From assembly GCA_943788815.1 (NCBI GenBank), contig CALSRS010000001.1:124001-188000 (forward strand): DNA of 64,000 nt, written 5' to 3'. Below are positions 1-64,000 of this stretch, piece by piece. Both the position numbers and the translations under genes were made by a program. Origin of the DNA: an uncultured Gammaproteobacteria bacterium. GTDB taxonomy: Bacteria; Pseudomonadota; Gammaproteobacteria; Eutrophobiales; Eutrophobiaceae. Position 1 is the stretch's first letter; each line of letters opens with the position of its first letter. Below the pieces are notes generated by a model. That model saw only the letters and a list, made by a program, of their open reading frames with translations, was not told where the DNA came from and ran no database searches.

Positions 1-88
1 CACGACGTCGCCTTACCTTATCTCCTTCACCTATCAAGCGAGAGTCAATAACTTTTGTGTCATCAGCTGAACAAAATGGACAATGCAT
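1..88 (-). CDS. nrdR: Transcriptional repressor NrdR, N-terminal fragment (cut by window edge)
   Basis: Reading leftwards from the ATG at 86-88 gives [20 protein letters not shown] followed by EGDKVRRRR, the very typical start of NrdR. Only the first 29 codons are inside the window. NrdR is a zinc- and nucleotide-binding repressor of ribonucleotide reductase genes. The visible part is the zinc ribbon with the first Cys pair (C3, C6) and the start of the basic segment after it; the ATP-cone domain is outside. It lies 20 bp downstream of glyA on the same strand, and glyA-nrdR (then ribD) is a common gammaproteobacterial order, which supports the call. Confidence 0.9.
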
Positions 89-108
89 CAGGTTAGCACC
101 ATATTTCT

Positions 109-1365
109 TTAATATTCATACATGGGATATAGCTTACATAGATCACTAACTTTAGATTTGATATCACTTATTACTTGCTTGCTATCCATATCATCAATTA
201 AAGCTGTGATTAGAGCAGCAACCTCGCGAGATTCTGCTTCCTTAAAACCACGCGTTGTAATTGAGGGTGTGCCTACCCGTATACCTGAAGTCACAAATGG
301 TGATTCTGGGTCATTAGGCACAGCATTTTTATTTACGGTAATGTGAACCGAATTTAACTTAGCATCGAGTTCCTTGCCTGTAATACCTTTGTCTCGCAAA
401 TCCACGAGAAAGAGATGATTATCAGTCCCTCCTGATACAATATTCACACCTCGATTAATAAATTCATCCGCCATAAAACTCGCATTTTCTTTCACCTGCA
501 ATTGATAATCTTTAAATTCAGGCTGCATTGCTTCTTTAAAGGCAACAGCTTTGGCTGCAATAGCATGCATCATTGGGCCACCCTGATAGCCTGGGAAAAC
601 CATAAAATTGATTTTTTTCTCTATATCTTCATTTTTACGCCCTAGAATCAAACCCGACCTGGGTCCTCTTAAAGTTTTATGTGTTGTAGTCGTTGTCACA
701 TCAGCAATATCAACAGGACTAGGATAAAAACCAGTCGCGACCAGGCCTGCAACATGTGCAATATCTGCCACCAGGTAAGCTCCCACCTTATCCGCAATAT
801 CACGAAATCTCTGCCAATCAACTATTCGTGAATAGGCAGAAAAACCAGTCATAATAAGTTTTGGCTTGTGTTCAAGTGCCAACTTCTCTGCCTTATCGTA
901 GTCAATTTCACCGTTGGCGGGATCCAATCCATATTGAACAGCCTTGTATATACGCCCCGTAACATTAACTGACGAGCCATGGGTCAAATGTCCACCATCT
1001 GCAAGACTCATTCCCATAATGGTATCCCCAGGTTCACACAGGGCAAGATACACAGCCCCATTAGCTTGCGAGCCCGAATGCGGTTGAACATTTGCAAAAC
1101 CAGCGCCAAACAAGGTTTTTGCTCTATCTATAGCTAGTTGTTCAATTATATCTACGTGCTCACAACCCCCATAGTATCTTTTACCTGGATAGCCTTCCGC
1201 ATATTTGTTTGTCAATACTGAACCAGTCGCTTCAAGAACACGCGGGCTAACGTTATTTTCCGATGCAATTAATTCTATGTGCTCTTCCTGCCGATGCATT
1301 TCACCCTGCATCGCATTCCATACTTCATCATCGAAACCTTTTATCTTCATGTCCTTGCTAAACAT
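109..1365 (-). CDS. glyA: Serine hydroxymethyltransferase
   Basis: Cytoplasmic PLP enzyme that interconverts serine plus tetrahydrofolate with glycine plus 5,10-methylene-tetrahydrofolate, the main source of one-carbon units. The 418 residues match the usual bacterial length. The PLP lysine is K230 in the run [15 protein letters not shown]. Other family marks are [10 protein letters not shown] near residue 31, [16 protein letters not shown] near 54 and the DIAHVAGLV segment near 201. The N-terminus ([16 protein letters not shown]) aligns with the E. coli start. It is followed by nrdR 20 bp downstream. The upstream 196 bp separate it from a divergent ATPase gene. Confidence 0.98.
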
Positions 1366-1523
1366 TACTTTTCCTCAAATAGTTAATTGCACAGATTCAA
1401 ACATTGAAATTTGATAGATTACCAGATTCACCATCTGCTGGCTAAAAATGACTGATTTTCCCACAAAATACACCTTATAATCACACTATCGTCTACATAT
1501 TTCATCTACCCTCACAGGGAGCA

Positions 1524-1529
1524 TATAAT
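1524..1529 (+). promoter_or_regulatory. Possible sigma-70 -10 element for the DUF815 ATPase gene
   Basis: A perfect TATAAT lies 33 bp before the ATG at 1562. A weak -35 (ttcatc, 1501-1506) sits 17 bp upstream. A ribosome binding site AAGGA (1548-1552) is 9 bp before the ATG. A second TATAAT at 1476-1481 is also present, so the real start point is uncertain. Confidence 0.4.
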
Positions 1530-1561
1530 TACGACAAATTTAAGCATAAGGACAACGATGT

Positions 1562-2434
1562 ATGTCAGATACGGAAAAATTTTTTACTCGAGCCAACGAA
1601 ATACTTGACAGGTTAGAAGGAATTATACCTGCCAATAACTGTCTCTATTTTAACACAAAAAATGCTAATTGCTGGAGCTATAATTCCACCAGTAATAAAC
1701 TGGAGGCAATCACCAGACATTCAGAAATTTCACTTGATGATCTCTTATGTATCGACAATCAAAAAAAGCAGCTTTTACTAAATACACGGCAATTTTTGAA
1801 TGGCCTGCCTGCAAATAATGTACTGTTATGGGGTCCCCGGGGTACTGGCAAATCTTCATTGATAAAGGCACTGTTTAATCAATATCAAGCTGATGGCTTA
1901 AAGATTATTGAAATCCAGCGAGATGATATGAAGAAGTTACCTGAAATATGTGATTTGTTATATGAGTTACAACATCGATTCATCTTATATTGTGATGATC
2001 TGTCTTTTGAGGAAAATGACCCAGGATACAAAATAATCAAAGTCATGCTTGACGGTTCAATTAAACAAACACCTGAAAACGTATTAATATATGCTAGCTC
2101 TAACAGGCGTCATTTACTCCCTGAAAAAATGCAGGACAATTTAGATTCTGGTTTTATTGATGGTGAATTGCATTACGGCGACAATGTTGAAGAAAAATTA
2201 TCACTATCTGAACGCTTTGGTCTTTGGATTGCATTCCACCCTTTCAACCAGGAACAATATCTTTCTATAGTAAAATATTGGCTAGGTAAATATTTAGAGA
2301 CGACAGAACCATTAAGCCTGGAGGCACAAAAAGCAGCATTAGAATGGGCATTACTACATGGCTCAAGAAGCGGTCGTTGCGCAATGTTGTTTACTAAAGA
2401 TTGGGCTGGAAAATTAGGTTTATCAGAATCATGA
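1562..2434 (+). CDS. DUF815-family AAA-type ATPase
   Basis: A 290-residue ATP-binding protein of the DUF815 family, whose cellular role is not established. The Walker A motif is GPRGTGKSSLIKAL at about residues 91-104. A Walker B-like run (FILYCDDLSFEE) follows about 45 residues later, and ASSNRRHLLPE resembles the sensor region. The order of motifs (short N-terminal domain, DDLLCID, then the P-loop) matches DUF815 proteins of Pseudomonas and relatives. The stop codon overlaps the ATG of the next gene as ATGA, so the two are probably translationally coupled. The start at 1562 is supported by AAGGA 9 bp upstream; an out-of-frame ATG lies at 1558. No signal peptide. Confidence 0.85.
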   Translation: MSDTEKFFTRANEILDRLEGIIPANNCLYFNTKNANCWSYNSTSNKLEAITRHSEISLDDLLCIDNQKKQLLLNTRQFLNGLPANNVLLWGPRGTGKSSLIKALFNQYQADGLKIIEIQRDDMKKLPEICDLLYELQHRFILYCDDLSFEENDPGYKIIKVMLDGSIKQTPENVLIYASSNRRHLLPEKMQDNLDSGFIDGELHYGDNVEEKLSLSERFGLWIAFHPFNQEQYLSIVKYWLGKYLETTEPLSLEAQKAALEWALLHGSRSGRCAMLFTKDWAGKLGLSES

Positions 2435-3174
2435 GCATTTCTACAGGTATTATTGGAGGAACTGGACTTCAGTCATTAAACGGTATTAATGAACTATCTA
2501 GAAATAATGTTAGCAATCGATATGGTAATGTAAGTGCACCATTAATCAATGTCAGTATTAATGGAATTGAGGCCGTTTTTCTTGCTCGACATGGGACGCC
2601 TCATACTATTCCTCCCCATAAGGTAAATTACCGCGCAAACATATACGCCCTGAAAGAAATGGGGGTAAATAATATCATCAGCGTTAATGTGGTAGGCGGC
2701 ATCACAAAATCAATGTCTCCAGGAACAATTGTATTACCACACCAGATTATTGATTATACCTATTCCAGAGAGCATACATTTTTTGAGGAAAATCTAGAAT
2801 CCGTTGTTCATATTGATTTTACAAACCCATATTGCAATAAACTTAGAAATCAATTGATTGCCATTTCAAAATCCCAAAAAGTCACATTTATACCAAAAGC
2901 CACCTACGCAGCTACTCAGGGACCCCGCTTAGAAACAGCAGCAGAGATACGGCGCATTGAAAATGATGGGTGTGACATAGTTGGCATGACCGGAATGCCT
3001 GAAGCTTCGTTAGCCCGAGAACTGGATATTAACTATGTATCTATCTGTTTGGTCGTTAACTGGGCCGCAGGGAAATCTGATGAAATTATCACGATGGAAT
3101 TGATTCACTCTCATATTGAATCTGGAATGAGAAAAATTCTTGAGCTAATTAAAATGGCGGTAATCAATCAATAA
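2431..3174 (+). CDS. S-methyl-5'-thioinosine phosphorylase (MTAP/PNP family)
   Basis: Purine nucleoside phosphorylase-family enzyme of 247 residues. It is predicted to phosphorolyse methylthioinosine to hypoxanthine and methylthioribose-1-phosphate. The ATG at 2431 overlaps the upstream stop (ATGA) and gives MSISTGIIGGTGLQ, the usual family start; an upstream in-frame TTG at 2401 would add residues not seen in the family. Visible motifs are the phosphate-binding GGTG, RHGTPHTIPPHKVNYRAN, the QGPRLETAAEIRR segment and GMTGMPEASLAREL. The base-recognition region reads VVNWAAGK, with Asn where adenine-specific MTAP has Asp, which fits a 6-oxopurine substrate as in the Pseudomonas enzyme. mtaD and mtnA, the steps before and after, lie near 20 kb. 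Substrate is inferred, not shown. Confidence 0.85.
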   Translation: MSISTGIIGGTGLQSLNGINELSRNNVSNRYGNVSAPLINVSINGIEAVFLARHGTPHTIPPHKVNYRANIYALKEMGVNNIISVNVVGGITKSMSPGTIVLPHQIIDYTYSREHTFFEENLESVVHIDFTNPYCNKLRNQLIAISKSQKVTFIPKATYAATQGPRLETAAEIRRIENDGCDIVGMTGMPEASLARELDINYVSICLVVNWAAGKSDEIITMELIHSHIESGMRKILELIKMAVINQ

Positions 3175-3188
3175 GAACAACAATAAGT

Positions 3189-3950
3189 TTATTCCGGATC
3201 ATAGCGGCTAACCTGCAATATCACGCCAAACATTGGATGATCAAAATAATGCAGCTCATTTAGTATTATTCTCCTAGTCTCCGTTAGCCTGATGTACTCA
3301 ACCGGTTTCATTTCGCGCTCATGTTCCATTGGCATTATTGTCAACTCCAATCCAGACTCCTCCTCATCATTTTGCATGGGCGGCTGCCTGAATAACACCA
3401 TATCCAGATCTATATACAAATATAAATTACTTCTTATTTTCAAAGTCCCGTCGACCACAAGTTCAACTGGCTCATAGAAATTAACAGGCATAGGTTCAGT
3501 AACCAATCTTGCTGGAATGCTTATTTCATATAAATTTGAAGTATCTTCTGATTGAATATGGACTGGCAAGGCTTTATTTCCATCGTATCCTGGTTGCTGC
3601 CATGAAATATGATATAGAGGACGATATTCTCTTGATAATCTCAACACTCTATATATGCCGTTCATCCTGTAATTATCATCAGGAAGTATAGTGTACGGAG
3701 ATAACAACTCCTGAGCATTAGCACTGGCACCCTCTTGATCAGTAGTTAGCGCCCTAATATTATGCAATTGTTTCAAGACTATTGCGTCATCCAAACCCAC
3801 CAATTCTGGCTTTTGATACCAGAGTTCGCCGTCAACATCTGGATATAAATTTTCAAATACGATTAATTCGATCTGATACCAGACCGCTTGCGCACTAGAC
3901 GACCATAAAATAAATGAATAGAAGATTAACTTATATATAATTTTGCTCAT
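3189..3950 (-). CDS. csiV: CsiV-family exported peptidoglycan-binding-like protein
   Basis: A 253-residue exported protein with a cleavable signal peptide (residues 1-22, ending SSSAQA). The mature start WYQIELIVFENLYPDVDGELW is the family signature of CsiV/PF10972-type proteins, in which an N-terminal WYxxExIvFxn motif is followed by a variable beta-rich region. CsiV is annotated as peptidoglycan-binding from work in Shewanella-type bacteria; the precise role here is unknown. Its ATG overlaps the mfd stop by 4 bp, an arrangement also seen in Pseudomonas, so it is co-transcribed with mfd. It ends 14 bp from the convergent phosphorylase gene. Confidence 0.8.
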   Translation of the reverse strand: MSKIIYKLIFYSFILWSSSAQAVWYQIELIVFENLYPDVDGELWYQKPELVGLDDAIVLKQLHNIRALTTDQEGASANAQELLSPYTILPDDNYRMNGIYRVLRLSREYRPLYHISWQQPGYDGNKALPVHIQSEDTSNLYEISIPARLVTEPMPVNFYEPVELVVDGTLKIRSNLYLYIDLDMVLFRQPPMQNDEEESGLELTIMPMEHEREMKPVEYIRLTETRRIILNELHYFDHPMFGVILQVSRYDPE

Positions 3951-6900
3951 GCCGTATCTTTCGCAGTTAAAACCTCAGATAAATCTGACAAAAATTCCAA
4001 ACGAGAATTTACATCCTCGAATTCTTTTATTATCCTTAATTTCTCGACCCCGTCCAGTTTATATATATCAGAATATTCAGTAATTAGTTTTATAATAATT
4101 GTAGAATCTATATTCGTATTATTATAAAAAATAATCCTCCCCCCATTCGATCCCAGGTCAATCTTGCTAATCCCCAAAGGCTGCACCTTCAATTTCATTT
4201 TTGTGACTTCAAATAATGTTTTCGTCGAATCAGGGATAGCGCCAAACCTATCGACCATTTCCTCCATAATTAAATCCAGGTCATCTTGTGATAGTGCTGC
4301 AGCAATTTTTTTATACATAATCAAGCGCGTATGCACATCGGGCAGATAATAAGAAGGTATTAAGGTAGGAGCATGAATTTCCACCTCAACCCCATGATCT
4401 AGCGACCTGTCTAATTTAGGTTGCTTGCCATCTCTCAATGCTGTTACTGCACGTTCAAGTAAATCAATGTACAAAGAATAACCTATTTCATGAATTTGAC
4501 CACTTTGCTCATCTCCAAGAATCTCACCAGCACCTCTTATTTCTAAATCATGGATGGCCAGGGTAAATCCGATACCAAGCTCTTCCATTGACTCTACTGC
4601 TTGCAATCTTTTCATAGCATCTTTTGTTATTTCTTTCATAGACGGCACAAGTAAATATGCAAATGAATGATGATGTGAGCGCCCTACTCGTCCACGTAAT
4701 TGATATAATTGTGCTAATCCAAGTTTGTCTGCTCTATTTATAATTATAGTGTTAGCCGAAGGCACATCAATACCTGACTCAATAATGGTTGTGCAAACAA
4801 GAATATTAAATCTTCTGTGATAAAATTCTTGCATAATTTGCTCAAGCTGTCTTTCTGGCATCTGACCATGCGCAAATTTGACTCGAGCATCAGGCAATAA
4901 TTTCTGTATACGTTCAGCCATTTTAGCAATTGAGCCTACTTCATTATGCAAGAAATAAACCTGCCCACCTCGCTTGATTTCTCTTTGCATGGCCTCGACA
5001 AGCATTTCAGAATTCCATTCACACATAAAAGTCTTAACTGCATGCCTCCTGGAGGGAGCAGTAGCAATAATAGAAAGATCACGTAATTCAGAAATTGCCA
5101 GATTCAAAGTTCTGGGTATAGGTGTTGCTGTTAATGTAAGTATTTCTACTTCCGAACGAAATGCTTTAATCTTTTCTTTCTGCCTAACACCAAAGCGATG
5201 CTCCTCATCAATAATTAATAGTCCAAGGTCTTTATATTTAATGTCATCTTGTAATAATCTATGTGTGCCAATTACAATATCAACCTTACCATTTGTTACA
5301 TTTTCGACAATTTGTTTTTGTTCGTTTTTCGCAACAAATCGAGACATCACCTCAATCTTAATCGGCCAATCAGCAAATCTATCCTTAAAGTTCTGGTAAT
5401 GTTGTTGAGCCAATAAAGTTGTTGGTACTAATAGAGCCACCTGCTTGTTATTACTTACACACACATATGCAGCACGCATGGCTACTTCTGTTTTTCCAAA
5501 TCCCGCATCTCCACAGATCAACCTGTCCATTGCTTTAGGCAATTTCATATCTTCCAAAACAGCTAAGATTGCATCTTCTTGATCAGGTGTTTCCTCAAAT
5601 GGGAAGCCTTGTATAAATGCGCTGTATTCATCCTGGTTGATAGTAAATGCAATGCCACTTCTGGCTGCCCTTTTAGCATGTAAATCAAGCAATTCAGCTG
5701 CCACATCAAATACGCGCTTCTCAGCCTTATCTCTAATCTTTTGCCATTGCCCACTACCTAACCTATGCAAAGGAGCATGTTCTGGATCTGCACCGGTATA
5801 TCTACTGACAAGGTTTAATGAAGAAACAGGGACATATAGTTTATCTTGATTGTAGTATTCGAGATGAATAAATTCATTTGTAATTCCATTTATTGTTAAC
5901 TCTATTAATCCTTTGTATCTGCCCACGCCGTTTTCTTCATGCACCACAGGATCACCTATGGATAATTCTGCGAGATTCTTAATTAATGCATCTGTATTAT
6001 TTTGCCTACGCTTCCTTAGCCTACGTTGATAAACACGCTCTCCAAATAATTGACTTTCACTGATAATAGCTATAGCAGGGTTGCCAATTGAGGCTCCATT
6101 TTCCAATGGCGATACTGTCAGGCAAAAGTCATAGTCACCACAAATGAACTCTTGCCAGGACTGTACTAACTTCGGCGACAAGTCATTTGACTTCAAGAGT
6201 GCAAGTAATGATTCTCTTCTGCCAGCAGATTCTGCAACCAGCAATACTTTTCCATCAAATTCATGCAGATATTTTTTAAACAGACCCAATGGATCAGGTA
6301 ATCTTGCGTCTATATTTAAGTTCAAAGGTACTTGAGTGGAGTAACTTGCAACATCATTATTATCAGCCGAGGATATGGTCCGTATATGGATTTGAGAGAA
6401 ACTGGATATTGATTCTATTAATTTAATTGGGCTGACATATAAATCATCAGGCTTTAGCACCATCCTGCCCATTTCATTCACTGCAGTATCATAACGCTTG
6501 GACACACTCTGCCAATGGTCATGCATAGCCTCTATAGAAGCTGAATCGAATAATATTACTGGTTTATTTTTAAAATACTCAAAAATACTACTGGTACAAT
6601 CAAAGAATAATGGCAAATAAAATTCTATACCCTGTGGGCTTAGTTTATTGCTTACATCAACATAGATTTCTGAATTAAGTGGATTCCTCTCAAAAGTTTC
6701 ACGCCAGTTCTTACGGAATCTATTGATTCCATCATCGGTATAATCCATTTCATTTGCTGGAAGAATATTTATTTCATTTATTTTTGAGAAAGATTTTTGT
6801 GTCTCCGTCTCAAATAAGCGAATACTATCAATAGAATTATCTAACAAATCCATTCTAAACGGCGAACTGCTTCCCATGGGAAACACATCAAGGATAGAGC

Positions 6901-7417
6901 CTCTAAATGCAAATTCACCATGTTCAGAAACCTGTGACACCGACCTGTAACCATAATCCAATAACTGAGTTTTAAAATCCTCAAGGATCAGTTCGTCATT
7001 TTCCTTAAATACCATGGAGCGAGCAGCAAGATATTCAACCGGCATTAAACGGCCCATGACGGTCGAAGCAGTTGTTATAATCAATCCTTTGTCTAAACTA
7101 ATTATCTGAAATAAAGTTTTAATTCTTTCTGAAATGATATCCTGATAAGGAGAAAATATATCGTATGGCAACACTTCCCAGTCAGGAAAGGACAGAATCG
7201 GAAATGGCGCATGGGCATCCTGGAAAAACTGGATTTCTTCCAGCATATTCTCCATTGCCTTATTATTTTCTGTAATTAATATTACCGGTGATTTCTGTTT
7301 GATCACCGCATTTACAATAGCCAGACCTTTTGCAGCGCCATACAATTTTTCCCAATACAACAAGTCGCCCTGTGATATTGGCAATTGGGGTATTAATGGG
7401 CTTTGTAAATCAGTCAT
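3947..7417 (-). CDS. mfd: Transcription-repair coupling factor
   Basis: Mfd removes RNA polymerase stalled at DNA lesions and recruits UvrA. The 1156 residues fit the usual 1150 or so. In order: a UvrB-like N-terminal module, the RNA polymerase-interacting domain around SIGDPVVHEENGVGRYKGL (residues about 485-505), and the RecG-like translocase. The translocase has Walker A GDAGFGKTEVAMRAA, DEEH box IIDEEHRFG, LTLTATPIPRTL, and the late helicase motif QLRGRVGRSHHHSFAYLL. The C-terminal TRCF domain follows. It overlaps csiV by 4 bp. It lies downstream of the lap-pyrF operon with a 98-bp gap. Confidence 0.98.
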   Translation of the reverse strand: MTDLQSPLIPQLPISQGDLLYWEKLYGAAKGLAIVNAVIKQKSPVILITENNKAMENMLEEIQFFQDAHAPFPILSFPDWEVLPYDIFSPYQDIISERIKTLFQIISLDKGLIITTASTVMGRLMPVEYLAARSMVFKENDELILEDFKTQLLDYGYRSVSQVSEHGEFAFRGSILDVFPMGSSSPFRMDLLDNSIDSIRLFETETQKSFSKINEINILPANEMDYTDDGINRFRKNWRETFERNPLNSEIYVDVSNKLSPQGIEFYLPLFFDCTSSIFEYFKNKPVILFDSASIEAMHDHWQSVSKRYDTAVNEMGRMVLKPDDLYVSPIKLIESISSFSQIHIRTISSADNNDVASYSTQVPLNLNIDARLPDPLGLFKKYLHEFDGKVLLVAESAGRRESLLALLKSNDLSPKLVQSWQEFICGDYDFCLTVSPLENGASIGNPAIAIISESQLFGERVYQRRLRKRRQNNTDALIKNLAELSIGDPVVHEENGVGRYKGLIELTINGITNEFIHLEYYNQDKLYVPVSSLNLVSRYTGADPEHAPLHRLGSGQWQKIRDKAEKRVFDVAAELLDLHAKRAARSGIAFTINQDEYSAFIQGFPFEETPDQEDAILAVLEDMKLPKAMDRLICGDAGFGKTEVAMRAAYVCVSNNKQVALLVPTTLLAQQHYQNFKDRFADWPIKIEVMSRFVAKNEQKQIVENVTNGKVDIVIGTHRLLQDDIKYKDLGLLIIDEEHRFGVRQKEKIKAFRSEVEILTLTATPIPRTLNLAISELRDLSIIATAPSRRHAVKTFMCEWNSEMLVEAMQREIKRGGQVYFLHNEVGSIAKMAERIQKLLPDARVKFAHGQMPERQLEQIMQEFYHRRFNILVCTTIIESGIDVPSANTIIINRADKLGLAQLYQLRGRVGRSHHHSFAYLLVPSMKEITKDAMKRLQAVESMEELGIGFTLAIHDLEIRGAGEILGDEQSGQIHEIGYSLYIDLLERAVTALRDGKQPKLDRSLDHGVEVEIHAPTLIPSYYLPDVHTRLIMYKKIAAALSQDDLDLIMEEMVDRFGAIPDSTKTLFEVTKMKLKVQPLGISKIDLGSNGGRIIFYNNTNIDSTIIIKLITEYSDIYKLDGVEKLRIIKEFEDVNSRLEFLSDLSEVLTAKDTA

Positions 7418-7515
7418 TTATATTTATGCATTAGTATGACAACAGCTCAAACAAATACTGTTGCGCAGAACACTTAAGGCCTGGGTTTATCTGAAATATG
7501 AGTTGTAGGAATTAG

Positions 7516-8220
7516 CTATATACGTGCAGAATTAATTTCATCAACTATTTTATTCAAAGACGCTAGAGGATCTTCAGCTTGAGTAACTGGCCTCCCAACC
7601 ACCAGATAGTCACTTCCAGATTTTATTGCATCGAAAGGTGTTTGAATTCTCTTTTGATCGTTTGTTTCAGTATTGGCAGGCCTGATACCTGGCGTAACGA
7701 GACAAAACTCTTCACCAAGCTCTCTTCTCAACCCAACAGCTTCCTGTGCAGAACATACCACGCCATCAAGTCCTGATTCTTTGGCTGCACCTGCCAATTT
7801 ATAGACCATATCTTCAGCTGTAATATTAATCCCAATTTTTTTCAAGTCATTATCCGTAGTGCTTGTCAGCACTGTCACCGCAATTAATTTATGCTTATTT
7901 CCGATGGATGGCACAGCTGACCTGGCTGCGTTCATCATCTCCTGCCCACCTAATGCATGAACGTTGACCATCCATACACCCATGTTTACCGCAGCCTTGC
8001 AAGCTTGATGTACTGTATTTGGAATATCATGAAATTTCAGATCAAGAAACACATCAAATCCCTTTGCGATAAGTTTCTCAACTATATCAGGGCCACAATA
8101 TGAAAATAATTGCTTACCCACTTTTAATTTACACAGTGCCGGCTCAATCCTGTCTACAAACATCATTGCTTCTAATTTAGAAGAAAAATCCAGCGCCACA
8201 ATTAATCTTGAATCATTCAT
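7516..8220 (-). CDS. pyrF: Orotidine 5'-phosphate decarboxylase
   Basis: Cytoplasmic enzyme for the last step of UMP synthesis: OMP to UMP plus CO2. The 234-residue length is normal for the group I bacterial enzyme. The catalytic Asp/Lys/Asp region reads DVFLDLKFHDIPNTV near residues 55-69. The phosphate-binding end reads VGRPVTQAEDP near 205, after VTPGIRP. The ATG overlaps the lapB stop by 4 bp (ATGA). lapA-lapB-pyrF in this order is standard in gammaproteobacteria. Confidence 0.97.
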   Translation of the reverse strand: MNDSRLIVALDFSSKLEAMMFVDRIEPALCKLKVGKQLFSYCGPDIVEKLIAKGFDVFLDLKFHDIPNTVHQACKAAVNMGVWMVNVHALGGQEMMNAARSAVPSIGNKHKLIAVTVLTSTTDNDLKKIGINITAEDMVYKLAGAAKESGLDGVVCSAQEAVGLRRELGEEFCLVTPGIRPANTETNDQKRIQTPFDAIKSGSDYLVVGRPVTQAEDPLASLNKIVDEINSARI

Positions 8221-9398
8221 GAGATTCCTAATATCGGTTTAATGGAACCCCAGCTTTTACATCCCGGACAATACCAATGCATTTTTAACACTTCAAACCC
8301 ACAATTATTACATTGATATTCTGCGCTTGAGTTCAACAACTTTCCAAATAATTCTTTAACAGGTATCAATTCATTTTTATCAACACTAAGAGTGCCGGCA
8401 ATAATGTATTGTAACAATTGATTTACACCATTCATGGTGGGGTTATCTTTCATGTTCTCTTCAAGAAAAGCTACAGCGCGGTCATTACCTTCATCTTTTG
8501 CAATCATCCTGGCTAGAATTTTCATTAAATTCTGTTCTTTATTTTTTGTCATTAGGTCTAAAAGATATTTTTTCAAGTGTTCTTCTTTACCTGTTTTTTC
8601 ATAACATATTTCCAACAATGGTAAAATCTCACCTATATAATCCATATCCTGATTTTCTACGCGTTTATATGCTGCTATTGCACCTTTATAGTTTTGTTTT
8701 TTAAATAACAAGTCTCCTTCCATAATACTTGCTCGCACACACTTAGAATCTAATCTTAACGCTTGTTTAATTAAATCTTTTGCACGCTTGTCATTTTCTT
8801 CTCTCAATGCATCATCTGCCATTTCACATAAAAACTGAGCGATAGTCTTGCTAAAATCAAAATCTGATAGAGACTCCAGTCTTCTTGCTATAAATATTGC
8901 ATTTTCCCAATCTCGTTGTTGCTGATAGATTTCAAGCAAGTGTTCGTAGGCTCTGGAAGTCAATACATCCATTTCAATCAATTCTTGAAATAAGGACTCT
9001 GCTCTATCCAGGATCCCAAGTTTTAAATAATCTTTCCCAAGCTCAAGATATGCCTGGGCACGGTACTCATTGCTTAAGGTTGGTCTTGCTATGAGATTTT
9101 GATGTAATCGAATGGCCCTATCCACTTCGCCTCTTTTTCTGAACAAATTTCCTAGTGCCAGATGAGTTTCGATTGTTTCACTATCTACCTCGATCATTTT
9201 AATGAAAATCTCAATCGCCTTATCTGGCTGTTCATTTAACACATAATTCAAGCCTCGAAAATAATCTGGATACAAGTTTTTCCTGCTTTTAAAATGATTT
9301 TCAAGATGCTTATTTCGTGAAATAAGCCATCCGGCAATAAAGGCAACAGGAATTAATAGAAATATTACGAAGTACCAATCTTGATTCATATAAGTCAA
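8217..9398 (-). CDS. lapB: Lipopolysaccharide assembly protein LapB
   Basis: LapB (YciM) is an inner-membrane-anchored TPR protein that with FtsH controls LpxC turnover and so LPS synthesis. The 393 residues begin with one membrane helix (residues 8-25, FVIFLLIPVAFIAGWLI). TPR-type helical repeats follow through residue 330; EQPDKAIEIFIKMIEVD and ETHLALGNLFRKRGEVDRAI are clear examples. A C-terminal rubredoxin-like zinc module has CNNCG and CPGC pairs. It overlaps both lapA and pyrF by 4 bp. E. coli LapB is 389 residues, so length is normal. Confidence 0.96.
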   Translation of the reverse strand: MTYMNQDWYFVIFLLIPVAFIAGWLISRNKHLENHFKSRKNLYPDYFRGLNYVLNEQPDKAIEIFIKMIEVDSETIETHLALGNLFRKRGEVDRAIRLHQNLIARPTLSNEYRAQAYLELGKDYLKLGILDRAESLFQELIEMDVLTSRAYEHLLEIYQQQRDWENAIFIARRLESLSDFDFSKTIAQFLCEMADDALREENDKRAKDLIKQALRLDSKCVRASIMEGDLLFKKQNYKGAIAAYKRVENQDMDYIGEILPLLEICYEKTGKEEHLKKYLLDLMTKNKEQNLMKILARMIAKDEGNDRAVAFLEENMKDNPTMNGVNQLLQYIIAGTLSVDKNELIPVKELFGKLLNSSAEYQCNNCGFEVLKMHWYCPGCKSWGSIKPILGIS

Positions 9399-9682
9399 TC
9401 CTTAACCGGGATGATCCGTAATGTATCTAATTCTTTTTCGGTAAGACGTATTTTAGAAGACAGACTGGATTTTTCTCTTTCCAGCCGTATTAACGAAGGT
9501 AGTATTGCCAGGATACCAAGCACTACACCTAAACATACGGCTGTAACGAGAAACAATGAAAAGGGTAAATCAATAGTGCCCAGATAATAATCAAAACTTA
9601 CTGCTTGATCATTTCTAAGATGAACTGCCAAAGCAGATAAAATTATGAGTATAAATAGAAAAATCTTGATAATACGAAGCAT
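9395..9682 (-). CDS. lapA: LapA-domain membrane protein
   Basis: Small inner-membrane protein of 95 residues (DUF1049/LapA family, YciS in E. coli), partner of LapB in LPS assembly control. It has two membrane helices (about 5-22 and 41-63) and a charged coiled-coil-like tail (LIRLEREKSSLSSKIRLTEKEL). The loop between helices contains NDQAVSFDYYLG, a family trait. The lapB start overlaps its stop by 4 bp. Confidence 0.92.
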   Translation of the reverse strand: MLRIIKIFLFILIILSALAVHLRNDQAVSFDYYLGTIDLPFSLFLVTAVCLGVVLGILAILPSLIRLEREKSSLSSKIRLTEKELDTLRIIPVKD

Positions 9683-9802
9683 ATGTACTCCTACTGAAGG
9701 TCATATTTATCTAATTTTAGCGTGATAAAGGGAATACTACATCCCCAGAGAAACACAAAGTGGGATTTTTTTAAAAAAACTGGGTAAGGTTGATTCTAGA
9801 GA

Positions 9803-10120
9803 CTAAATTTCATCCAGTTCTTGCTTAATCGGAATATCTTTTGTCTGATCAATGCGATCTCGGAGCTGCTTCCCAGGCTTAAAGTGCGGGACGAACTTGG
9901 CTGGCAAAGAAACAGGGTCGCCAGACTTTGGATTTCTTCCTACTCTGGGTGGTCGGTAATGCAATGAAAAACTTCCGAAGCCTCGGATTTCAATTCGTTC
10001 ACCATTAGACAATGCATTCGCCATGTGCTCAAGAATTGTTTTTACCGCAAGTTCGACATCTTTATACGCTAACTGCGACTGTCGTTTTGATAATGATTCA
10101 ATAAGTTCTGACTTGGTCAT
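9803..10120 (-). CDS. ihfB: Integration host factor beta subunit
   Basis: DNA-bending nucleoid protein that works as a heterodimer with IHF-alpha. The 105 residues start [14 protein letters not shown], typical of IhfB rather than HU. The DNA-intercalating beta-arm carries [15 protein letters not shown], with the key Pro in RNPKSG. The C-terminus [22 protein letters not shown] is somewhat longer than in E. coli (94 residues). It lies 56 bp downstream of rpsA, the usual place. Confidence 0.96.
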
Positions 10121-10176
10121 TTTTCTTGTTTTCAGTATTATTGAATTTTAAGTATGAACTAAAATCAGGTTATTTT

Positions 10177-11847
10177 CTAATTATTATCAAGCTGCTCTTT
10201 TAATAAGTCACCCAATTTTGTCCCACTAGAAGATTCAGGTGAATATTCTCTTACCGCTGCAATTTCATCGTCTGTTTCTTTTGCTCGTACAGATACAGCG
10301 ATAATCCGCTTTTTCCTGTCTATCGCGGTAATTTTAACTTCTAGCTCTTCTCCTTCCTTGGTAAACATCCTGGCGTCATCTACTTGCTTATCAATTGATA
10401 ACTCAGAAGCTTTTAGTTGACCTTCAATATCTTCAGCAAGCATCACAACAACATGCTTTTGCTCAATAGTTTGAACTACTGCCTTGACGATACTGCCTTT
10501 GGGGTTCTCTGCAACATAACTTGAAAATGGATCTTTTTCGAGCTGCTTGATACCCAGAGAAATTCTTTCACGTTCTGCATCTACGGCTAGCACTGTTGTT
10601 TCAATTTCATCACCCTTTTGAAATTTTCTGACGATATCTTCATTATCTTCAGACCAGGAGACATCAGATAAATGTACCAGTCCATCAATCCCACCATCAA
10701 GACCTATGAATATGCCGAAATCTGTTATTGATTTAATTACACCAATAACCTTATCGCCTTTATTCTGCATTGCAGCAAATTCTTCCCATGGATTTGGTTT
10801 GCATTGCTTCATGCCAAGAGAGATTCTTCTCCTTTCCTGGTCTATATCAAGAATCACAACATCTACTTCATCACCGATATGAACGATTTTTGAAGGATGA
10901 ACATTTTTATTAGTCCAGTCCATCTCAGATACATGCACCAGTCCTTCAACACCTTCTTCAAGCTCAACAAAACAACCATAATCTGCAATGTTAGTAATTT
11001 TGCCGTGTAGCCGGGAACTTTCTGGAAAACGACGCGTAAGATCACTCCAGGGATCTTCTCCCATTTGTTTGAGGCCTAATGAGACTCTGTTTCTTTCACG
11101 GTCAAATTTCAGGACCTTAATATCAATTTCTTCGCCAATATTTACAATTTCAGAGGGGTCCTTAACACGCTTCCATGCCATATCCGTGATATGCAATAAT
11201 CCGTCAATACCGCCCAAATCCAAAAACGCACCATAATCGGTCAGGTTCTTAACAACACCTTTGACTATCGCACCTTCAGTAATATTATCCAGCATTGCGT
11301 CCCTTTCAGCGGAACTTTCACTCTCTACCACGGCACGTCTTGATACCACGACATTATTCCGTTTCTGGTCTATTTTTATGACCTTAAATTCAAGGGGTTT
11401 ACCTTCCAGGTAGGAGGTATCACGAACAGGTCGAGTGTCCACAAGAGAGCCAGGTAAAAAGGCTCGGACTTTGTCTATATCTACTGTAAAACCACCTTTA
11501 ACACGTTCAGTTATTATTCCTGTGATAGTGTCACCAGCATCATGAGCCTTTTCGAGAAATTCCCATCCAAGCTGTCTTTTTGCTTTTTCTCGGGATAAAC
11601 GGGTTTCACCAAAACCGTCTTCTACTGCATCCAAAGCAACATCGACGCTATCTCCGATGCTGACTTCCAAATCACCATTTTCATCATAAAATTGGTCAAT
11701 TGGGATAAATGCTTCAGATTTAAGTCCTGCATAGACCACAACACTATCACTGTTTAGATCTACGACCGTACCATTGATGATACTGCCCGGTTTCATCCTG
11801 GCATCTATCTGACTTTGTTCAAATAACTCTGCGAAACTTTCACTCAT
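10177..11847 (-). CDS. rpsA: 30S ribosomal protein S1
   Basis: S1 binds mRNA on the 30S subunit and helps initiate translation of leaders with weak Shine-Dalgarno sequences. The 556 residues match E. coli (557). Six S1/OB repeats are visible; repeats 3-6 carry phrases such as [51 protein letters not shown] and [26 protein letters not shown]. The sequence before its own ATG (tacttgggaaaatttgaaattac) has no close Shine-Dalgarno, as in E. coli rpsA, which is autogenously controlled. cmk lies 76 bp upstream and ihfB downstream. Confidence 0.98.
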
Positions 11848-11923
11848 GTAATTTCAAATTTTCCCAAGTATTTTTATATAAAAAATTAATATTAACAGTG
11901 ACTAATTAATTAAGTATTAACCC

Positions 11924-12613
11924 CTAACTAAATTCGGATATATCTTGCTTAATAATATCCCAAATCTGATTAATAACTTGTTCAATCATCAAATCTGTTG
12001 TATCTATCACCACGGCATCCGGTGCAGGCTTCAGCGGAGATTCCGTACGCAGCTGATCACGGGTGTCACGTTCAGCAATCTCTGCCGAAAGGCGGGCAAG
12101 CGTAACACTAAACCCTTGTTCTTTCAACTGTTTATACCGTCTGTTTACCCTTTCTTCTGGACTCGCATTTAGAAAAATTTTAACCCGTGCATCAGGAAAT
12201 ACCACCGTCCCCATATCACGGCCATCTGCAATGAGGCCAGGAGGTTTACTAAATCCGCGTTGTCTATTTAACAGTGCCTTTCTAACTAGCGGATATTTTG
12301 CTACTTTTGATGCTGCATTGCCACATTCTTCAGTTCGTATTTGTTCAGTAATTTCCTTATTTTCAAGGAAAATACTTAATTTTTCCTCACTATTTGAACG
12401 CTTAAACACCACATTTAGATCACAGGCAAGATCAGACAAACTGTGCTCATCTTCTAATGAAATTTTTCTAGACAAGGCTGCATATGCCAAAACACGATAG
12501 ATCGCCCCGCTATCCAACAAATGCCAACCCGTCTCTCTTGCTAGAAATAAACAGACTGTGCCCTTTCCTACGCCACTGGGCCCATCAATTGTAATAACTG
12601 GATTATCAGGCAT
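11924..12613 (-). CDS. cmk: Cytidylate kinase
   Basis: Phosphorylates CMP and dCMP with ATP. Starting at the ATG at 12611-12613 gives [19 protein letters not shown], the usual family start (229 residues). An in-frame start at 12631 would add MISQFT and a longer overlap with aroA, so it is less likely. The P-loop is [33 protein letters not shown] is the CMP-binding region and DTRD follows near residue 185. It overlaps the end of aroA by 8 bp. The order aroA-cmk-rpsA-ihfB is conserved. Confidence 0.96.
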
Positions 12614-13922
12614 GGTGAACTGAGATATCACAGCCTAATGAATTGGCCGACTCAATAAAACCAGGGAATGATGTATTCACGTTTACGCAATCGCGTATAG
12701 TAACTGGAGATGTCGCGTTGATTGATGCAATGGAAAATGCCATTGCAATTCTATGATCACCATAGCTATCAATTTCACCACCTGTTATCTTACCTCCGAG
12801 AACACGCATACCATCTGCCTGAGTTGAGACCTCTATACCCAAGCTAGTAAGACCTTCAGCCATTGCTTCAATTCGGTCACTTTCCTTAACACGCAATTCT
12901 GCTGCGTTTGATAAAATAGTTTCACCTTCGGCGTAGGCAGCAGCAACCATAATCACCGGAAACTCATCAATTGCCACAGGAACAAGTTGTGTAGGTATGT
13001 TTATTCCCTTCAGTTTACTGTATCTAACCCTTATATTTGCAACGGGTTCTGTGGATGTCCCAGACAACTCATCTACTTCTATATCTCCTCCCATAAGGCG
13101 CATAATTTCAATGATTGCAGATCGAGTGGGATTAATTCCGACATTTTCCAATAAAATATCGGCACCAGGACAAATACACCCGGCGACGATGAAAAATGCA
13201 GCAGATGAAATATCCCCCGGAACGATAATATCTACTCCCTTTAATGCTCCAGGGGTGATTTCTATAGTTTTATCGTCCCGATTTATTTTACCTCCAAACT
13301 GTTTAAGCATGCGTTCGGTGTGGTCACGCGTTACAGCAGGTTCAATAATGCGTGTAACTCCTTGTGCATAGAGACCAGCAAGTAATAAACTGGATTTTAA
13401 TTGAGCACTTGCCACAGGAAGTTCATAAGAAAAGCCACGTAAGCTCTTGCCTCCTTTTATTTTCATTGGCAAAGTGCCTCCTTCACTACAGGATATTTCT
13501 GCTCCCATTTTGTTCAATGGTTCTACGATCCGTAGCATTGGCCTTTTTGACAATGATTCATCTCCTGTGAGGGTAGAATCAAATTTTTGTGCAGCAAGAA
13601 TACCCGCCAATAACCTGATAGAAGTTCCTGAATTTCCAAAATAAAATGGCTTTTCTGCTTTCGTCAGTCCATTCAAGCCCACACCTTGAATTACAATCTT
13701 GTCACTAACATTGTCTATTTTGACCTTCATGTTTTTAAATACATCCATCGTGGCCCTTGCATCTTCACTATCTAGCAAGCCAGAGATCCTGGTCTCACCT
13801 TCAGCGATAGCCCCAAAGATAATGGCACGATGTGAAATCGATTTATCACCTGGAATGGTCAGCTTGCCAGATAAGCTACTAACTGGTGCGGCGATATAAT
13901 CGATCCTGGTTTCGGAATTCAT
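12606..13922 (-). CDS. aroA: 3-phosphoshikimate 1-carboxyvinyltransferase (EPSP synthase), class II-like
   Basis: Sixth step of the shikimate pathway: shikimate-3-phosphate plus PEP to EPSP. The 438 residues form the usual two-domain inside-out barrel. Four motifs described for class II EPSP synthases are all present: GDKS (25-28), SAQLK (172-176), RDHTE (199-203) and NPTR (263-266). The PEP-site loop reads GNSGTSIR, with Gly (G99) at the position that is Ala in the CP4 enzyme, so glyphosate insensitivity cannot be read off directly. In Pseudomonas tyrA and aroA are often fused; here they are separate and abutting (tyrA stop at 13923). Confidence 0.97.
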
Positions 13923-14786
13923 TTAATTATAATTCAACTTTTCACGAGTCGTCTTTACCCGAGAAAATAACTCAATTAACTCTGCACGTTCATCAGAATC
14001 GATTAGTTTTTTTATTTTAGTAAGGTGATTGGTGTACAGGTTTAAAAGTTCCAGCAAATTTGTTTTATTGGACAGGCAAATATCAGCCCACATTTCCGAA
14101 TTGCTGGCTGCTATTCGAGTAAAATCACGAAAGCCGCCAGCGGAAAATTTAAATACATCTCCTTGCTCTTCCATATTTGCCAAACAATCTATCAATGCAT
14201 ATGCAAGTACGTGAGGAAGGTGACTTGTGGCCGCCAGTACCTTGTCATGATAATCAACCTCAAGATTCACAACATTCGCTCCGCATGTTTCCCACATTTG
14301 TGTAATGATTGAAATGTTTTGATCTGAATTTTCTGGTAGAGGAGTCAATATCACCAGGTGATCCTGGTAGAGTTCTTTGAAAGAGGCCTCTACTCCACTT
14401 TTTTCTGTGCCCGCAATGGGATGCCCAGGAATGAAATTAGTAATATTTTTACCTAGCACCTCTCTGGCTGCTTTTACGACACTGCCTTTTTCACTACCTG
14501 CATCTGTAATAATTACATCATCATTAATACAGGGGAGGAGCAATTCAAGTAATGGCCTGAAGGTAAAAAGTGGCGTTGCAAATACTATGACCTCAGCATC
14601 TTGCACGACGGTGTTAATATCATCTGAATAATCATCTATCACACCAAGATCCACAGCTTTTTGCAAATTATCCTGGTTGCGGCCGAAGCCTGAAATGATA
14701 TTACACTGATCTTTTGCTTTTAAAGCCCTCGCAAGTGACCCGCCTATTAATCCGACACCAATTATTGCAATTTTATTAAATAACAT
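13923..14786 (-). CDS. tyrA: Prephenate dehydrogenase
   Basis: NAD(P)-dependent oxidative decarboxylation of prephenate to 4-hydroxyphenylpyruvate in tyrosine synthesis. The 287 residues begin with the Rossmann motif IAIIGVGLIGGSLARAL. The catalytic region includes FIPGHPIAGTEKSGVEAS near residue 117 (His and Ser of the family) and ATSHLPHVLAYALI near 189. There is no chorismate mutase domain, unlike the E. coli T-protein. aroA follows with no gap; pheA is 42 bp upstream. Confidence 0.95.
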   Translation of the reverse strand: MLFNKIAIIGVGLIGGSLARALKAKDQCNIISGFGRNQDNLQKAVDLGVIDDYSDDINTVVQDAEVIVFATPLFTFRPLLELLLPCINDDVIITDAGSEKGSVVKAAREVLGKNITNFIPGHPIAGTEKSGVEASFKELYQDHLVILTPLPENSDQNISIITQMWETCGANVVNLEVDYHDKVLAATSHLPHVLAYALIDCLANMEEQGDVFKFSAGGFRDFTRIAASNSEMWADICLSNKTNLLELLNLYTNHLTKIKKLIDSDERAELIELFSRVKTTREKLNYN

Positions 14787-14828
14787 TTGTTATTTTTACC
14801 CGGTTAGTAGTGAAGGTAGTTACAAATA

Positions 14829-15914
14829 TTATAAAACGGCACGGGGATATGACCCCAATACCTTAATCATGGAGGCTTCCAGCTTTAAATGTGCAACAGA
14901 TTTTGCAACCCTGGAATTTTGGATATGACCTTCAATATCTACTAAAAAAATATATTCCCACAAGCCTTTACGTGAAGGTCGAGATTCTATCCTCGTCATA
15001 TTCACTTTGTTATCCGAAAAACACTTCAGCATTTTCAATAATGCACCGGGCTTACTTGGCATTGAAAATAGTAAAGATGTCTTATCATCTCCTGATGGTG
15101 CGACATCATCAGTAGAAATAATAATAAATCGCGTTTGATTATCTGACTCATCTTCAATATTTCGATTCAAGATCTTTAGCTTATAAATATCAGCATTAGC
15201 TTTTCCTGCGATTGCAGATGATTTATTGTCCTTACTCGCAAGTCGTGCAGCTTCTGCATTACTATTTACTGGTATTCTTTCTATTCCTGGCATATTGGCA
15301 TCTAACCATTTTCTACATTGGGCAAATGATTGTTGATGTGAATATATTTTAGTAATATTTTTTTGAACCTTTGTTCGGCTCATCAAAAACTGGTTGATCC
15401 GTAATTCAACTTCACCGCTGATTTTAAGATTGGAATCAATCAACATATCCAGGGTATGGTTTACCACGCCTTCTATGGAATTTTCTACCGGCACAACTCC
15501 ATAGTCACATGTGCCGGACTGAACTTGCTGAAAAACCTGATCAATGGAGGGTAAAGGAATACATTCTATAGATTGTCCAAAATGCTTCATTGCTGCAGCA
15601 TGGGTAAATGTACCTTCGGGACCAAGATAGGCTACAACTAATTCTTTTTCCAGGGCGAGGCAGGCAGATATGAGTTCACGAAATAATCTTGCAATAGTCT
15701 TGTCAGATAAAGGGCCAGGATTGTCTTTAATGACGCTCCTTAAAATCTGCGCTTCTCTTTCAGGCCGATAGTATTTAACAGCCCCTTTCCCTTTATTTTT
15801 AATCTCTGCTATTTCTGTCGCTAGCAGTGCCCTTTCACTGATCAAGCGGATAAGTTTTTTATCTACCTCATCTATCCGTCTCCGGATTTCACCGAGTTTT
15901 TTCTCAGATGCCAT
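14829..15914 (-). CDS. pheA: Bifunctional chorismate mutase / prephenate dehydratase
   Basis: P-protein of phenylalanine synthesis: chorismate to prephenate to phenylpyruvate. The 361 residues have three domains. An AroQ helical mutase occupies about 1-90 (EIRRRIDEVDKKLIRLISER). The dehydratase is at about 95-275, beginning VAYLGPEGTFTHAA and with the catalytic TRF motif in DNQTRFIIIS. A C-terminal ACT regulatory domain has KPGALLKMLKCFSDN and ESRP, the usual phenylalanine feedback site. It starts 3 bp from the serC stop, so it is one operon with serC. Confidence 0.97.
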   Translation of the reverse strand: MASEKKLGEIRRRIDEVDKKLIRLISERALLATEIAEIKNKGKGAVKYYRPEREAQILRSVIKDNPGPLSDKTIARLFRELISACLALEKELVVAYLGPEGTFTHAAAMKHFGQSIECIPLPSIDQVFQQVQSGTCDYGVVPVENSIEGVVNHTLDMLIDSNLKISGEVELRINQFLMSRTKVQKNITKIYSHQQSFAQCRKWLDANMPGIERIPVNSNAEAARLASKDNKSSAIAGKANADIYKLKILNRNIEDESDNQTRFIIISTDDVAPSGDDKTSLLFSMPSKPGALLKMLKCFSDNKVNMTRIESRPSRKGLWEYIFLVDIEGHIQNSRVAKSVAHLKLEASMIKVLGSYPRAVL

Positions 15915-15916
15915 TT

Positions 15917-17005
15917 TTAGCCATGTTTTTCTTTAAAATCCTGCATAAATGATATGAGAGCATCAATACCTTCCATGGGCATACCATTGTAAATACTCGC
16001 ACGCATTCCGCCTACGCTTCTATGTCCTTTTAACTCTATGAGGCCATTTTGTTTTGCCTCACTGAGGAAAGTGGCATTTAAATCATCATCTTTTAAAATA
16101 AAAGGAACATTCATCCTGGACCGATATTTTTCTGGAATTGGATTTGTATAATAATCACTAGAGTCTATATATTGATATAGCTTGCCTGACCGTTGCTTTG
16201 CAAGATTATCCATACCAACAAGACCTCCTTGTCGCAGTATCCATTTGTAAATTAATCCTGCCATATACCAACTAAAGCTGGGAGGCGTATTAAACATAGA
16301 ATCATTATCAGCATAAATTTTAAAATCCAGTAAAAATGGCGTTTTATCACCTGCTTTACCGATCAAATCATCACGAACAATTACGCAGGCAATACCAGCT
16401 GGACCAAAATTTTTCTGAGCACTGGCAAAAGTAATACCATAACGACTCATATCAAACGGTCTGGAGAGGAAATTAGAGGTCATATCACAAACCAGTGGGA
16501 CATCGCCCGCATCCGGAATTTCATGAAATTCCACACCAGTTATGGTCTCGTTATCGGTGTAATATAGATAAGCAGCATCACTGGTTAATGACCATGCATT
16601 ACGATCGGGGATCGAGTAATAATTATCATCGGCAGAATCTGCTGCGACATTAATATTTCCTAGTCGCGCAGCCTCTTTATATGCTTTTTTAGACCAACTC
16701 CCAGTTACCAGGTAATCCGCAGTTTCACCGTTGGCGAGTAAGTTTATTGGTGCGGCACTCATCATCATAGTTGCACCGCCTGGTATATATAGTACTTTGT
16801 AGTTATTTGGGATATTCAACAATTCCCTAAGATCAGTTTCCGCTTCCTCTGCAATGGAAATAAACTCTTTGCTCCGGTGGCTCATTTCTATCACGGATAT
16901 ACCGGTACCATGCCAGTCTAAAAACTCATCTTTTACCTGCTGCATTACTTCTCGAGGCAACATCGCTGGCCCAGCACCGAAATTGTATATCACCGCATCT
17001 GACAT
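15917..17005 (-). CDS. serC: Phosphoserine aminotransferase
   Basis: Class V PLP aminotransferase that makes phosphoserine from 3-phosphohydroxypyruvate and also acts in pyridoxal phosphate synthesis. The 362 residues start YNFGAGPAMLPREV, the family signature. PLP-binding Lys is in ITFASAQKNFGPAG. HRSKEF near residue 44 and the end YNGMPMEGIDALISFMQDF are typical. It follows gyrA by 11 bp and precedes pheA, as in Pseudomonas. Confidence 0.97.
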   Translation of the reverse strand: MSDAVIYNFGAGPAMLPREVMQQVKDEFLDWHGTGISVIEMSHRSKEFISIAEEAETDLRELLNIPNNYKVLYIPGGATMMMSAAPINLLANGETADYLVTGSWSKKAYKEAARLGNINVAADSADDNYYSIPDRNAWSLTSDAAYLYYTDNETITGVEFHEIPDAGDVPLVCDMTSNFLSRPFDMSRYGITFASAQKNFGPAGIACVIVRDDLIGKAGDKTPFLLDFKIYADNDSMFNTPPSFSWYMAGLIYKWILRQGGLVGMDNLAKQRSGKLYQYIDSSDYYTNPIPEKYRSRMNVPFILKDDDLNATFLSEAKQNGLIELKGHRSVGGMRASIYNGMPMEGIDALISFMQDFKEKHG

Positions 17006-17016
17006 CTTGTATTTCC

Positions 17017-19584
17017 TTATTTTTCTGACTCTATTGTAACTATTTCATTTTCTTCTACAATTCTTTCAAGACTTGCAAGTCGTTCATCATCCGCCAGATT
17101 TACCAATCTAACACCTTTGGTATTTCTCCCCGTTACAGACACTTGATTTACCGGCGTGCGAATTAACGTGCCCTGGTCACTAATCAACATGATTTCATCG
17201 TCTTCATTAACAAGCACAGCGCCTACAACTCGACCATTCCTCTCATTGGTCTGGATTGATATTACGCCCTTTCCTCCCCTGGCCTGGGTAACAGGATAAT
17301 CTTCAATTTTAGTACGCTTTCCAAACCCATGTTCGGTGGAGGTTAGTACAGCTGTTTCTGGCTCAACAATTATTAACGATATTAATTTTTGTTGATCCAA
17401 CAACCTGATTCCTCGAACACCTTTAGCCGTACGTCCCATTACTCTGACATTGGATTCTTTATAGCGAACAACTTTGCCAGCATCACTAAACAACATCACA
17501 TCCTGGTTTCCATCCGTAAGCTTGACGTCGACCAATTGGTTCCCCTCTGCCAGGTTAATAGCAATAATTCCACTTTGGCGTTGGCGCGAAAAATCATTTA
17601 ATGCTGTTTTTTTCACAGTCCCATCAGCTGTTGCCATGAATACAAATTTATCTTCTGAATATTCTCTGATAGCAAGCACAGCATTAATCCGTTCGCCTTC
17701 CTTCAATGGAAGTAAATTGACGATGGGCTTGCCTCTGGCGATTCGACTAGCCTGAGGTAATTCATATACTTTCATCCAGTACAGCCTGCCGCGACTCGAA
17801 AAACACAATAAAGTGTCATGTGTACTCGCAATAAAGAGCTTTTCAATAAAATCTTCTTCTTTGATATCCGTAGCTGATTTGCCTTTTCCGCCTCGACGTT
17901 GAGATCGATATGTATCCAGTTGCTGTGACTTGGCATATCCTGCATGTGACAAGGTAACTACCACATCTTCTTCAGTAATCAGATCTTCCATACTCAGATT
18001 TTGGTGATCATCAATAATTTCTGTTTTTCTCTCGTCACCATATGTTTCTTTTAATGCGTTCAATTCACCCCTGATTTCATCCATTAATCTATCGGGTCGT
18101 GACAATATATCGAGCAGGTCTAGAATTTGCTCCAACAATTCTTCAAATTCCTTGATGATCTTATCTTGTTCCAGACCTGTTAACTTTTGCAACCGGAGTT
18201 CTAAAATTGCTTGCGCCTGAACATCCGACAATCGATATCCTGATTCAGAGAGACCAAACTCATCTGTCAGCCCATCCGGGCGGGATACATTAGCCCCTGC
18301 ACGATTCAACATTTCTGTCACCAGCCCTGGTTCCCAAAGCGGTTCCATTAAACTTTGTTTTGCTTCAGCAGGTGTTTGTGATTTCTTAATCAGGGCAATA
18401 ATGGTATCGATATTCGCCAGGGCAATGGCAAGGCCTTCAAGTATATGGGCGCGCGCACGAGCCTTCTTTAGATCATACAATGTCCGTGCAGTAACAATTT
18501 CCCTTCGGTGAATGATAAAAGCATTAATAATCTCCTTGAGATTCATTAATTTTGGTTGACCATTGTCTAGCGCAACCAGATTGATGCCAAAAACGTTCTG
18601 TAATTGTGTTTGTTGATAGAGATTATTCAGCAATACTTCCGGAACTTCGTTTCTACGTAGCTCAATGACCATACGCATGCCGTCTTTGTCAGACTCATCA
18701 CGAAGCTCACGAATTCCGGAGATCTTTTTGTCCTTGACCAGTTCTGCAATCTTCTCCAGTAGCCTTGCCTTATTTACCTGATAAGGTAATTCTGTAACAA
18801 CAATCGTTTCACTACCATTTGCCTCATCGGTTTCAATATGACTTTTAGCTCGCATGTATATGCGACCCTTGCCAGTGGTATATGCCTCATAAATCCCTTG
18901 AGAACCATTAATGATGGCAGCAGTGGGGAAATCGGGTCCGGGGATAAATTGCATCAACTGACCGATATTTAATTCAGGGTTGTCTATAAGCGCAATGGTA
19001 GCGCTGATGACCTCTGTCAGGTTATGCGGCGGAATATTGGTCGCCATTCCAACAGCAATGCCACTGGAGCCGTTTATAAGCAGGTTGGGAAGACGTGTTG
19101 GCAGAACCGTAGGTTCACTCTCAGAACCATCGTAATTTTCTGCAAATGGAACGGTGTCCTTCTCTATATCCAGCAACAATTCATGCGCAATACGCGACAT
19201 TCGTACTTCTGTGTATCGCATTGCCGCGGGGGAATCACCATCTACCGATCCAAAATTACCCTGGCCGTCCACTAGCACATATCTTAATGAAAATGGCTGA
19301 GCCATTCTCACCATGGTGTCATACACAGCCGTATCGCCATGGGGGTGATATTTACCGATAACATCACCGACAACTCTTGCAGATTTTTTATAGGCTTTGT
19401 TGTACTCATTACCCATTACATGCATGGCATACAACACTCTACGATGGACAGGTTTAAGTCCATCGCGCACATCAGGAAGCGCACGCCCAACAATGACACT
19501 CATAGCGTAATCCATATAGGATCGACGCATCTCGTCTTCAATGTTGATCGGGTTTATTGACTGGGGGGATTCAGTATCAGACAT
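17017..19584 (-). CDS. gyrA: DNA gyrase subunit A
   Basis: Cleavage-religation subunit of the type II topoisomerase that introduces negative supercoils. The 855 residues are of normal length. The catalytic tyrosine is Y124 (AAMRYTE). The quinolone-determining segment reads [10 protein letters not shown], with Thr at the position of E. coli Ser83 and the usual Asp at 87; Thr is the wild-type state in several gammaproteobacteria such as Pseudomonas. The GyrA box is SQRRGGKG near residue 565, starting the beta-pinwheel that wraps DNA. An extended -10 promoter candidate lies at 19647-19655. Confidence 0.99.
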
Positions 19585-19646
19585 GCAAAACTTTGTTTAG
19601 ATCCGGACCTTTTTAGTTAAAAAAACACTCATAAAAACGAGCCAAA

Positions 19647-19655
19647 ATAGTACCA
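19647..19655 (-). promoter_or_regulatory. Possible extended -10 promoter of gyrA
   Basis: On the minus strand this reads TGGTACTAT, an extended -10 (TGnTAnnnT), about 63 bp before the gyrA ATG. There is no good -35 at 17 bp, which fits an extended -10 promoter. It is in the 149-bp gap between mtnA and gyrA. Confidence 0.35.
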
Positions 19656-19733
19656 TACCAGGGAATGAAACGACACCTGAAATAGTCACTGAATTACGGA
19701 AATAAATAAAAAAAATCTATTGACTTTTCGTTA

Positions 19734-20786
19734 TTAATTTCTCTCCAAAAATGACCTCATTTTTCCTTCATCAGGCGTTTCTATCACTCCTCGTTCCGTG
19801 ACAATAGCCGAGATCATCTTAGCTGGCGTAATATCAAATACCGGGTTGAAAGTTGATGCCTGATCTGTGGAAATTGGATAGCTGGATATGTTGGTTAATT
19901 CCTTAGATCCCCGATCTTCAATTTCAATTTCCTCGCCAGACAATGTCATAGTATCGATTGTTGAAATCGGTGCGACCACCATAAATTTGATATCGTGGAA
20001 GTTGGCATTAACAGCATGACTGTAGCTACCAATTTTATTAGCTACATCACCATTTATCGCAATCCTGTCAGCACCGATAATAACCCAATCAACATTACCA
20101 GACTGCATTAAAACCGCTGCTGCACTGTCAGCAATCAAGGTTGCTGGAATGTTATCACGTTCCAGTTCCCACATTGTTAATCGACTACCTTGTAACCATG
20201 GCCTTGTCTCTGAAACAAATACAGATTTGAGATTTCCCCTGTTATAAAGTGTCCTGATGACGCCTAGTGCTGTGCCATACCCACCAGTTGCCAGGGAACC
20301 AGTATTACAATGGGTCAAGATTCCAGCTTTCGAACCAATATAATCAGCACCATAATTACCCATCGCTATATTCGCTGAATAATCTTCCTTATTAATAGCA
20401 TGTGCTTCGTTTAGGACTGCATCGCGAGGATCACCTGAGATATCATCAATTATCTTTTGAAGCCGTTCAACGGCCCATTTCAGATTGACTGCTGTAGGAC
20501 GAGACGCCAATAAGATCGATAATTTTGACCTCAGGTTTACCTGCCACCTATCAGAATTCACTTCAAATTCCTCATTCACAGCCATAACAAAGGCATAAGC
20601 AGCTGTAATCCCAATAGCAGGTGCTCCCCTCACAACCATGTCCTTGATTGCCTGACTCACATCCAGGGAGCTTGAATATTTCTGATAGATTTCCTTATGT
20701 GGCAATTCCCGTTGATCGAGTAAAACTAGACTGTTATCTTGCCATTCAACAGCCCTGATTGAATCATGCTCGTCGCTTATTTTCAT
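19734..20786 (-). CDS. mtnA: S-methyl-5-thioribose-1-phosphate isomerase
   Basis: Isomerises methylthioribose-1-phosphate to methylthioribulose-1-phosphate in methionine salvage. With the ATG at 20784-20786 the protein starts MKISDEHDSIRAVEWQDNS and has 350 residues, the family norm; an upstream in-frame start at 20846 would add 20 residues not expected in the family. The catalytic Cys is in GILTHCNTGSLATGGYGTALG and the catalytic Asp in GADRIAINGDVANKIGSY. VRGAPAIG near residue 60 is also diagnostic. It is divergent from mtaD. gyrA lies 149 bp upstream on the same strand, as in Pseudomonas. Confidence 0.95.
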   Translation of the reverse strand: MKISDEHDSIRAVEWQDNSLVLLDQRELPHKEIYQKYSSSLDVSQAIKDMVVRGAPAIGITAAYAFVMAVNEEFEVNSDRWQVNLRSKLSILLASRPTAVNLKWAVERLQKIIDDISGDPRDAVLNEAHAINKEDYSANIAMGNYGADYIGSKAGILTHCNTGSLATGGYGTALGVIRTLYNRGNLKSVFVSETRPWLQGSRLTMWELERDNIPATLIADSAAAVLMQSGNVDWVIIGADRIAINGDVANKIGSYSHAVNANFHDIKFMVVAPISTIDTMTLSGEEIEIEDRGSKELTNISSYPISTDQASTFNPVFDITPAKMISAIVTERGVIETPDEGKMRSFLERN

Positions 20787-20875
20787 AATTTTGGATATGG
20801 TTACGGTTACAATCTGGTTATTCTGTACGCTATGCCTGTTAGACACAATTAGTTTAATAATTACGAATATAAATA

Positions 20876-22189
20876 ATGCATGTTGATTTAATTATCTCAG
20901 GACGATGGCTGGTACCAGTAGTGCCAGAAAATATGGTTTTAGAAAACCACTCCGTAATCATCAATGAAGATAGGATCCTGGACATACTTCCTGCAGACAA
21001 GGCAAGTAAAAAATACTCTACAGCTAACCAGCAGGACCTTAACACTCATGTCCTGATACCTGGCTTAATTAATAATCACACTCACGCTGCCATGTCGCTA
21101 TTTAAAGGGCTGGCTGACGATCTACCCTTAATGGATTGGCTAAACAATCATATCTGGCCAGCAGAATCCAAACATGTTAACCGACAATTTGTCGCTGATG
21201 GGACACGTCTTGCCGTAGCCGAGATGATACGAGGAGGCATCACTACCTTTAATGACATGTATTTTTTCCCGGACATTACTGCAGAAATAGCCTCATCGAT
21301 AGGCATGCGAGTATGTATAGGCTTAATTGTTATTGATTTTCCTACGGCCTGGGCAAATGACACACAAGAATATTTCGATAAAGGACAACAGGTACATGAT
21401 TCATTACGGCACCACCCTTTAATTAAAACAGCATTTGCACCCCATGCTCCCTATACCGTTTCAGATCAACCATTACAAAAAGTAGCAGTGCTGGCAGAGG
21501 AGCTGGACATCCCTATTCATATGCACATTCATGAAACTGAATTTGAAGTTAATCAAAGCATTGAAAATCATGGCATCAAACCTCTCAAACGACTAGAAAG
21601 TCTCGGCTTACTAAGTCAGCGATTGCTTGCTGTTCATATGACCCAGTTAGATAAGGCAGATATTGATTTAATACAAAAATATAACGTTAATATCGTGCAT
21701 TGCCCAGAATCTAATTTAAAACTTGCTGCTGGTTTTTGTCCCGTGAAGACATTGTCTGATTCAGGAATAAACGTGTCGCTGGGCACAGATGGTTCTGCAA
21801 GTAATAATGATCTCAATATATTGGGTGAAATGCGGACCGCTGCTTTGATAAGTAAAGGACTGGAAAGAGACCCCTGCGCCTTACCAGCTATGGAAGTCCT
21901 GAAAATGGCTACCATTAACGCGGCAAAGGCACTGGATATGGCAGACCAGATAGGATCATTGGAGATAGGCAAATCTGCAGATGTTGTGGCAATCAATCTA
22001 GAGACGATAGAAAGCTTGCCTGTCTATGACCCTATTTCGCAACTCGTCTATGCCAGTGATCGCAATCAAGTAACTGACGTATGGGTAGCGGGGAAACAGA
22101 TATTAAATGAGCGCGCTCTGACGACCATGGAAGTAAATCAATTACATCACATAGCTAAAACATGGCATTCCAAGATCTCAGCAGGATAA
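20876..22189 (+). CDS. mtaD: 5-methylthioadenosine / S-adenosylhomocysteine deaminase
   Basis: Amidohydrolase of the TRZ/ATZ group, predicted to deaminate methylthioadenosine to methylthioinosine. The 437 residues carry the metal ligands H68 and H70 in GLINNHTHAAMSLFKGLADD, then HIHET, NIVHCPESNLKLA and the Asp in LGTDGSASNND. Its position divergent from mtnA and close to gyrA matches Pseudomonas aeruginosa, where the orthologue was shown to be an MTA deaminase. The methylthioinosine phosphorylase at 2431 would use its product. The ubiG gene that often follows is not present. Confidence 0.92.
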   Translation: MHVDLIISGRWLVPVVPENMVLENHSVIINEDRILDILPADKASKKYSTANQQDLNTHVLIPGLINNHTHAAMSLFKGLADDLPLMDWLNNHIWPAESKHVNRQFVADGTRLAVAEMIRGGITTFNDMYFFPDITAEIASSIGMRVCIGLIVIDFPTAWANDTQEYFDKGQQVHDSLRHHPLIKTAFAPHAPYTVSDQPLQKVAVLAEELDIPIHMHIHETEFEVNQSIENHGIKPLKRLESLGLLSQRLLAVHMTQLDKADIDLIQKYNVNIVHCPESNLKLAAGFCPVKTLSDSGINVSLGTDGSASNNDLNILGEMRTAALISKGLERDPCALPAMEVLKMATINAAKALDMADQIGSLEIGKSADVVAINLETIESLPVYDPISQLVYASDRNQVTDVWVAGKQILNERALTTMEVNQLHHIAKTWHSKISAG

Positions 22190-22224
22190 TATTTCAACAA
22201 TGATATTTTAAATGTAGCTGAGAA

Positions 22225-22467
22225 CTACTTTCTAATTGAATGCAACACACTATCATTTTCAAAAAACACTATAAAATTTCCATATTCCCAAAAACTAATC
22301 ACTGGGTTGCCGATAGGCTCGCTTTTATTCATTGGGGTTCCATATTGTTGTTCTACTTCATTTGCAGTCATCCAGCGTTTTGGAAAGTCACTTTGCTGGG
22401 CACTAACATAACCCGCAATAAAAATAGTTAACAACATCCCTAATAACACTTGCTTTAGTTTTTTCAT
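22225..22467 (-). CDS. Small exported protein, conserved in gammaproteobacteria, function unknown
   Basis: An 80-residue protein when started at the ATG 22465-22467 (MKKLKQVLLGMLL); an in-frame start at 22482 adds MRSTN before the signal peptide and is less likely. Residues 1-23 are a signal peptide ending GYVSAQ. The mature part reads WMTANEVEQQYGTPMNKSEPIG, then NPVISFWEYGNFIVFFEND and SVLHSI. This pattern (EVxxxYGxP, PxIxxWxYxxFxVxFExxxVxHS) is seen in many short gammaproteobacterial proteins of unknown function, superficially like the small BamE/SmpA fold. No function is claimed. It converges on mtaD with a 35-bp gap. Confidence 0.75.
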   Translation of the reverse strand: MKKLKQVLLGMLLTIFIAGYVSAQQSDFPKRWMTANEVEQQYGTPMNKSEPIGNPVISFWEYGNFIVFFENDSVLHSIRK

Positions 22468-22616
22468 ATTCGTTGACCTCATATTGCTATTACCTAAGGT
22501 TAATCACACTATCTTTAGATGTAAAGTCCTTAACAGATAAGTAAAAAGCTTCTATGATTATCAATATGAGTAATAACATCACTACTCGGCCATAAATATG
22601 TATACAACAAATACTC

Positions 22617-23882
22617 ATGAAGAAAATTAATCGGCGAAAATTTTTACAAAAAAGCCTGTTAGCTTCAGGAGTGATCGCGTCCAGTAAAACATTATGGAAT
22701 TCACCTGTTTATAGTCAGTCTCTTAATAGAGCATCGGGGCAAACGAGTAAACTGTCCAACCTTGGGTCAACGCTCCAGGTAATCAGAGTAAGCAATGACG
22801 CAGATACTCGCATGCGAGTCCCCAGAGGGTTTGTCGTTAGACAGATAGCTAGAACAGGAAAACCTGTCGTAAGTCACTCGGACTATCTTTGGCATGGTGC
22901 ACCGGATGGTAGCGCAATATTTGCAACAGATGATGGTGGCTGGATCTATACATCCAACTCTGAACTGGACAAGGGCCGAGGTGGTGTTGGCGCGATACGA
23001 TTCAACCGTGATGGTGAAATAATTGACAGCTACTCAATACTCTCAGGCACCTCAATCAATTGTGCTGGTGGCTCTACCCCCTGGGGAACCTGGCTTAGCT
23101 GTGAAGAACATGCCAACGGCCTAGTATATGAATGCGACCCATATGGAAAGGAACAGGCTGTATCCTGCCCTATGCTTGGTGCTTTTACGCATGAAGCTGC
23201 CGCCGTTGACCCGGCACATAAACATATCTACCTCACAGAAGACGTCCCAGACGGAAAGCTTTACCGCTTCACCCCGGATGATTACCCCGACGATGGACGC
23301 GCTAAGCTATCTACAGGCACACTCGAAGTTGCGCTCATCACGGGAACTAATCTTAATACTTCACGTGCGGTAAGCTGGCGTCGCGTTCCACATCCTGTCC
23401 CCCAATTAAATCTAACGGCCGATGGCTCAATCACGCCACCTACGCGAAATCAGGTGCCAGACGCAGAAAAATTTAATGGTGGTGAAGGATGTTGGTACTT
23501 TGAAGGCACAGTGTATTTTACCACCAAGGGCGATAATCGAGTCTGGGCACTGGACACCAACAAAAATACCCTTGAGGTCTTGTATGATAAAAACCGAGAC
23601 CGAGCTTTCACTCCCGCCATGAACGACGTGGACAATCTCACCGTCTCTGCTGGTGGTGATATTCTGGTGGCCGAGGACGGCCCCGAAATGCGTCTGGTGG
23701 TGTTTTCACCTGAGACAACACCGTATGAGCTCGTTAATGTTCTGGGACACCGCAGGTCGGAAATAACAGGACCCGCATTTAGTCCCGATGGCTCGCGTTT
23801 ATATTTCAGCTCACAGCGCGGACCAACAGGATCATCGCGAGATGGTCGCACATATGAAATGACAGGGCCATTTTTCACTTAA
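22617..23882 (+). CDS. PhoX-family (DUF839) Tat-exported beta-propeller protein, short form
   Basis: A 421-residue protein with a twin-arginine signal (NRRKFLQKSLLASG, residues 5-18) and likely cleavage before about residue 35. The core has the PhoX/DUF839 signature GGSTPWGTWLSCEEH (152-164), whose Cys-Glu-Glu belongs to the metal site of PhoX phosphatases. DPAHKHIYLTEDVPDGKLYRF, FNGGEGCWYFEGTVYFTTKG and DNLTVSAGGDILVAEDGP follow. PhoX is a periplasmic calcium/iron alkaline phosphatase of about 650 residues, so this is a short version; phosphatase activity is possible but not certain. Base composition is richer in GC than the neighbours. No close Shine-Dalgarno precedes the ATG. Confidence 0.8.
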   Translation: MKKINRRKFLQKSLLASGVIASSKTLWNSPVYSQSLNRASGQTSKLSNLGSTLQVIRVSNDADTRMRVPRGFVVRQIARTGKPVVSHSDYLWHGAPDGSAIFATDDGGWIYTSNSELDKGRGGVGAIRFNRDGEIIDSYSILSGTSINCAGGSTPWGTWLSCEEHANGLVYECDPYGKEQAVSCPMLGAFTHEAAAVDPAHKHIYLTEDVPDGKLYRFTPDDYPDDGRAKLSTGTLEVALITGTNLNTSRAVSWRRVPHPVPQLNLTADGSITPPTRNQVPDAEKFNGGEGCWYFEGTVYFTTKGDNRVWALDTNKNTLEVLYDKNRDRAFTPAMNDVDNLTVSAGGDILVAEDGPEMRLVVFSPETTPYELVNVLGHRRSEITGPAFSPDGSRLYFSSQRGPTGSSRDGRTYEMTGPFFT

Positions 23883-23921
23883 AACCTTACCGGCCTTGCT
23901 TCTTTTTTAATTTCATACAAT

Positions 23922-23935
23922 TTGATACAGATCAT
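23922..23935 (+). promoter_or_regulatory. Near-perfect FNR/Anr-type site upstream of the universal stress protein
   Basis: TTGATACAGATCAT fits TTGAT-N4-ATCAA at nine of ten positions. It lies 91 bp before the ATG of the universal stress gene. A second, perfect box is 600 bp downstream, before the cytochrome c gene, which makes chance less likely. Confidence 0.55.
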
Positions 23936-24025
23936 TCTCTAACCTGCAGTTCTCTTTATCCTGACAGGTATTGCAACGACGAATGAATAAGACACTAAAA
24001 TTATTTCATCGGGAGGTCACATAAC

Positions 24026-24472
24026 ATGGTTTCATTCAATAACATTTTGTTTCCAACAGACTTAAGCGACAATTCAAAAGAGGCAATGAAATATGCAACG
24101 AGCCTTGCTGAACATTATGATGCCATTTTACATATCATCCATGTCACTCTCGGAACAAACCAGTACCTGGCTTATGATGTAAATGTTTATATACCAGAAG
24201 ATATTAGGCAAAATGAGCGAAAAAAACTTGAAAAAAGCCTGGAAGAGCTACCTCCCGATGAATTGGGAGCACCGTCCTCCGTTAAGCATGAAATCCTGGA
24301 GGGTCTTCCAGTCCCCGAGATCAGCCAATATATAAAAGACAACAATATCGACCTGGTCGTTATGGGTACCCATGGTCACACGGGTCTTAAACATTTAATT
24401 ATTGGCAGTGTGGCTGAAAATATAGTCCGTAGTTCTCCTGTCCCCGTCCTTACAGTTCACGCTAAGGAATAA
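24026..24472 (+). CDS. Universal stress protein, UspA family
   Basis: A 148-residue single-domain Usp protein, cytoplasmic. The start MVSFNNILFPTDLSDNSKEA is the typical beta1-alpha1 region with the conserved Asp. The ATP-binding motif G-2x-G-9x-G-S/T is visible as GTHGHTGLKHLIIGSVAENIV (residues about 118-138). A good Shine-Dalgarno GGGAGG (24011-24016) sets the start. It sits under an FNR/Anr-like box at 23922, a control known for several Usp genes, which are induced at low oxygen or in stationary phase. The ligand and exact role are unknown. Confidence 0.93.
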   Translation: MVSFNNILFPTDLSDNSKEAMKYATSLAEHYDAILHIIHVTLGTNQYLAYDVNVYIPEDIRQNERKKLEKSLEELPPDELGAPSSVKHEILEGLPVPEISQYIKDNNIDLVVMGTHGHTGLKHLIIGSVAENIVRSSPVPVLTVHAKE

Positions 24473-24520
24473 TATAGCAAAATTAGCTTGCACATCTTTT
24501 AAAGCAAATAGCATCGTTAC

Positions 24521-24534
24521 TTGATCGCGATCAA
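24521..24534 (+). promoter_or_regulatory. Perfect FNR/Anr box with class II spacing before the cytochrome c lipoprotein gene
   Basis: TTGATCGCGATCAA matches TTGAT-N4-ATCAA exactly. A -10-like TAAAAT lies at 24556-24561, which would put the transcription start near 24568, about 41 bp from the box centre: the class II activator position. The ATG of the cytochrome gene follows at 24594. Confidence 0.75.
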
Positions 24535-24593
24535 GTTGTCTAAACCTCAGTACATTAAAATGCCACTGTAAATTTAAAACAGGGTACATTTTA

Positions 24594-25196
24594 ATGAAAA
24601 ATATAGTATTAATATTATTTTGCGTTGGAATTGTCAGTGCCTGCGCTACCTCCTATAACCCACTGGATGATTACCGTGAAATCAAGCTCGCTAACGTTAT
24701 GGAGACACTAGAAATATATCCTTCAGAAGATCTACCCTATAGTCCTGAACAGATCACTCGAGGTGAATATCTGGTGGCATTACTTGGTTGTGCAAGCTGT
24801 CATACTGATGGCGCTCTGGTCGGCACACCCAATCACCAACGACACCTCGCAGGCTCAAGCACAGGGATTGCCTATTCTAATCCACTAAATAACAGGAACC
24901 CTGGCGTGGTATACCCCCCTAACCTGACTCCTGATCCGGATACGGGACTAGGCAATGTTCAAGATCAAGCCATCATTCAGCAGATTACCATAGGCATAAA
25001 TCCACAGGGGGGACATACATTGCCCGTTATGCCATGGCCTGCATATTCCAAACTGTCGAGTAACGACATCAACGCGATCGTGGCTTACCTACGCAGTCTT
25101 CCCGCTGTATCTCACAAGGTCCCTGATAATATTTCACCTGGACAAGAAGCCATCGCACCATTTGTACATTTTGGTGTTTATCAGAGTCGTCAATAA
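24594..25196 (+). CDS. Monohaem c-type cytochrome lipoprotein
   Basis: A 200-residue periplasmic lipoprotein. Residues 1-16 form a signal peptide with lipobox VSAC, and Cys17 would be lipidated. One haem site, CASCH (66-70), is preceded by RGEYLVALLGC. The likely axial Met is M146 in LPVMPWPAYSKLSSNDINAIVAYLRSLP. The pattern resembles the cytochrome c subunits that serve periplasmic dehydrogenases, but no dehydrogenase gene is adjacent. The perfect FNR/Anr box upstream suggests expression at low oxygen. Electron partners are unknown. Confidence 0.9.
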   Translation: MKNIVLILFCVGIVSACATSYNPLDDYREIKLANVMETLEIYPSEDLPYSPEQITRGEYLVALLGCASCHTDGALVGTPNHQRHLAGSSTGIAYSNPLNNRNPGVVYPPNLTPDPDTGLGNVQDQAIIQQITIGINPQGGHTLPVMPWPAYSKLSSNDINAIVAYLRSLPAVSHKVPDNISPGQEAIAPFVHFGVYQSRQ

Positions 25197-25548
25197 ATTC
25201 AAAAAGTCTAATTGATATTAAGTAACTTTACATTGGAACGAGTTATTTGTACCGTCTTGATGATAATTAATCATCTGGGTAATGATTAGATAAGGTAACC
25301 TGATCTTAGTTTGTCAGAGATAACTTCAATGAGATATGGTAAACATTATGTGTTGTACTACGGTGTGATGGAATCTCAGTTTTCGGCATATTTGTTTCAA
25401 ATGAGGACTAATCCAAGAGTTTTTCAGGTTTTCTAATCCTGCTCTAATGATTAAACTGGCTATATGTAAAAATTCGAATATTTCACATAAAACTATATTA
25501 ATATAATGATTTTATTGCATAACAATACCTATTTCACGGGAGGGAATA
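25197..25548 (+). other. 352-bp intergenic region before the amidohydrolase gene
   Basis: No gene seen. It holds an inverted repeat GATGAT-aatta-ATCATC (25259-25275). Close to the gene there is TATAAT at 25502-25507, a weak -35, and a strong Shine-Dalgarno GGGAGGG (25538-25544) before the ATG at 25549. The rest is AT-rich without recognisable features. Confidence 0.5.
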
Positions 25549-27441
25549 ATGAATTTGCATAAATTATCAGTAATGATCCTGGGAGTGCTCTTAACGGCCC
25601 CTATCATTTCACAAGCTCAAGAAGATATCGCTGGCATTCTCGGCTATCCAGATATGATTATTTATAACGGCAAACTTATCACCATGGATGATGAGGGTTT
25701 CAATGACCAGACTGGCACGATTGCACAGGCCATGGCAGTTCGAGACGACTCCATCCTCGCGGTGGGTAGCAACCAGGAAATTCGCCGTCTTGCAGGACCC
25801 GATACGCAACAGATAGACTTAGATGGTCGCACAGTCATACCAGGCTTGATCCTTACCCATGAACATCCAACGGACTGGGCATGGGTGGAACCTACCGCTT
25901 TAAATCATGTCTTTCCTGAAGGTAATGAACACATGGTCATCCGTTTTCTTGAAGGTGACGCTCAAACACAGCTGGATACCTGGGAAGATGTCCTCGCTGA
26001 GGCTGTCAGAGCTGCCAAACCTGGTCAATGGATACTTCTGAGTTCTGACTGGGGCTCAAACTTTGAATACATGCCCGAATTGTTCCCGACTTTTCTACCA
26101 CCCATAACCCGTGAAAAAATGGATGCCATTGCACCAAACAACCCAGTGCGAGTAAAAAATGCCTGGGTGGATGGTTTGGTAAACACCAAAGCCCTGGAAG
26201 AAGCCGCAAGGATATTTCCAGAACAACGCGTAGAAGGACGTGGAAACCGTGGCCCTACAGGGCGTCAACTTGAACCCGATGTCATGCTCCACAACAAAGT
26301 CCATTTGAATGCTGAACTATTACGTTCGGTAATGGAGATGTGGTCGGCCTTCGGTGTTACCTTATACGGCTCCTCCCCCTATACCATAGGCAACCTTCAG
26401 GCATTGAGAATGCTGGACGAACAAGGCCGTATGCCAGGACGATTTGCGTGGAGTTACACAGGTCCGGATCTGCATTACCAAACCCTCCGTCTGGTATCCG
26501 CATTACTGGGTAATGGTACAGATTATTTATGGAATATCGGCGCCCATGGTGAACGCTCCGGTGGTTCGTGTACCACATTACCTGCATCTGAGCGTGTAAA
26601 GGCGATGGAAAACTGCACACTGGAACCCGGTGACGATGGACGACGGGTAAAAGAAGATATAGTTAGAAGTGGCGGACGTGTTGGCGCGATGCATTCTGGC
26701 GGTGATCTTGATATTGACCACTTGCTGGATATCGTCGAAGAGCAAAGCCGTGCAGCGGGATATTCACTTGAACAGATCCGCGAAAAACGCCATGCCTTTG
26801 ACCATGCCTCAGGTGCCCCAAGACCAGATCAGATCCCACGCATCAAGCGTTTAGGAATGATGGTTAGTATGATTAACACAGTAATCTGGGAAAACCGTAC
26901 GGCTTACAATACATCCTATCGTCTGCGCAACTACGGAGAAGAATACCTCAATTATGCGGTACCACGTAAGAGCGTCACCGATGCAGGCATCATGAATACC
27001 CAGGAGATTGACCGAGCCATACCTCATTTCTTGTGGTACAACGTTTGGGTAGGAATGACTCGCTACAATTCAGGTATAGATCGCACTCTGGCGCCAGAAG
27101 AAGGCACCGACCTTATCACTCAACTCAAGGCGCTGACCATGTGGGGAGCGTACTATGTATATAAAGAAAACAAACTAGGCTCATTAACAGCGGGTAAGTT
27201 GGCTGATTTTGTGGTGCTGGATCGAGATGTCCTTAGCATCCCGCAGGACGACCTCCCCAATGTCAAAACCTTAATGACGGTAATAGGCGGTAAAACCGTG
27301 CACCTCATTACCAGTCTGGCGGACGAACTAAATACCGATCCTGTTGGAGTCTCCACCTGGGCAAGTAAGCCGCTAGAAAACAGGCTGATATTCAAAGGGC
27401 CACCAGCAATTCCTGATTATATGCGTGCAACCATGCAGTAA
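25549..27441 (+). CDS. Secreted amidohydrolase (amidohydrolase_3 / YtcJ-like)
   Basis: A 630-residue metal-dependent hydrolase with a Sec signal peptide (residues 1-23, ending IISQAQ), so periplasmic. The family frame is DMIIYNGKLITMDD near 34, then IPGLILTHEHPTDWAW, where THEH supplies the two metal His of strand 1. Further potential ligands are AMHSGGDLDIDH and FDHASGAPRPDQ. The C-terminal LGSLTAGKLADFVVLDRDVLSIP is the usual end of the composite domain. The substrate is unknown; such enzymes act on amides, cyclic imides or similar C-N bonds. The start has GGGAGGG upstream. A small membrane protein gene follows after 17 bp, probably in the same operon. GC content is higher than in the flanking housekeeping genes. 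Confidence 0.88.
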   Translation: MNLHKLSVMILGVLLTAPIISQAQEDIAGILGYPDMIIYNGKLITMDDEGFNDQTGTIAQAMAVRDDSILAVGSNQEIRRLAGPDTQQIDLDGRTVIPGLILTHEHPTDWAWVEPTALNHVFPEGNEHMVIRFLEGDAQTQLDTWEDVLAEAVRAAKPGQWILLSSDWGSNFEYMPELFPTFLPPITREKMDAIAPNNPVRVKNAWVDGLVNTKALEEAARIFPEQRVEGRGNRGPTGRQLEPDVMLHNKVHLNAELLRSVMEMWSAFGVTLYGSSPYTIGNLQALRMLDEQGRMPGRFAWSYTGPDLHYQTLRLVSALLGNGTDYLWNIGAHGERSGGSCTTLPASERVKAMENCTLEPGDDGRRVKEDIVRSGGRVGAMHSGGDLDIDHLLDIVEEQSRAAGYSLEQIREKRHAFDHASGAPRPDQIPRIKRLGMMVSMINTVIWENRTAYNTSYRLRNYGEEYLNYAVPRKSVTDAGIMNTQEIDRAIPHFLWYNVWVGMTRYNSGIDRTLAPEEGTDLITQLKALTMWGAYYVYKENKLGSLTAGKLADFVVLDRDVLSIPQDDLPNVKTLMTVIGGKTVHLITSLADELNTDPVGVSTWASKPLENRLIFKGPPAIPDYMRATMQ

Positions 27442-27458
27442 CAAAGGTGACTATTTAG

Positions 27459-27827
27459 ATGCGTTACAGCCTATTCATTCTATTATTCATGCTTCATTCC
27501 CTGGCATTCGCCGGGGATGAAGACATGAACCCTACAGCCTATTCGGTATTTGACCCAGTGACGGGGTTTATGATCCCCTCGGAGGGTCCACCACCACCGC
27601 CGCACATACCGGCAAGCAATGCCACAACTCAAGCTCGAACCGATACGGTCACTCCTGAATCGCAATCCACAGTCGCCAGTCAAGCAATGACCTCACCAAA
27701 TAGCATCGAAGATAATTCCAAGCAATCCCCCATGTGGATGTACCTGGTAGCGGCAGCATTAATACTCGGAGGATTTGCTGCGTGGGTCAGGAAGAAAGGG
27801 AAGATCAGTAGAAGTAATTTAGATTAA
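27459..27827 (+). CDS. Small exported protein with C-terminal membrane anchor, function unknown
   Basis: A 122-residue protein not recognised from any family. Residues 1-18 are a signal peptide (ending LAFAG). A Pro-rich stretch follows (EGPPPPPHIPAS, about 42-53), then a Ser/Thr/Gln-rich linker. A single helix (about 90-110, MWMYLVAAALILGGFAAWV) is followed by a basic tail RKKGK. The layout suggests a type I membrane protein with its Pro-rich region in the periplasm. It starts 17 bp after the amidohydrolase stop, so a shared transcript and a related task are likely but unproven. Confidence 0.7.
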   Translation: MRYSLFILLFMLHSLAFAGDEDMNPTAYSVFDPVTGFMIPSEGPPPPPHIPASNATTQARTDTVTPESQSTVASQAMTSPNSIEDNSKQSPMWMYLVAAALILGGFAAWVRKKGKISRSNLD

Positions 27828-27963
27828 AGACAGATTCGAAAAGAATTCAAAATCATAAAAAGCAGTCTGTCTCCTAAATCATCTCCAACCGTCAATCAAA
27901 TAAATAAATCAACTCCCTTATCAGAAAATTCCTGTGATACGGAGTCATTAATAAATAACTCTC

Positions 27964-29496
27964 ATGCGCCAATTTCAGTCTAAACATACAATAATTGGTC
28001 TATTAGCTTTAACGTTTATTGCCACGGCTTATTACCTTTGGACATGGAGTGACGTCCTTGCTCATTTCGGTGGCGATAATGCCTACTACTTACTAACAGC
28101 AAATTATTTATCGCCTTATTCTAGTGCCAATCCCGTAGCATCATATTATTCTGGTATTAGTCAATATCCGCCTCTCTATCCTTTGCTACTTGCCCTAAGC
28201 GGTGGCGGCGAAAGCTTGTTAATGGCCCACATCGTTACCACTACCTGCCTGCTATTCTCACTTGTAGTTATCTATGGTCTTGCAAATAGTGAAGGAATGT
28301 CTCGATGGCAATCACTGGGAGTTTCCACTTTTTTTGCATTGTTACCGGGGACTTATATCCAGGCACTATCCATTCATAGTGAAAATTTGTACACACTCAC
28401 CTCTCTGCTAGGCTTAATGTTTATTTCACTATATGAAAAATCAGAAAAACCACCATATCTACTGGCTGCTGCCACAATGATTGCCTGTGCCAGCCTGGTT
28501 AGAACAGCAGGCATTGCCCTGGTCATTGCATTTATCATCTATTTATTTCTGAGAGAGGCAAAGCAAAAATATCGCTATATGGTCATCGTCATCCTACCCA
28601 TTATAATCTGGCTCGCCTTTCAGTCAGATAATGAGACCTCCTACCTTGCTGCACTGTCTGGTTTTTATAGTAATGACTTTTTGCAAATACTAACAGCTCA
28701 CCTTACCAGTCAAACTCACTACGTACTAAATGCATGGACCAGCTCGTTCACCACTGGCATTTTTGGTACCGAGTTATTATATGCGCTTTTACTAGTATGC
28801 ATTACATCAGCCCTATACAGAACTTACAGAAAAAAAATTGATGGGCTCTACGTTATTTTGTATCTGTGTATGATTATAATCTGGCCGTACCCTGCAGAAT
28901 CTATACGCCTGTTATTACCCATAATGCCGATATTACTCATTCAAACAGGAATACTAGTTATGCAAACAAGTTTAAAATGCAATATTAAACATTCATATGC
29001 ATTTGTGTTTGCAGGAAGTATCTTCTTTGCCATCACCCTGCCTGACCTATTACTCTCTGCCAACCGATTTAATTCTGATCTTGATCCCTCGCTAAGTAGA
29101 TATAAACATAGCTATTCCTGGTATATCCCCTCATTGAACACAGCAAAACAATCCTTGAAATTAAACCGCGCGATTACAGAGTCCCTGGTAAATTACAGGA
29201 AGTATGTACCAGAAAATGAATGTGTATTCAGCATCAAGCCATCAATCTTGGGTTTATATATGCAAAGATTGAGTTCTCCATCACCACCGCAGGGACTGAC
29301 AGAAGAAGCATTCACCAATGCGCTGTCGCAAAGTCGTTGTGGCTATATACTGTTAATGTCCCTGCAAAGCCCTAGTTATACCGAACCACTATATCCACTA
29401 AAACGATTGCAAAATAGATTGAATATCTTAGACATTAGTTTTATCGATGAGGAATTGAGACAGAATCCGGCTGTGATATTAGCGAAGATAAAATAA
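27964..29496 (+). CDS. GT-C-type polytopic membrane protein, possible glycosyltransferase
   Basis: A 510-residue inner-membrane protein with about ten predicted helices through residue 360 and a periplasmic C-terminal part. The first loop carries DVLAHFGGDNAYYLL, with acidic residues followed by an A-x-Y-like pattern as in PMT/ArnT-type GT-C enzymes, which use lipid-linked sugars. SQYPPLYPLLLAL also fits that group. No sugar-nucleotide or lipid-carrier gene is beside it, so donor and acceptor are unknown. The start lacks an obvious Shine-Dalgarno. Confidence in a membrane protein is high; in glycosyl transfer it is moderate. Confidence 0.65.
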   Translation: MRQFQSKHTIIGLLALTFIATAYYLWTWSDVLAHFGGDNAYYLLTANYLSPYSSANPVASYYSGISQYPPLYPLLLALSGGGESLLMAHIVTTTCLLFSLVVIYGLANSEGMSRWQSLGVSTFFALLPGTYIQALSIHSENLYTLTSLLGLMFISLYEKSEKPPYLLAAATMIACASLVRTAGIALVIAFIIYLFLREAKQKYRYMVIVILPIIIWLAFQSDNETSYLAALSGFYSNDFLQILTAHLTSQTHYVLNAWTSSFTTGIFGTELLYALLLVCITSALYRTYRKKIDGLYVILYLCMIIIWPYPAESIRLLLPIMPILLIQTGILVMQTSLKCNIKHSYAFVFAGSIFFAITLPDLLLSANRFNSDLDPSLSRYKHSYSWYIPSLNTAKQSLKLNRAITESLVNYRKYVPENECVFSIKPSILGLYMQRLSSPSPPQGLTEEAFTNALSQSRCGYILLMSLQSPSYTEPLYPLKRLQNRLNILDISFIDEELRQNPAVILAKIK

Positions 29497-29635
29497 GTTC
29501 GTGTAAGAACCTGTCATAAATAAACGCAAATTGTCCCTAATAGTTATGGCATATTACCAGTTCGTTGTTAACTACTCTAATTCTAGCAACCAATATCCAA
29601 TCAATTAGATAGTACTAATAACTGGACAACATTAA

Positions 29636-29848
29636 ATGAGAAAAATTGAAATCACAAAAGAACCCGTTGAACTTTACAAGATTCTCAAATTTGAAGGCGT
29701 TGTTTCCAGCGGCGGTGAAGCAAAAGCAGTAATTGATAATTGTCAGGTGATGGTAAACGGTGAGATAGAAACGAGGAAACGAAAAAAAATCATGTCTGGT
29801 GACATCATTGAATATAAGAACGAGAAATTTAAAATATATCTCAAGTGA
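29636..29848 (+). CDS. ybcJ: S4-domain RNA-binding protein, YbcJ-like
   Basis: A 70-residue protein that is essentially one S4 RNA-binding domain. It reads ELYKILKFEGVVSSGGEAKAVIDNCQVMVNGEIETRKRKKIMSGD, closely parallel to E. coli YbcJ (LLKLEG..SGAQAKIAI..G.V.VDG..ETRKR.KI..G). YbcJ-type proteins are predicted to bind structured RNA; the target is unknown. It stands alone between the membrane protein gene and the trpA end. Confidence 0.88.
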   Translation: MRKIEITKEPVELYKILKFEGVVSSGGEAKAVIDNCQVMVNGEIETRKRKKIMSGDIIEYKNEKFKIYLK

Positions 29849-30081
29849 AAATGAAGTCATCTAGAAGCGTTAAATATTGAGAACACAAAACACCCTGCTT
29901 AACTAAAATATCCAGATTCATGTCAAATTGATGTCCCTCTTGTGCCAGAAGCAATGGGATGGAAAGCGGAAGTGCAATTATTGATTGCGCCCCTAGAAAG
30001 AACTCGGTGGCCCTTGATGGTCTTAGAACCTTTCCCATGATTCGAAGCCATGTACTTTATTTAGCTTTCCAGGATTTGCAG
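29849..30081 (+). other. 233-bp gap between the S4-domain gene and trpA
   Basis: Nothing recognisable. Short open frames on both strands here match no family I know and lack start signals. No tRNA-like fold or terminator was found by eye. Confidence 0.4.
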
Positions 30082-30873
30082 CTATCGTACTAGACTCTTA
30101 AGAAACTCCTTATACTTCTCTTTACCCTGCTGTTCCCAAACGTTTAAACAGGCAGTACCTATAATGGCAACATCTGCCAATCCTTTAAGCTCATCCACTT
30201 GTTCTGATGTCTTAATCCCAAACCCCAATGCCAACGGTAAATCGGTTACATTTCGACATCGTTGGATATAATCAGATAAGGAATCATCAAAATTTGTTTC
30301 ATTACCTGTTACACCTTTGCGGGCAACACAATATAAAAAACCTGATGCATGATCCGTGATTTGGTTCATTCTTGAATCAGAGTTAACGGGTGTAATAATT
30401 TGAATATGATCAAGACCGTATTGTTTTCCTGCCTTATCCAATTCTAATGATGCTTCCATGGGGAGGTCGGCAATAATATAACCGCTACCACCTGCGGAAT
30501 TCAGTCGTTCACAGAAGGTTTCCTCGCCCATACAAAAAACACTATTGTAATAGCCCATGAATAGCAATGGAAAATCAAATGCATCTGATGCCTTCTTGAA
30601 AAAATCGAAATAATCATCGCAATCAATCCCGTGCTCCAGGGCGACTTGATTCGCCTTGATAAAAGCAGGCCCGTCGGCGATGGGTTCACTAAAAGGAAGT
30701 TGCAGTTCAACCAGGTCGATATCGGCTTCTTGCATGCATTCAAGCATAGCCCAGTTATCTTCCAGTGAAGGATAGCCGACGACAGCATGAGTCATAAGGA
30801 GGATGTCTTTCTCCTTAAGCCGGGAACGGACATAAGGTTCCAGTGCTTTTTTTTCATTAATTTTATTTATCAT
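30082..30873 (-). CDS. trpA: Tryptophan synthase alpha chain
   Basis: Cleaves indole-3-glycerol phosphate to indole, which is channelled to TrpB. The 263 residues are a TIM barrel. The catalytic Glu is in VELQLPF and the catalytic Asp in SEPIADGP. The wording LQLPFSEPIADGPAFIKAN differs from the common proteobacterial LGVPFSDPLADGP. GFGIKTSEQ and IIGTA near the end bind phosphate. The gene is 83 bp after trpB rather than overlapping it, and that gap contains two inverted repeats. The 5' genes of the pathway are not nearby. Confidence 0.96.
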   Translation of the reverse strand: MINKINEKKALEPYVRSRLKEKDILLMTHAVVGYPSLEDNWAMLECMQEADIDLVELQLPFSEPIADGPAFIKANQVALEHGIDCDDYFDFFKKASDAFDFPLLFMGYYNSVFCMGEETFCERLNSAGGSGYIIADLPMEASLELDKAGKQYGLDHIQIITPVNSDSRMNQITDHASGFLYCVARKGVTGNETNFDDSLSDYIQRCRNVTDLPLALGFGIKTSEQVDELKGLADVAIIGTACLNVWEQQGKEKYKEFLKSLVR

Positions 30874-30887
30874 ACTTAATTTATATC

Positions 30888-30943
30888 CTGTTCACTTTGT
30901 GGACAGTTAATTCCCTCACCCCACCTTCCATTAGGATATGGAA
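30888..30943 (-). repeat. Two inverted repeats in the trpB-trpA gap
   Basis: 30926-30943 is TTCCAT-N6-ATGGAA, a perfect 6-bp stem. 30888-30906 is CTGTTCAC-ttt-GTGGACAG, an 8-bp stem with one mismatch. The second lies 15 bp before the trpA ATG and includes the likely Shine-Dalgarno region, so it could affect trpA translation. No U-run follows, so this is not a standard terminator. Confidence 0.45.
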
Positions 30944-30956
30944 AGATGGCATCGTA

Positions 30957-32222
30957 TTAATCCATATTCTCTACTTTGCTTTTCAGGAACTCGTTCCATT
31001 TTTCATCCTTTAGCGCATCGGCGATAGTGAAAATATCTTTGTCACCTCGACCTGAAAGATTAACCAGTATATTTTTTCCTTTGCCAATTTCCTTTGCTTC
31101 CTTTAAGGCATGGACGATGGCGTGCGTACTTTCAAGCGCAGGAATGACGCCTTCATTTTTTACAGTGATTTTAAACGCCTCAACAACTTCTTTATCTGTG
31201 GCAGATTCAAATCTGACCTTACCCTGGCTGTGTAGATAAGCGAGGATAGGACCTACACCAACATAATCCAGCCCTGCAGAGACTGAATGAGTATCTTTCA
31301 TTTGGCCTTCTTTATCTTGCAGGAAGTAGGTTTTATATCCTTGTGCAACGCCGACATGTCCCTGACCACTAGCGATGCGGGCGGCGTGCTGTCCGCTGTT
31401 CATACCTTCCCCACCGGCCTCCACACCAATGAGTTCCACTTGTGCATCATCCAGGAACCCGGCAAAAATCCCACTGGCATTGGACCCCCCTCCGACACAG
31501 GCAATTACTTGATCAGGTAATTGACCAATAATATCCAGCATTTGTTTACGAGCTTCCATACCGATAATAGATTGAAACCAGGTGACCATGAGTGGAAACG
31601 GGTGAGGACCACATACCGTGCCTAATACATAGTGAGTTTCGGCCATGGAGTCTGCCCAATCACGCATAGCCGCATTAATGGCATCCTTTAATGTTCGCGT
31701 GCCATCTTCTACGGCAATCACATTAGCGCCCAGTTGTTCCATCCAGAAGACATTAGGGCGTTGCCGTGCCACATCTACGGCGCCCATGTAGATAGTACAT
31801 TCGAGCCCCAGCTTTGCTGCCATGGTGGCAGTTGCCACGCCGTGTTGCCCTGCCCCGGTCTCGGCGATAACACGTTTCTTCTTCATGCGTTTAACTAGCA
31901 AACCTTGCCCCATGACATTATTCGCTTTATGCGCACCAGTATGATTCAGGTCTTCTCTTTTGAGATAAATATTTGCCCCACCACATTGGCGTGTCAGATT
32001 TTCACAAAAGGTAACGGGTGTTGGACGACAGGAATAGGACGACATCAACTGCACGTATTCATCCCAGAAATGACTATCCTTACGCGCTGCATCAAAGGCA
32101 TCGCATAATTCGGCAATGGTTTCATGTAGGATTTCGGGGATATAGGCGCCACCAAATTCGCCATAAAAGCCCTCGCGGCCTGCTTCAAATTCAAAAAGCT
32201 GTTCAAACATCGGATTTGTCAT
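30957..32222 (-). CDS. trpB: Tryptophan synthase beta chain
   Basis: PLP enzyme that joins indole and serine to make tryptophan. The 421 residues carry the PLP lysine K99 in LNHTGAHKANN, the GAGQHGVATA region and the phosphate-binding GGGSNA. Several signatures depart from the usual proteobacterial form: FGGAYIPEIL in place of the common FGGrfVPETL, VARQRPNVFWMEQLGA in place of VERQ.LNVFRM, and GPHPFPLMVTWFQSIIG. These forms remind me of Bacteroidota-type TrpB. GC content is above that of most of the window. A -10 element TATAAT lies 30 bp before the ATG. Confidence 0.97.
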   Translation of the reverse strand: MTNPMFEQLFEFEAGREGFYGEFGGAYIPEILHETIAELCDAFDAARKDSHFWDEYVQLMSSYSCRPTPVTFCENLTRQCGGANIYLKREDLNHTGAHKANNVMGQGLLVKRMKKKRVIAETGAGQHGVATATMAAKLGLECTIYMGAVDVARQRPNVFWMEQLGANVIAVEDGTRTLKDAINAAMRDWADSMAETHYVLGTVCGPHPFPLMVTWFQSIIGMEARKQMLDIIGQLPDQVIACVGGGSNASGIFAGFLDDAQVELIGVEAGGEGMNSGQHAARIASGQGHVGVAQGYKTYFLQDKEGQMKDTHSVSAGLDYVGVGPILAYLHSQGKVRFESATDKEVVEAFKITVKNEGVIPALESTHAIVHALKEAKEIGKGKNILVNLSGRGDKDIFTIADALKDEKWNEFLKSKVENMD

Positions 32223-32251
32223 ATCGAATTCAACATATAATTTAGGCTAGC

Positions 32252-32257
32252 ATTATA
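32252..32257 (-). promoter_or_regulatory. Possible -10 element of the trpBA operon
   Basis: Minus-strand TATAAT 30 bp before the trpB ATG. The best -35 is AAGACA with a 19-bp spacer, which is long. No leader peptide with tandem Trp codons was found in the 165-bp upstream gap. Confidence 0.35.
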
Positions 32258-32387
32258 CGACATACTGCAGATAAAGTGTCTTTGTTGTGGATATTTAATA
32301 CACTGGACACTGGCTTTCGCGAGTATGTCAGGCCTGGGTATTGTATTTTAAAAAGTCCGTTGGTCTTTCAAGATTCAAACATATCAA

Positions 32388-33254
32388 CTAGCTCTTCAAA
32401 AAGTCATTTAAAATACCAGCCAAGCTGGCAGGTTGTTCCAGGTGCAGCATGTGACCAGCATCTGAAATCACTTCTTCTGTTAATTGGGGAATGGCTTCTT
32501 GGATTTCCGCCTTGTACCCATCTTTCATATAGCTTTTATATATAGGCGAGCTCTCTGCCATTACCAGCAAGGTATCGGCCGTAATTATTTTCCAGCAACT
32601 GATTACCTCGGCACGCCGGTAAAGTACTGGATTAACGCGTTTATGTCTTGGGTCATGTTTTATTTTAAAGTGTCCGCCTGCATCTCTCTTAGCCCAGTAT
32701 CCGGCCAGAAATTCTGCTTGTGCTTCACTTAATCGAGGCGCCAGTTTTTTTAACCTCTCAACGACTCCATTTATATTTGGGTAAGTTGAAAAATTCACAC
32801 CTGAGTCAAGCTGATCCAGCCATCTCATATATTGTGCCGGGGCGTCTTCTGGCTTACTGTCTGGGAGACCATACACATCCAGACTGACTGCATGCGAGAC
32901 CTGATCTGGACATATGCCTGCGTATAACCAGGCAATGTTTCCTCCCATGCTATGTCCCACAAGCCTAACGCGTTGATTAGGTGAAAAATACATAATGATA
33001 GCCTGGAGATCGCCCAGATAGTCTGGAAACCAGTAGCCATCACTATTCCAGTCGCTGTCTCCAAAGCCTCGCCAGTCAGGGGCAATCAGATACCAATTAT
33101 CGTCCATATAATCTGCAAGAAACTGGAAACTCATTCCCACGTCTGCCCAGCCATGTAACAGATAGACCGGCACTCCCTTTGGGTCTCCCCAGCAATGAAA
33201 CCGGTACTGTAATCCTCTAATCTGAATATCATGAACGGTTGGCGAATTTTTCAT
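32388..33254 (-). CDS. Alpha/beta hydrolase
   Basis: A 288-residue alpha/beta-hydrolase fold protein when started at the ATG at 33252-33254 (MKNSPTVHDIQIRGLQYRFH). A longer form starting at 33365 would overlap the divergent aminotransferase gene and is unlikely. The oxyanion region is YLLHGWADVGMSF, the nucleophile elbow is GHSMGGNIAW and the catalytic His is in DAGHMLHLEQP. APDWRGFGDSD is the usual strand 4 loop. It is cytoplasmic (no signal peptide). The substrate cannot be predicted. Confidence 0.85.
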   Translation of the reverse strand: MKNSPTVHDIQIRGLQYRFHCWGDPKGVPVYLLHGWADVGMSFQFLADYMDDNWYLIAPDWRGFGDSDWNSDGYWFPDYLGDLQAIIMYFSPNQRVRLVGHSMGGNIAWLYAGICPDQVSHAVSLDVYGLPDSKPEDAPAQYMRWLDQLDSGVNFSTYPNINGVVERLKKLAPRLSEAQAEFLAGYWAKRDAGGHFKIKHDPRHKRVNPVLYRRAEVISCWKIITADTLLVMAESSPIYKSYMKDGYKAEIQEAIPQLTEEVISDAGHMLHLEQPASLAGILNDFLKS

Positions 33255-33345
33255 TTGATACATGATGTTGCTATTCTCCGCTATGGCGTCACATTGCCCA
33301 AGCATATGAGGTATCATAAACTGAAACAATACCCGGAAGATTGAG

Positions 33346-34491
33346 ATGATTGATTCGTCCCTCATACATAAGGAATTTCCTCAACCAGAGGATCTTTATT
33401 ACCTGAATCATGCCGCTGTTGCTCCCTGGCCAGCAAGAACTGCAGAGGCTGTGGGTCAGTTTGCGCAAGAGAACATTACCATTGGGGCAAAAGACTATCC
33501 CAACTGGTTGGCAAAGGAAAAACTCCTCAGAAAACAGTTACAATCTCTGATTAACGCCCCCGCAGTTGATGATATCGCCCTAGTGAAGAATACTTCTGAA
33601 GCCATTTCCATTGTGGCCTTTGGTATTGACTGGCAACAAGGCGATAATATTGTCAGTTCTAATGAAGAATTTCCCTCTAACCGCATTCCCTGGGAAGCAC
33701 AGTCCCGACATGGCGTGGAATTTCGAGAAGTGGCAATACAAGGGCAAGATCCCGAACAGGCGTTAATAGATGCCTGTGACAAGCACACCCGGCTTTTGAC
33801 TATCAGTTCTGTGCAATACGCCAGTGGTTTGCGTATTGATTTAGAACGATTGGGAACGTTTTGCGCTCAAAACCAGATTCTGTTCTGTGTGGATGCAATT
33901 CAAACGCTGGGGGCAATTAAAATGGATGCTCAGGCCATTCAGGCGGACTTCATTATGGCAGATGGCCATAAATGGATGCTAGGTCCTGAAGGGATTGCGC
34001 TGTTTTATTGTCGAGAATCCGCTCGGGAACACATTACTCTCAACCAGTACGGCTGGCATATGATTGAACAGTATGGCAATTATGACTTGAAGGAATGGAC
34101 CCCGGCCAAATCCGCGAGAAAATTCGAGTGCGGCAGTAACAATCTCATGGGCGTGCATGCCTTATCGGCTAGCCTGTCACTATTTGAAGAAATTGGAATG
34201 GATATAATAGAAAATAGCGTGTTGGATCACAGCCGATATCTAATGGAACGTCTTGCTCAGGATAATCGGATTTCGCTAATTACCCCAAGCAAAGAGCAGG
34301 CTTATGGGGGAATCGTAACGTTTCAGGTCCATGACCACGACCAGAATGCTTTACATCGAAACTTACTCAATGAAAATGTGATCTGTGCACACCGTGGCGG
34401 CGGAATCCGTTTTTCTCCCCACTTCTATACTACTCGCGAAAAAATAGATAAATCACTTGAGATATTATCTTTATCTATTAGATTTAATTAA
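33346..34491 (+). CDS. Class V aminotransferase-fold PLP enzyme
   Basis: A 381-residue PLP enzyme related to cysteine desulfurases and isopenicillin-N epimerase. The PLP lysine is K209 in ADFIMADGHKWMLGPEG and the PLP-binding Asp is D183 in FCVDAIQTLGA. The substrate-side cysteine loop of NifS/SufS is not evident, so desulfurase activity is doubtful. It is divergent from the hydrolase gene, and its end overlaps the convergent tatD stop by 8 bp. The true substrate is unknown. Confidence 0.88.
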   Translation: MIDSSLIHKEFPQPEDLYYLNHAAVAPWPARTAEAVGQFAQENITIGAKDYPNWLAKEKLLRKQLQSLINAPAVDDIALVKNTSEAISIVAFGIDWQQGDNIVSSNEEFPSNRIPWEAQSRHGVEFREVAIQGQDPEQALIDACDKHTRLLTISSVQYASGLRIDLERLGTFCAQNQILFCVDAIQTLGAIKMDAQAIQADFIMADGHKWMLGPEGIALFYCRESAREHITLNQYGWHMIEQYGNYDLKEWTPAKSARKFECGSNNLMGVHALSASLSLFEEIGMDIIENSVLDHSRYLMERLAQDNRISLITPSKEQAYGGIVTFQVHDHDQNALHRNLLNENVICAHRGGGIRFSPHFYTTREKIDKSLEILSLSIRFN

Positions 34492-35248
34492 TAAATAATC
34501 TTTTATAACTTTCAGTTGTTAGTTCAGCGACCCGTTCTAGAGGTATCCCACGTAAATCCGCGATATGTTCTGCAACGTGCCTGACGTATGCGGGTTGATT
34601 TTGCTTTCCTCGAAAAGGCATGGGTGCAAGGTAAGGTGAGTCGGTTTCTATCAGAAATTTATCTTCAGGGACCTTTTTTGCGACTTCCTTTATATCAGTG
34701 GCATTTTTAAACGTGACTATCCCGGAAAAGGAGATATAGAAATTGAGTTCTATGGCTTGCATCGCTGTGTCTATGTCATCCACAAAGCAGTGCATCACTC
34801 CCCCCACCTGATCTGCCCCCTCTTCTCGCAATAGTCGGATAACATCCTGTTTTGCATCTCGAGTATGGACAATCAGGGGCTTATCAACCGATTTTGCAAC
34901 TTGTATATGATCACGAAAGCGTTTTCGTTGCCATTCCAGATCGCCCTCACTACGAAAATAGTCAAGACCGGTCTCACCGATGGCTACGATATCGGGGTCT
35001 TGCCCCCATTTAGTCATCTCATCGACATCGATATCTTCCTCCAGTTCAGTATTGGGGTGTATCCCCACTGAAGCCTGGACCGTATCGTAGCGTCTGGCAA
35101 GCTCGATGACATCAGGGAAACTTTCCATATCAATACTTACACAAAGCATACCAGTAACAGCATTTTTACTAGCGTTCGAGAGAATTTCCTCTACCCCACC
35201 TTCTGATTCAATCATGGGTAAATGGCAGTGGGAATCAATGAATTCCAT
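34484..35248 (-). CDS. TatD-family metal-dependent DNase (YcfH-like)
   Basis: A 254-residue TIM-barrel nuclease/hydrolase. Metal-binding His residues are in FIDSHCHLP at the N-terminus. AIGETGLDYF, PLIVHTRDA and MHCF carry further ligands, and LIETDSPYLAP is the C-terminal family signature. It closes the plsX-to-tatD cluster, the same place as ycfH in E. coli and PA2959 in Pseudomonas. The symbol is left blank because several paralogues share this fold. Confidence 0.94.
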   Translation of the reverse strand: MEFIDSHCHLPMIESEGGVEEILSNASKNAVTGMLCVSIDMESFPDVIELARRYDTVQASVGIHPNTELEEDIDVDEMTKWGQDPDIVAIGETGLDYFRSEGDLEWQRKRFRDHIQVAKSVDKPLIVHTRDAKQDVIRLLREEGADQVGGVMHCFVDDIDTAMQAIELNFYISFSGIVTFKNATDIKEVAKKVPEDKFLIETDSPYLAPMPFRGKQNQPAYVRHVAEHIADLRGIPLERVAELTTESYKRLFIN

Positions 35249-35358
35249 GGCTTAATCTTTGAATATAGGATAAAAGAATAAAAGGAGTGTTTTGAATATT
35301 AAAAGTAGAGTGATAAGTCACGTGGAATACGTTTCACGTATTACTTCTTACTTTTTAA

Positions 35359-35718
35359 CTAAATTGTTTGAGTCGGTCTATCTGAAGAAAATGCGCCTGC
35401 CAGCTGGTTTTCAATTTTGTGCTTAGTCGCTCCTTTATCCAACTCATTAAACTGCACACCAATACCCGCCGTTTTATTGCTCTGAGCACCCTTAGGAGTA
35501 ATCCAAACGACTCGGCCTGCAACAGGTAACTTTTCCTTGCTGTCCATTAACGTAAGCAACATAAAGACCTCATCTCCTAACTTATAGGGTTTGGCAGTAG
35601 GAATAAAGAAGCCACCATTTTTTATAAATGGCATATAGGAAGCATACAGAGCACTTTTATCCCTGATTGTCAGGGACAATATTCCCTGTCTTGGATCACG
35701 ACCACCTGCTGCACTCAC
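35359..35718 (-). CDS. pilZ: Type IV pilus-type PilZ protein
   Basis: A 119-residue PilZ-domain protein. The text ILSLTIRDKSALYASYMPFIKNGG, then LGDEVFMLLTLMD, VAGRVVWITPKGAQ and AGIGVQFNE is very close to Pseudomonas PilZ, the founding pilus-assembly protein. That subgroup lacks the RxxxR c-di-GMP motif, and none is seen here either. It lies between holB (4 bp away) and tatD exactly as in Pseudomonas. It suggests type IV pili, though no other pilus genes are in the window. Confidence 0.93.
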   Translation of the reverse strand: MSAAGGRDPRQGILSLTIRDKSALYASYMPFIKNGGFFIPTAKPYKLGDEVFMLLTLMDSKEKLPVAGRVVWITPKGAQSNKTAGIGVQFNELDKGATKHKIENQLAGAFSSDRPTQTI

Positions 35719-35721
35719 GTA

Positions 35722-36717
35722 TCATCCTCCTGTTGATGACTGACCTTGCCAGAATAACAAAAAATCCTCAAGTAAACCTGTTTGATTCAGATTATAAAGT
35801 CCGGTGACTGCCTGATAATGGCGTCTCGCCATATCATAACTACTCACCAGCTGACGTAAGTTTAATTGATTTATGATCTGTTGCAAATCTTGACTATTTT
35901 GCAACTTAGCAGTATCTGATTGTCCTGTTAACTTTAATCTGGTCATTAGCGCGATTAAATAGACTAACCAATGAAAAACCTCAGTGGCGCCATATTCATG
36001 CCATTTCTGAGCAATTTGCATAAAATCTGCGCCTTGTTCCAGCAAACCTCGCAAGTCCTTTATTATTTGAGACTGTTGTAATGCTAAATCTGACTCCAGT
36101 AATTCCAATGCATACAAGGGTTTCCCCTGGGCCATGTTCCATATTTCATTGCATCGGACTGTATCGATATCCGAACTTTCCATTAACCAGCGCTTCCCGA
36201 TTTCCTCAGTTGCCTTATGGAATTGAATCTGCTGACACCGGCTGCGGATGGTGACGGGTAATTTTGAAGGTCTGGAACTCACCAGCATGAGCACAACATT
36301 CCCTGCAGGCTCCTCAAGCGTCTTTAATAAGGCATTGGAAGAATTACGATTCATTGCATCTGCTGGCTGGATGATTGCAATTTTATAACTGGAATACTGG
36401 CTCGTTAACTGGGTAAATTCAATCAGACCACGAATTGGTTCCACCTTGATTTGTTTGCCGGGTTCTTCGGGTTCTACTTTGTAAAGATCCGGATGGTTAC
36501 CGGAGGTAAATAGTAGACACGATTGACATTCGCCGCAGGCCTGAGAATTTTCAGCGTTGTCACATAAGAGCTTAGCCGCAATTTTGACAGAGAAGTCTTC
36601 TATACCGGTACCAGAAGGTCCCGATAATAAAAGTCCATGGGGCATACGACCATTCTGATGGGCCGTCATTAATTGTTCCCATTGCTCAATGTGCCATGGA
36701 TAGCTATTCAGATTCAA
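35722..36717 (-). CDS. holB: DNA polymerase III delta' subunit
   Basis: Clamp-loader subunit of the replicative polymerase. The 331 residues start with HIEQWEQLM and a degenerate P-loop (LSGPSGTGIEDF, Lys missing), which is normal for delta'. Zinc ligands are C52, CGECQSC. The SRC motif appears in PVTIRSRCQ and NALLKTLEEP is the conserved sensor region. It overlaps tmk by 4 bp (ATGA). Confidence 0.95.
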   Translation of the reverse strand: MNLNSYPWHIEQWEQLMTAHQNGRMPHGLLLSGPSGTGIEDFSVKIAAKLLCDNAENSQACGECQSCLLFTSGNHPDLYKVEPEEPGKQIKVEPIRGLIEFTQLTSQYSSYKIAIIQPADAMNRNSSNALLKTLEEPAGNVVLMLVSSRPSKLPVTIRSRCQQIQFHKATEEIGKRWLMESSDIDTVRCNEIWNMAQGKPLYALELLESDLALQQSQIIKDLRGLLEQGADFMQIAQKWHEYGATEVFHWLVYLIALMTRLKLTGQSDTAKLQNSQDLQQIINQLNLRQLVSSYDMARRHYQAVTGLYNLNQTGLLEDFLLFWQGQSSTGG

Positions 36718-37334
36718 AATATTGACTCCATGAGGATGCTAATCTGATTCTGTACTTCTGGAATTGTTTTCTCAGCATCAATAACTTTTATTCGGTCTGG
36801 ATAGTCATTTGCCCTTTGGAGATAAACTTTTCTAATTTTCTCAAAAAAATCCCTATCTTCTTCTTCAAAACGGTCTTTTTTTCCTCTTTTTAATAAACGG
36901 TTAAACCCTGTCTCTACAGAGGCATCAAAAAGCAGGGTTAAATCAGGAGTAAGATCTTTGTGCACCCATTTTTCAATAATTTCAATTTTATCGGTGTCAA
37001 TTCCGCGCCCACCTCCCTGGTAGGCATAACTGGCATCGGTAAAACGATCGCAGATAACAATTTCACCTTTGTTGAGTGACGGCAATATCACATTACTGAT
37101 ATGTTGAGATCTTGCAGCAAACATCAGTAACAATTCCGCATCTGAGCTTATTTCAAGATTGTCCCCATGCAATAATATTTCTCTGACTGCCTCACCCAGT
37201 TTTGTCCCCCCTGGTTCGCGCGTAACACAAACATCAAAACCTTTATCTAGCAAACAAGCAGAAAGAAATTCAACATGCGTTGATTTCCCTACTCCTTCAA
37301 TTCCTTCCAAGGTGATAAATCTGGGTTTTTCCAT
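36714..37334 (-). CDS. tmk: Thymidylate kinase
   Basis: Phosphorylates dTMP to dTDP. The 206 residues have the P-loop EGIEGVGKST, the DR motif in VICDRFTDASYAYQGGGRG, and TREPGGTKLGE near residue 40. It is followed by holB with a 4-bp overlap and preceded by mltG by 11 bp, the usual order. Confidence 0.97.
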   Translation of the reverse strand: MEKPRFITLEGIEGVGKSTHVEFLSACLLDKGFDVCVTREPGGTKLGEAVREILLHGDNLEISSDAELLLMFAARSQHISNVILPSLNKGEIVICDRFTDASYAYQGGGRGIDTDKIEIIEKWVHKDLTPDLTLLFDASVETGFNRLLKRGKKDRFEEEDRDFFEKIRKVYLQRANDYPDRIKVIDAEKTIPEVQNQISILMESIF

Positions 37335-37345
37335 ATTTAGTAATT

Positions 37346-38395
37346 TTATCTACGATTTCTCTGGTAGAGATTTACTGCACGGTTGTGTTCAGCCAGTGTA
37401 CTTGAAAACTCATGGGTACCATCACCTCTGGCGACAAAATACAACTCATCCCCCTCCGCTGGCTGTAATGCGGCATTTATTGCAGCTCGCCCCGGCGATG
37501 CAATGGGTGTCGGAGGCAATCCTCTATAAACATACGTATTATAAGGAGAATCAATGTAGAGGTCGCTGCGACGAATATTTCCATCAAAATCCTCACCCAT
37601 AGCATATATTACCGTGGGATCAGTCTGTAACTTCATGCCCATTTGTAAACGTCTGACAAAAACACCTGCAATACGATCTCGTTCACCTGGATCAGCCGTT
37701 TCTTTTTCTATAACAGAGGCCATTATCAAGGCCTCATATTTATCTTTATAGGGTAAGCCTACACTACGCATTTCCCATTCTTCATCCAGGACTTTTTGTG
37801 TAAGTTCATAGGCACGTTGTAAAAATTCCAGATCCGTGGTTCCTCTAGGGAAATGATAGGTGTCAGGATAAAACATACCTTCTGGGTTCGCTTGCAAATA
37901 TGGCATTAGCGAGCTAATGCCTGAAATAGAATAATCATCAATAGTGTGAATGATATCTTCGCTATCGCGGACTAGATTAATAATTTCAATGAACTTTAGT
38001 CCTTCCGGAATAGTAAGCGAATATTGTATGACGTTGCCTGATACGATTTTATCGAGTAATGACGACTGCGTAATACCCGGTGGCAAGGCATATTCTCCGG
38101 CTTTAATTAGGTGAGCTTTATTTTGCCACTTTGCTTCCAGGATCAAGTGATAGGGATGATTAATCCAGCCATTTTCCACCAATACTCTGGCAATGCTGGA
38201 CAGGCTCATGCCAGATACTATATTCAAAGTCTGTATGGAAGATATCATCAGCGGCTCATTGATTTCATGCTGCATATCCTTGTACATCCACAGCAAAGAT
38301 AAGCCTACGGAAATAACAAACGCCAAAAAAAAAGCAATTATATTTTTACTGAATATTTTTTTAAATGGCACAGCGATCATCGTCTTAATTAACAT
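37346..38395 (-). CDS. mltG: Endolytic murein transglycosylase
   Basis: Inner-membrane lytic transglycosylase that ends nascent glycan chains. The 349 residues have one membrane helix (about 18-36), a LysM-like segment and the YceG catalytic domain. The catalytic Glu is in ASVIEKETADPGERDRIAGVF, followed by RLQMGMKLQTDPTVIYAMG. RGLPPTPIASPGRAAI is the conserved C-terminal stretch. In E. coli and Pseudomonas pabC sits between fabF and mltG; here the 126-bp gap has no gene. Confidence 0.96.
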   Translation of the reverse strand: MLIKTMIAVPFKKIFSKNIIAFFLAFVISVGLSLLWMYKDMQHEINEPLMISSIQTLNIVSGMSLSSIARVLVENGWINHPYHLILEAKWQNKAHLIKAGEYALPPGITQSSLLDKIVSGNVIQYSLTIPEGLKFIEIINLVRDSEDIIHTIDDYSISGISSLMPYLQANPEGMFYPDTYHFPRGTTDLEFLQRAYELTQKVLDEEWEMRSVGLPYKDKYEALIMASVIEKETADPGERDRIAGVFVRRLQMGMKLQTDPTVIYAMGEDFDGNIRRSDLYIDSPYNTYVYRGLPPTPIASPGRAAINAALQPAEGDELYFVARGDGTHEFSSTLAEHNRAVNLYQRNRR

Positions 38396-38521
38396 GTCTT
38401 ACACGATCATAACTAGCGGATCCGAATTCCTTTAGGCATATTAGCGTCAAACCAGAATACTCTATGTTTGTTTTAATTTTATCAGATGTACGTCGCCACA
38501 GTGATTGACATGAATTTTAAT

Positions 38522-39766
38522 TTATTTTTGATAACGAGATATTATTAAGGTGCCGTTTGTGCCACCAAAACCGAATGAATTGGAAAGAGTAACATCGATC
38601 TTCATTTCACGAGCATGATGGGGGATATAATCCAGATCACACTGAGCGTCCGGGTTATCCAGGTTTATCGTCGCTGGTGCCACCTGATCACGTATAGACA
38701 ACAAACAAAATACGGCTTCGACACCACCTGCCGCCCCAAGCATGTGACCTAACATGGACTTTGTGGAACTGACAGGCGTCGTCTTTGCGGATTCGCCAAA
38801 TACATGTTTTACCGCATTACTCTCTACCAGGTCACCTGCTGGTGTTGATGTGCCATGGGCATTTACATAATCAATATCTTTGGGGTCGATTTGTGCATCT
38901 CGGAGACAATTGGCCATACTGGATATTGCTCCTCTACCATCCTGAGATGGCGCCGTCATATGATAGGCATCACCACTCATTCCATAACCACAAATTTCGC
39001 CATATATCCTGGCACCACGTTGTTTCGCATGTTCGAGTTCTTCCAATACCACCACACCAGCACCATCACTAAGGACAAAACCATCGCGATCCTGGTCCCA
39101 GGGTCGACTGGCGCGTTCTGGTTCATCATTTCGAGAAGATAAGGCCTTTGCATTGGCGAATCCGGCAAGCCCTGTGGGTGATGTTGCCATTTCTGCCCCA
39201 CCGGCAATCATGACATCGGCATCCCCATATGAAATTAGTCTCGTGGCATCACCGATATTATGAGTCCCAGTGGTACATGCAGTGACTATGGCATAATTTG
39301 GCCCTCTGGCGCCAACCAGGATAGATAGATTTCCTGATATCATGTTGATGATGTTACTTGGGACATAAAAGGGTGAAACTCGCCGAGGTCCACCATCAAT
39401 AAGCGTATGCGTCCCTTTTTCTATTCCGGGCAGACCACCAATCCCTGAACCTATCGCAATTCCCACACGCCCTGCATTGCTATCTGTGATTTCCAGGCCT
39501 GAATCTTTAAGTGCCTGTATCCCCGCTGCAATCCCGTAATGAATAAAGAGATCCATTTTTTTAACCTCTTTTTTAGGGATGTAATCTTGCGGGTCGAAAT
39601 TGCGTATAGAACCACCTATCCTGACAGGAAAATCAGTAGTATCAAAATGAGTGATTGCAGAAATACCACTTTTTCCTGCAAGAATGTTATTCCAGGTCTC
39701 ATTAACCGAATTACCAAGCGGGGTTATCAGGCCCAATCCAGTCACAACTACACGGCGTTTACCCAC
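38522..39766 (-). CDS. fabF: 3-oxoacyl-ACP synthase II
   Basis: Condensing enzyme of fatty acid elongation. The 414 residues have the Cys-His-His triad: Cys in [11 protein letters not shown], His in [11 protein letters not shown], His in [11 protein letters not shown]. The glycine-rich end [10 protein letters not shown] is typical. It is separated from acpP by a strong hairpin terminator at 39801-39826, so it is probably less expressed than acpP or has its own promoter. Confidence 0.97.
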
Positions 39767-39800
39767 TTATCACTCCTAATTAGTTATTTTCTTATTATAT

Positions 39801-39826
39801 AAAAAAAGGCCGCATGGTGCGGCCTT
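39801..39826 (-). terminator. Rho-independent terminator between acpP and fabF
   Basis: Minus-strand AAGGCCGCA-cca-TGCGGCCTT followed by a run of T: a perfect 9-bp stem, 3-nt loop and U-tract. It is 25 bp downstream of the acpP stop, so it would trim most acpP transcripts before fabF. Confidence 0.85.
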
Positions 39827-39851
39827 AATTTAGGTCTATAGTATATTATTG

Positions 39852-40088
39852 TTAGTCCATATTTGAGTTGATGTAATCAACTGCCTGTTGAACTGTCGTT
39901 ATTTTTTCGGCCTCCTCATCAGGAATTTCCGTTTTAAATTCTTCTTCGAGTGCCATGACCAATTCGACGGTATCAAGAGAATCTGCTCCCAGATCATCAA
40001 CAAAAGATGCCTCTGCTGTTACTTCCTCTTCCTTAACACCTAATTGTTCAACGACAATTTTTTTAACTCGTTCTTCAATACTACTCAT
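39852..40088 (-). CDS. acpP: Acyl carrier protein
   Basis: Small acidic carrier of growing acyl chains. The 78 residues have the phosphopantetheine Ser in [18 protein letters not shown], the DSL motif. It has a strong Shine-Dalgarno (minus-strand GGGAGGAAAC) before its ATG, as expected for an abundant protein. It has its own 156-bp upstream region with two palindromes, and its own terminator. Confidence 0.98.
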
Positions 40089-40156
40089 AATGATTGTTTC
40101 CTCCCTAATACGGAATTGGCACCTAAGCGCGGGTCTAAGTTTAGTGATTTGAATAT

Positions 40157-40168
40157 AACTTGCAAGTT
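40157..40168. repeat. 12-bp perfect palindrome AACTTGCAAGTT upstream of acpP
   Basis: A perfect palindrome 69 bp before the acpP ATG, built from the same half-sites as the one at 40206. It may be an operator for a lipid regulator; no known FabR, FadR or PsrA consensus is matched well. Confidence 0.45.
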
Positions 40169-40205
40169 TGATAATACTTTTTATTAATAATTATTTTATA
40201 AACAG

Positions 40206-40217
40206 CAAGTTAACTTG
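40206..40217. repeat. 12-bp perfect palindrome CAAGTTAACTTG upstream of acpP
   Basis: A perfect palindrome whose halves (CAAGTT, AACTTG) are those of the site at 40157 in reversed order. The centres are 49 bp apart. It lies 28 bp after the fabG stop. Confidence 0.45.
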
Positions 40218-40244
40218 ATTTTCTAGAATAAATAGAAGTCAGAT

Positions 40245-40988
40245 TTATGCCATGTATAGACCACCATTTACATTTATTGTCTCTCCAGTGATATAAGAGG
40301 CTCTATCTGATGCAAGAAATGAAACCACACCTGCGATCTCATCAGCCTTACCAAGTCTTCCAAGTGCAATCTGGCGAGTCATTTCATTTTTTTGGTCATC
40401 TGTTAATTGGTCTGTCATATCGGTCATTATAAATCCGGGGGCAACAGCATTTACAGTAATATTACGACTACCAATCTCCTTTGCCAGTGATTTTGTAAAA
40501 CCTATCATCCCAGCTTTTGCAGAAGAATAATTGACCTGCCCTGGATTGCCTGAAAGAGCAACCACAGAAGTAATATTGATAATTCTACCATTTCTAGCTT
40601 TCATCATTCCCCTGAGACAATGTCGGGTAACTCGATAGACAGAATTCAAGTTGGTATTTATTACCTCATCCCATTCGGAATCTTTCATCCTCATCATTAG
40701 ATTATCTCGGGTGATACCCGCGTTATTCACCAGTATCAAAGGTGTCATCTCTGCATCAGATAATTCATTAAAAAATGACTCAATGGATGGGGGATCGGAA
40801 ACATCAAGGATCTTGCCAATTCCTTTTATACCATGATGTTGAAAATCTGCCTCAATATTTGCGACACCTGACTCAGAGGTTGCTGTGCCAATAATGAAGG
40901 CATTACATTTCCCAAGCTCCTGTGCAATGGCCTTACCAATACCTCTGCTAGCACCAGTTACTAATGCTGTTTTTCCTTCAAGATTCAT
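40245..40988 (-). CDS. fabG: 3-oxoacyl-ACP reductase
   Basis: NADPH-dependent first reduction of fatty acid elongation. The 247 residues are a short-chain dehydrogenase with TGASRGIGKAIA, NNAGITRDNL, and the Ser-Tyr-Lys triad in ITSVVALSG...YSSAKAG. VNGGLYMA closes the chain, as usual. It is 2 bp downstream of fabD, so the pair is co-transcribed. Confidence 0.97.
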   Translation of the reverse strand: MNLEGKTALVTGASRGIGKAIAQELGKCNAFIIGTATSESGVANIEADFQHHGIKGIGKILDVSDPPSIESFFNELSDAEMTPLILVNNAGITRDNLMMRMKDSEWDEVINTNLNSVYRVTRHCLRGMMKARNGRIINITSVVALSGNPGQVNYSSAKAGMIGFTKSLAKEIGSRNITVNAVAPGFIMTDMTDQLTDDQKNEMTRQIALGRLGKADEIAGVVSFLASDRASYITGETINVNGGLYMA

Positions 40989-40990
40989 AT

Positions 40991-41926
40991 TTATTGTTCC
41001 ACCTTTATTAATTCTGATTCCAGGACACCATAGGAATGCATGGATACAACATCAATATCACGATTAATTCGCTTAATTAAACCGCTTAAAACTTTGCCAG
41101 GGCCACTTTCAATAATCCTGGTACAACCCTGCTCGCAAATCTTGTTAACTGTATCTACCCAGTACACAGGCTGGTGTAGTTGTTTAATTAATAGTGGCAT
41201 GATTTCATTTGCATCACTATGAGCTAATGCATCAACGTTTTGTATGACCGGTATTTTGGCGTTATTGATAGTCAGCGACATTAGCCTTTGCGCCAAACTC
41301 TCTGCTGCCGGTGTCATCAACGCACAGTGTGACGGCACACTGACTGGTAATAAAATTGCACGCTTTGCTCCTGCTTGTTTCGCAAGATCCATTGTATAAT
41401 TGACAGCATCAATTTCTCCCGCAATTACCGTTTGTTCATTAGAATTAAAATTGGCTGCTGATACAGTTCCTATGTCTTTTGCCTGTTCGCATAATTCAGT
41501 TACTCGAATGCCCTCCAGACCCAAGATTGCAGCCATTGCACCCGTGCCTTTAGGTACCGCCTGTTGCATGTATTTCCCACGATCTCGTACCAGCGCAACT
41601 GCATCATTAAACTCAATGGCTTCAGAACATACTAAAGCAGTATATTCCCCCAGGCTATGCCCTGCCAGCACATCAGGAACTTCACCATTATAACTTTTCC
41701 ACAAGCGCCAGATAGCAACACCTGATACCAACAATGCAGGTTGAGTAATTTCCGTCTGGTTTAATTTATCTTCTGGACCATTTTGAACAAGCTCCCATAA
41801 ATCATAACCAAGGACAGCAGATGCCTCGGCAAAAGTTTCTGTCACTACAGGTTCATGTTCTGCAATATCACTGAGCATACCTATGCTCTGAGATCCTTGC
41901 CCTGGAAATACAAATGCAATAGTCAC
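40991..41926 (-). CDS. fabD: Malonyl-CoA:ACP transacylase
   Basis: Loads malonate onto ACP. The 311 residues have the start FVFPGQGSQSIGM, nucleophile Ser in LAGHSLGEYTA, and PSHCALM with the catalytic His. It lies between fabH and fabG in the standard order. Confidence 0.97.
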   Translation of the reverse strand: MTIAFVFPGQGSQSIGMLSDIAEHEPVVTETFAEASAVLGYDLWELVQNGPEDKLNQTEITQPALLVSGVAIWRLWKSYNGEVPDVLAGHSLGEYTALVCSEAIEFNDAVALVRDRGKYMQQAVPKGTGAMAAILGLEGIRVTELCEQAKDIGTVSAANFNSNEQTVIAGEIDAVNYTMDLAKQAGAKRAILLPVSVPSHCALMTPAAESLAQRLMSLTINNAKIPVIQNVDALAHSDANEIMPLLIKQLHQPVYWVDTVNKICEQGCTRIIESGPGKVLSGLIKRINRDIDVVSMHSYGVLESELIKVEQ

Positions 41927-41961
41927 TTAACAAATACCTAAAATAAATTCCATTTAATCAA

Positions 41962-42918
41962 TTAATACCTGAGCAGTACCGCGCCCCAGGCAAACCCACC
42001 ACCAATAGCTTCCATCATTAGCAAGTGCCCTCGTTGTATTCGTCCATCATTAACTGCCACATCCAGCGCCAATGGAATCGAAGCAGCAGAAGTATTGCCA
42101 TGATCCTGAACAGTAATAACAACTTTTTCTACAGGTAATGATAGCTTTTTCGCAGTGGCTGATAATATACGTTTATTTGCCTGATGGGGAACTAACCAGT
42201 CTATATCTGCCTGCTCTAATCCAGTGTCTGTTAAGACTTCATCTACAATGCTTTCCATGGAGTTGACAGCAAATTTAAATACCTCGCTTCCAGTCATTTC
42301 TATATAAGGTTTATTTCCTGGTCTGGACACACCCGATGGTACTTGTAGTAAGTTTGCATAATTGCCATTTGCATGTAGTACTGAATTATAAATTCCAGGT
42401 TGATCTTGAGCTGTGACAACAACAGCTCCGGCACCGTCTCCAAATAAGATACAGGTGGAACGATCAGTCCAATCTACAATTTTTGATAGACAATCTGCAC
42501 CAACAACCAATATACATTTAGCAGCACCGGTTTTAACAAAATTATTTGCAATATTTAATGCATAGACAAAACCGGCACAAACAGCCTGAACGTCGAATGC
42601 CATGCAATTATTTGAAATACCCAGTTCACGTTGCAATAGACATGCTGTACTGGGAAAAGTCTGATCGGGAGTTGAAGTTGCAAAAATTATTAAATCGATA
42701 TCGTTTTTATCAACTCCTGCTGATGCAATGGCATTAGCAGCAGCGACAAGGCCCATGTCACAGGTAGATTCATCATCTCGTGCTATATGGCGTTGTTTAA
42801 TACCCGTACGTGACTGAATCCAATCATCGGAGGTCTCTACCATTTCCTCCAATTCAGCGTTTAACATTACCCTCTCGGGTAAATAAGAACCAGTGCCTGC
42901 TATGCCTGCGTAGATCAT
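41962..42918 (-). CDS. fabH: 3-oxoacyl-ACP synthase III
   Basis: Starts fatty acid synthesis by condensing acetyl-CoA with malonyl-ACP. The 318 residues have the Cys-His-Asn triad: Cys in DVQAVCAGFVYAL, His in WLVPHQANKRI, Asn in QDHGNTSAASIPLA. GSYLPERVMLN near the start and GGGFAWGAVLLRY at the end are diagnostic. Confidence 0.97.
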   Translation of the reverse strand: MIYAGIAGTGSYLPERVMLNAELEEMVETSDDWIQSRTGIKQRHIARDDESTCDMGLVAAANAIASAGVDKNDIDLIIFATSTPDQTFPSTACLLQRELGISNNCMAFDVQAVCAGFVYALNIANNFVKTGAAKCILVVGADCLSKIVDWTDRSTCILFGDGAGAVVVTAQDQPGIYNSVLHANGNYANLLQVPSGVSRPGNKPYIEMTGSEVFKFAVNSMESIVDEVLTDTGLEQADIDWLVPHQANKRILSATAKKLSLPVEKVVITVQDHGNTSAASIPLALDVAVNDGRIQRGHLLMMEAIGGGFAWGAVLLRY

Positions 42919-42934
42919 ATTAATAATTCAACTA

Positions 42935-43954
42935 TTAAACCAAGTTACCGTTAGAAATTTCTTCCAATCGGCTACTTATTCGTTGAGGGATATTTTTGCT
43001 TACTTCCATTTTTGCCACATTCAACGCGGATGAAAAAGATAAACTGTCTGCACTGCCATGACTTTTCACAACAATTCCACGTAATCCGAGCAAACTGGCG
43101 CCATTATATCTTCTAGGGTCAATTTTCTTTCTGATTTGATTCAGAATCGGCATTACTGCAATAGCTGAAAGTTTAGTATACCAATTACGGGAAAATTCAT
43201 TTTTAACGTGGTAATTAACCATTTCTGCCACACCCTCACCTGCTTTAAGTGCGATATTACCATTGAATCCATCGGCAACAATTACATCAACATTACCAGT
43301 GAAAATATCAGTCCCTTCAACAAAACCAATGTAATTTAAATAGCTGTTTGATAATAATAAGGCAGCTTGCTTGATACGATCATCACCTTTAATGTCTTCA
43401 GAGCCCACGTTTAGTAATCCAACTGTGGGATTTTCAATATTATCCAACGCACTGGTCAGTTCAGAGCCCATCAGTGCGAATTGAAATAACTGTTCTGAAC
43501 TGGAATTAATATTTGCCCCTAGATCTAAAAAATGCGTCTGACCTCTGGGACAAGGCATTGCAGAGCAAATTGCCGGCCTATCTATACCTGGAAGCATTTT
43601 CAAGACATAGCGTGAGATGGCCATCAATGCTCCGGTATTTCCAGCACTAACACAGGCATCAGCTTTATTTTCTTTGACTAGTTCTATCGCAAGACGCATT
43701 GAAGAGCGCTTTTTGTATCTCAGCGCCATTGATGGCAACTCATCCATCTCAACAACCTCATCTGTAAATAAGGTATTGATCTGAGGATGCCCAGTCAAAC
43801 CGCTACTTTCAATTTCTTTAAGGAGCTCATTTTCTCTCCCTACCAGAGTAACGAATAGCTCAGGGTTTTTCTTAATGAAATTTGAGGTTGCAGGCACAAT
43901 TTCTGATGGCCCAAAATCGCCACCCATTGCATCAATTGCAATTCGATCAGTCAC
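42935..43954 (-). CDS. plsX: Phosphate acyltransferase PlsX
   Basis: Makes acyl-phosphate from acyl-ACP for phospholipid synthesis. The 339 residues begin RIAIDAMGGDFGPSEIVP and contain SAGNTGALMAISR, FLDLGANI, NVGSEDIKGDDR and VADGFNGNIALKAGEGVAE, all family marks. It follows rpmF by 74 bp and is followed by fabH after 16 bp. Confidence 0.97.
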   Translation of the reverse strand: MTDRIAIDAMGGDFGPSEIVPATSNFIKKNPELFVTLVGRENELLKEIESSGLTGHPQINTLFTDEVVEMDELPSMALRYKKRSSMRLAIELVKENKADACVSAGNTGALMAISRYVLKMLPGIDRPAICSAMPCPRGQTHFLDLGANINSSSEQLFQFALMGSELTSALDNIENPTVGLLNVGSEDIKGDDRIKQAALLLSNSYLNYIGFVEGTDIFTGNVDVIVADGFNGNIALKAGEGVAEMVNYHVKNEFSRNWYTKLSAIAVMPILNQIRKKIDPRRYNGASLLGLRGIVVKSHGSADSLSFSSALNVAKMEVSKNIPQRISSRLEEISNGNLV

Positions 43955-44028
43955 AGGAGTCTGTTGAACTTAGTCAGTTTATAAGAGAAATGGATATCAG
44001 TTATGATAATCCCTTAGACAAAAGGAAG

Positions 44029-44220
44029 TTATTCTTCTGTAACTTCTTCCTGTTTATCAATGAGTTTTCGTCCACGGTAATAACCGTCAGGACTCACATT
44101 ATGACGAAGATGAAGTTCACCTGTTGTTGGTTCTATGGATAATGCTGATGTAGTAAGGCTGTCATGTGATCGGCGCATTCCACGGCGAGAAACTGATTTT
44201 TTACTTTTTTGAACTGCCAT
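44029..44220 (-). CDS. rpmF: 50S ribosomal protein L32
   Basis: A 63-residue basic ribosomal protein with the gammaproteobacterial start [20 protein letters not shown] and the block [18 protein letters not shown]. It lacks zinc cysteines, as in E. coli. A short acidic end (KQEEVTEE) makes it a little longer than the E. coli form. It sits 16 bp after yceD and before plsX, the standard yceD-rpmF-plsX order. Confidence 0.96.
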
Positions 44221-44236
44221 TGTATCGACTCCCAGT

Positions 44237-44743
44237 TTAAGATTTTTGTTGTTTAAGAGATTTTAATACAGCAAATGGATTTTCCTTAGTGGCTGCATAC
44301 TCCTGTAATGATTCCGTTGCCGGACAGTCTGCTACTTCATGTAATGGTACTAAAGGCAAACCCAGCAAGATTTCATCTTCAATTAATTTTAATAGTGATA
44401 TTTTTCCTTTTTCGGCCTGGTACGGATCCAGATCCTCATTTAAATCTTCTAATTCTTCTTCTTTATTTATAATACCTATACTAACTATGTTTTTAACGGA
44501 TATTTTCATATCATCCAGGCATCTCTGACATGTTACTGTTAGTTCAGATTTTATATTTCCGATTACGGTAACAATCCTTTTTTCATTCATGGAAAAAGTC
44601 AGCTCATAGTTAATACTGCCGTTGTCAGTATTCACCAAATCAACAAGCCGTTGCATGTCTTTTAACATGATTGCCCCGGAAATTGATTCACCCGAAACTG
44701 CAAATTTAACCGGGTCTATGCTTATAGGAAGGTCCGATGACAT
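44237..44743 (-). CDS. yceD: YceD / DUF177 family protein
   Basis: A 168-residue protein of the DUF177 family, linked to 23S rRNA accumulation and always near rpmF. It has the Cys pair CQRCLDDM near residue 71 and the block PLVPLHE near 138. The acidic stretch [19 protein letters not shown] is typical. It begins an operon with rpmF; the region upstream is shared with divergent yceF. Confidence 0.9.
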
Positions 44744-44844
44744 CAGGCGGGGAAGTTTAGCTACTCAAGGCTATGCTGTCAAAGACTGAAAATGCTGAAA
44801 ACCTAGACTTGACAGTAAGTTACAGACTGCGATCATGACGAACC

Positions 44845-45432
44845 GTGAATACCGACATTAAAATCATATTAGCATCTTCATCGCCATTTCGACGTGAATT
44901 ACTCCAGCGCCTGGATCTGGAGTTTACTGTCATTTCCCCCAATATTGATGAAACGCCACATCAAGGTGAGCTCCCTGAAGACTTAGTGCTTAGACTGGCA
45001 GAGCAAAAAGCAGAAAAAATTGCTGAAAATGTCGAGGATTCCATCATAATTGCCTCAGATCAGGTCGCATGTCTGGGTCCTGTTATCCTCGGAAAACCCA
45101 TGGAACATGATGCCGCAGTCAAGCAACTAGAGAATATGCGGGGCAAGACTGTCATATTTTATACAAGTTTGTATGTCCTGGATGCCCAATCCAAACAGTA
45201 TAAAACAAGCCGTGTGGATAATTATGTGCAATTTCGAGAATACACCGATGAAGAAATTGAGCGTTATTTGCAAAAGGAATTGCCCTACCATTGTGCGGGT
45301 AGCTTCAAGTCCGAAAAGTTAGGGATCTCCCTCATCAAGGAAATGTCTGGACCGGATCCTACGGCATTAATCGGCCTGCCCCTGATGAAGCTGTCTGAAA
45401 TATTGCGCGAATTTGGGCTCCAGATACCTTGA
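44845..45432 (+). CDS. yceF: Maf-family nucleotide pyrophosphatase, YceF type
   Basis: House-cleaning pyrophosphatase that in E. coli hydrolyses 7-methyl-GTP. The 195 residues use a GTG start (44845); a nearby upstream ATG is out of frame and soon stops. Motifs are ILASSSPFRRELLQRL, DETPHQGE, the catalytic Asp region IIASDQVACLG and YHCAGSFKSEKLGISL, which follows the YceF rather than the YhdE (dTTP/UTP) version. It is divergent from yceD as in E. coli. Confidence 0.92.
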   Translation: MNTDIKIILASSSPFRRELLQRLDLEFTVISPNIDETPHQGELPEDLVLRLAEQKAEKIAENVEDSIIIASDQVACLGPVILGKPMEHDAAVKQLENMRGKTVIFYTSLYVLDAQSKQYKTSRVDNYVQFREYTDEEIERYLQKELPYHCAGSFKSEKLGISLIKEMSGPDPTALIGLPLMKLSEILREFGLQIP

Positions 45433-45460
45433 ATTAAGATTAGATATCAACAATAACTTA

Positions 45461-46432
45461 TTAATTTATATCTATATTTATATATGACAATAATTTATTA
45501 CTTATAGAAGTTCCTAAACGTTCTGCAAAGCGATCCAGATAATTGGGTTTGTAGCTATAATTGACAATATCCTCTGCGCCAATAATTTCCCGGGCGACGT
45601 AACTGGAACTACCCAGGTCATCTACCAAACCCAATTCCATTGCTCTTTCCCCAGTCCATAATAAACCACTAAAAACAGTATCATCATTTGAATCCAGGCG
45701 TTCTCCCCGGCCTTTTTTGACCACAGCTTTAAATTGCTCATAAATTTCATCCAGCATGGTATCCACATGGGCAATTTCATTCTCTTTTAATGGTGCAAAT
45801 GGATCCATAAATGCCTTATTTTCTCCTGCATGGCGAACTCTGCGCTCGACGCCGAGTTTTTCAATTGTATCTACAAACCCAAATCCTGCCATGATGACAC
45901 CAATTGATCCCACCAGACTTGCTTTGTCCGCATATATTTCATCTGCAGCGCTAGCGATGTAATAACCGCCTGAGGCACAAATATCGCTGATAACTGCGTA
46001 TACAGGAATATCAGGATGTTTTTGCTTCAGCCTGACTATCTCATCGTTTATATAACCTGACTGAACTGGGCTTCCACCGGGGCTATTTATCCTTAAAATA
46101 ATACCGGCGGTTTTATCGTCTTTATATGCCGCACGTAAGCCTGAAACGATGTTGTCTGCACTAGCACGCTCACCAGCCCCTATTGCCCCTTCAACCTCAA
46201 TTAGAGCAGTATGGCTATCACCGGAAAGTCCTCTTCCAGGGATGTCCAAAGTCTCAGAAAGATAAATACCAAAAAATCCCAGTAGATATAGTGCAAACAG
46301 ACATTTAAAAAATATTCCCCAACGCCTGTTTCGTCTTTGTTCTTTTAAAAATTCATTAGCGACCTGATTGGCCAGATGTTTATTAAAATCCTGTTCTGTT
46401 GTTTGATCATGACTTGTGTTTGTATCTGTCAT
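45461..46432 (-). CDS. sppA: Signal peptide peptidase SppA, short S49 form
   Basis: Membrane-bound serine protease that degrades leftover signal peptides. The 323 residues have one N-terminal membrane helix (about 38-58). The Ser-Lys dyad is S154 (ISDICASGGYYIA) and K206 (HAGENKAFMD), 52 apart as in the Bacillus enzyme. RINSPGGSPVQS forms the oxyanion region. It is the short one-domain form and lies next to rluC, as in Pseudomonas. Confidence 0.93.
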   Translation of the reverse strand: MTDTNTSHDQTTEQDFNKHLANQVANEFLKEQRRNRRWGIFFKCLFALYLLGFFGIYLSETLDIPGRGLSGDSHTALIEVEGAIGAGERASADNIVSGLRAAYKDDKTAGIILRINSPGGSPVQSGYINDEIVRLKQKHPDIPVYAVISDICASGGYYIASAADEIYADKASLVGSIGVIMAGFGFVDTIEKLGVERRVRHAGENKAFMDPFAPLKENEIAHVDTMLDEIYEQFKAVVKKGRGERLDSNDDTVFSGLLWTGERAMELGLVDDLGSSSYVAREIIGAEDIVNYSYKPNYLDRFAERLGTSISNKLLSYINIDIN

Positions 46433-46510
46433 TTACCTTCTCCAATAGATAATTTCATAATGTCTGATATGTCCATGTTGCTACCCTGGATTTAAATGAA
46501 TTATAAAAGT

Positions 46511-47485
46511 TTATTTTGGTACAGTGACTATTGAATTCAAATATTCACTCAAATCATCAGGCAGTGGCGCGGATACACTCACCGGCTCATATTCCTCACT
46601 GCCGGGGACACTTATTTCATATGCATGCAAAAATAACCTGTTTAATCCAGTTTTACTCATTTTTTTATTTTGATCCTTATCACCGTATTTTTGATCTCCC
46701 GCAACAGGAAAACCCAAAGCATTAGCATGCACACGAATCTGGTGTGTTCTTCCTGTTGTCAGTTCTATCTCAACGAATGACATCTCTCCAACATGTCTTT
46801 CTAGCTTAAATATTGTTTCTGCATCCTTACCATCATCACTAACCTTTACCAGTCTTTCTCCAGATTTCAGAGAATTTTTCAATAATGGTAAATCAACTTT
46901 TATCCAGTCTTTCTCAAGATGACCACACAGTAGCGCTTTATAAACCTTGCGAATACTTTTTGCCTTAAATTGGTCATGTAAAAATGTCAGATACTGCATA
47001 TTTCTAGCTAACATCAATACACCTGACGTTTCCTTATCTAACCTATGCACAAGCTGAATAGAACTAGCTTCATCCTTAAAAATTTTCCTGACAGCTTCTA
47101 TTACACCGTAAGATTGTCTTGTACCACCGTGTACAACCATCCCGGACGGCTTGTTCAATATCACCAAATTCCTGTCTTTGTATAGAATATTATTCTTAAT
47201 CATTTCCACCACTTTGGAGTCAGGTTCTATATTCATCTCAGATTGGTACGTATATACAGGAGGCACCCTCAAATTTTCTCCTGCTTGTAGACGATAATCC
47301 TGCTTTACGCGTCTACCATCAATTCTGACCTCTCCTTTTCTAATCATTTTGTAAACTCGTGTTTTGGGTATTTTCTTTAACACACTGAACAAATAATTAT
47401 CCAATCGCCTACCCTGGTGATCTGAACTTATCTCGATGTATTTAACTGAATTTTGCTTTACTTCATTCACAACACTTCTTCCCAT
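46511..47485 (-). CDS. rluC: 23S rRNA pseudouridine synthase, RluC type
   Basis: Makes pseudouridines in 23S rRNA (positions 955, 2504 and 2580 in E. coli). The 324 residues have an N-terminal S4 domain (RLDNYLFSVLKKIPKTRVYKMIRKGEVRIDG), then the catalytic motif VHRLDKETSGVLMLAR with its Asp, and ELTTGRTHQIRVHA. It is divergent from rne, the usual pairing, which supports RluC rather than RluD. Confidence 0.93.
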   Translation of the reverse strand: MGRSVVNEVKQNSVKYIEISSDHQGRRLDNYLFSVLKKIPKTRVYKMIRKGEVRIDGRRVKQDYRLQAGENLRVPPVYTYQSEMNIEPDSKVVEMIKNNILYKDRNLVILNKPSGMVVHGGTRQSYGVIEAVRKIFKDEASSIQLVHRLDKETSGVLMLARNMQYLTFLHDQFKAKSIRKVYKALLCGHLEKDWIKVDLPLLKNSLKSGERLVKVSDDGKDAETIFKLERHVGEMSFVEIELTTGRTHQIRVHANALGFPVAGDQKYGDKDQNKKMSKTGLNRLFLHAYEISVPGSEEYEPVSVSAPLPDDLSEYLNSIVTVPK

Positions 47486-47851
47486 TGCTGGACTTATCCA
47501 AGATTGTTATATTAACACCACTGAATTAAAGCTGATTTAATTTGATAATGCTTGCAAACTGGCATTAAAGAGAAGAAATCCCGATAAAGTCAGTCGTTTT
47601 GACAAATAAGGACTGCTACAGGGTATGTTTGCACACATTAAAATCGAAAGATTTAAATACACGGAATGATGATATTTGATTTATTTCGTGACAGTAAACT
47701 TAAAATAACGAGTATTTAGTGAAATTAATGTTTTTAATAAACCTAATTACAGAATTTGCTTGCGTAACTTTAAAAATGGCGAAATACGCCATTCACCCGG
47801 AAACATTTGTTTCTCATGGGATTATGTTACTGCGCTACAAGGATATAAAAA
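47486..47851 (+). other. 366-bp rluC-rne divergent region with rne leader
   Basis: No gene found. It must hold the promoters of rluC and rne and a long rne 5' leader. A stem-loop AATGGCG-aaata-CGCCATT lies at 47775-47793. RNase E mRNA in enteric bacteria is autoregulated by hairpins in a long leader, so this may be a parallel. Confidence 0.5.
47775..47793 (+). promoter_or_regulatory. Hairpin in the rne 5' leader
   Basis: A perfect 7-bp stem (AATGGCG / CGCCATT) with a 5-nt AAATA loop, 58 bp before the rne ATG. There is no U-run after it, so it is not a terminator; it may serve in RNase E feedback on its own mRNA. Confidence 0.45.
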
Positions 47852-50503
47852 ATGAAGAGAATGTTAATCAATGCAACTCAACCAGAAGAGTTGCGAGTAG
47901 CCCTGGTAGATGGGCAACGTCTATACGACCTCGATATTGAATCAACCAATCGAGAACAAAAAAAATCTAATATATACAAATGTCGCATAGTTAGGATCGA
48001 GCAAAGCCTTGAGGCTACGTTTGTAGACTATGGCGCTGAGCGACATGGTTTCCTACCTTTTAAAGAAATAGCACATAGCCTGTTTGATAAAGATTCCAGT
48101 AACGGGAATGCCCGAGTAAATATTAAGGATGTAATCGAAGTTGGCCAGGAATTTATAATCCAGGTTGAAAAAGAGGAGCGCGGGAATAAAGGTGCAGCTT
48201 TAACAACCTTTGTTAGCCTTGCTGGTAGATATCTTGTACTGATGCCTAATAATCCAAGGGCGGGTGGTGTATCCAGGCAAATAGAGGGCAGTGACAGGGC
48301 AGAAGCAAGAGAAGCCTTAAGTTCTCTGGAAGTCCCTGAAGGTATGGGATTTATACTACGTACAGCTGGCGTAGGAAAAAGCTCAGAAGAAATACAATGG
48401 GATCTGGATTATCTACTTAGCCTTTGGGAAGCAATCACAAAATCATCTGGAGAGCGCGGCGCACCATTTTTAATTTATCAAGAAAGCGATGTAGTCATAC
48501 GTGCAATTCGTGATTATCTCCGAAATGATATTGCTGAAATCTGGATTGATGATCCTGAAGTATATAAACGCGCTGAGACCTTCATGCAACAGGTCATGCC
48601 GCACAATATTAATAAGCTGAAACTCTATAAAGAAGTTGACCCCTTATTTAATCGCTATCAGATAGAAGGGCAAATTGAAGGCGCGTTCTCACGTGAAGTT
48701 AATTTAATATCAGGAGGCTCATTAAGTATCGACCATACTGAAGCATTGATCTCTATCGACATTAATTCAGCCCGCGCCACCTCCGGAGAAGATATAGAGG
48801 AAACCGCGTTCAATACCAATCTGGAGTCTGCTGATGAGATAGCCAGGCAATTGCGACTTCGTGATCTTGGCGGCTTAATTGTCATTGATTTTATCGACAT
48901 GATGAATAACAGACACCAAAGAGAGGTTGAATCCAGATTAAAAGAAGCTCTAAAGATTGATCGTGCCAGAGTACAAATCGGCAGAATTTCACGGTTTGGC
49001 CTTCTAGAGATGTCTAGGCAACGCCTCAGACCATCATTGGGTGAATCCAGTCACCTGCCCTGTCCCAGGTGCAGTGGACAAGGTTCCATACGTAGTGTCG
49101 AATCGATTGCATTGTCAGTTTTACGAATTATTGAAGAAGAAGCTATTAAGGAAATGACGGGAAAAGTCGTCGCAAAATTGCCTGTTGAGACAGCAACATT
49201 TCTACTAAATGAAAAACGACAAGTGATATCTGAAATTGAAGAACGAGTTGATGTGCAGGTAGTCATCATTCCCAACCCTGATTTGGAGACACCTCATTAC
49301 CAGGTCCAAAGAATTCGTCTGTCCGATACAGAATATAACGTGAATAAAAAAGCCAGCTATCTACTTAAAGACGAAGATAAAGTAGAGGATGCTGCTGAAA
49401 TCATTACTGACAGGACCCCAAGACGAGAAGAGCCAGCCATAAAGCAGATACAGCATAATACTCCCGTACCCAACAAACAAAATACAGGCTTGTTTGCCTC
49501 CATAGGCAAATTTTTCTCTGGCTTATTTAGTAGTTCTGACACTGGCAAAGAAACTCAACAAAACCAAAGAGATAATAATCAAAAACACCAATCTCAAGCT
49601 AATTCTAATAATCGCAGGCGTTCATCCGGCAGCAATGACCGTAACCAAAAAAATGATAATAATCCAAATCGCTCTCGACGAGGACCACGAAAACCGGGTG
49701 GCGGGCAAAAAAATCGCCAGCAGGGCCAACAACGAGCCAGCGGAAACAAACCCAGAAACACATCGAAGGATCAAGGCAATCGTTCACAACGAAATCAAAA
49801 TAATCCGGACAAAAACAATAACCGTCCTGAAGAATCTCAGGACAAGAGCACACCCCCAAATAACAACAGAAATGATAACCGACGACAAAGACAGCGCCAG
49901 GATAATAATTCTGCGCAACGATCTGAAACCAAGGATAGCGTGACTAATGAGGCTGCAGGCAATCTGAATAACGCTAACGAAAATCAGTCGCCACAAAAAT
50001 CACAAGAAAACAGAAGCGAAACTCAAAACACTAACAAGAATCCTGTACAGCGTACTGAAAATAAGGAAAACGTAAAAAACGAGATTTCAGGAAATATTAA
50101 TAACTTGAACGAAAATCAGTCGCAACAAAAACCACAAGAAAATAGAAACGCAATTCAGAACACTAACAATAATCCTGCGCAGCGTACTGAATCTAAGGAA
50201 AACGTGAAAAACGAGACTTCAGGCAATATTAATAACTCGAACGAAAATCAGTCGCGACAAAAACCACGAGAAAATAGAACTGAAACTCATAGTACTAACA
50301 ACAATCCTGCGCAGCATACTGAAACAAATAAAAGTATGACGAATGAATCAACAGGTAGCATAAATAATGTGAATGAGAAACCAGCAGCCTCTACGCAAAC
50401 ACCTGAACATAAAAATGCACCAACTGAAGCCAGAAATTCTAATGCAACAGATACAAGCGCGTCTTCAACTGAAGGGAAACCAAAAAACGACACAACAATT
50501 TAA
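47852..50503 (+). CDS. rne: Ribonuclease E
   Basis: Endoribonuclease that initiates mRNA decay and matures rRNA and tRNA. The 883 residues start [21 protein letters not shown]. The catalytic half carries the S1 domain (about 35-120), the Mg-binding D303 ([10 protein letters not shown]) and D346 ([10 protein letters not shown]), and the zinc link C404/C407 (CPRCSGQG), exactly at E. coli numbers. A membrane-targeting amphipathic helix is likely at 544-562 ([19 protein letters not shown]). An Arg-rich stretch follows at about 590-650. The tail beyond about 565 is Asn/Gln/Lys-rich and disordered and ends in tandem 44-residue repeats. Its stop overlaps the convergent prfC stop. Confidence 0.97.
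49979..50374 (+). repeat. Three tandem 132-bp repeats in the rne coding tail
   Basis: Units begin at 49979, 50111 and 50243, each opening gaaaatcagtcg, and encode 44-residue repeats that start ENQSxQKxxEN and end GNINNxN or SINNVN. A decayed partial unit of about 75 bp precedes them (49904-49978). Units are in frame, and the third is more diverged towards its end. Confidence 0.9.
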
Positions 50504-52059
50504 TTCTCTCTCGTATTTAGAAATTTTATACCTGGCCAACGCTCAATTGTCAGATTCAAATTGACCATAGACGGTGCAAGATAAGTTAATAATCCAGCAC
50601 CGTCTTCTGCAAGATTTTCTGATACTTTCTTCTTAAACTCTTTAAGCATTACTACATCATCGCACTTAATCCATCTTGCACTGACTGTCCTGATGCTTTC
50701 ATAACTACAATCCACACTGTATTCTTCCTTCAATCTCCAGGCGACAACATCAAATTGCAAGACTCCAATTGCTCCTACTATTAAATCATTAGAGTCCAGC
50801 GGTCTGAAGACCTGTGTTGCCCCCTCTTCTCCTAATTCAATTAATCCTTTTACTAATGCCTTTGACTTTAATGGATCTTTCAACCGGACTCTTCTAAATA
50901 GCTCCGGAGCAAAATAGGGAATTCCAGTGAAATTAAGTTCTTCTCCCTGTGTAAAAGAATCCCCCACCTGAATAGTGCCATGATTATGTAATCCAATAAT
51001 ATCACCGGCAACAGCTGTTGCAGCATGCCCCCTGTCACCAGCCATAAATATCAGCGCCTTTGCAACAGTAACATCCCTTTTTTGTCTAACATGACGAAGC
51101 TTCATACCTTCCTTGAATTTACCGGAACAAATTCTCACAAAGGCAATTCTGTCTCTATGCGCCGGATCCATATTTGCCTGTATTTTAAATACGAATCCAG
51201 TAAATTCACTTTCATCTGGAGTGACTTTACGTTCACGAGACTCTCGTGATAATGGAGGAGGAGAATATTTTGCCAGATACCTCAGGAATTCTTCAGTACC
51301 AAAATTATTCAGCGCACTACCAAAAAAAACCGGCGATTGTTCAGCATTAAGGTATTTATTTAAATCAAACTTGGGACATACGCCTTTCACCAACTCTAGT
51401 TCTTCTTCAAATTGCTGCTTTGTTTGTGAATTCTCAAATATTTCCGGATAATTTAATCCATCTAAAATTGATAAATGCTTTGCGGGATCTAGCTTTGAAT
51501 ACATGCGAACATAATTTTCATAGAGATTATAGATACCTCGCAATGAACTCCCCATGCCTATCGGCCATGTGATTGGAGAACAACTAATACCCAGTTCCTG
51601 TTCAATCTCGTCCAGCAAATCAATGGGAGGCTTGCCTTCCCTGTCCAGTTTATTAATAAATGTAATAATAGGCGTATTGCGCATCCTGCATACTTCCATC
51701 AACTTTATAGTCCTTTCCTCAACACCTTTTGACACGTCGATTACCATAAGCACGGAATCTACGGCTGTTAATGTGCGATAAGTATCTTCAGAAAAATCAG
51801 CATGACCGGGTGTATCCAGGAGATTGATGGTACAGTCTGCATAATCAAATTGCATCACAGAGCTGGTTATAGATATGCCGCGTTGCTTTTCCATTTCCAT
51901 CCAGTCTGAAGTAGCATGTCTGCTCGCTTTTCGGGATTTAACTGTGCCAGCCATCTGTATGGCCCCGCCATTTAACAACAGCTGTTCTGTCACAGTTGTC
52001 TTGCCGGCATCGGGATGTGAAATGATCGCAAAGGTTCGTCTTTTTTTATACGCTTCCAT
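50500..52059 (-). CDS. prfC: Peptide chain release factor 3
   Basis: GTPase that recycles RF1/RF2 from the ribosome. The 519 residues begin with the G1 motif [16 protein letters not shown] and the RF3-specific [22 protein letters not shown], with G3 [10 protein letters not shown] and G4 FINKLDRE. Domains II and III follow. It is convergent with rne; the last bases of the two stops overlap by 4 bp. Confidence 0.97.
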
Positions 52060-52091
52060 GATTTAATGCTTCTTCCTTTATAATAAAAATA

Positions 52092-52823
52092 TTATTTTCT
52101 CGCCTGCACCATCAAAGATTTTAATTCTGAGACTGTATTTAAAAGACCAGTGAATATGGATTGAGCAATAATAGAATGTCCAATATTTAATTCAACGATA
52201 TGCTCTATACTCGCAATCGAGACAACATTATCATATGTTAAACCATGCCCCGCATTTACCTGAATTCCCAGGGATTGGGCTAATTCTGCAGACTCCATAA
52301 TTACATTCAATTCGTACTGAAACTCCTTATCATTAGTTGCTTGAGAATATCGACCAGTATGCAACTCTATGACAGGGACACCGCAGGCTACCGCAGCTTC
52401 TATCTGACCAACTTCCGGGTCAATGAAAAGTGATGTTTGAATCCCTGCTGACGCAAGTTTTTGGCAGAATGTTGTCACTCTATCGACATTAGCAAGGACA
52501 TCAAGGCCTCCCTCTGTCGTCAGTTCTTGACGTTTTTCTGGAACAATACAACAAAACTTTGGCTTTAGATCCGTCGCTATCGATAACATTTCATCAGTCA
52601 TTGCCATCTCAAGATTCAATGGCACATCAATACTGGCTTTAAGATCGTAGACATCTTTATCCTGAATATGTCTACGATCTTCTCTTAAGTGAACGGTGAT
52701 TGAATCCGCACCTCCTTGAATGACTTGTTTTGCAGCACTAATTAGATCAGGGTAAGAAGTGCCTCTAAGCTGACGGAGGGTGGCAACATGATCGATGTTC
52801 ACACCTAGTAATATTTGTTTCAT
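52092..52823 (-). CDS. pdxJ: Pyridoxine 5'-phosphate synthase
   Basis: Joins aminoacetone phosphate with deoxyxylulose phosphate to make pyridoxine phosphate. The 243-residue TIM barrel starts LLGVNIDHVATLRQLRGTSYPD, the family signature. Further marks are HLREDRRHI, ELHTGRYS and VNAGHGLTYDNV. It follows recO closely (28 bp), as in E. coli and Pseudomonas. Confidence 0.97.
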   Translation of the reverse strand: MKQILLGVNIDHVATLRQLRGTSYPDLISAAKQVIQGGADSITVHLREDRRHIQDKDVYDLKASIDVPLNLEMAMTDEMLSIATDLKPKFCCIVPEKRQELTTEGGLDVLANVDRVTTFCQKLASAGIQTSLFIDPEVGQIEAAVACGVPVIELHTGRYSQATNDKEFQYELNVIMESAELAQSLGIQVNAGHGLTYDNVVSIASIEHIVELNIGHSIIAQSIFTGLLNTVSELKSLMVQARK

Positions 52824-52851
52824 TCACTCATTTCCTGGAAATAAAATAAAA

Positions 52852-53574
52852 TTAGACAGCGGTGATGTTTTGCAAATATGCACGGTAAAGTTCCCGACTG
52901 CCAAATGGTTTATCTCCAACATGTATTTTCAGAAGCATTCTGAGCAAACGTTTTGCTTCTTTGGCAATATCATTATCCCAAATATTTTCATCATCCAGGG
53001 CTTTAAGAGCTTTCCCTGAGATCTGAATACTTTGCAAGCCATTATTCTTGCTCATGCATGGTCCGAATTCGGCCACATAATAATATTTATTATTAGCATC
53101 AATTTGCTCACCAGTATTAGCATCATGATCCAGAATCAGGCCATAACCTAATACCTGAAGTATTTTTTTTTCAAAGATCCTTAAAGTTTTCTGCTCATCT
53201 TGATTCTGAGTCAAGTTTGTCAATGTTTGCTGGTATATATCAAAAATTTCAGGATGAGGTTCATTGGTATGAAGCATTCGCATTAACAATTCATTCATAT
53301 AAAAGCATGATATTATTTTACTACCAATAAGATTAACCCTATCACCCAAGTCTTCTACTTCAATCAAGTTACCCAAAGTACCTCTTTGGCTCCATGCTAA
53401 AGATATTCTTTTTGAAATTTGTAATAAGTTTGCCTTGTTATTTTTTGCCCTTTTCACCCCTTTCGCTACTAAGCACAAGCGACCATAATCAGAAGAAAGT
53501 ATGTCTACGAGCAGGCTGGTTTCCCTGTATGGCCTGGTATGAAGCACATAACATGGATGCAAATCTACCCTCAT
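52852..53574 (-). CDS. recO: DNA repair protein RecO
   Basis: Recombination mediator that helps RecA load on SSB-coated DNA. The 240 residues have the N-terminal OB fold (CYVLHTRPYRETSLLVDILSSDYGRLCLVAKGVKRAK) followed by the helical domain with NELLMRMLHTNEPHPEIFDIYQ. LGYGLILD and the C-terminal block (KPFGSRELYRAYL) fit the family. It lies 5 bp from era, in the usual rnc-era-recO-pdxJ order. Confidence 0.95.
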   Translation of the reverse strand: MRVDLHPCYVLHTRPYRETSLLVDILSSDYGRLCLVAKGVKRAKNNKANLLQISKRISLAWSQRGTLGNLIEVEDLGDRVNLIGSKIISCFYMNELLMRMLHTNEPHPEIFDIYQQTLTNLTQNQDEQKTLRIFEKKILQVLGYGLILDHDANTGEQIDANNKYYYVAEFGPCMSKNNGLQSIQISGKALKALDDENIWDNDIAKEAKRLLRMLLKIHVGDKPFGSRELYRAYLQNITAV

Positions 53575-53579
53575 GTTAG

Positions 53580-54500
53580 CTAAACGTCATTATTAACCAG
53601 GCCAAATAATTCTAATGAACTATCTATTTGCGTCCAGTTTTTCTTCACCTTAACCCAGGTATTTAGATAAACCTTTTTCTCATATAGGATTTCCATATCT
53701 TTACGCGCAGCTTCACCTGCAGTTTTCAATATGCTTCCATTTTTCCCAATGACGATATTTTTTTGCCCATCTCCTTCAACCCAAATTGTTGCTTTGATCT
53801 TAATAATGTCAGTTTCTTCCTCGAATTCATCGATTGTAACTGCCAATCTATAAGGAATTTCATCACTTAATCGATTGATTAATTTTTCACGAATATATTC
53901 AGATGCGAAAAACTTTTTATTCCTGTTAGTTACATATTCTTCTTCGAAAAGTGGAGGACTAACAGGCAAGGCAGCAGACACTAGTTCTTCCAAAGTATCA
54001 ATATTTGTCCCGTTTTTAGCTGAAACAGGTAAAATATCCATACCATCAACACGTTCTGATAATGATTTTAAAAATGGGAGCAAATCTGATTTAGTTTTAT
54101 TTCTGTCAATTTTATTGATGAGCAGTATTTTTTTTTGCTTATATTTGGATATAAGGTTAAATATCCTCTCATCTGGCTTTGTCCATTTCAGCGACTCAAT
54201 CATAAACAAAATAACATTGACACCCTCAAGGCTGTTTTTAGCCTCAGCATTCATATGCTTGTGTAGTGGTGAATCGTATTCTTGTTGTATGCCCGGAGTA
54301 TCTATATATATCGCCTGATATTCTTTCTGATTTTTAATGCCAAGCATATGAACCCTGGTTGTCTGGGGTTTACGTGAAATTATACTGAGCTTCTGATCCA
54401 TTAGCCGATTTAACAAAGTTGACTTCCCAACATTTGGTCGCCCTAGAATTGTTACATAACCACACTTGTGCTCAGAATTGACTTGACCCATATCTGCCAT
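53580..54500 (-). CDS. era: GTPase Era
   Basis: Assembly GTPase for the 30S subunit that binds the end of 16S rRNA. The 306 residues carry G1 GRPNVGKSTLLN, G2/G3 region with DTPGIQQE, G4 NKIDRNKTK and a C-terminal KH domain with ATIWVEGDGQKNIVIGKNG. The start overlaps the rnc stop by 1 bp (TAATG). Confidence 0.97.
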   Translation of the reverse strand: MADMGQVNSEHKCGYVTILGRPNVGKSTLLNRLMDQKLSIISRKPQTTRVHMLGIKNQKEYQAIYIDTPGIQQEYDSPLHKHMNAEAKNSLEGVNVILFMIESLKWTKPDERIFNLISKYKQKKILLINKIDRNKTKSDLLPFLKSLSERVDGMDILPVSAKNGTNIDTLEELVSAALPVSPPLFEEEYVTNRNKKFFASEYIREKLINRLSDEIPYRLAVTIDEFEEETDIIKIKATIWVEGDGQKNIVIGKNGSILKTAGEAARKDMEILYEKKVYLNTWVKVKKNWTQIDSSLELFGLVNNDV

Positions 54501-55180
54501 TAATTTGTGTTTTCAAATATTTCTAAAACTTTACTGGCTGCTGATTGCTCTGCAAATCTCTTACTTCTTCCGCTCGCTTCAATGGACTGAGACAAGCCGT
54601 CTACCTGGCAACTCACAGTAAATGTCTTCTTATGTGCCTCACCAAACTCATCAACAATAGTATAAATTGGAAGTGGCATTTTCTTAGACTGTAATAGTTC
54701 CTGCAATAGTGTTTTTGGATCCTTGCCAACCCTTTCCACATCTAAACTATTCAGTTCATTCTCGTAAATAGATAGCACCACATCTTTGCAGGTCAAGAAA
54801 TTTGAATCCAGATAGACTGCACCAATCAATGCTTCAAGAGTATTGGCAAGAATTGAATCACGACGCCATCCACCACTTTTCATTTCACCGGCGCCCAGCT
54901 TTATTTGTTTACCCAGATTTAACTCTCTGGCAAGTCTTGATAGTGATTCTTTTTTAACCAGATAGGAACGAAGTCTGGTTAGCGTGCCTTCTGATTCATC
55001 TGGATATGCATTGAAAAGTGCATCTGTGATAACTAATCCAAGAACCGAATCACCCAGAAACTCAAGGCGTTCGTAATTATTTTTACCTACACTTCGGTGA
55101 GTTAATGCAGTATCAAGTAAATCAATGTCTTTAAAACAATAATCTATCAGACTAAACGGCACAACACATCCGAGATTCAA
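54500..55180 (-). CDS. rnc: Ribonuclease III
   Basis: Double-strand-specific endoribonuclease for rRNA processing. The 226 residues have the catalytic signature NYERLEFLGDSVLGLVITD, then EALIGAVYLD, and a C-terminal dsRNA-binding domain (DPKTLLQELLQSKKMPLPIY). The start overlaps the preceding DUF4845 gene by 4 bp. Confidence 0.97.
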   Translation of the reverse strand: MNLGCVVPFSLIDYCFKDIDLLDTALTHRSVGKNNYERLEFLGDSVLGLVITDALFNAYPDESEGTLTRLRSYLVKKESLSRLARELNLGKQIKLGAGEMKSGGWRRDSILANTLEALIGAVYLDSNFLTCKDVVLSIYENELNSLDVERVGKDPKTLLQELLQSKKMPLPIYTIVDEFGEAHKKTFTVSCQVDGLSQSIEASGRSKRFAEQSAASKVLEIFENTN

Positions 55181-55590
55181 TTTCCGGTAGCTGACCCATC
55201 AAGTGGCAGTTGCTTATCAAATTCCAATAACAATTGAATATCTGCAAATAATTTATTGGTAGCTTGATATTGCAAATGCAGCTGCGGCGGCTGCCCCCTG
55301 GTTGCTTTGATAAGATTTAGATGATCCTTAAGATTGGCACCAGTAAATCGATTTATGTTTGTTACAGCCAGCGCCCTCAAAAATGCTCTTCTGACGTCTG
55401 CAACACTCATAGTAGCCACTTCTGGCTGAGATATAACTGATTGCAGCGCAGATTCAATTTGAAGTTTTTCGTTATAAAGTGGGAACAAACGAAGTACAAA
55501 AAGTACGACCATCGCAAGAGTACCCAATATAAACACAAGTCCTAAAAAAGTCAGTCCAGATTGTTTTTTCAAAGCTTGTTTCATTTTCAC
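55177..55590 (-). CDS. DUF4845 single-span membrane protein
   Basis: A 137-residue inner-membrane protein of the DUF4845 family. It starts with a basic segment and a GLTFLGLVFILGTLAMVVLFVLRLFPLYNEK helix that looks like a pilin-type N-terminus, then a periplasmic alpha/beta domain. Function is unknown. It always sits between lepB and rnc in Pseudomonas-like genomes, and here overlaps rnc by 4 bp. Confidence 0.85.
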   Translation of the reverse strand: MKMKQALKKQSGLTFLGLVFILGTLAMVVLFVLRLFPLYNEKLQIESALQSVISQPEVATMSVADVRRAFLRALAVTNINRFTGANLKDHLNLIKATRGQPPQLHLQYQATNKLFADIQLLLEFDKQLPLDGSATGN

Positions 55591-55603
55591 ATCCCCATTT
55601 TAA

Positions 55604-56401
55604 TTATTTTAATATAGTACCAATTCGGCTCCAGTTAACGCCACCATTTTTACTGTCCCAGTTCATCCAGATAAAAAATGCCCTACCTACTAAGTTTTGA
55701 TCTGGCACAAAGCCCCAATATCGTGAGTCACGGCTGTTATCCCGGTTATCTCCAAGCACGAAATACATCCCCTCTGGAACATCTGTCTCAAAATTAAATG
55801 CTCCTCTTCCATCAGAATCTACTAGAATATCATGAGAATGCTCATCCAGAAATTCCGTAATCCACCTGTCATCATCGGCCATCATGCCTGAACCAAATGC
55901 CTCATAGGCGCCATTTACAACCTGTTTTTGCTCTACCCCATTGATATGTATAGTTTTATTTATATATTCCACATGGTCTCCCGGGATTCCAACAACCCTT
56001 TTTATGAACGGAATACTAGGATCTTCGGGATATCTAAATACAACAACATCGCCCCTATCGGGATATTTGTTCTCTACAAGCTTGGTGTTTAACACGGGCA
56101 ATCTGATCCCATAATCATATTTATTCACCAGAATAAAGTCGCCGATTAAGAGAGTTGGCATCATGGAGGCTGACGGAATTCTGAATGGTTCAACCAGGAA
56201 TGACCGTAATATCAATACAATAAAAAAAACCGGAAAAAAGGATCGTGCATATTCGACCCAAATAGGTTCATTCTCATGATCTAATAATCCCTGCTTCCCA
56301 TCCTGGATTCTCTTTTCTTTAAAAAACAGTCTATCTAGTAGCCAGACAGATCCACTTATGAATGTAAACATTACCAGCCAAAAAGAAAAATCGAAGGTCA
56401 T
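55604..56401 (-). CDS. lepB: Signal peptidase I
   Basis: Membrane protease that removes Sec signal peptides. The 265 residues have two membrane helices (about 5-22 and 54-71), the nucleophile S79 in [11 protein letters not shown] and the general base K134 in [13 protein letters not shown]. The C-terminal [17 protein letters not shown] is the family end. It overlaps lepA by 4 bp. Confidence 0.97.
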
Positions 56402-58194
56402 TGGTCTTTCCCAATATGTAATATCGCCATAAAGGCTGATTGAGGAATTTCAACCGATCCAAACTGCTTCATTCTTTTTTTTCCTTCTTTTTGCTTCTCA
56501 AGTAACTTTCGTTTTCTACTAATATCACCACCATAACATTTTGCCGTAACATTTTTACGCAATGCCTTTACATTTTCACGAGCAACTATTTTTGCACCTA
56601 TTGCTGCTTGAATAGCAACTTCATACATTTGCCGTGGAATAAATTCTTTCATTTTCGAGGCAAGATCCCTTCCCTTACGATCTGCATGATCCTTATGTAC
56701 TATTAAGGATAAGGCATCGACTCTTTCTGCATTAATTAGTATATCCAGCTTCACCAGAGAAGCTGCATTATAGCTTATAAAGCGGTAATCAAATGAAGCA
56801 TAACCTCTGCTGACTGATTTTAAACGGTCAAAAAAATCTAATACCACCTCGCTCATGGGAAGTTCAAATGTTAAAGATATTTGGTTTCCTACGTATAATA
56901 GTTTTTTCTGCACTCCTCTTTTTTCAATACATAAAGTAATTACATTACCTAGAAACTCTTGCGGGACCAGGATATCTGCCTCGATCATAGGCTCCCTAAT
57001 CTCACTAACTTTATCTACACCTGGTAGTTTTGAAGGATTATCAATATGAATTTTCTCTCCCGACGTCATAAGCACTTCGTATATTACAGTTGGCGCAGTT
57101 GTAAGAAGGTTTAAGTTATATTCTCTCTCCAACCTTTCCTGAATTATTTCCATGTGCAACATACCTAAAAATCCACATCGGAAACCAAATCCTAAAGCCT
57201 GTGAGGTTTCTGGTTCAGAATGTAAGGCAGCATCATTGAGACTTAATTTATCAAGCGCATCTCGTAATTCTTCGTAATCATTTGAGTCCACAGGAAATAA
57301 TCCGGCAAATACTCTGGGCTTGATTTTCTGGAATCCTGGCAATTGTTCCGTTGACGGATTTTTAATTGATGTAATTGTGTCCCCAACTGGAGCACCGTGT
57401 ATATCCTTTATCCCTGCTACAACATATCCCACATCTCCAGCTTCAAGACATTTACGAGGAGACCTTTTTGGCGTAAAAACACCAAGCTCATCAAGTTGAT
57501 GATTCAATCCGGTAGACATAATTTTAATTTTATCACCAACGGTCAATTTTCCATCAACCACTCTTACAAGTGAAACCACGCCCAAATAATTGTCAAACCA
57601 AGAATCAATAATCAACGCTTTAACATAGCCATCTGGATTGCCTTCTGGTGGCGGTATTTTTAATACAATGGCTTCCAGTAGTTCGTCGATCCCCTGTCCA
57701 GTTTTAGCACTAACCAACAAGGCGTCTTCAGCCTCCAAACCTATAATCTCTTCAATTTCATTTATTACACGATCTGGTTCTGCGGATGGCAAATCTATTT
57801 TGTTAATTACAGGTATAATTTCCAGATCATTTTCCATCGCTGTAAAGCAATTTGCGACACTTTGGGCCTCTACTCCCTGAGCAGCATCAACTACTAGCAA
57901 TGCACCTTCACAGGCACTCAAAGATCGGGAAACTTCATAACTAAAATCCACATGACCTGGGGTATCAATAAAATTTAGCTTGTAGGTCTTACCGTCGCGA
58001 GATAGATAATTTAGCGAAACACTTTGCGCTTTGATCGTTATTCCACGTTCTCTTTCCAAGTCCATGGAATCTAGCACCTGATTAGACATCTCACGCTCAG
58101 ACAGGCCACCACAAGTCTGTATCAACCTGTCAGCTAGCGTTGATTTACCATGATCGATATGGGCAATAATTGAAAAATTTCTGATTAACTGCAT
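56398..58194 (-). CDS. lepA: Elongation factor 4
   Basis: Ribosomal back-translocase GTPase. The 598 residues start with G1 [17 protein letters not shown]3 [11 protein letters not shown]4 [10 protein letters not shown], and end in the LepA-specific C-terminal domain ([26 protein letters not shown]). Length is normal. A TATAAT at 58293-58298 on the minus strand may be its promoter. Confidence 0.98.
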
Positions 58195-58292
58195 GTTATT
58201 CCATTACTTATTAAGCTTAGCTATTTACCAACAAAACTGACTTTACTCAGATTTGGCAGATGAGGGCGAATTCTAGTTGATAGTAAGGGGAT

Positions 58293-58298
58293 ATTATA
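58293..58298 (-). promoter_or_regulatory. Possible -10 element of the lepA-lepB-rnc operon
   Basis: Minus-strand TATAAT about 99 bp before the lepA ATG in the 222-bp gap after the glutaredoxin gene. No strong -35 was found at standard spacing. Confidence 0.3.
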
Positions 58299-58416
58299 CT
58301 TATTTTTGACTTGCAGATTGACTACTTTTAACTCTTGAATTGCATTTGAATTGTCGTCAAGTGAAACACATTACATGAGGTATATACAATCCATCAAATA
58401 TGATTATCAAATTTAA

Positions 58417-58650
58417 TCAAGTTGAAATATTCATGAATTTTTTTATTAATTCTGGCTGAAATTGAGTTTCACAAACCACTGTACTTCCAGCTTCAAGAAC
58501 AGGAACACGGGCACCGTAGCGTTGTTTTAGTTCCAGGTCGTTATCAATCATTATTACGTGATGTTGGATATTATGATTATCCAGCTCTGTTTTGAAGCAA
58601 TCACATAGGGGGCAATCAGTCTTACTATATAAAAATAATTCCCTCGTCAT
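58417..58650 (-). CDS. Glutaredoxin-family (DUF836) thiol-disulfide protein
   Basis: A 77-residue thioredoxin-fold protein with the redox motif CPLC in YSKTDCPLCDCFKTEL. The cis-Pro region is GARVPVLEAG, typical of the DUF836 glutaredoxin-like group. It overlaps mucD by 4 bp (ATGA) and lies just before lepA, the same position as in Pseudomonas. Its partner proteins are unknown. Confidence 0.88.
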   Translation of the reverse strand: MTRELFLYSKTDCPLCDCFKTELDNHNIQHHVIMIDNDLELKQRYGARVPVLEAGSTVVCETQFQPELIKKFMNIST

Positions 58651-60080
58651 TTATCATCCAGTTTCAATGCAAGAAAAGTTGGGTTGCCACGACGCTGAAT
58701 TAATATCGGAATCGAACGATTTTTTGGCAATCCCGATACTATATTGTTGAAGACATTGATATTAGCAATTTTCTCATTATTTAGCATCAAGATAACGTCG
58801 CCCTCACGGATGCCTGCATTACTGGCAGGTCCTTCGCTAATCGATTCAACAAGTACACCATAGTCTTCAATCTGCAATTGCTCTCGTTGATCTTGCTTCA
58901 GTTCAGACACCACAACATTGAGAGGGTTAGCGACTTTCTTATCTTCAATCTGTGGTGGAGAAGAATTATTAGCAGTTACATTTTCCGGTAATTCGTCAAT
59001 CGTCACCATTATTTTTTTGGGTTTACCAGCTCGGATGACCTCAACAGCTACGGTCGAGCCTGTCGGAGTGCTTCCGACAATAGGTGGCAAATCAGTATAA
59101 CTTCCAATTTCATGGTTATTAAATTTTACTATCACGTCCCCAACTTCGATATCTGAGCGTTCAGCTGGTGTATCTGGTAGCACCCTTGCCACGAGAGCAC
59201 CTCGAGAGACATCCATACCAAAGGATTCAGCCAGTTCGCGAGTCACATCTTGCATAATAACGCCCAACCATCCACGCGATACCGTGCCTTTATCCCGTAT
59301 TTGATCATAAACGTTTGTTACAACATTAATCGGAACGGCAAAAGATAGGCCCATATATCCCCCATTTCGGCTATAAATCTGAGAATTAACGCCTATGACC
59401 TCACCTTTAAGGTTGAATAAGGGTCCACCAGAATTTCCTGGGTTGATAGCAACATCCGTTTGGATAAATGGCACATAACTATCATTTGGCAAGTTTCGCC
59501 CCATTGCACTAACTATCCCCTGGGTGACTGAATAATCAAAACCAAATGGCGAACCAATTGCCAGGACCCATTCTCCAACTTTTAAACGAGATGAATCTCC
59601 CAATTTTAATACGGGAAGATTTTCACCATCGATTTTTATAACTGCAATATCGCTACGTGGATCTTTGCCTATGACTTTAGCTATAAATTCGCGCCTGTCA
59701 TTGAGTCTGACGATAATTTCATCAGCATCAGAAACAACATGATTGTTAGTAATAATGTATCCATCTTCAGAAATGATAAACCCTGAGCCCAGCGATGAAC
59801 GCTCATTAAATGGCTGTGTATTATCTGGATTTTGTTCTAAAAACTTTTCAAAAAACTCAAATAACGGGCTGTTCTCAGGAATATCCGGAGCATTAAAACG
59901 TCTCTGAGGATTATTCTCCTCCTTCAACGTGGTACTAATATTGACCACTGCGGGAGAGTTATCTTCTATCAGCGCAGAAAAATTCGGTAATTGCTGGGCA
60001 ACAACTGAATTCAATAAAGCGAATAAAACAAATAAAACAAATCCTGAAATTAAACGATATAGATTTATTGCTTGACTCAT
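58647..60080 (-). CDS. mucD: Periplasmic serine protease DegP/MucD
   Basis: HtrA-type protease and chaperone of the periplasm that limits the sigma-E type response. Started at the ATG at 60078-60080, with AAGGA 8 bp upstream, it has 477 residues; an in-frame TTG at 60098 is less likely. A signal peptide ends near residue 28 (NSVVAQ). The triad is H114 (ITNNHVVSD), D144 (DPRSDIAVI) and S217 (INPGNSGGP). Two PDZ domains follow (SRGWLGVIMQD... and VLVESISEGPASNAGIREGD). It is the last gene of the rpoE-mucA-mucB operon; mucC is absent. Confidence 0.95.
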   Translation of the reverse strand: MSQAINLYRLISGFVLFVLFALLNSVVAQQLPNFSALIEDNSPAVVNISTTLKEENNPQRRFNAPDIPENSPLFEFFEKFLEQNPDNTQPFNERSSLGSGFIISEDGYIITNNHVVSDADEIIVRLNDRREFIAKVIGKDPRSDIAVIKIDGENLPVLKLGDSSRLKVGEWVLAIGSPFGFDYSVTQGIVSAMGRNLPNDSYVPFIQTDVAINPGNSGGPLFNLKGEVIGVNSQIYSRNGGYMGLSFAVPINVVTNVYDQIRDKGTVSRGWLGVIMQDVTRELAESFGMDVSRGALVARVLPDTPAERSDIEVGDVIVKFNNHEIGSYTDLPPIVGSTPTGSTVAVEVIRAGKPKKIMVTIDELPENVTANNSSPPQIEDKKVANPLNVVVSELKQDQREQLQIEDYGVLVESISEGPASNAGIREGDVILMLNNEKIANINVFNNIVSGLPKNRSIPILIQRRGNPTFLALKLDDK

Positions 60081-60103
60081 AATTTTTTCCTTATACAACT
60101 GTA

Positions 60104-61081
60104 TTAGTTATTGGGCACAACAGAATCTGCCATTCTGACTACTGTGGGCTGTGGCACTTCACCAATCGCGGTAACCTGAAATCCACCCCTGGTAGTGGAA
60201 TAGACATTTACTCCACCCATATTTAAAGAACCATTATTGATAGGATTAACACTATTAAGTTTCTCTATAAATATAGATACAGTAGAAATTCCGTCCGTAA
60301 AAATCATGTGTTCCATTTTGGGGTCAACATCCGAAGAAACACTTTCGCCAGACACATTGAGTTTAAATCCTTCTGGCATCCAGGTTGTTCGCCATGAATT
60401 GTCTTCAGCTTGACTTTCATTCGCACTTAAAATAGCGCCTTGGTTAAATTGGTGCCAGGTATACTCGTTACCGGTAATTGATGGTTGAAATTCCGCATCA
60501 TCAATTGAATTTCTCACAAGCAATTCTGTAAACATGACTGTTTCAAGGGACCTATCCTCACCATCCAGCATTTCTGACTTGAGCAAGAGATAATTTTCCA
60601 TGTCTATCCATAGTCTATAACCGTATCTAAATTCATCCTTCGGAGAGATGTTTACAACCCATGTATCTCGCCCGGTCACGCGCTCTTCACCTATGGTTGA
60701 AAAATCGTAATACGCTGCAATTAAATCTATAGTCTCAGGTATCCTGCTGGTAAAACCCTGAGTTCGACTACGTTCCACCATGACTTCCTGAGTATCTGGA
60801 AAAATACAGGTAACTGTGTCGTTATTCCGGATTATTTCCCTGGCATGCCCGGTTAATGCAATTAACTTTTCTCTTTCTCCATTCTCATCCCTTTTATGTA
60901 ATATCCGCATGACGTCCATATTTTTCCCACGGGTAAACACGAAAGTTCCTTCATAATCAAGATTTTTAGTCGCATAGACCATTTTGTCTACCAGTTCATC
61001 ACTAGACTGCGCATAAGCCCCAGTCATAGCTAACTGCATGATAGCCATCAATAGTATGCTTGTTACATTATTACTATTCAT
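60104..61081 (-). CDS. mucB: Sigma factor AlgU/RpoE regulator MucB (RseB)
   Basis: Periplasmic sensor that binds the anti-sigma factor and mis-sorted lipids or LPS. The 325 residues have a signal peptide (1-24, ending AYAQ), then MVYATKNLDYEGTFVFTRGKNMDVMRILHKRDENGEREKL, the RseB family start, and the C-terminal domain with FTDGISTVSIFIEK. It overlaps mucA by 8 bp. Confidence 0.93.
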   Translation of the reverse strand: MNSNNVTSILLMAIMQLAMTGAYAQSSDELVDKMVYATKNLDYEGTFVFTRGKNMDVMRILHKRDENGEREKLIALTGHAREIIRNNDTVTCIFPDTQEVMVERSRTQGFTSRIPETIDLIAAYYDFSTIGEERVTGRDTWVVNISPKDEFRYGYRLWIDMENYLLLKSEMLDGEDRSLETVMFTELLVRNSIDDAEFQPSITGNEYTWHQFNQGAILSANESQAEDNSWRTTWMPEGFKLNVSGESVSSDVDPKMEHMIFTDGISTVSIFIEKLNSVNPINNGSLNMGGVNVYSTTRGGFQVTAIGEVPQPTVVRMADSVVPNN

Positions 61082-61643
61082 TCGATCCTGTGGTCACCAT
61101 GTGAACATGCGGGGTGACACCACCAACTCCCATACTGGTTCTATATTCATTATGGTTTAATAGATAACGATTAATACGCAAATCAGATTGCATCTGAACC
61201 TGAACAGGTCTTGCCTCACCAAGTTCAGGTAATTGTAATGGCACACCATATTCTATTGGTGCCTGCGGTAATTGGACTTGTGCAAGGGGTGCAGGTTGAC
61301 TAGTGTGAATTTGTTGTGGCGATTGCATCTGTTGAAACCCAAAAATTGCCATTGCAGCAACAGATGCCGCTACTGCTATACCAGCCAGAGGTTTGGCGTA
61401 GTTTATAAATGTTTTTGGTGTTGGCGCTAATATGGTGGGTTCTAACTGGATGGATGCGGATATTTTTTGGGATAAGGTTAAATCATGATGCTCAGGGATT
61501 CGATTATGAAAACAATCTGATATCAGATGATAACGTAACCAGGTATTTTTAAACTCCTCGTTTTTAATCGAAGTGCCACATGATTTTGATTCCATCTCGC
61601 CATCCATAATGGCGGAAATTTGTTCTTTGATTAGCTCTGTCAT
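61074..61643 (-). CDS. mucA: Anti-sigma factor MucA (RseA)
   Basis: Membrane-spanning anti-sigma factor that holds RpoE/AlgU inactive. The 189 residues have an N-terminal sigma-binding part (QISAIMDGEMESK ... NTWLRYHLISDCFHN), one membrane helix at about 88-106 (PLAGIAVAASVAAMAIFGFQQ), and a Pro/Gln-rich periplasmic end. That is the expected RseA/MucA topology, with site-1 and site-2 protease processing likely as in relatives. Confidence 0.9.
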   Translation of the reverse strand: MTELIKEQISAIMDGEMESKSCGTSIKNEEFKNTWLRYHLISDCFHNRIPEHHDLTLSQKISASIQLEPTILAPTPKTFINYAKPLAGIAVAASVAAMAIFGFQQMQSPQQIHTSQPAPLAQVQLPQAPIEYGVPLQLPELGEARPVQVQMQSDLRINRYLLNHNEYRTSMGVGGVTPHVHMVTTGSNE

Positions 61644-61652
61644 ACTTAAATC

Positions 61653-62234
61653 TCAGTCGTTAATTAATGGGTCTATCTGTTTATCTATCGCTTCACGTGC
61701 CCTGAATATCCTCGAACGCACTGTGCCTATGGGGCAATCCATAGCAACCGCAATTTCTTCATAACTTAATCCTTCCAACTCCCGAAGTGTAATTGCAACT
61801 TTTAAATCCTCAGGTAAATTCTCAATGGCTCGGGCCACTGTTTCCTGAATCTCCTGGGTCAATAACATATTCTCGGGATTCTCTAATTCCTTTAGAGCAG
61901 TCCCCTGGTCAATTTGTTCCATTTCAGTCAAATCTTGTTCGACTCCTGGAAAACGCTTGTTTGCCTGGACAGCAAGAAAATTTTTCGCCGTGTTAACTGC
62001 TATTCTATATAGCCAGGTATAAAAAGCACTGTCTCCCCGGAAATTAGGCATAGCCCGGTAAGCCTTAATGAAGGCTTCCTGTGTGACATCCATAGCATCT
62101 GCATGGTTCCTTACAAACCGCATAGCCAAATTAATTATTCTGGACTGATACTTGATAACGAGTAAATCAAAAGCTGCCTTATCCCCGTTTTTTACCCTAT
62201 TTACCAGTTCTTTATCGGCTTCAAGGTTCCCCAC
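61653..62234 (-). CDS. rpoE: RNA polymerase sigma factor RpoE/AlgU
   Basis: ECF sigma factor for envelope stress. The 193 residues show sigma-2 ([58 protein letters not shown]) and sigma-4 ([35 protein letters not shown]-type text). The downstream mucA-mucB-mucD genes fix its identity. nadB is divergent, as in Pseudomonas. A weak sigma-E-like promoter can be drawn upstream. Confidence 0.96.
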   Translation of the reverse strand: [193 protein letters not shown]

Positions 62235-62351
62235 GACAGTAACCTGAATATGTAATTGTTATTATTGTAATATGGGGTAATTTCATGGCTTTTTTACTTA
62301 TCATTATTATATATGTGGAATAATCTGGATTTTTGATTCCTAGACCTAGTC

Positions 62352-62379
62352 ATAGACGGTAATATATCTAAAAAATTCC
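62352..62379 (-). promoter_or_regulatory. Weak candidate sigma-E-type promoter for rpoE
   Basis: Minus-strand GGAATTT (62373-62379), 16-bp spacer, TCTAT (62352-62356). This resembles GGAACTT-N16-TCTGA with one -35 and two -10 mismatches. RpoE/AlgU autoregulation is known in relatives. The match could be chance. Confidence 0.25.
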
Positions 62380-62450
62380 CTATTTATTTAGTTCATTATC
62401 TTTTAATTCAAGAGCTTAGATTATCATTTAGTTATATTATATTAGATCAT

Positions 62451-64000
62451 ATGAGCAACCAATACCTACATGATGTTTTAATTATCGGAAGTGGCGCGTC
62501 TGGTTTAAGCCTGGCTTTGCAACTTGCTCAGTCATCTGACAATAATATTGCCGTGATTTCCAAGGCCATCATCAGTGAAGGCGCCACCTTTTACGCTCAA
62601 GGCGGGATATCCGCAGTGCTTGATAATCAGGACAGCATAGAATCTCACGTTCAGGATACATTGAAAGTAGGCAATGGGCTATGCGATCCCGAAATCGTAA
62701 AATTTGTTGTTGAAAATGGTTTGGAGAGTATTCAATGGCTAATTGACATAGGCGTAAAATTTACACGTTCATCAGCGTCAGATGGGAATGAATATCATTT
62801 ACATCAAGAAGGCGGACATAGCCATCGCCGTATATTACATTCTGCCGATTCCACCGGTCAGGCGATCGAAAGCACCCTGGAAAGCCGGGTAAGAAATCAT
62901 GCCAATATCGATCTGTTTGAACACCACTCTGCAATTGATCTGATTACCAAACATAAAATGGGTTTAGAAAATAACCGTTGCCATGGCGTTTATGTCCTGG
63001 ACCAACAGTCAGGAAATATAAAAGTATTTCGTGCAAAAACCGTGGTGCTTGCGACAGGTGGAGCGGGGAAAGTCTATCTATATACAAGTAATCCAGATAT
63101 TTGCACCGGAGATGGTATCGCCATGGCCTGGCGAGCTGGATGTGCAATTGCAAATATGGAATTCATTCAATTTCATCCCACCTGTCTTTATCATCCTGAT
63201 GCAAAATCTTTCCTTATTTCTGAAGCCTTACGTGGTGAAGGGGCAAAACTTATACGTCCAGACGGAACGCCTTTTCTTAAACGCTATGATTCACGAGAAG
63301 AACTAGCTCCTAGAGATATTGTTGCTCGGGCAATAGACCATGAAATGAAAAGATTGGGCGCAGACTGCGTCTATCTGGACATCAGTCATCGTGACTGCAA
63401 TTTTATCATTGAACACTTTCCTACCATTTATGCTAAATGTCTGCAATTTGGTTTTGATATTACTAAAGACCCGATCCCTGTCGTACCTGCTGCTCATTAT
63501 ACCTGTGGTGGCGTGATGATAGATAAGCACGGACGAACCGACCTTCCCGGATTATATGCCATAGGTGAGGTTTCATGCTCAGGTCTACATGGTGCCAACC
63601 GCATGGCGAGTAACTCCCTGTTGGAATGTGTGGTATTTGCGCATTCTGCGTACCGAGACATCAAATCTTCTCTAGACTCAACCCCATTGCCACCAGAGTT
63701 AAGCGAATGGGATGAAACTCAGGTCACCAATTCAGATGAAGATGTTGTCGTGTCTCATAACTGGGACGAGATTAGACGTTTTATGTGGGACTATGTTGGC
63801 ATAGTACGTTCAACCAAACGACTAAAACGTGCCCAGAACCGTATACGACTGTTGCAAGCTGAAATTCAAGAATACTATAGTAATTTCAAGGTAACTAACG
63901 ACCTCATTGAGTTACGTAATATCGCTGTTGTCGCGTCGCTGATTATTGACAGTGCCTTATCAAGAAAAGAAAGCCGAGGCCTGCATTATACGATAGATTA
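62451..64000 (+). CDS. nadB: L-aspartate oxidase, C-terminus cut by window edge
   Basis: Flavoprotein for the first step of NAD synthesis, aspartate to iminoaspartate. From the ATG at 62451 the frame stays open to the window end (516 codons of an expected 530-540). The FAD-binding start is [87 protein letters not shown] and [24 protein letters not shown] are all family marks, with the catalytic His/Arg residues present. SRGLHYTID ends the visible part. It is divergent from rpoE, as in Pseudomonas. It lacks a clear Shine-Dalgarno. Confidence 0.97.

Follow-up and report, generated by a model that had tools for sequence, protein, structure and literature searches.

In-frame tandem 132-bp repeats in the C-terminal tail of a gammaproteobacterial RNase E

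An RNase E gene (rne) was found to carry, in the part that encodes its non-catalytic tail, three in-frame copies of a 132-bp unit followed by a decayed partial copy. The encoded array has zero net charge, its DNA was detected in none of the other genomes searched, and its copies are separated by smaller synonymous distances than those that separate the gene from its nearest sampled relative. The array very probably represents a lineage-specific, in-frame tandem duplication in a tolerant linker of the RNase E C-terminal scaffold. At least two rounds of in-frame copying of a 132-bp piece would have taken place, probably through replication slippage or unequal recombination, after which the copies diverged. 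The product of these events would be a flexible linker, presumably disordered in the cell, between the Arg-rich part of the tail and the C-terminus, whose length is tolerated or weakly selected and whose fixation may have been near-neutral. This is an event of a known kind, an ordinary lineage-specific instance of a process already described for RNase E tails. Below, the window denotes the whole 64-kb stretch of DNA that was analysed, and its features of interest are collected in Table 1.

Table 1. Features of rne and of its encoded tail, in window coordinates
Feature	Position	Strand	Description
rne, RNase E	47852..50503	+	open reading frame, 883 aa
Zn-link motif CPxCxGxG	49061..49084	+	residues 404-411; pattern occurs once, at residue 404
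Candidate membrane-targeting amphipathic stretch	49484..49537	+	residues 545-562; most hydrophobic 18-mer of the tail
Arg-rich, positively charged segment	49544..49903	+	residues 565-684; 29 K+R vs 11 D+E
Repeat copy 0	49904..50035	+	44 codons
Repeat copy 1	50036..50167	+	44 codons
Repeat copy 2	50168..50299	+	44 codons; 86% identical to copy 1
Decayed partial copy 3	50300..50383	+	56/84 nt identical to copy 2; next 48 nt: 13 identical

The gene and its repeat array

The gene is an ordinary gammaproteobacterial rne. Its product contains S1 (2.9e-06), RNase_E_G (2.5e-99) and small Thio-like (RNase_E_G_Thio, 2.5e-33) domains, all three above the Pfam cut-offs, and scores 524 bits against the TIGR00757 subfamily model (cut-off 325.95), which bears out the original prediction's naming of the gene. 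The score against the NCBIfam RNase E equivalog PRK10811 is 863.2 bits, below the cut-off of 908; this match spans model positions 1-687 of 1068, with the catalytic part aligned and the unmatched remainder corresponding to the variable tail. Against the RNase G equivalog the product reaches 341.9 (cut-off 594), and it is distinct from the separately encoded RNase G. The latter is probably the second, shorter rne homologue of the same genome (open frame 523, G000:C1:108097-109629), as judged from its length and divergence.

Scanning the entire window with TRF at a minimum score of 50 returned a single array, at 49907-50324, with a period of 132, 3.2 copies, 82% matches, 0% indels and a score of 528. 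An independent repeat finder placed the copies from 49904 on, at spacings of 132 and 132 bp. Codon 685 of the rne frame starts at position 49904, so that the unit is exactly 44 codons long, and the array (49904-50383) sits in the non-catalytic tail, as had been proposed. DNA and protein identities are 76.5/61% between copies 0 and 1, 80.3/64% between copies 0 and 2, and 86.4/73% between copies 1 and 2; the agreement of copy 3 with copy 2 over the final 48 nt is at about chance level. The best 132-nt in-frame self-match of the tail is 0.886, against a maximum of 0.545 over 200 codon shuffles. The three in-frame copies and the decayed one are thereby confirmed by two repeat finders and by shuffling. 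The unit had also been described as rich in Asn, Gln and Lys. Asn is indeed abundant, the three copies containing 35 N and 14 Q among their 132 residues, but 17 basic residues are balanced by 17 acidic ones, and the copies are not net basic. The array has a net charge of 0.0, no aromatic residue and no charge block.

Tandem arrays are a common site of assembly errors, and the array could in principle be an assembly artefact, or else an inserted mobile or palindromic element; the probability of either is close to negligible. The full copies mismatch pairwise at 18-31 of 132 positions, so that reads can tell them apart, and the contig is 2.18 Mb long. An artefact is unlikely given copies that are 76-86% identical. 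A mobile or palindromic insertion was rejected for the lack of inverted repeats of length at least 12 in 49850-50503 and of a second genomic site, the array DNA occurring once in its own genome. No Rfam match at gathering scores, and hence no RNA element by this measure, was found in the 64-kb window.

At its 3′ end (50500-50503), rne overlaps by 4 bp, at the stop codons, with a convergent minus-strand frame of 519 aa, which we take to be prfC-like. Of the 26 loci compared, 8 have a minus-strand frame with the same start sequence after rne, and the 4-bp overlap is also present in L032 and L035. A terminator-like hairpin (49845-49822, minus strand; 10 pairs followed by a T-rich stretch) lies inside rne in antisense orientation, some 655 nt past the convergent gene's stop. 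Six terminator-like sites occur in the region where 3.2 are expected, so the hairpin may be due to chance; if it is real, the convergent transcript would cross the repeat array in antisense.

Distribution and age of the array

Among 58 genomes, sampled at one per species, a DNA search for the array was positive in this one only, the reach of the search being limited by the fast divergence of tails. The nearest species sampled, L003, has an RNase E identical to that of isolate SFB_South_Co_18 (L032), and its catalytic part is 89% identical to the window's. No comparable array was found in it: over 30 residues it matches itself at 12 positions at best, as many as the highest of 20 shuffles, and the window's RNase E reaches 25, at lag 44, against a shuffle maximum of 13. 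Of the other genus members, L004 carries a separate short array (15 bp x 3.6, TRF score 80; self-match 16/30 vs shuffle maximum 11), the self-match of L006 is barely above shuffles (12 vs 11), and that of L005, like that of L003, is not above them. Conservation relative to the nearest species drops along the protein, from 450/500 identical positions in the catalytic residues 1-500 to 58/120 (9 gapped) in the Arg-rich segment and 41/153 (30 gapped) in the array segment.

Synonymous divergence between copies is 0.62 (copies 0-1), 0.44 (0-2) and 0.23 (1-2), compared with 2.28, near saturation, between the catalytic domains of the window's gene and its nearest relative. This places the array after that split: barring gene conversion, the duplications are most likely younger than the divergence from the nearest species sampled, with copies 1 and 2 forming the youngest pair. 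If the copies have undergone gene conversion, the array could be older than these distances suggest. Accordingly, one may propose that the array is old and fixed, that its copies have been kept similar by gene conversion and that the relatives lost it, which is highly improbable. Such conversion can mask age, and the tail of the sister species is weakly similar to the repeat unit, with a score of 63 against a shuffle mean of 55. However, 27 of 300 shuffles reach this score, several independent losses would be required, and no DNA match exists in the 57 other genomes, within the reach of a search over fast-diverging tails. Nor is there a trace of the unit in the other family tails scored (11 of 28 relatives in all, every one within shuffles), the remaining ten scores being reached by 23 to 207 of 300 shuffles.

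The relatives thus do not share the same repeat count at high divergence, the pattern by which an old, fixed feature had been expected to reveal itself: the nearest species is without the array, and 1/58 genomes is positive. The expansion had further been called recent. It is recent in having arisen, by dS, since the nearest species sampled branched off; it is not fresh, in that 14-24% of positions differ between copies and no exact run at lag 132, between neighbouring copies, exceeds 17 bp. With exact runs this short, copy-number change is expected to be slow now. Between copies, dN/dS is about 0.36-0.57 rather than 1, and by one-sided Fisher tests synonymous changes are in excess in two of the three copy comparisons (p = 0.014 and 0.046; p = 0.23 in the third), these p values being nominal, from rounded counts and overlapping pairs. 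Together, these figures indicate some constraint on the residues of the copies.

The wider occurrence of tail arrays was surveyed in 99 distinct rne genes including the window's own, 91 of them with a stop codon in the locus. They derive from 110 loci (L002-L111), of which L030 is unreadable from its start, L074 encodes fewer than 600 aa and nine were removed as duplicates; the readable loci among L002-L031 are the 29 family genes. For these, 58 genomes were searched for rne, 57 matched, and loci were taken from 30, this one included. TRF scores of at least 100 are reached by 15/99 tails, this one included, and by 0/99 catalytic parts, and scores of at least 200 by 8/99 tails; in ten rounds of codon shuffling, 0-1 of 99 tails reached 100 and none 200. 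The period is divisible by 3 in 95 of 96 tail TRF rows (99 genes, overlapping rows counted), as expected if only in-frame changes survive. Strong arrays (score at least 200), with quite different units and periods of 9 to 81 bp, are present in the tails of L046, L051, L066, L088, L090, L096 and L109. Some score higher than the present one, namely 81 bp x 5.2 (L046), 57 bp x 6.3 (L051) and 36 bp x 9.6 (L066).

The expansion was originally regarded as unusual. This does not hold, since arrays scoring at least 100 occur in 15/99 rne tails and tandem repeats are already documented as a general property of such tails in the available part of PMC4435900. Some findings count against a lineage-specific duplication in a tolerant linker: the dN/dS of 0.36-0.57, the period of 132, longer than that of any other array in the 99 genes, and the rarity of such arrays among family genes. 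Only this gene of the 29 has an array scoring at least 100, so arrays are less frequent within the family than across the wider set.

Composition of the tail and possible roles of the repeats

From residue 531 on, the tail comprises 353 residues, a length surpassed in only one of the other 28 family genes (the median of all 29 is 274); without two 44-residue copies the tail would measure 265. The array therefore lengthens the tail, as predicted. A linker matching the family consensus ExPAVKQxxPxxPVP follows the catalytic part and the Zn-link. The hydrophobic moment of the candidate amphipathic stretch is reached by 20 of 1000 shuffles of that stretch, and the family consensus carries KGLISRLFGSLFG in the same part. 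Past this stretch come the Arg-rich segment, the array and a 46-residue end that contains 13 Ser/Thr. The Arg-rich segment has a net charge of +0.15 per residue; it resembles AR1 in position and composition, and is probably RNA-binding. In 29/29 family genes, this one included, net charge is more positive in the proximal than in the distal half of the tail.

The whole tail contains 4 aromatic residues in 353, a composition that fits disorder. An AlphaFold model built on 29 aligned sequences shows residues 494-667 and 669-883 without secondary structure at pLDDT below 50, and no helix at residues 545-562. Much of the catalytic domain is also below 50, and the model, poor throughout (mean pLDDT 45.4), was set aside as structural evidence. 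Searches at E up to 1 detected no sequence relation of the tail to solved structures.

A simple criterion for prion-like segments is a count of 30 Q+N within 80 residues. The tail passes this count, with 35 Q+N in one 80-residue window. A prion-like reading was nevertheless rejected, as 12 other tails of the 99 pass as well and Asn tracks base composition. Across the 99 genes, the Asn content of the tail correlates with the GC3 of the catalytic part at a Spearman coefficient of -0.79 (Gln at only -0.20), so that Asn-richness largely reflects the base composition of an AT-rich genome in a tail of this kind. The GC3 of this rne is 0.35, and its N+Q fraction, 0.32, is the highest of the 99, with L024 close behind.

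It may also be asked whether the repeats serve multivalent docking or condensation, through a short motif in each 44-residue unit that would bind a partner or drive RNase E clustering, with copy number under selection. This is unlikely, even though the mild purifying constraint on the copies and the Q/N-richness of the tail would suit it, and a precedent exists in Pseudomonas, where REER repeats contribute to RNA binding and foci according to the available part of PMC11964227. However, pattern searches of the tail found no RE[ED]R, no NDPR (a PNPase-binding motif in that study) and no [IV]NP. The array has neither net charge nor aromatic residues to offer, the similarity of the unit to 11 family tails stays within shuffles, and the Q+N count is reached by 13/99 tails, Asn following GC3. 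On sequence grounds, little beyond the mild constraint would favour a role in condensates or partner binding. PNPase is encoded in the genome, which does not discriminate between these readings.

A separate observation concerns the end of the tail. In L007, L010-L014, L017, L018, L021, L024, L026, L038 and L055, RNase E carries a short conserved motif of approximately [DENS][IV]T[QER][IV]NP[NR] at a distance of 13-66 residues from its C-terminus, with L007 fitting loosely only. In its strict form it occurs in 10/29 family tails, against a mean of 0.004 and a maximum of 1 in 500 shuffles, and in 2/70 others. Its place in the distal tail is about that of NDPR in other loci, which makes it a candidate partner-binding site. 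The motif is absent from the window's RNase E. Conceivably, the array consists of newly evolved, selected docking sites for a putative degradosome partner that replace this [IV]TxINP[NR]-like motif, which is very improbable.

Comparison with described RNase E tails

A lineage-specific duplication in a tolerant linker leaves the picture of the degradosome unchanged. It provides a clear, datable case of RNase E tail growth, in which the copies are old enough to differ yet still recognisable, and it fits the published idea of repeats feeding the evolution of tail motifs. No paper on rne repeat number between strains was found among the matches listed, as judged by titles and abstract openings.

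The closest parallel is the survey of gammaproteobacterial RNase E by Ait-Bara, Carpousis and Quentin (PMC4435900), whose available part names disorder, composition bias and tandem repeats as conserved features of the tails. It proposes a model of tail turnover across the class, in which repeat expansion is balanced by deletion and serves as a source of new motifs. The present array lies in the same gene and the same part of the protein, and likewise consists of in-frame tandem repeats in a compositionally biased tail, described there as disordered. The units differ: the repeats named in that part of the survey are of the REE and AEVP types, and here the unit is a 44-residue Asn-rich sequence.

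In Pseudomonas, the number of REER repeats in RNase E varies across species, and a large duplicated sequence occupies residues 635-667 and 682-714, as reported in the accessible portion of a 2025 study (PMC11964227). A long duplication within the tail is thus common to both systems. Unlike the REER repeats, Arg/Glu in composition and contributing to RNA binding, the array described here is Asn-rich, and its tail lacks RE[ED]R; with zero net charge and no aromatics, it also contrasts with the arginine-bearing segments that are linked to foci in Pseudomonas. In Caulobacter, the C-terminal IDR of RNase E forms BR-bodies, and phase separation is ascribed, in the available part of PMC10412687, to charge blocks rich in arginine. 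The RNase E tail acts as a scaffold, disordered in Caulobacter, in both cases, but the array contains none of the arginine-rich charge blocks found there.
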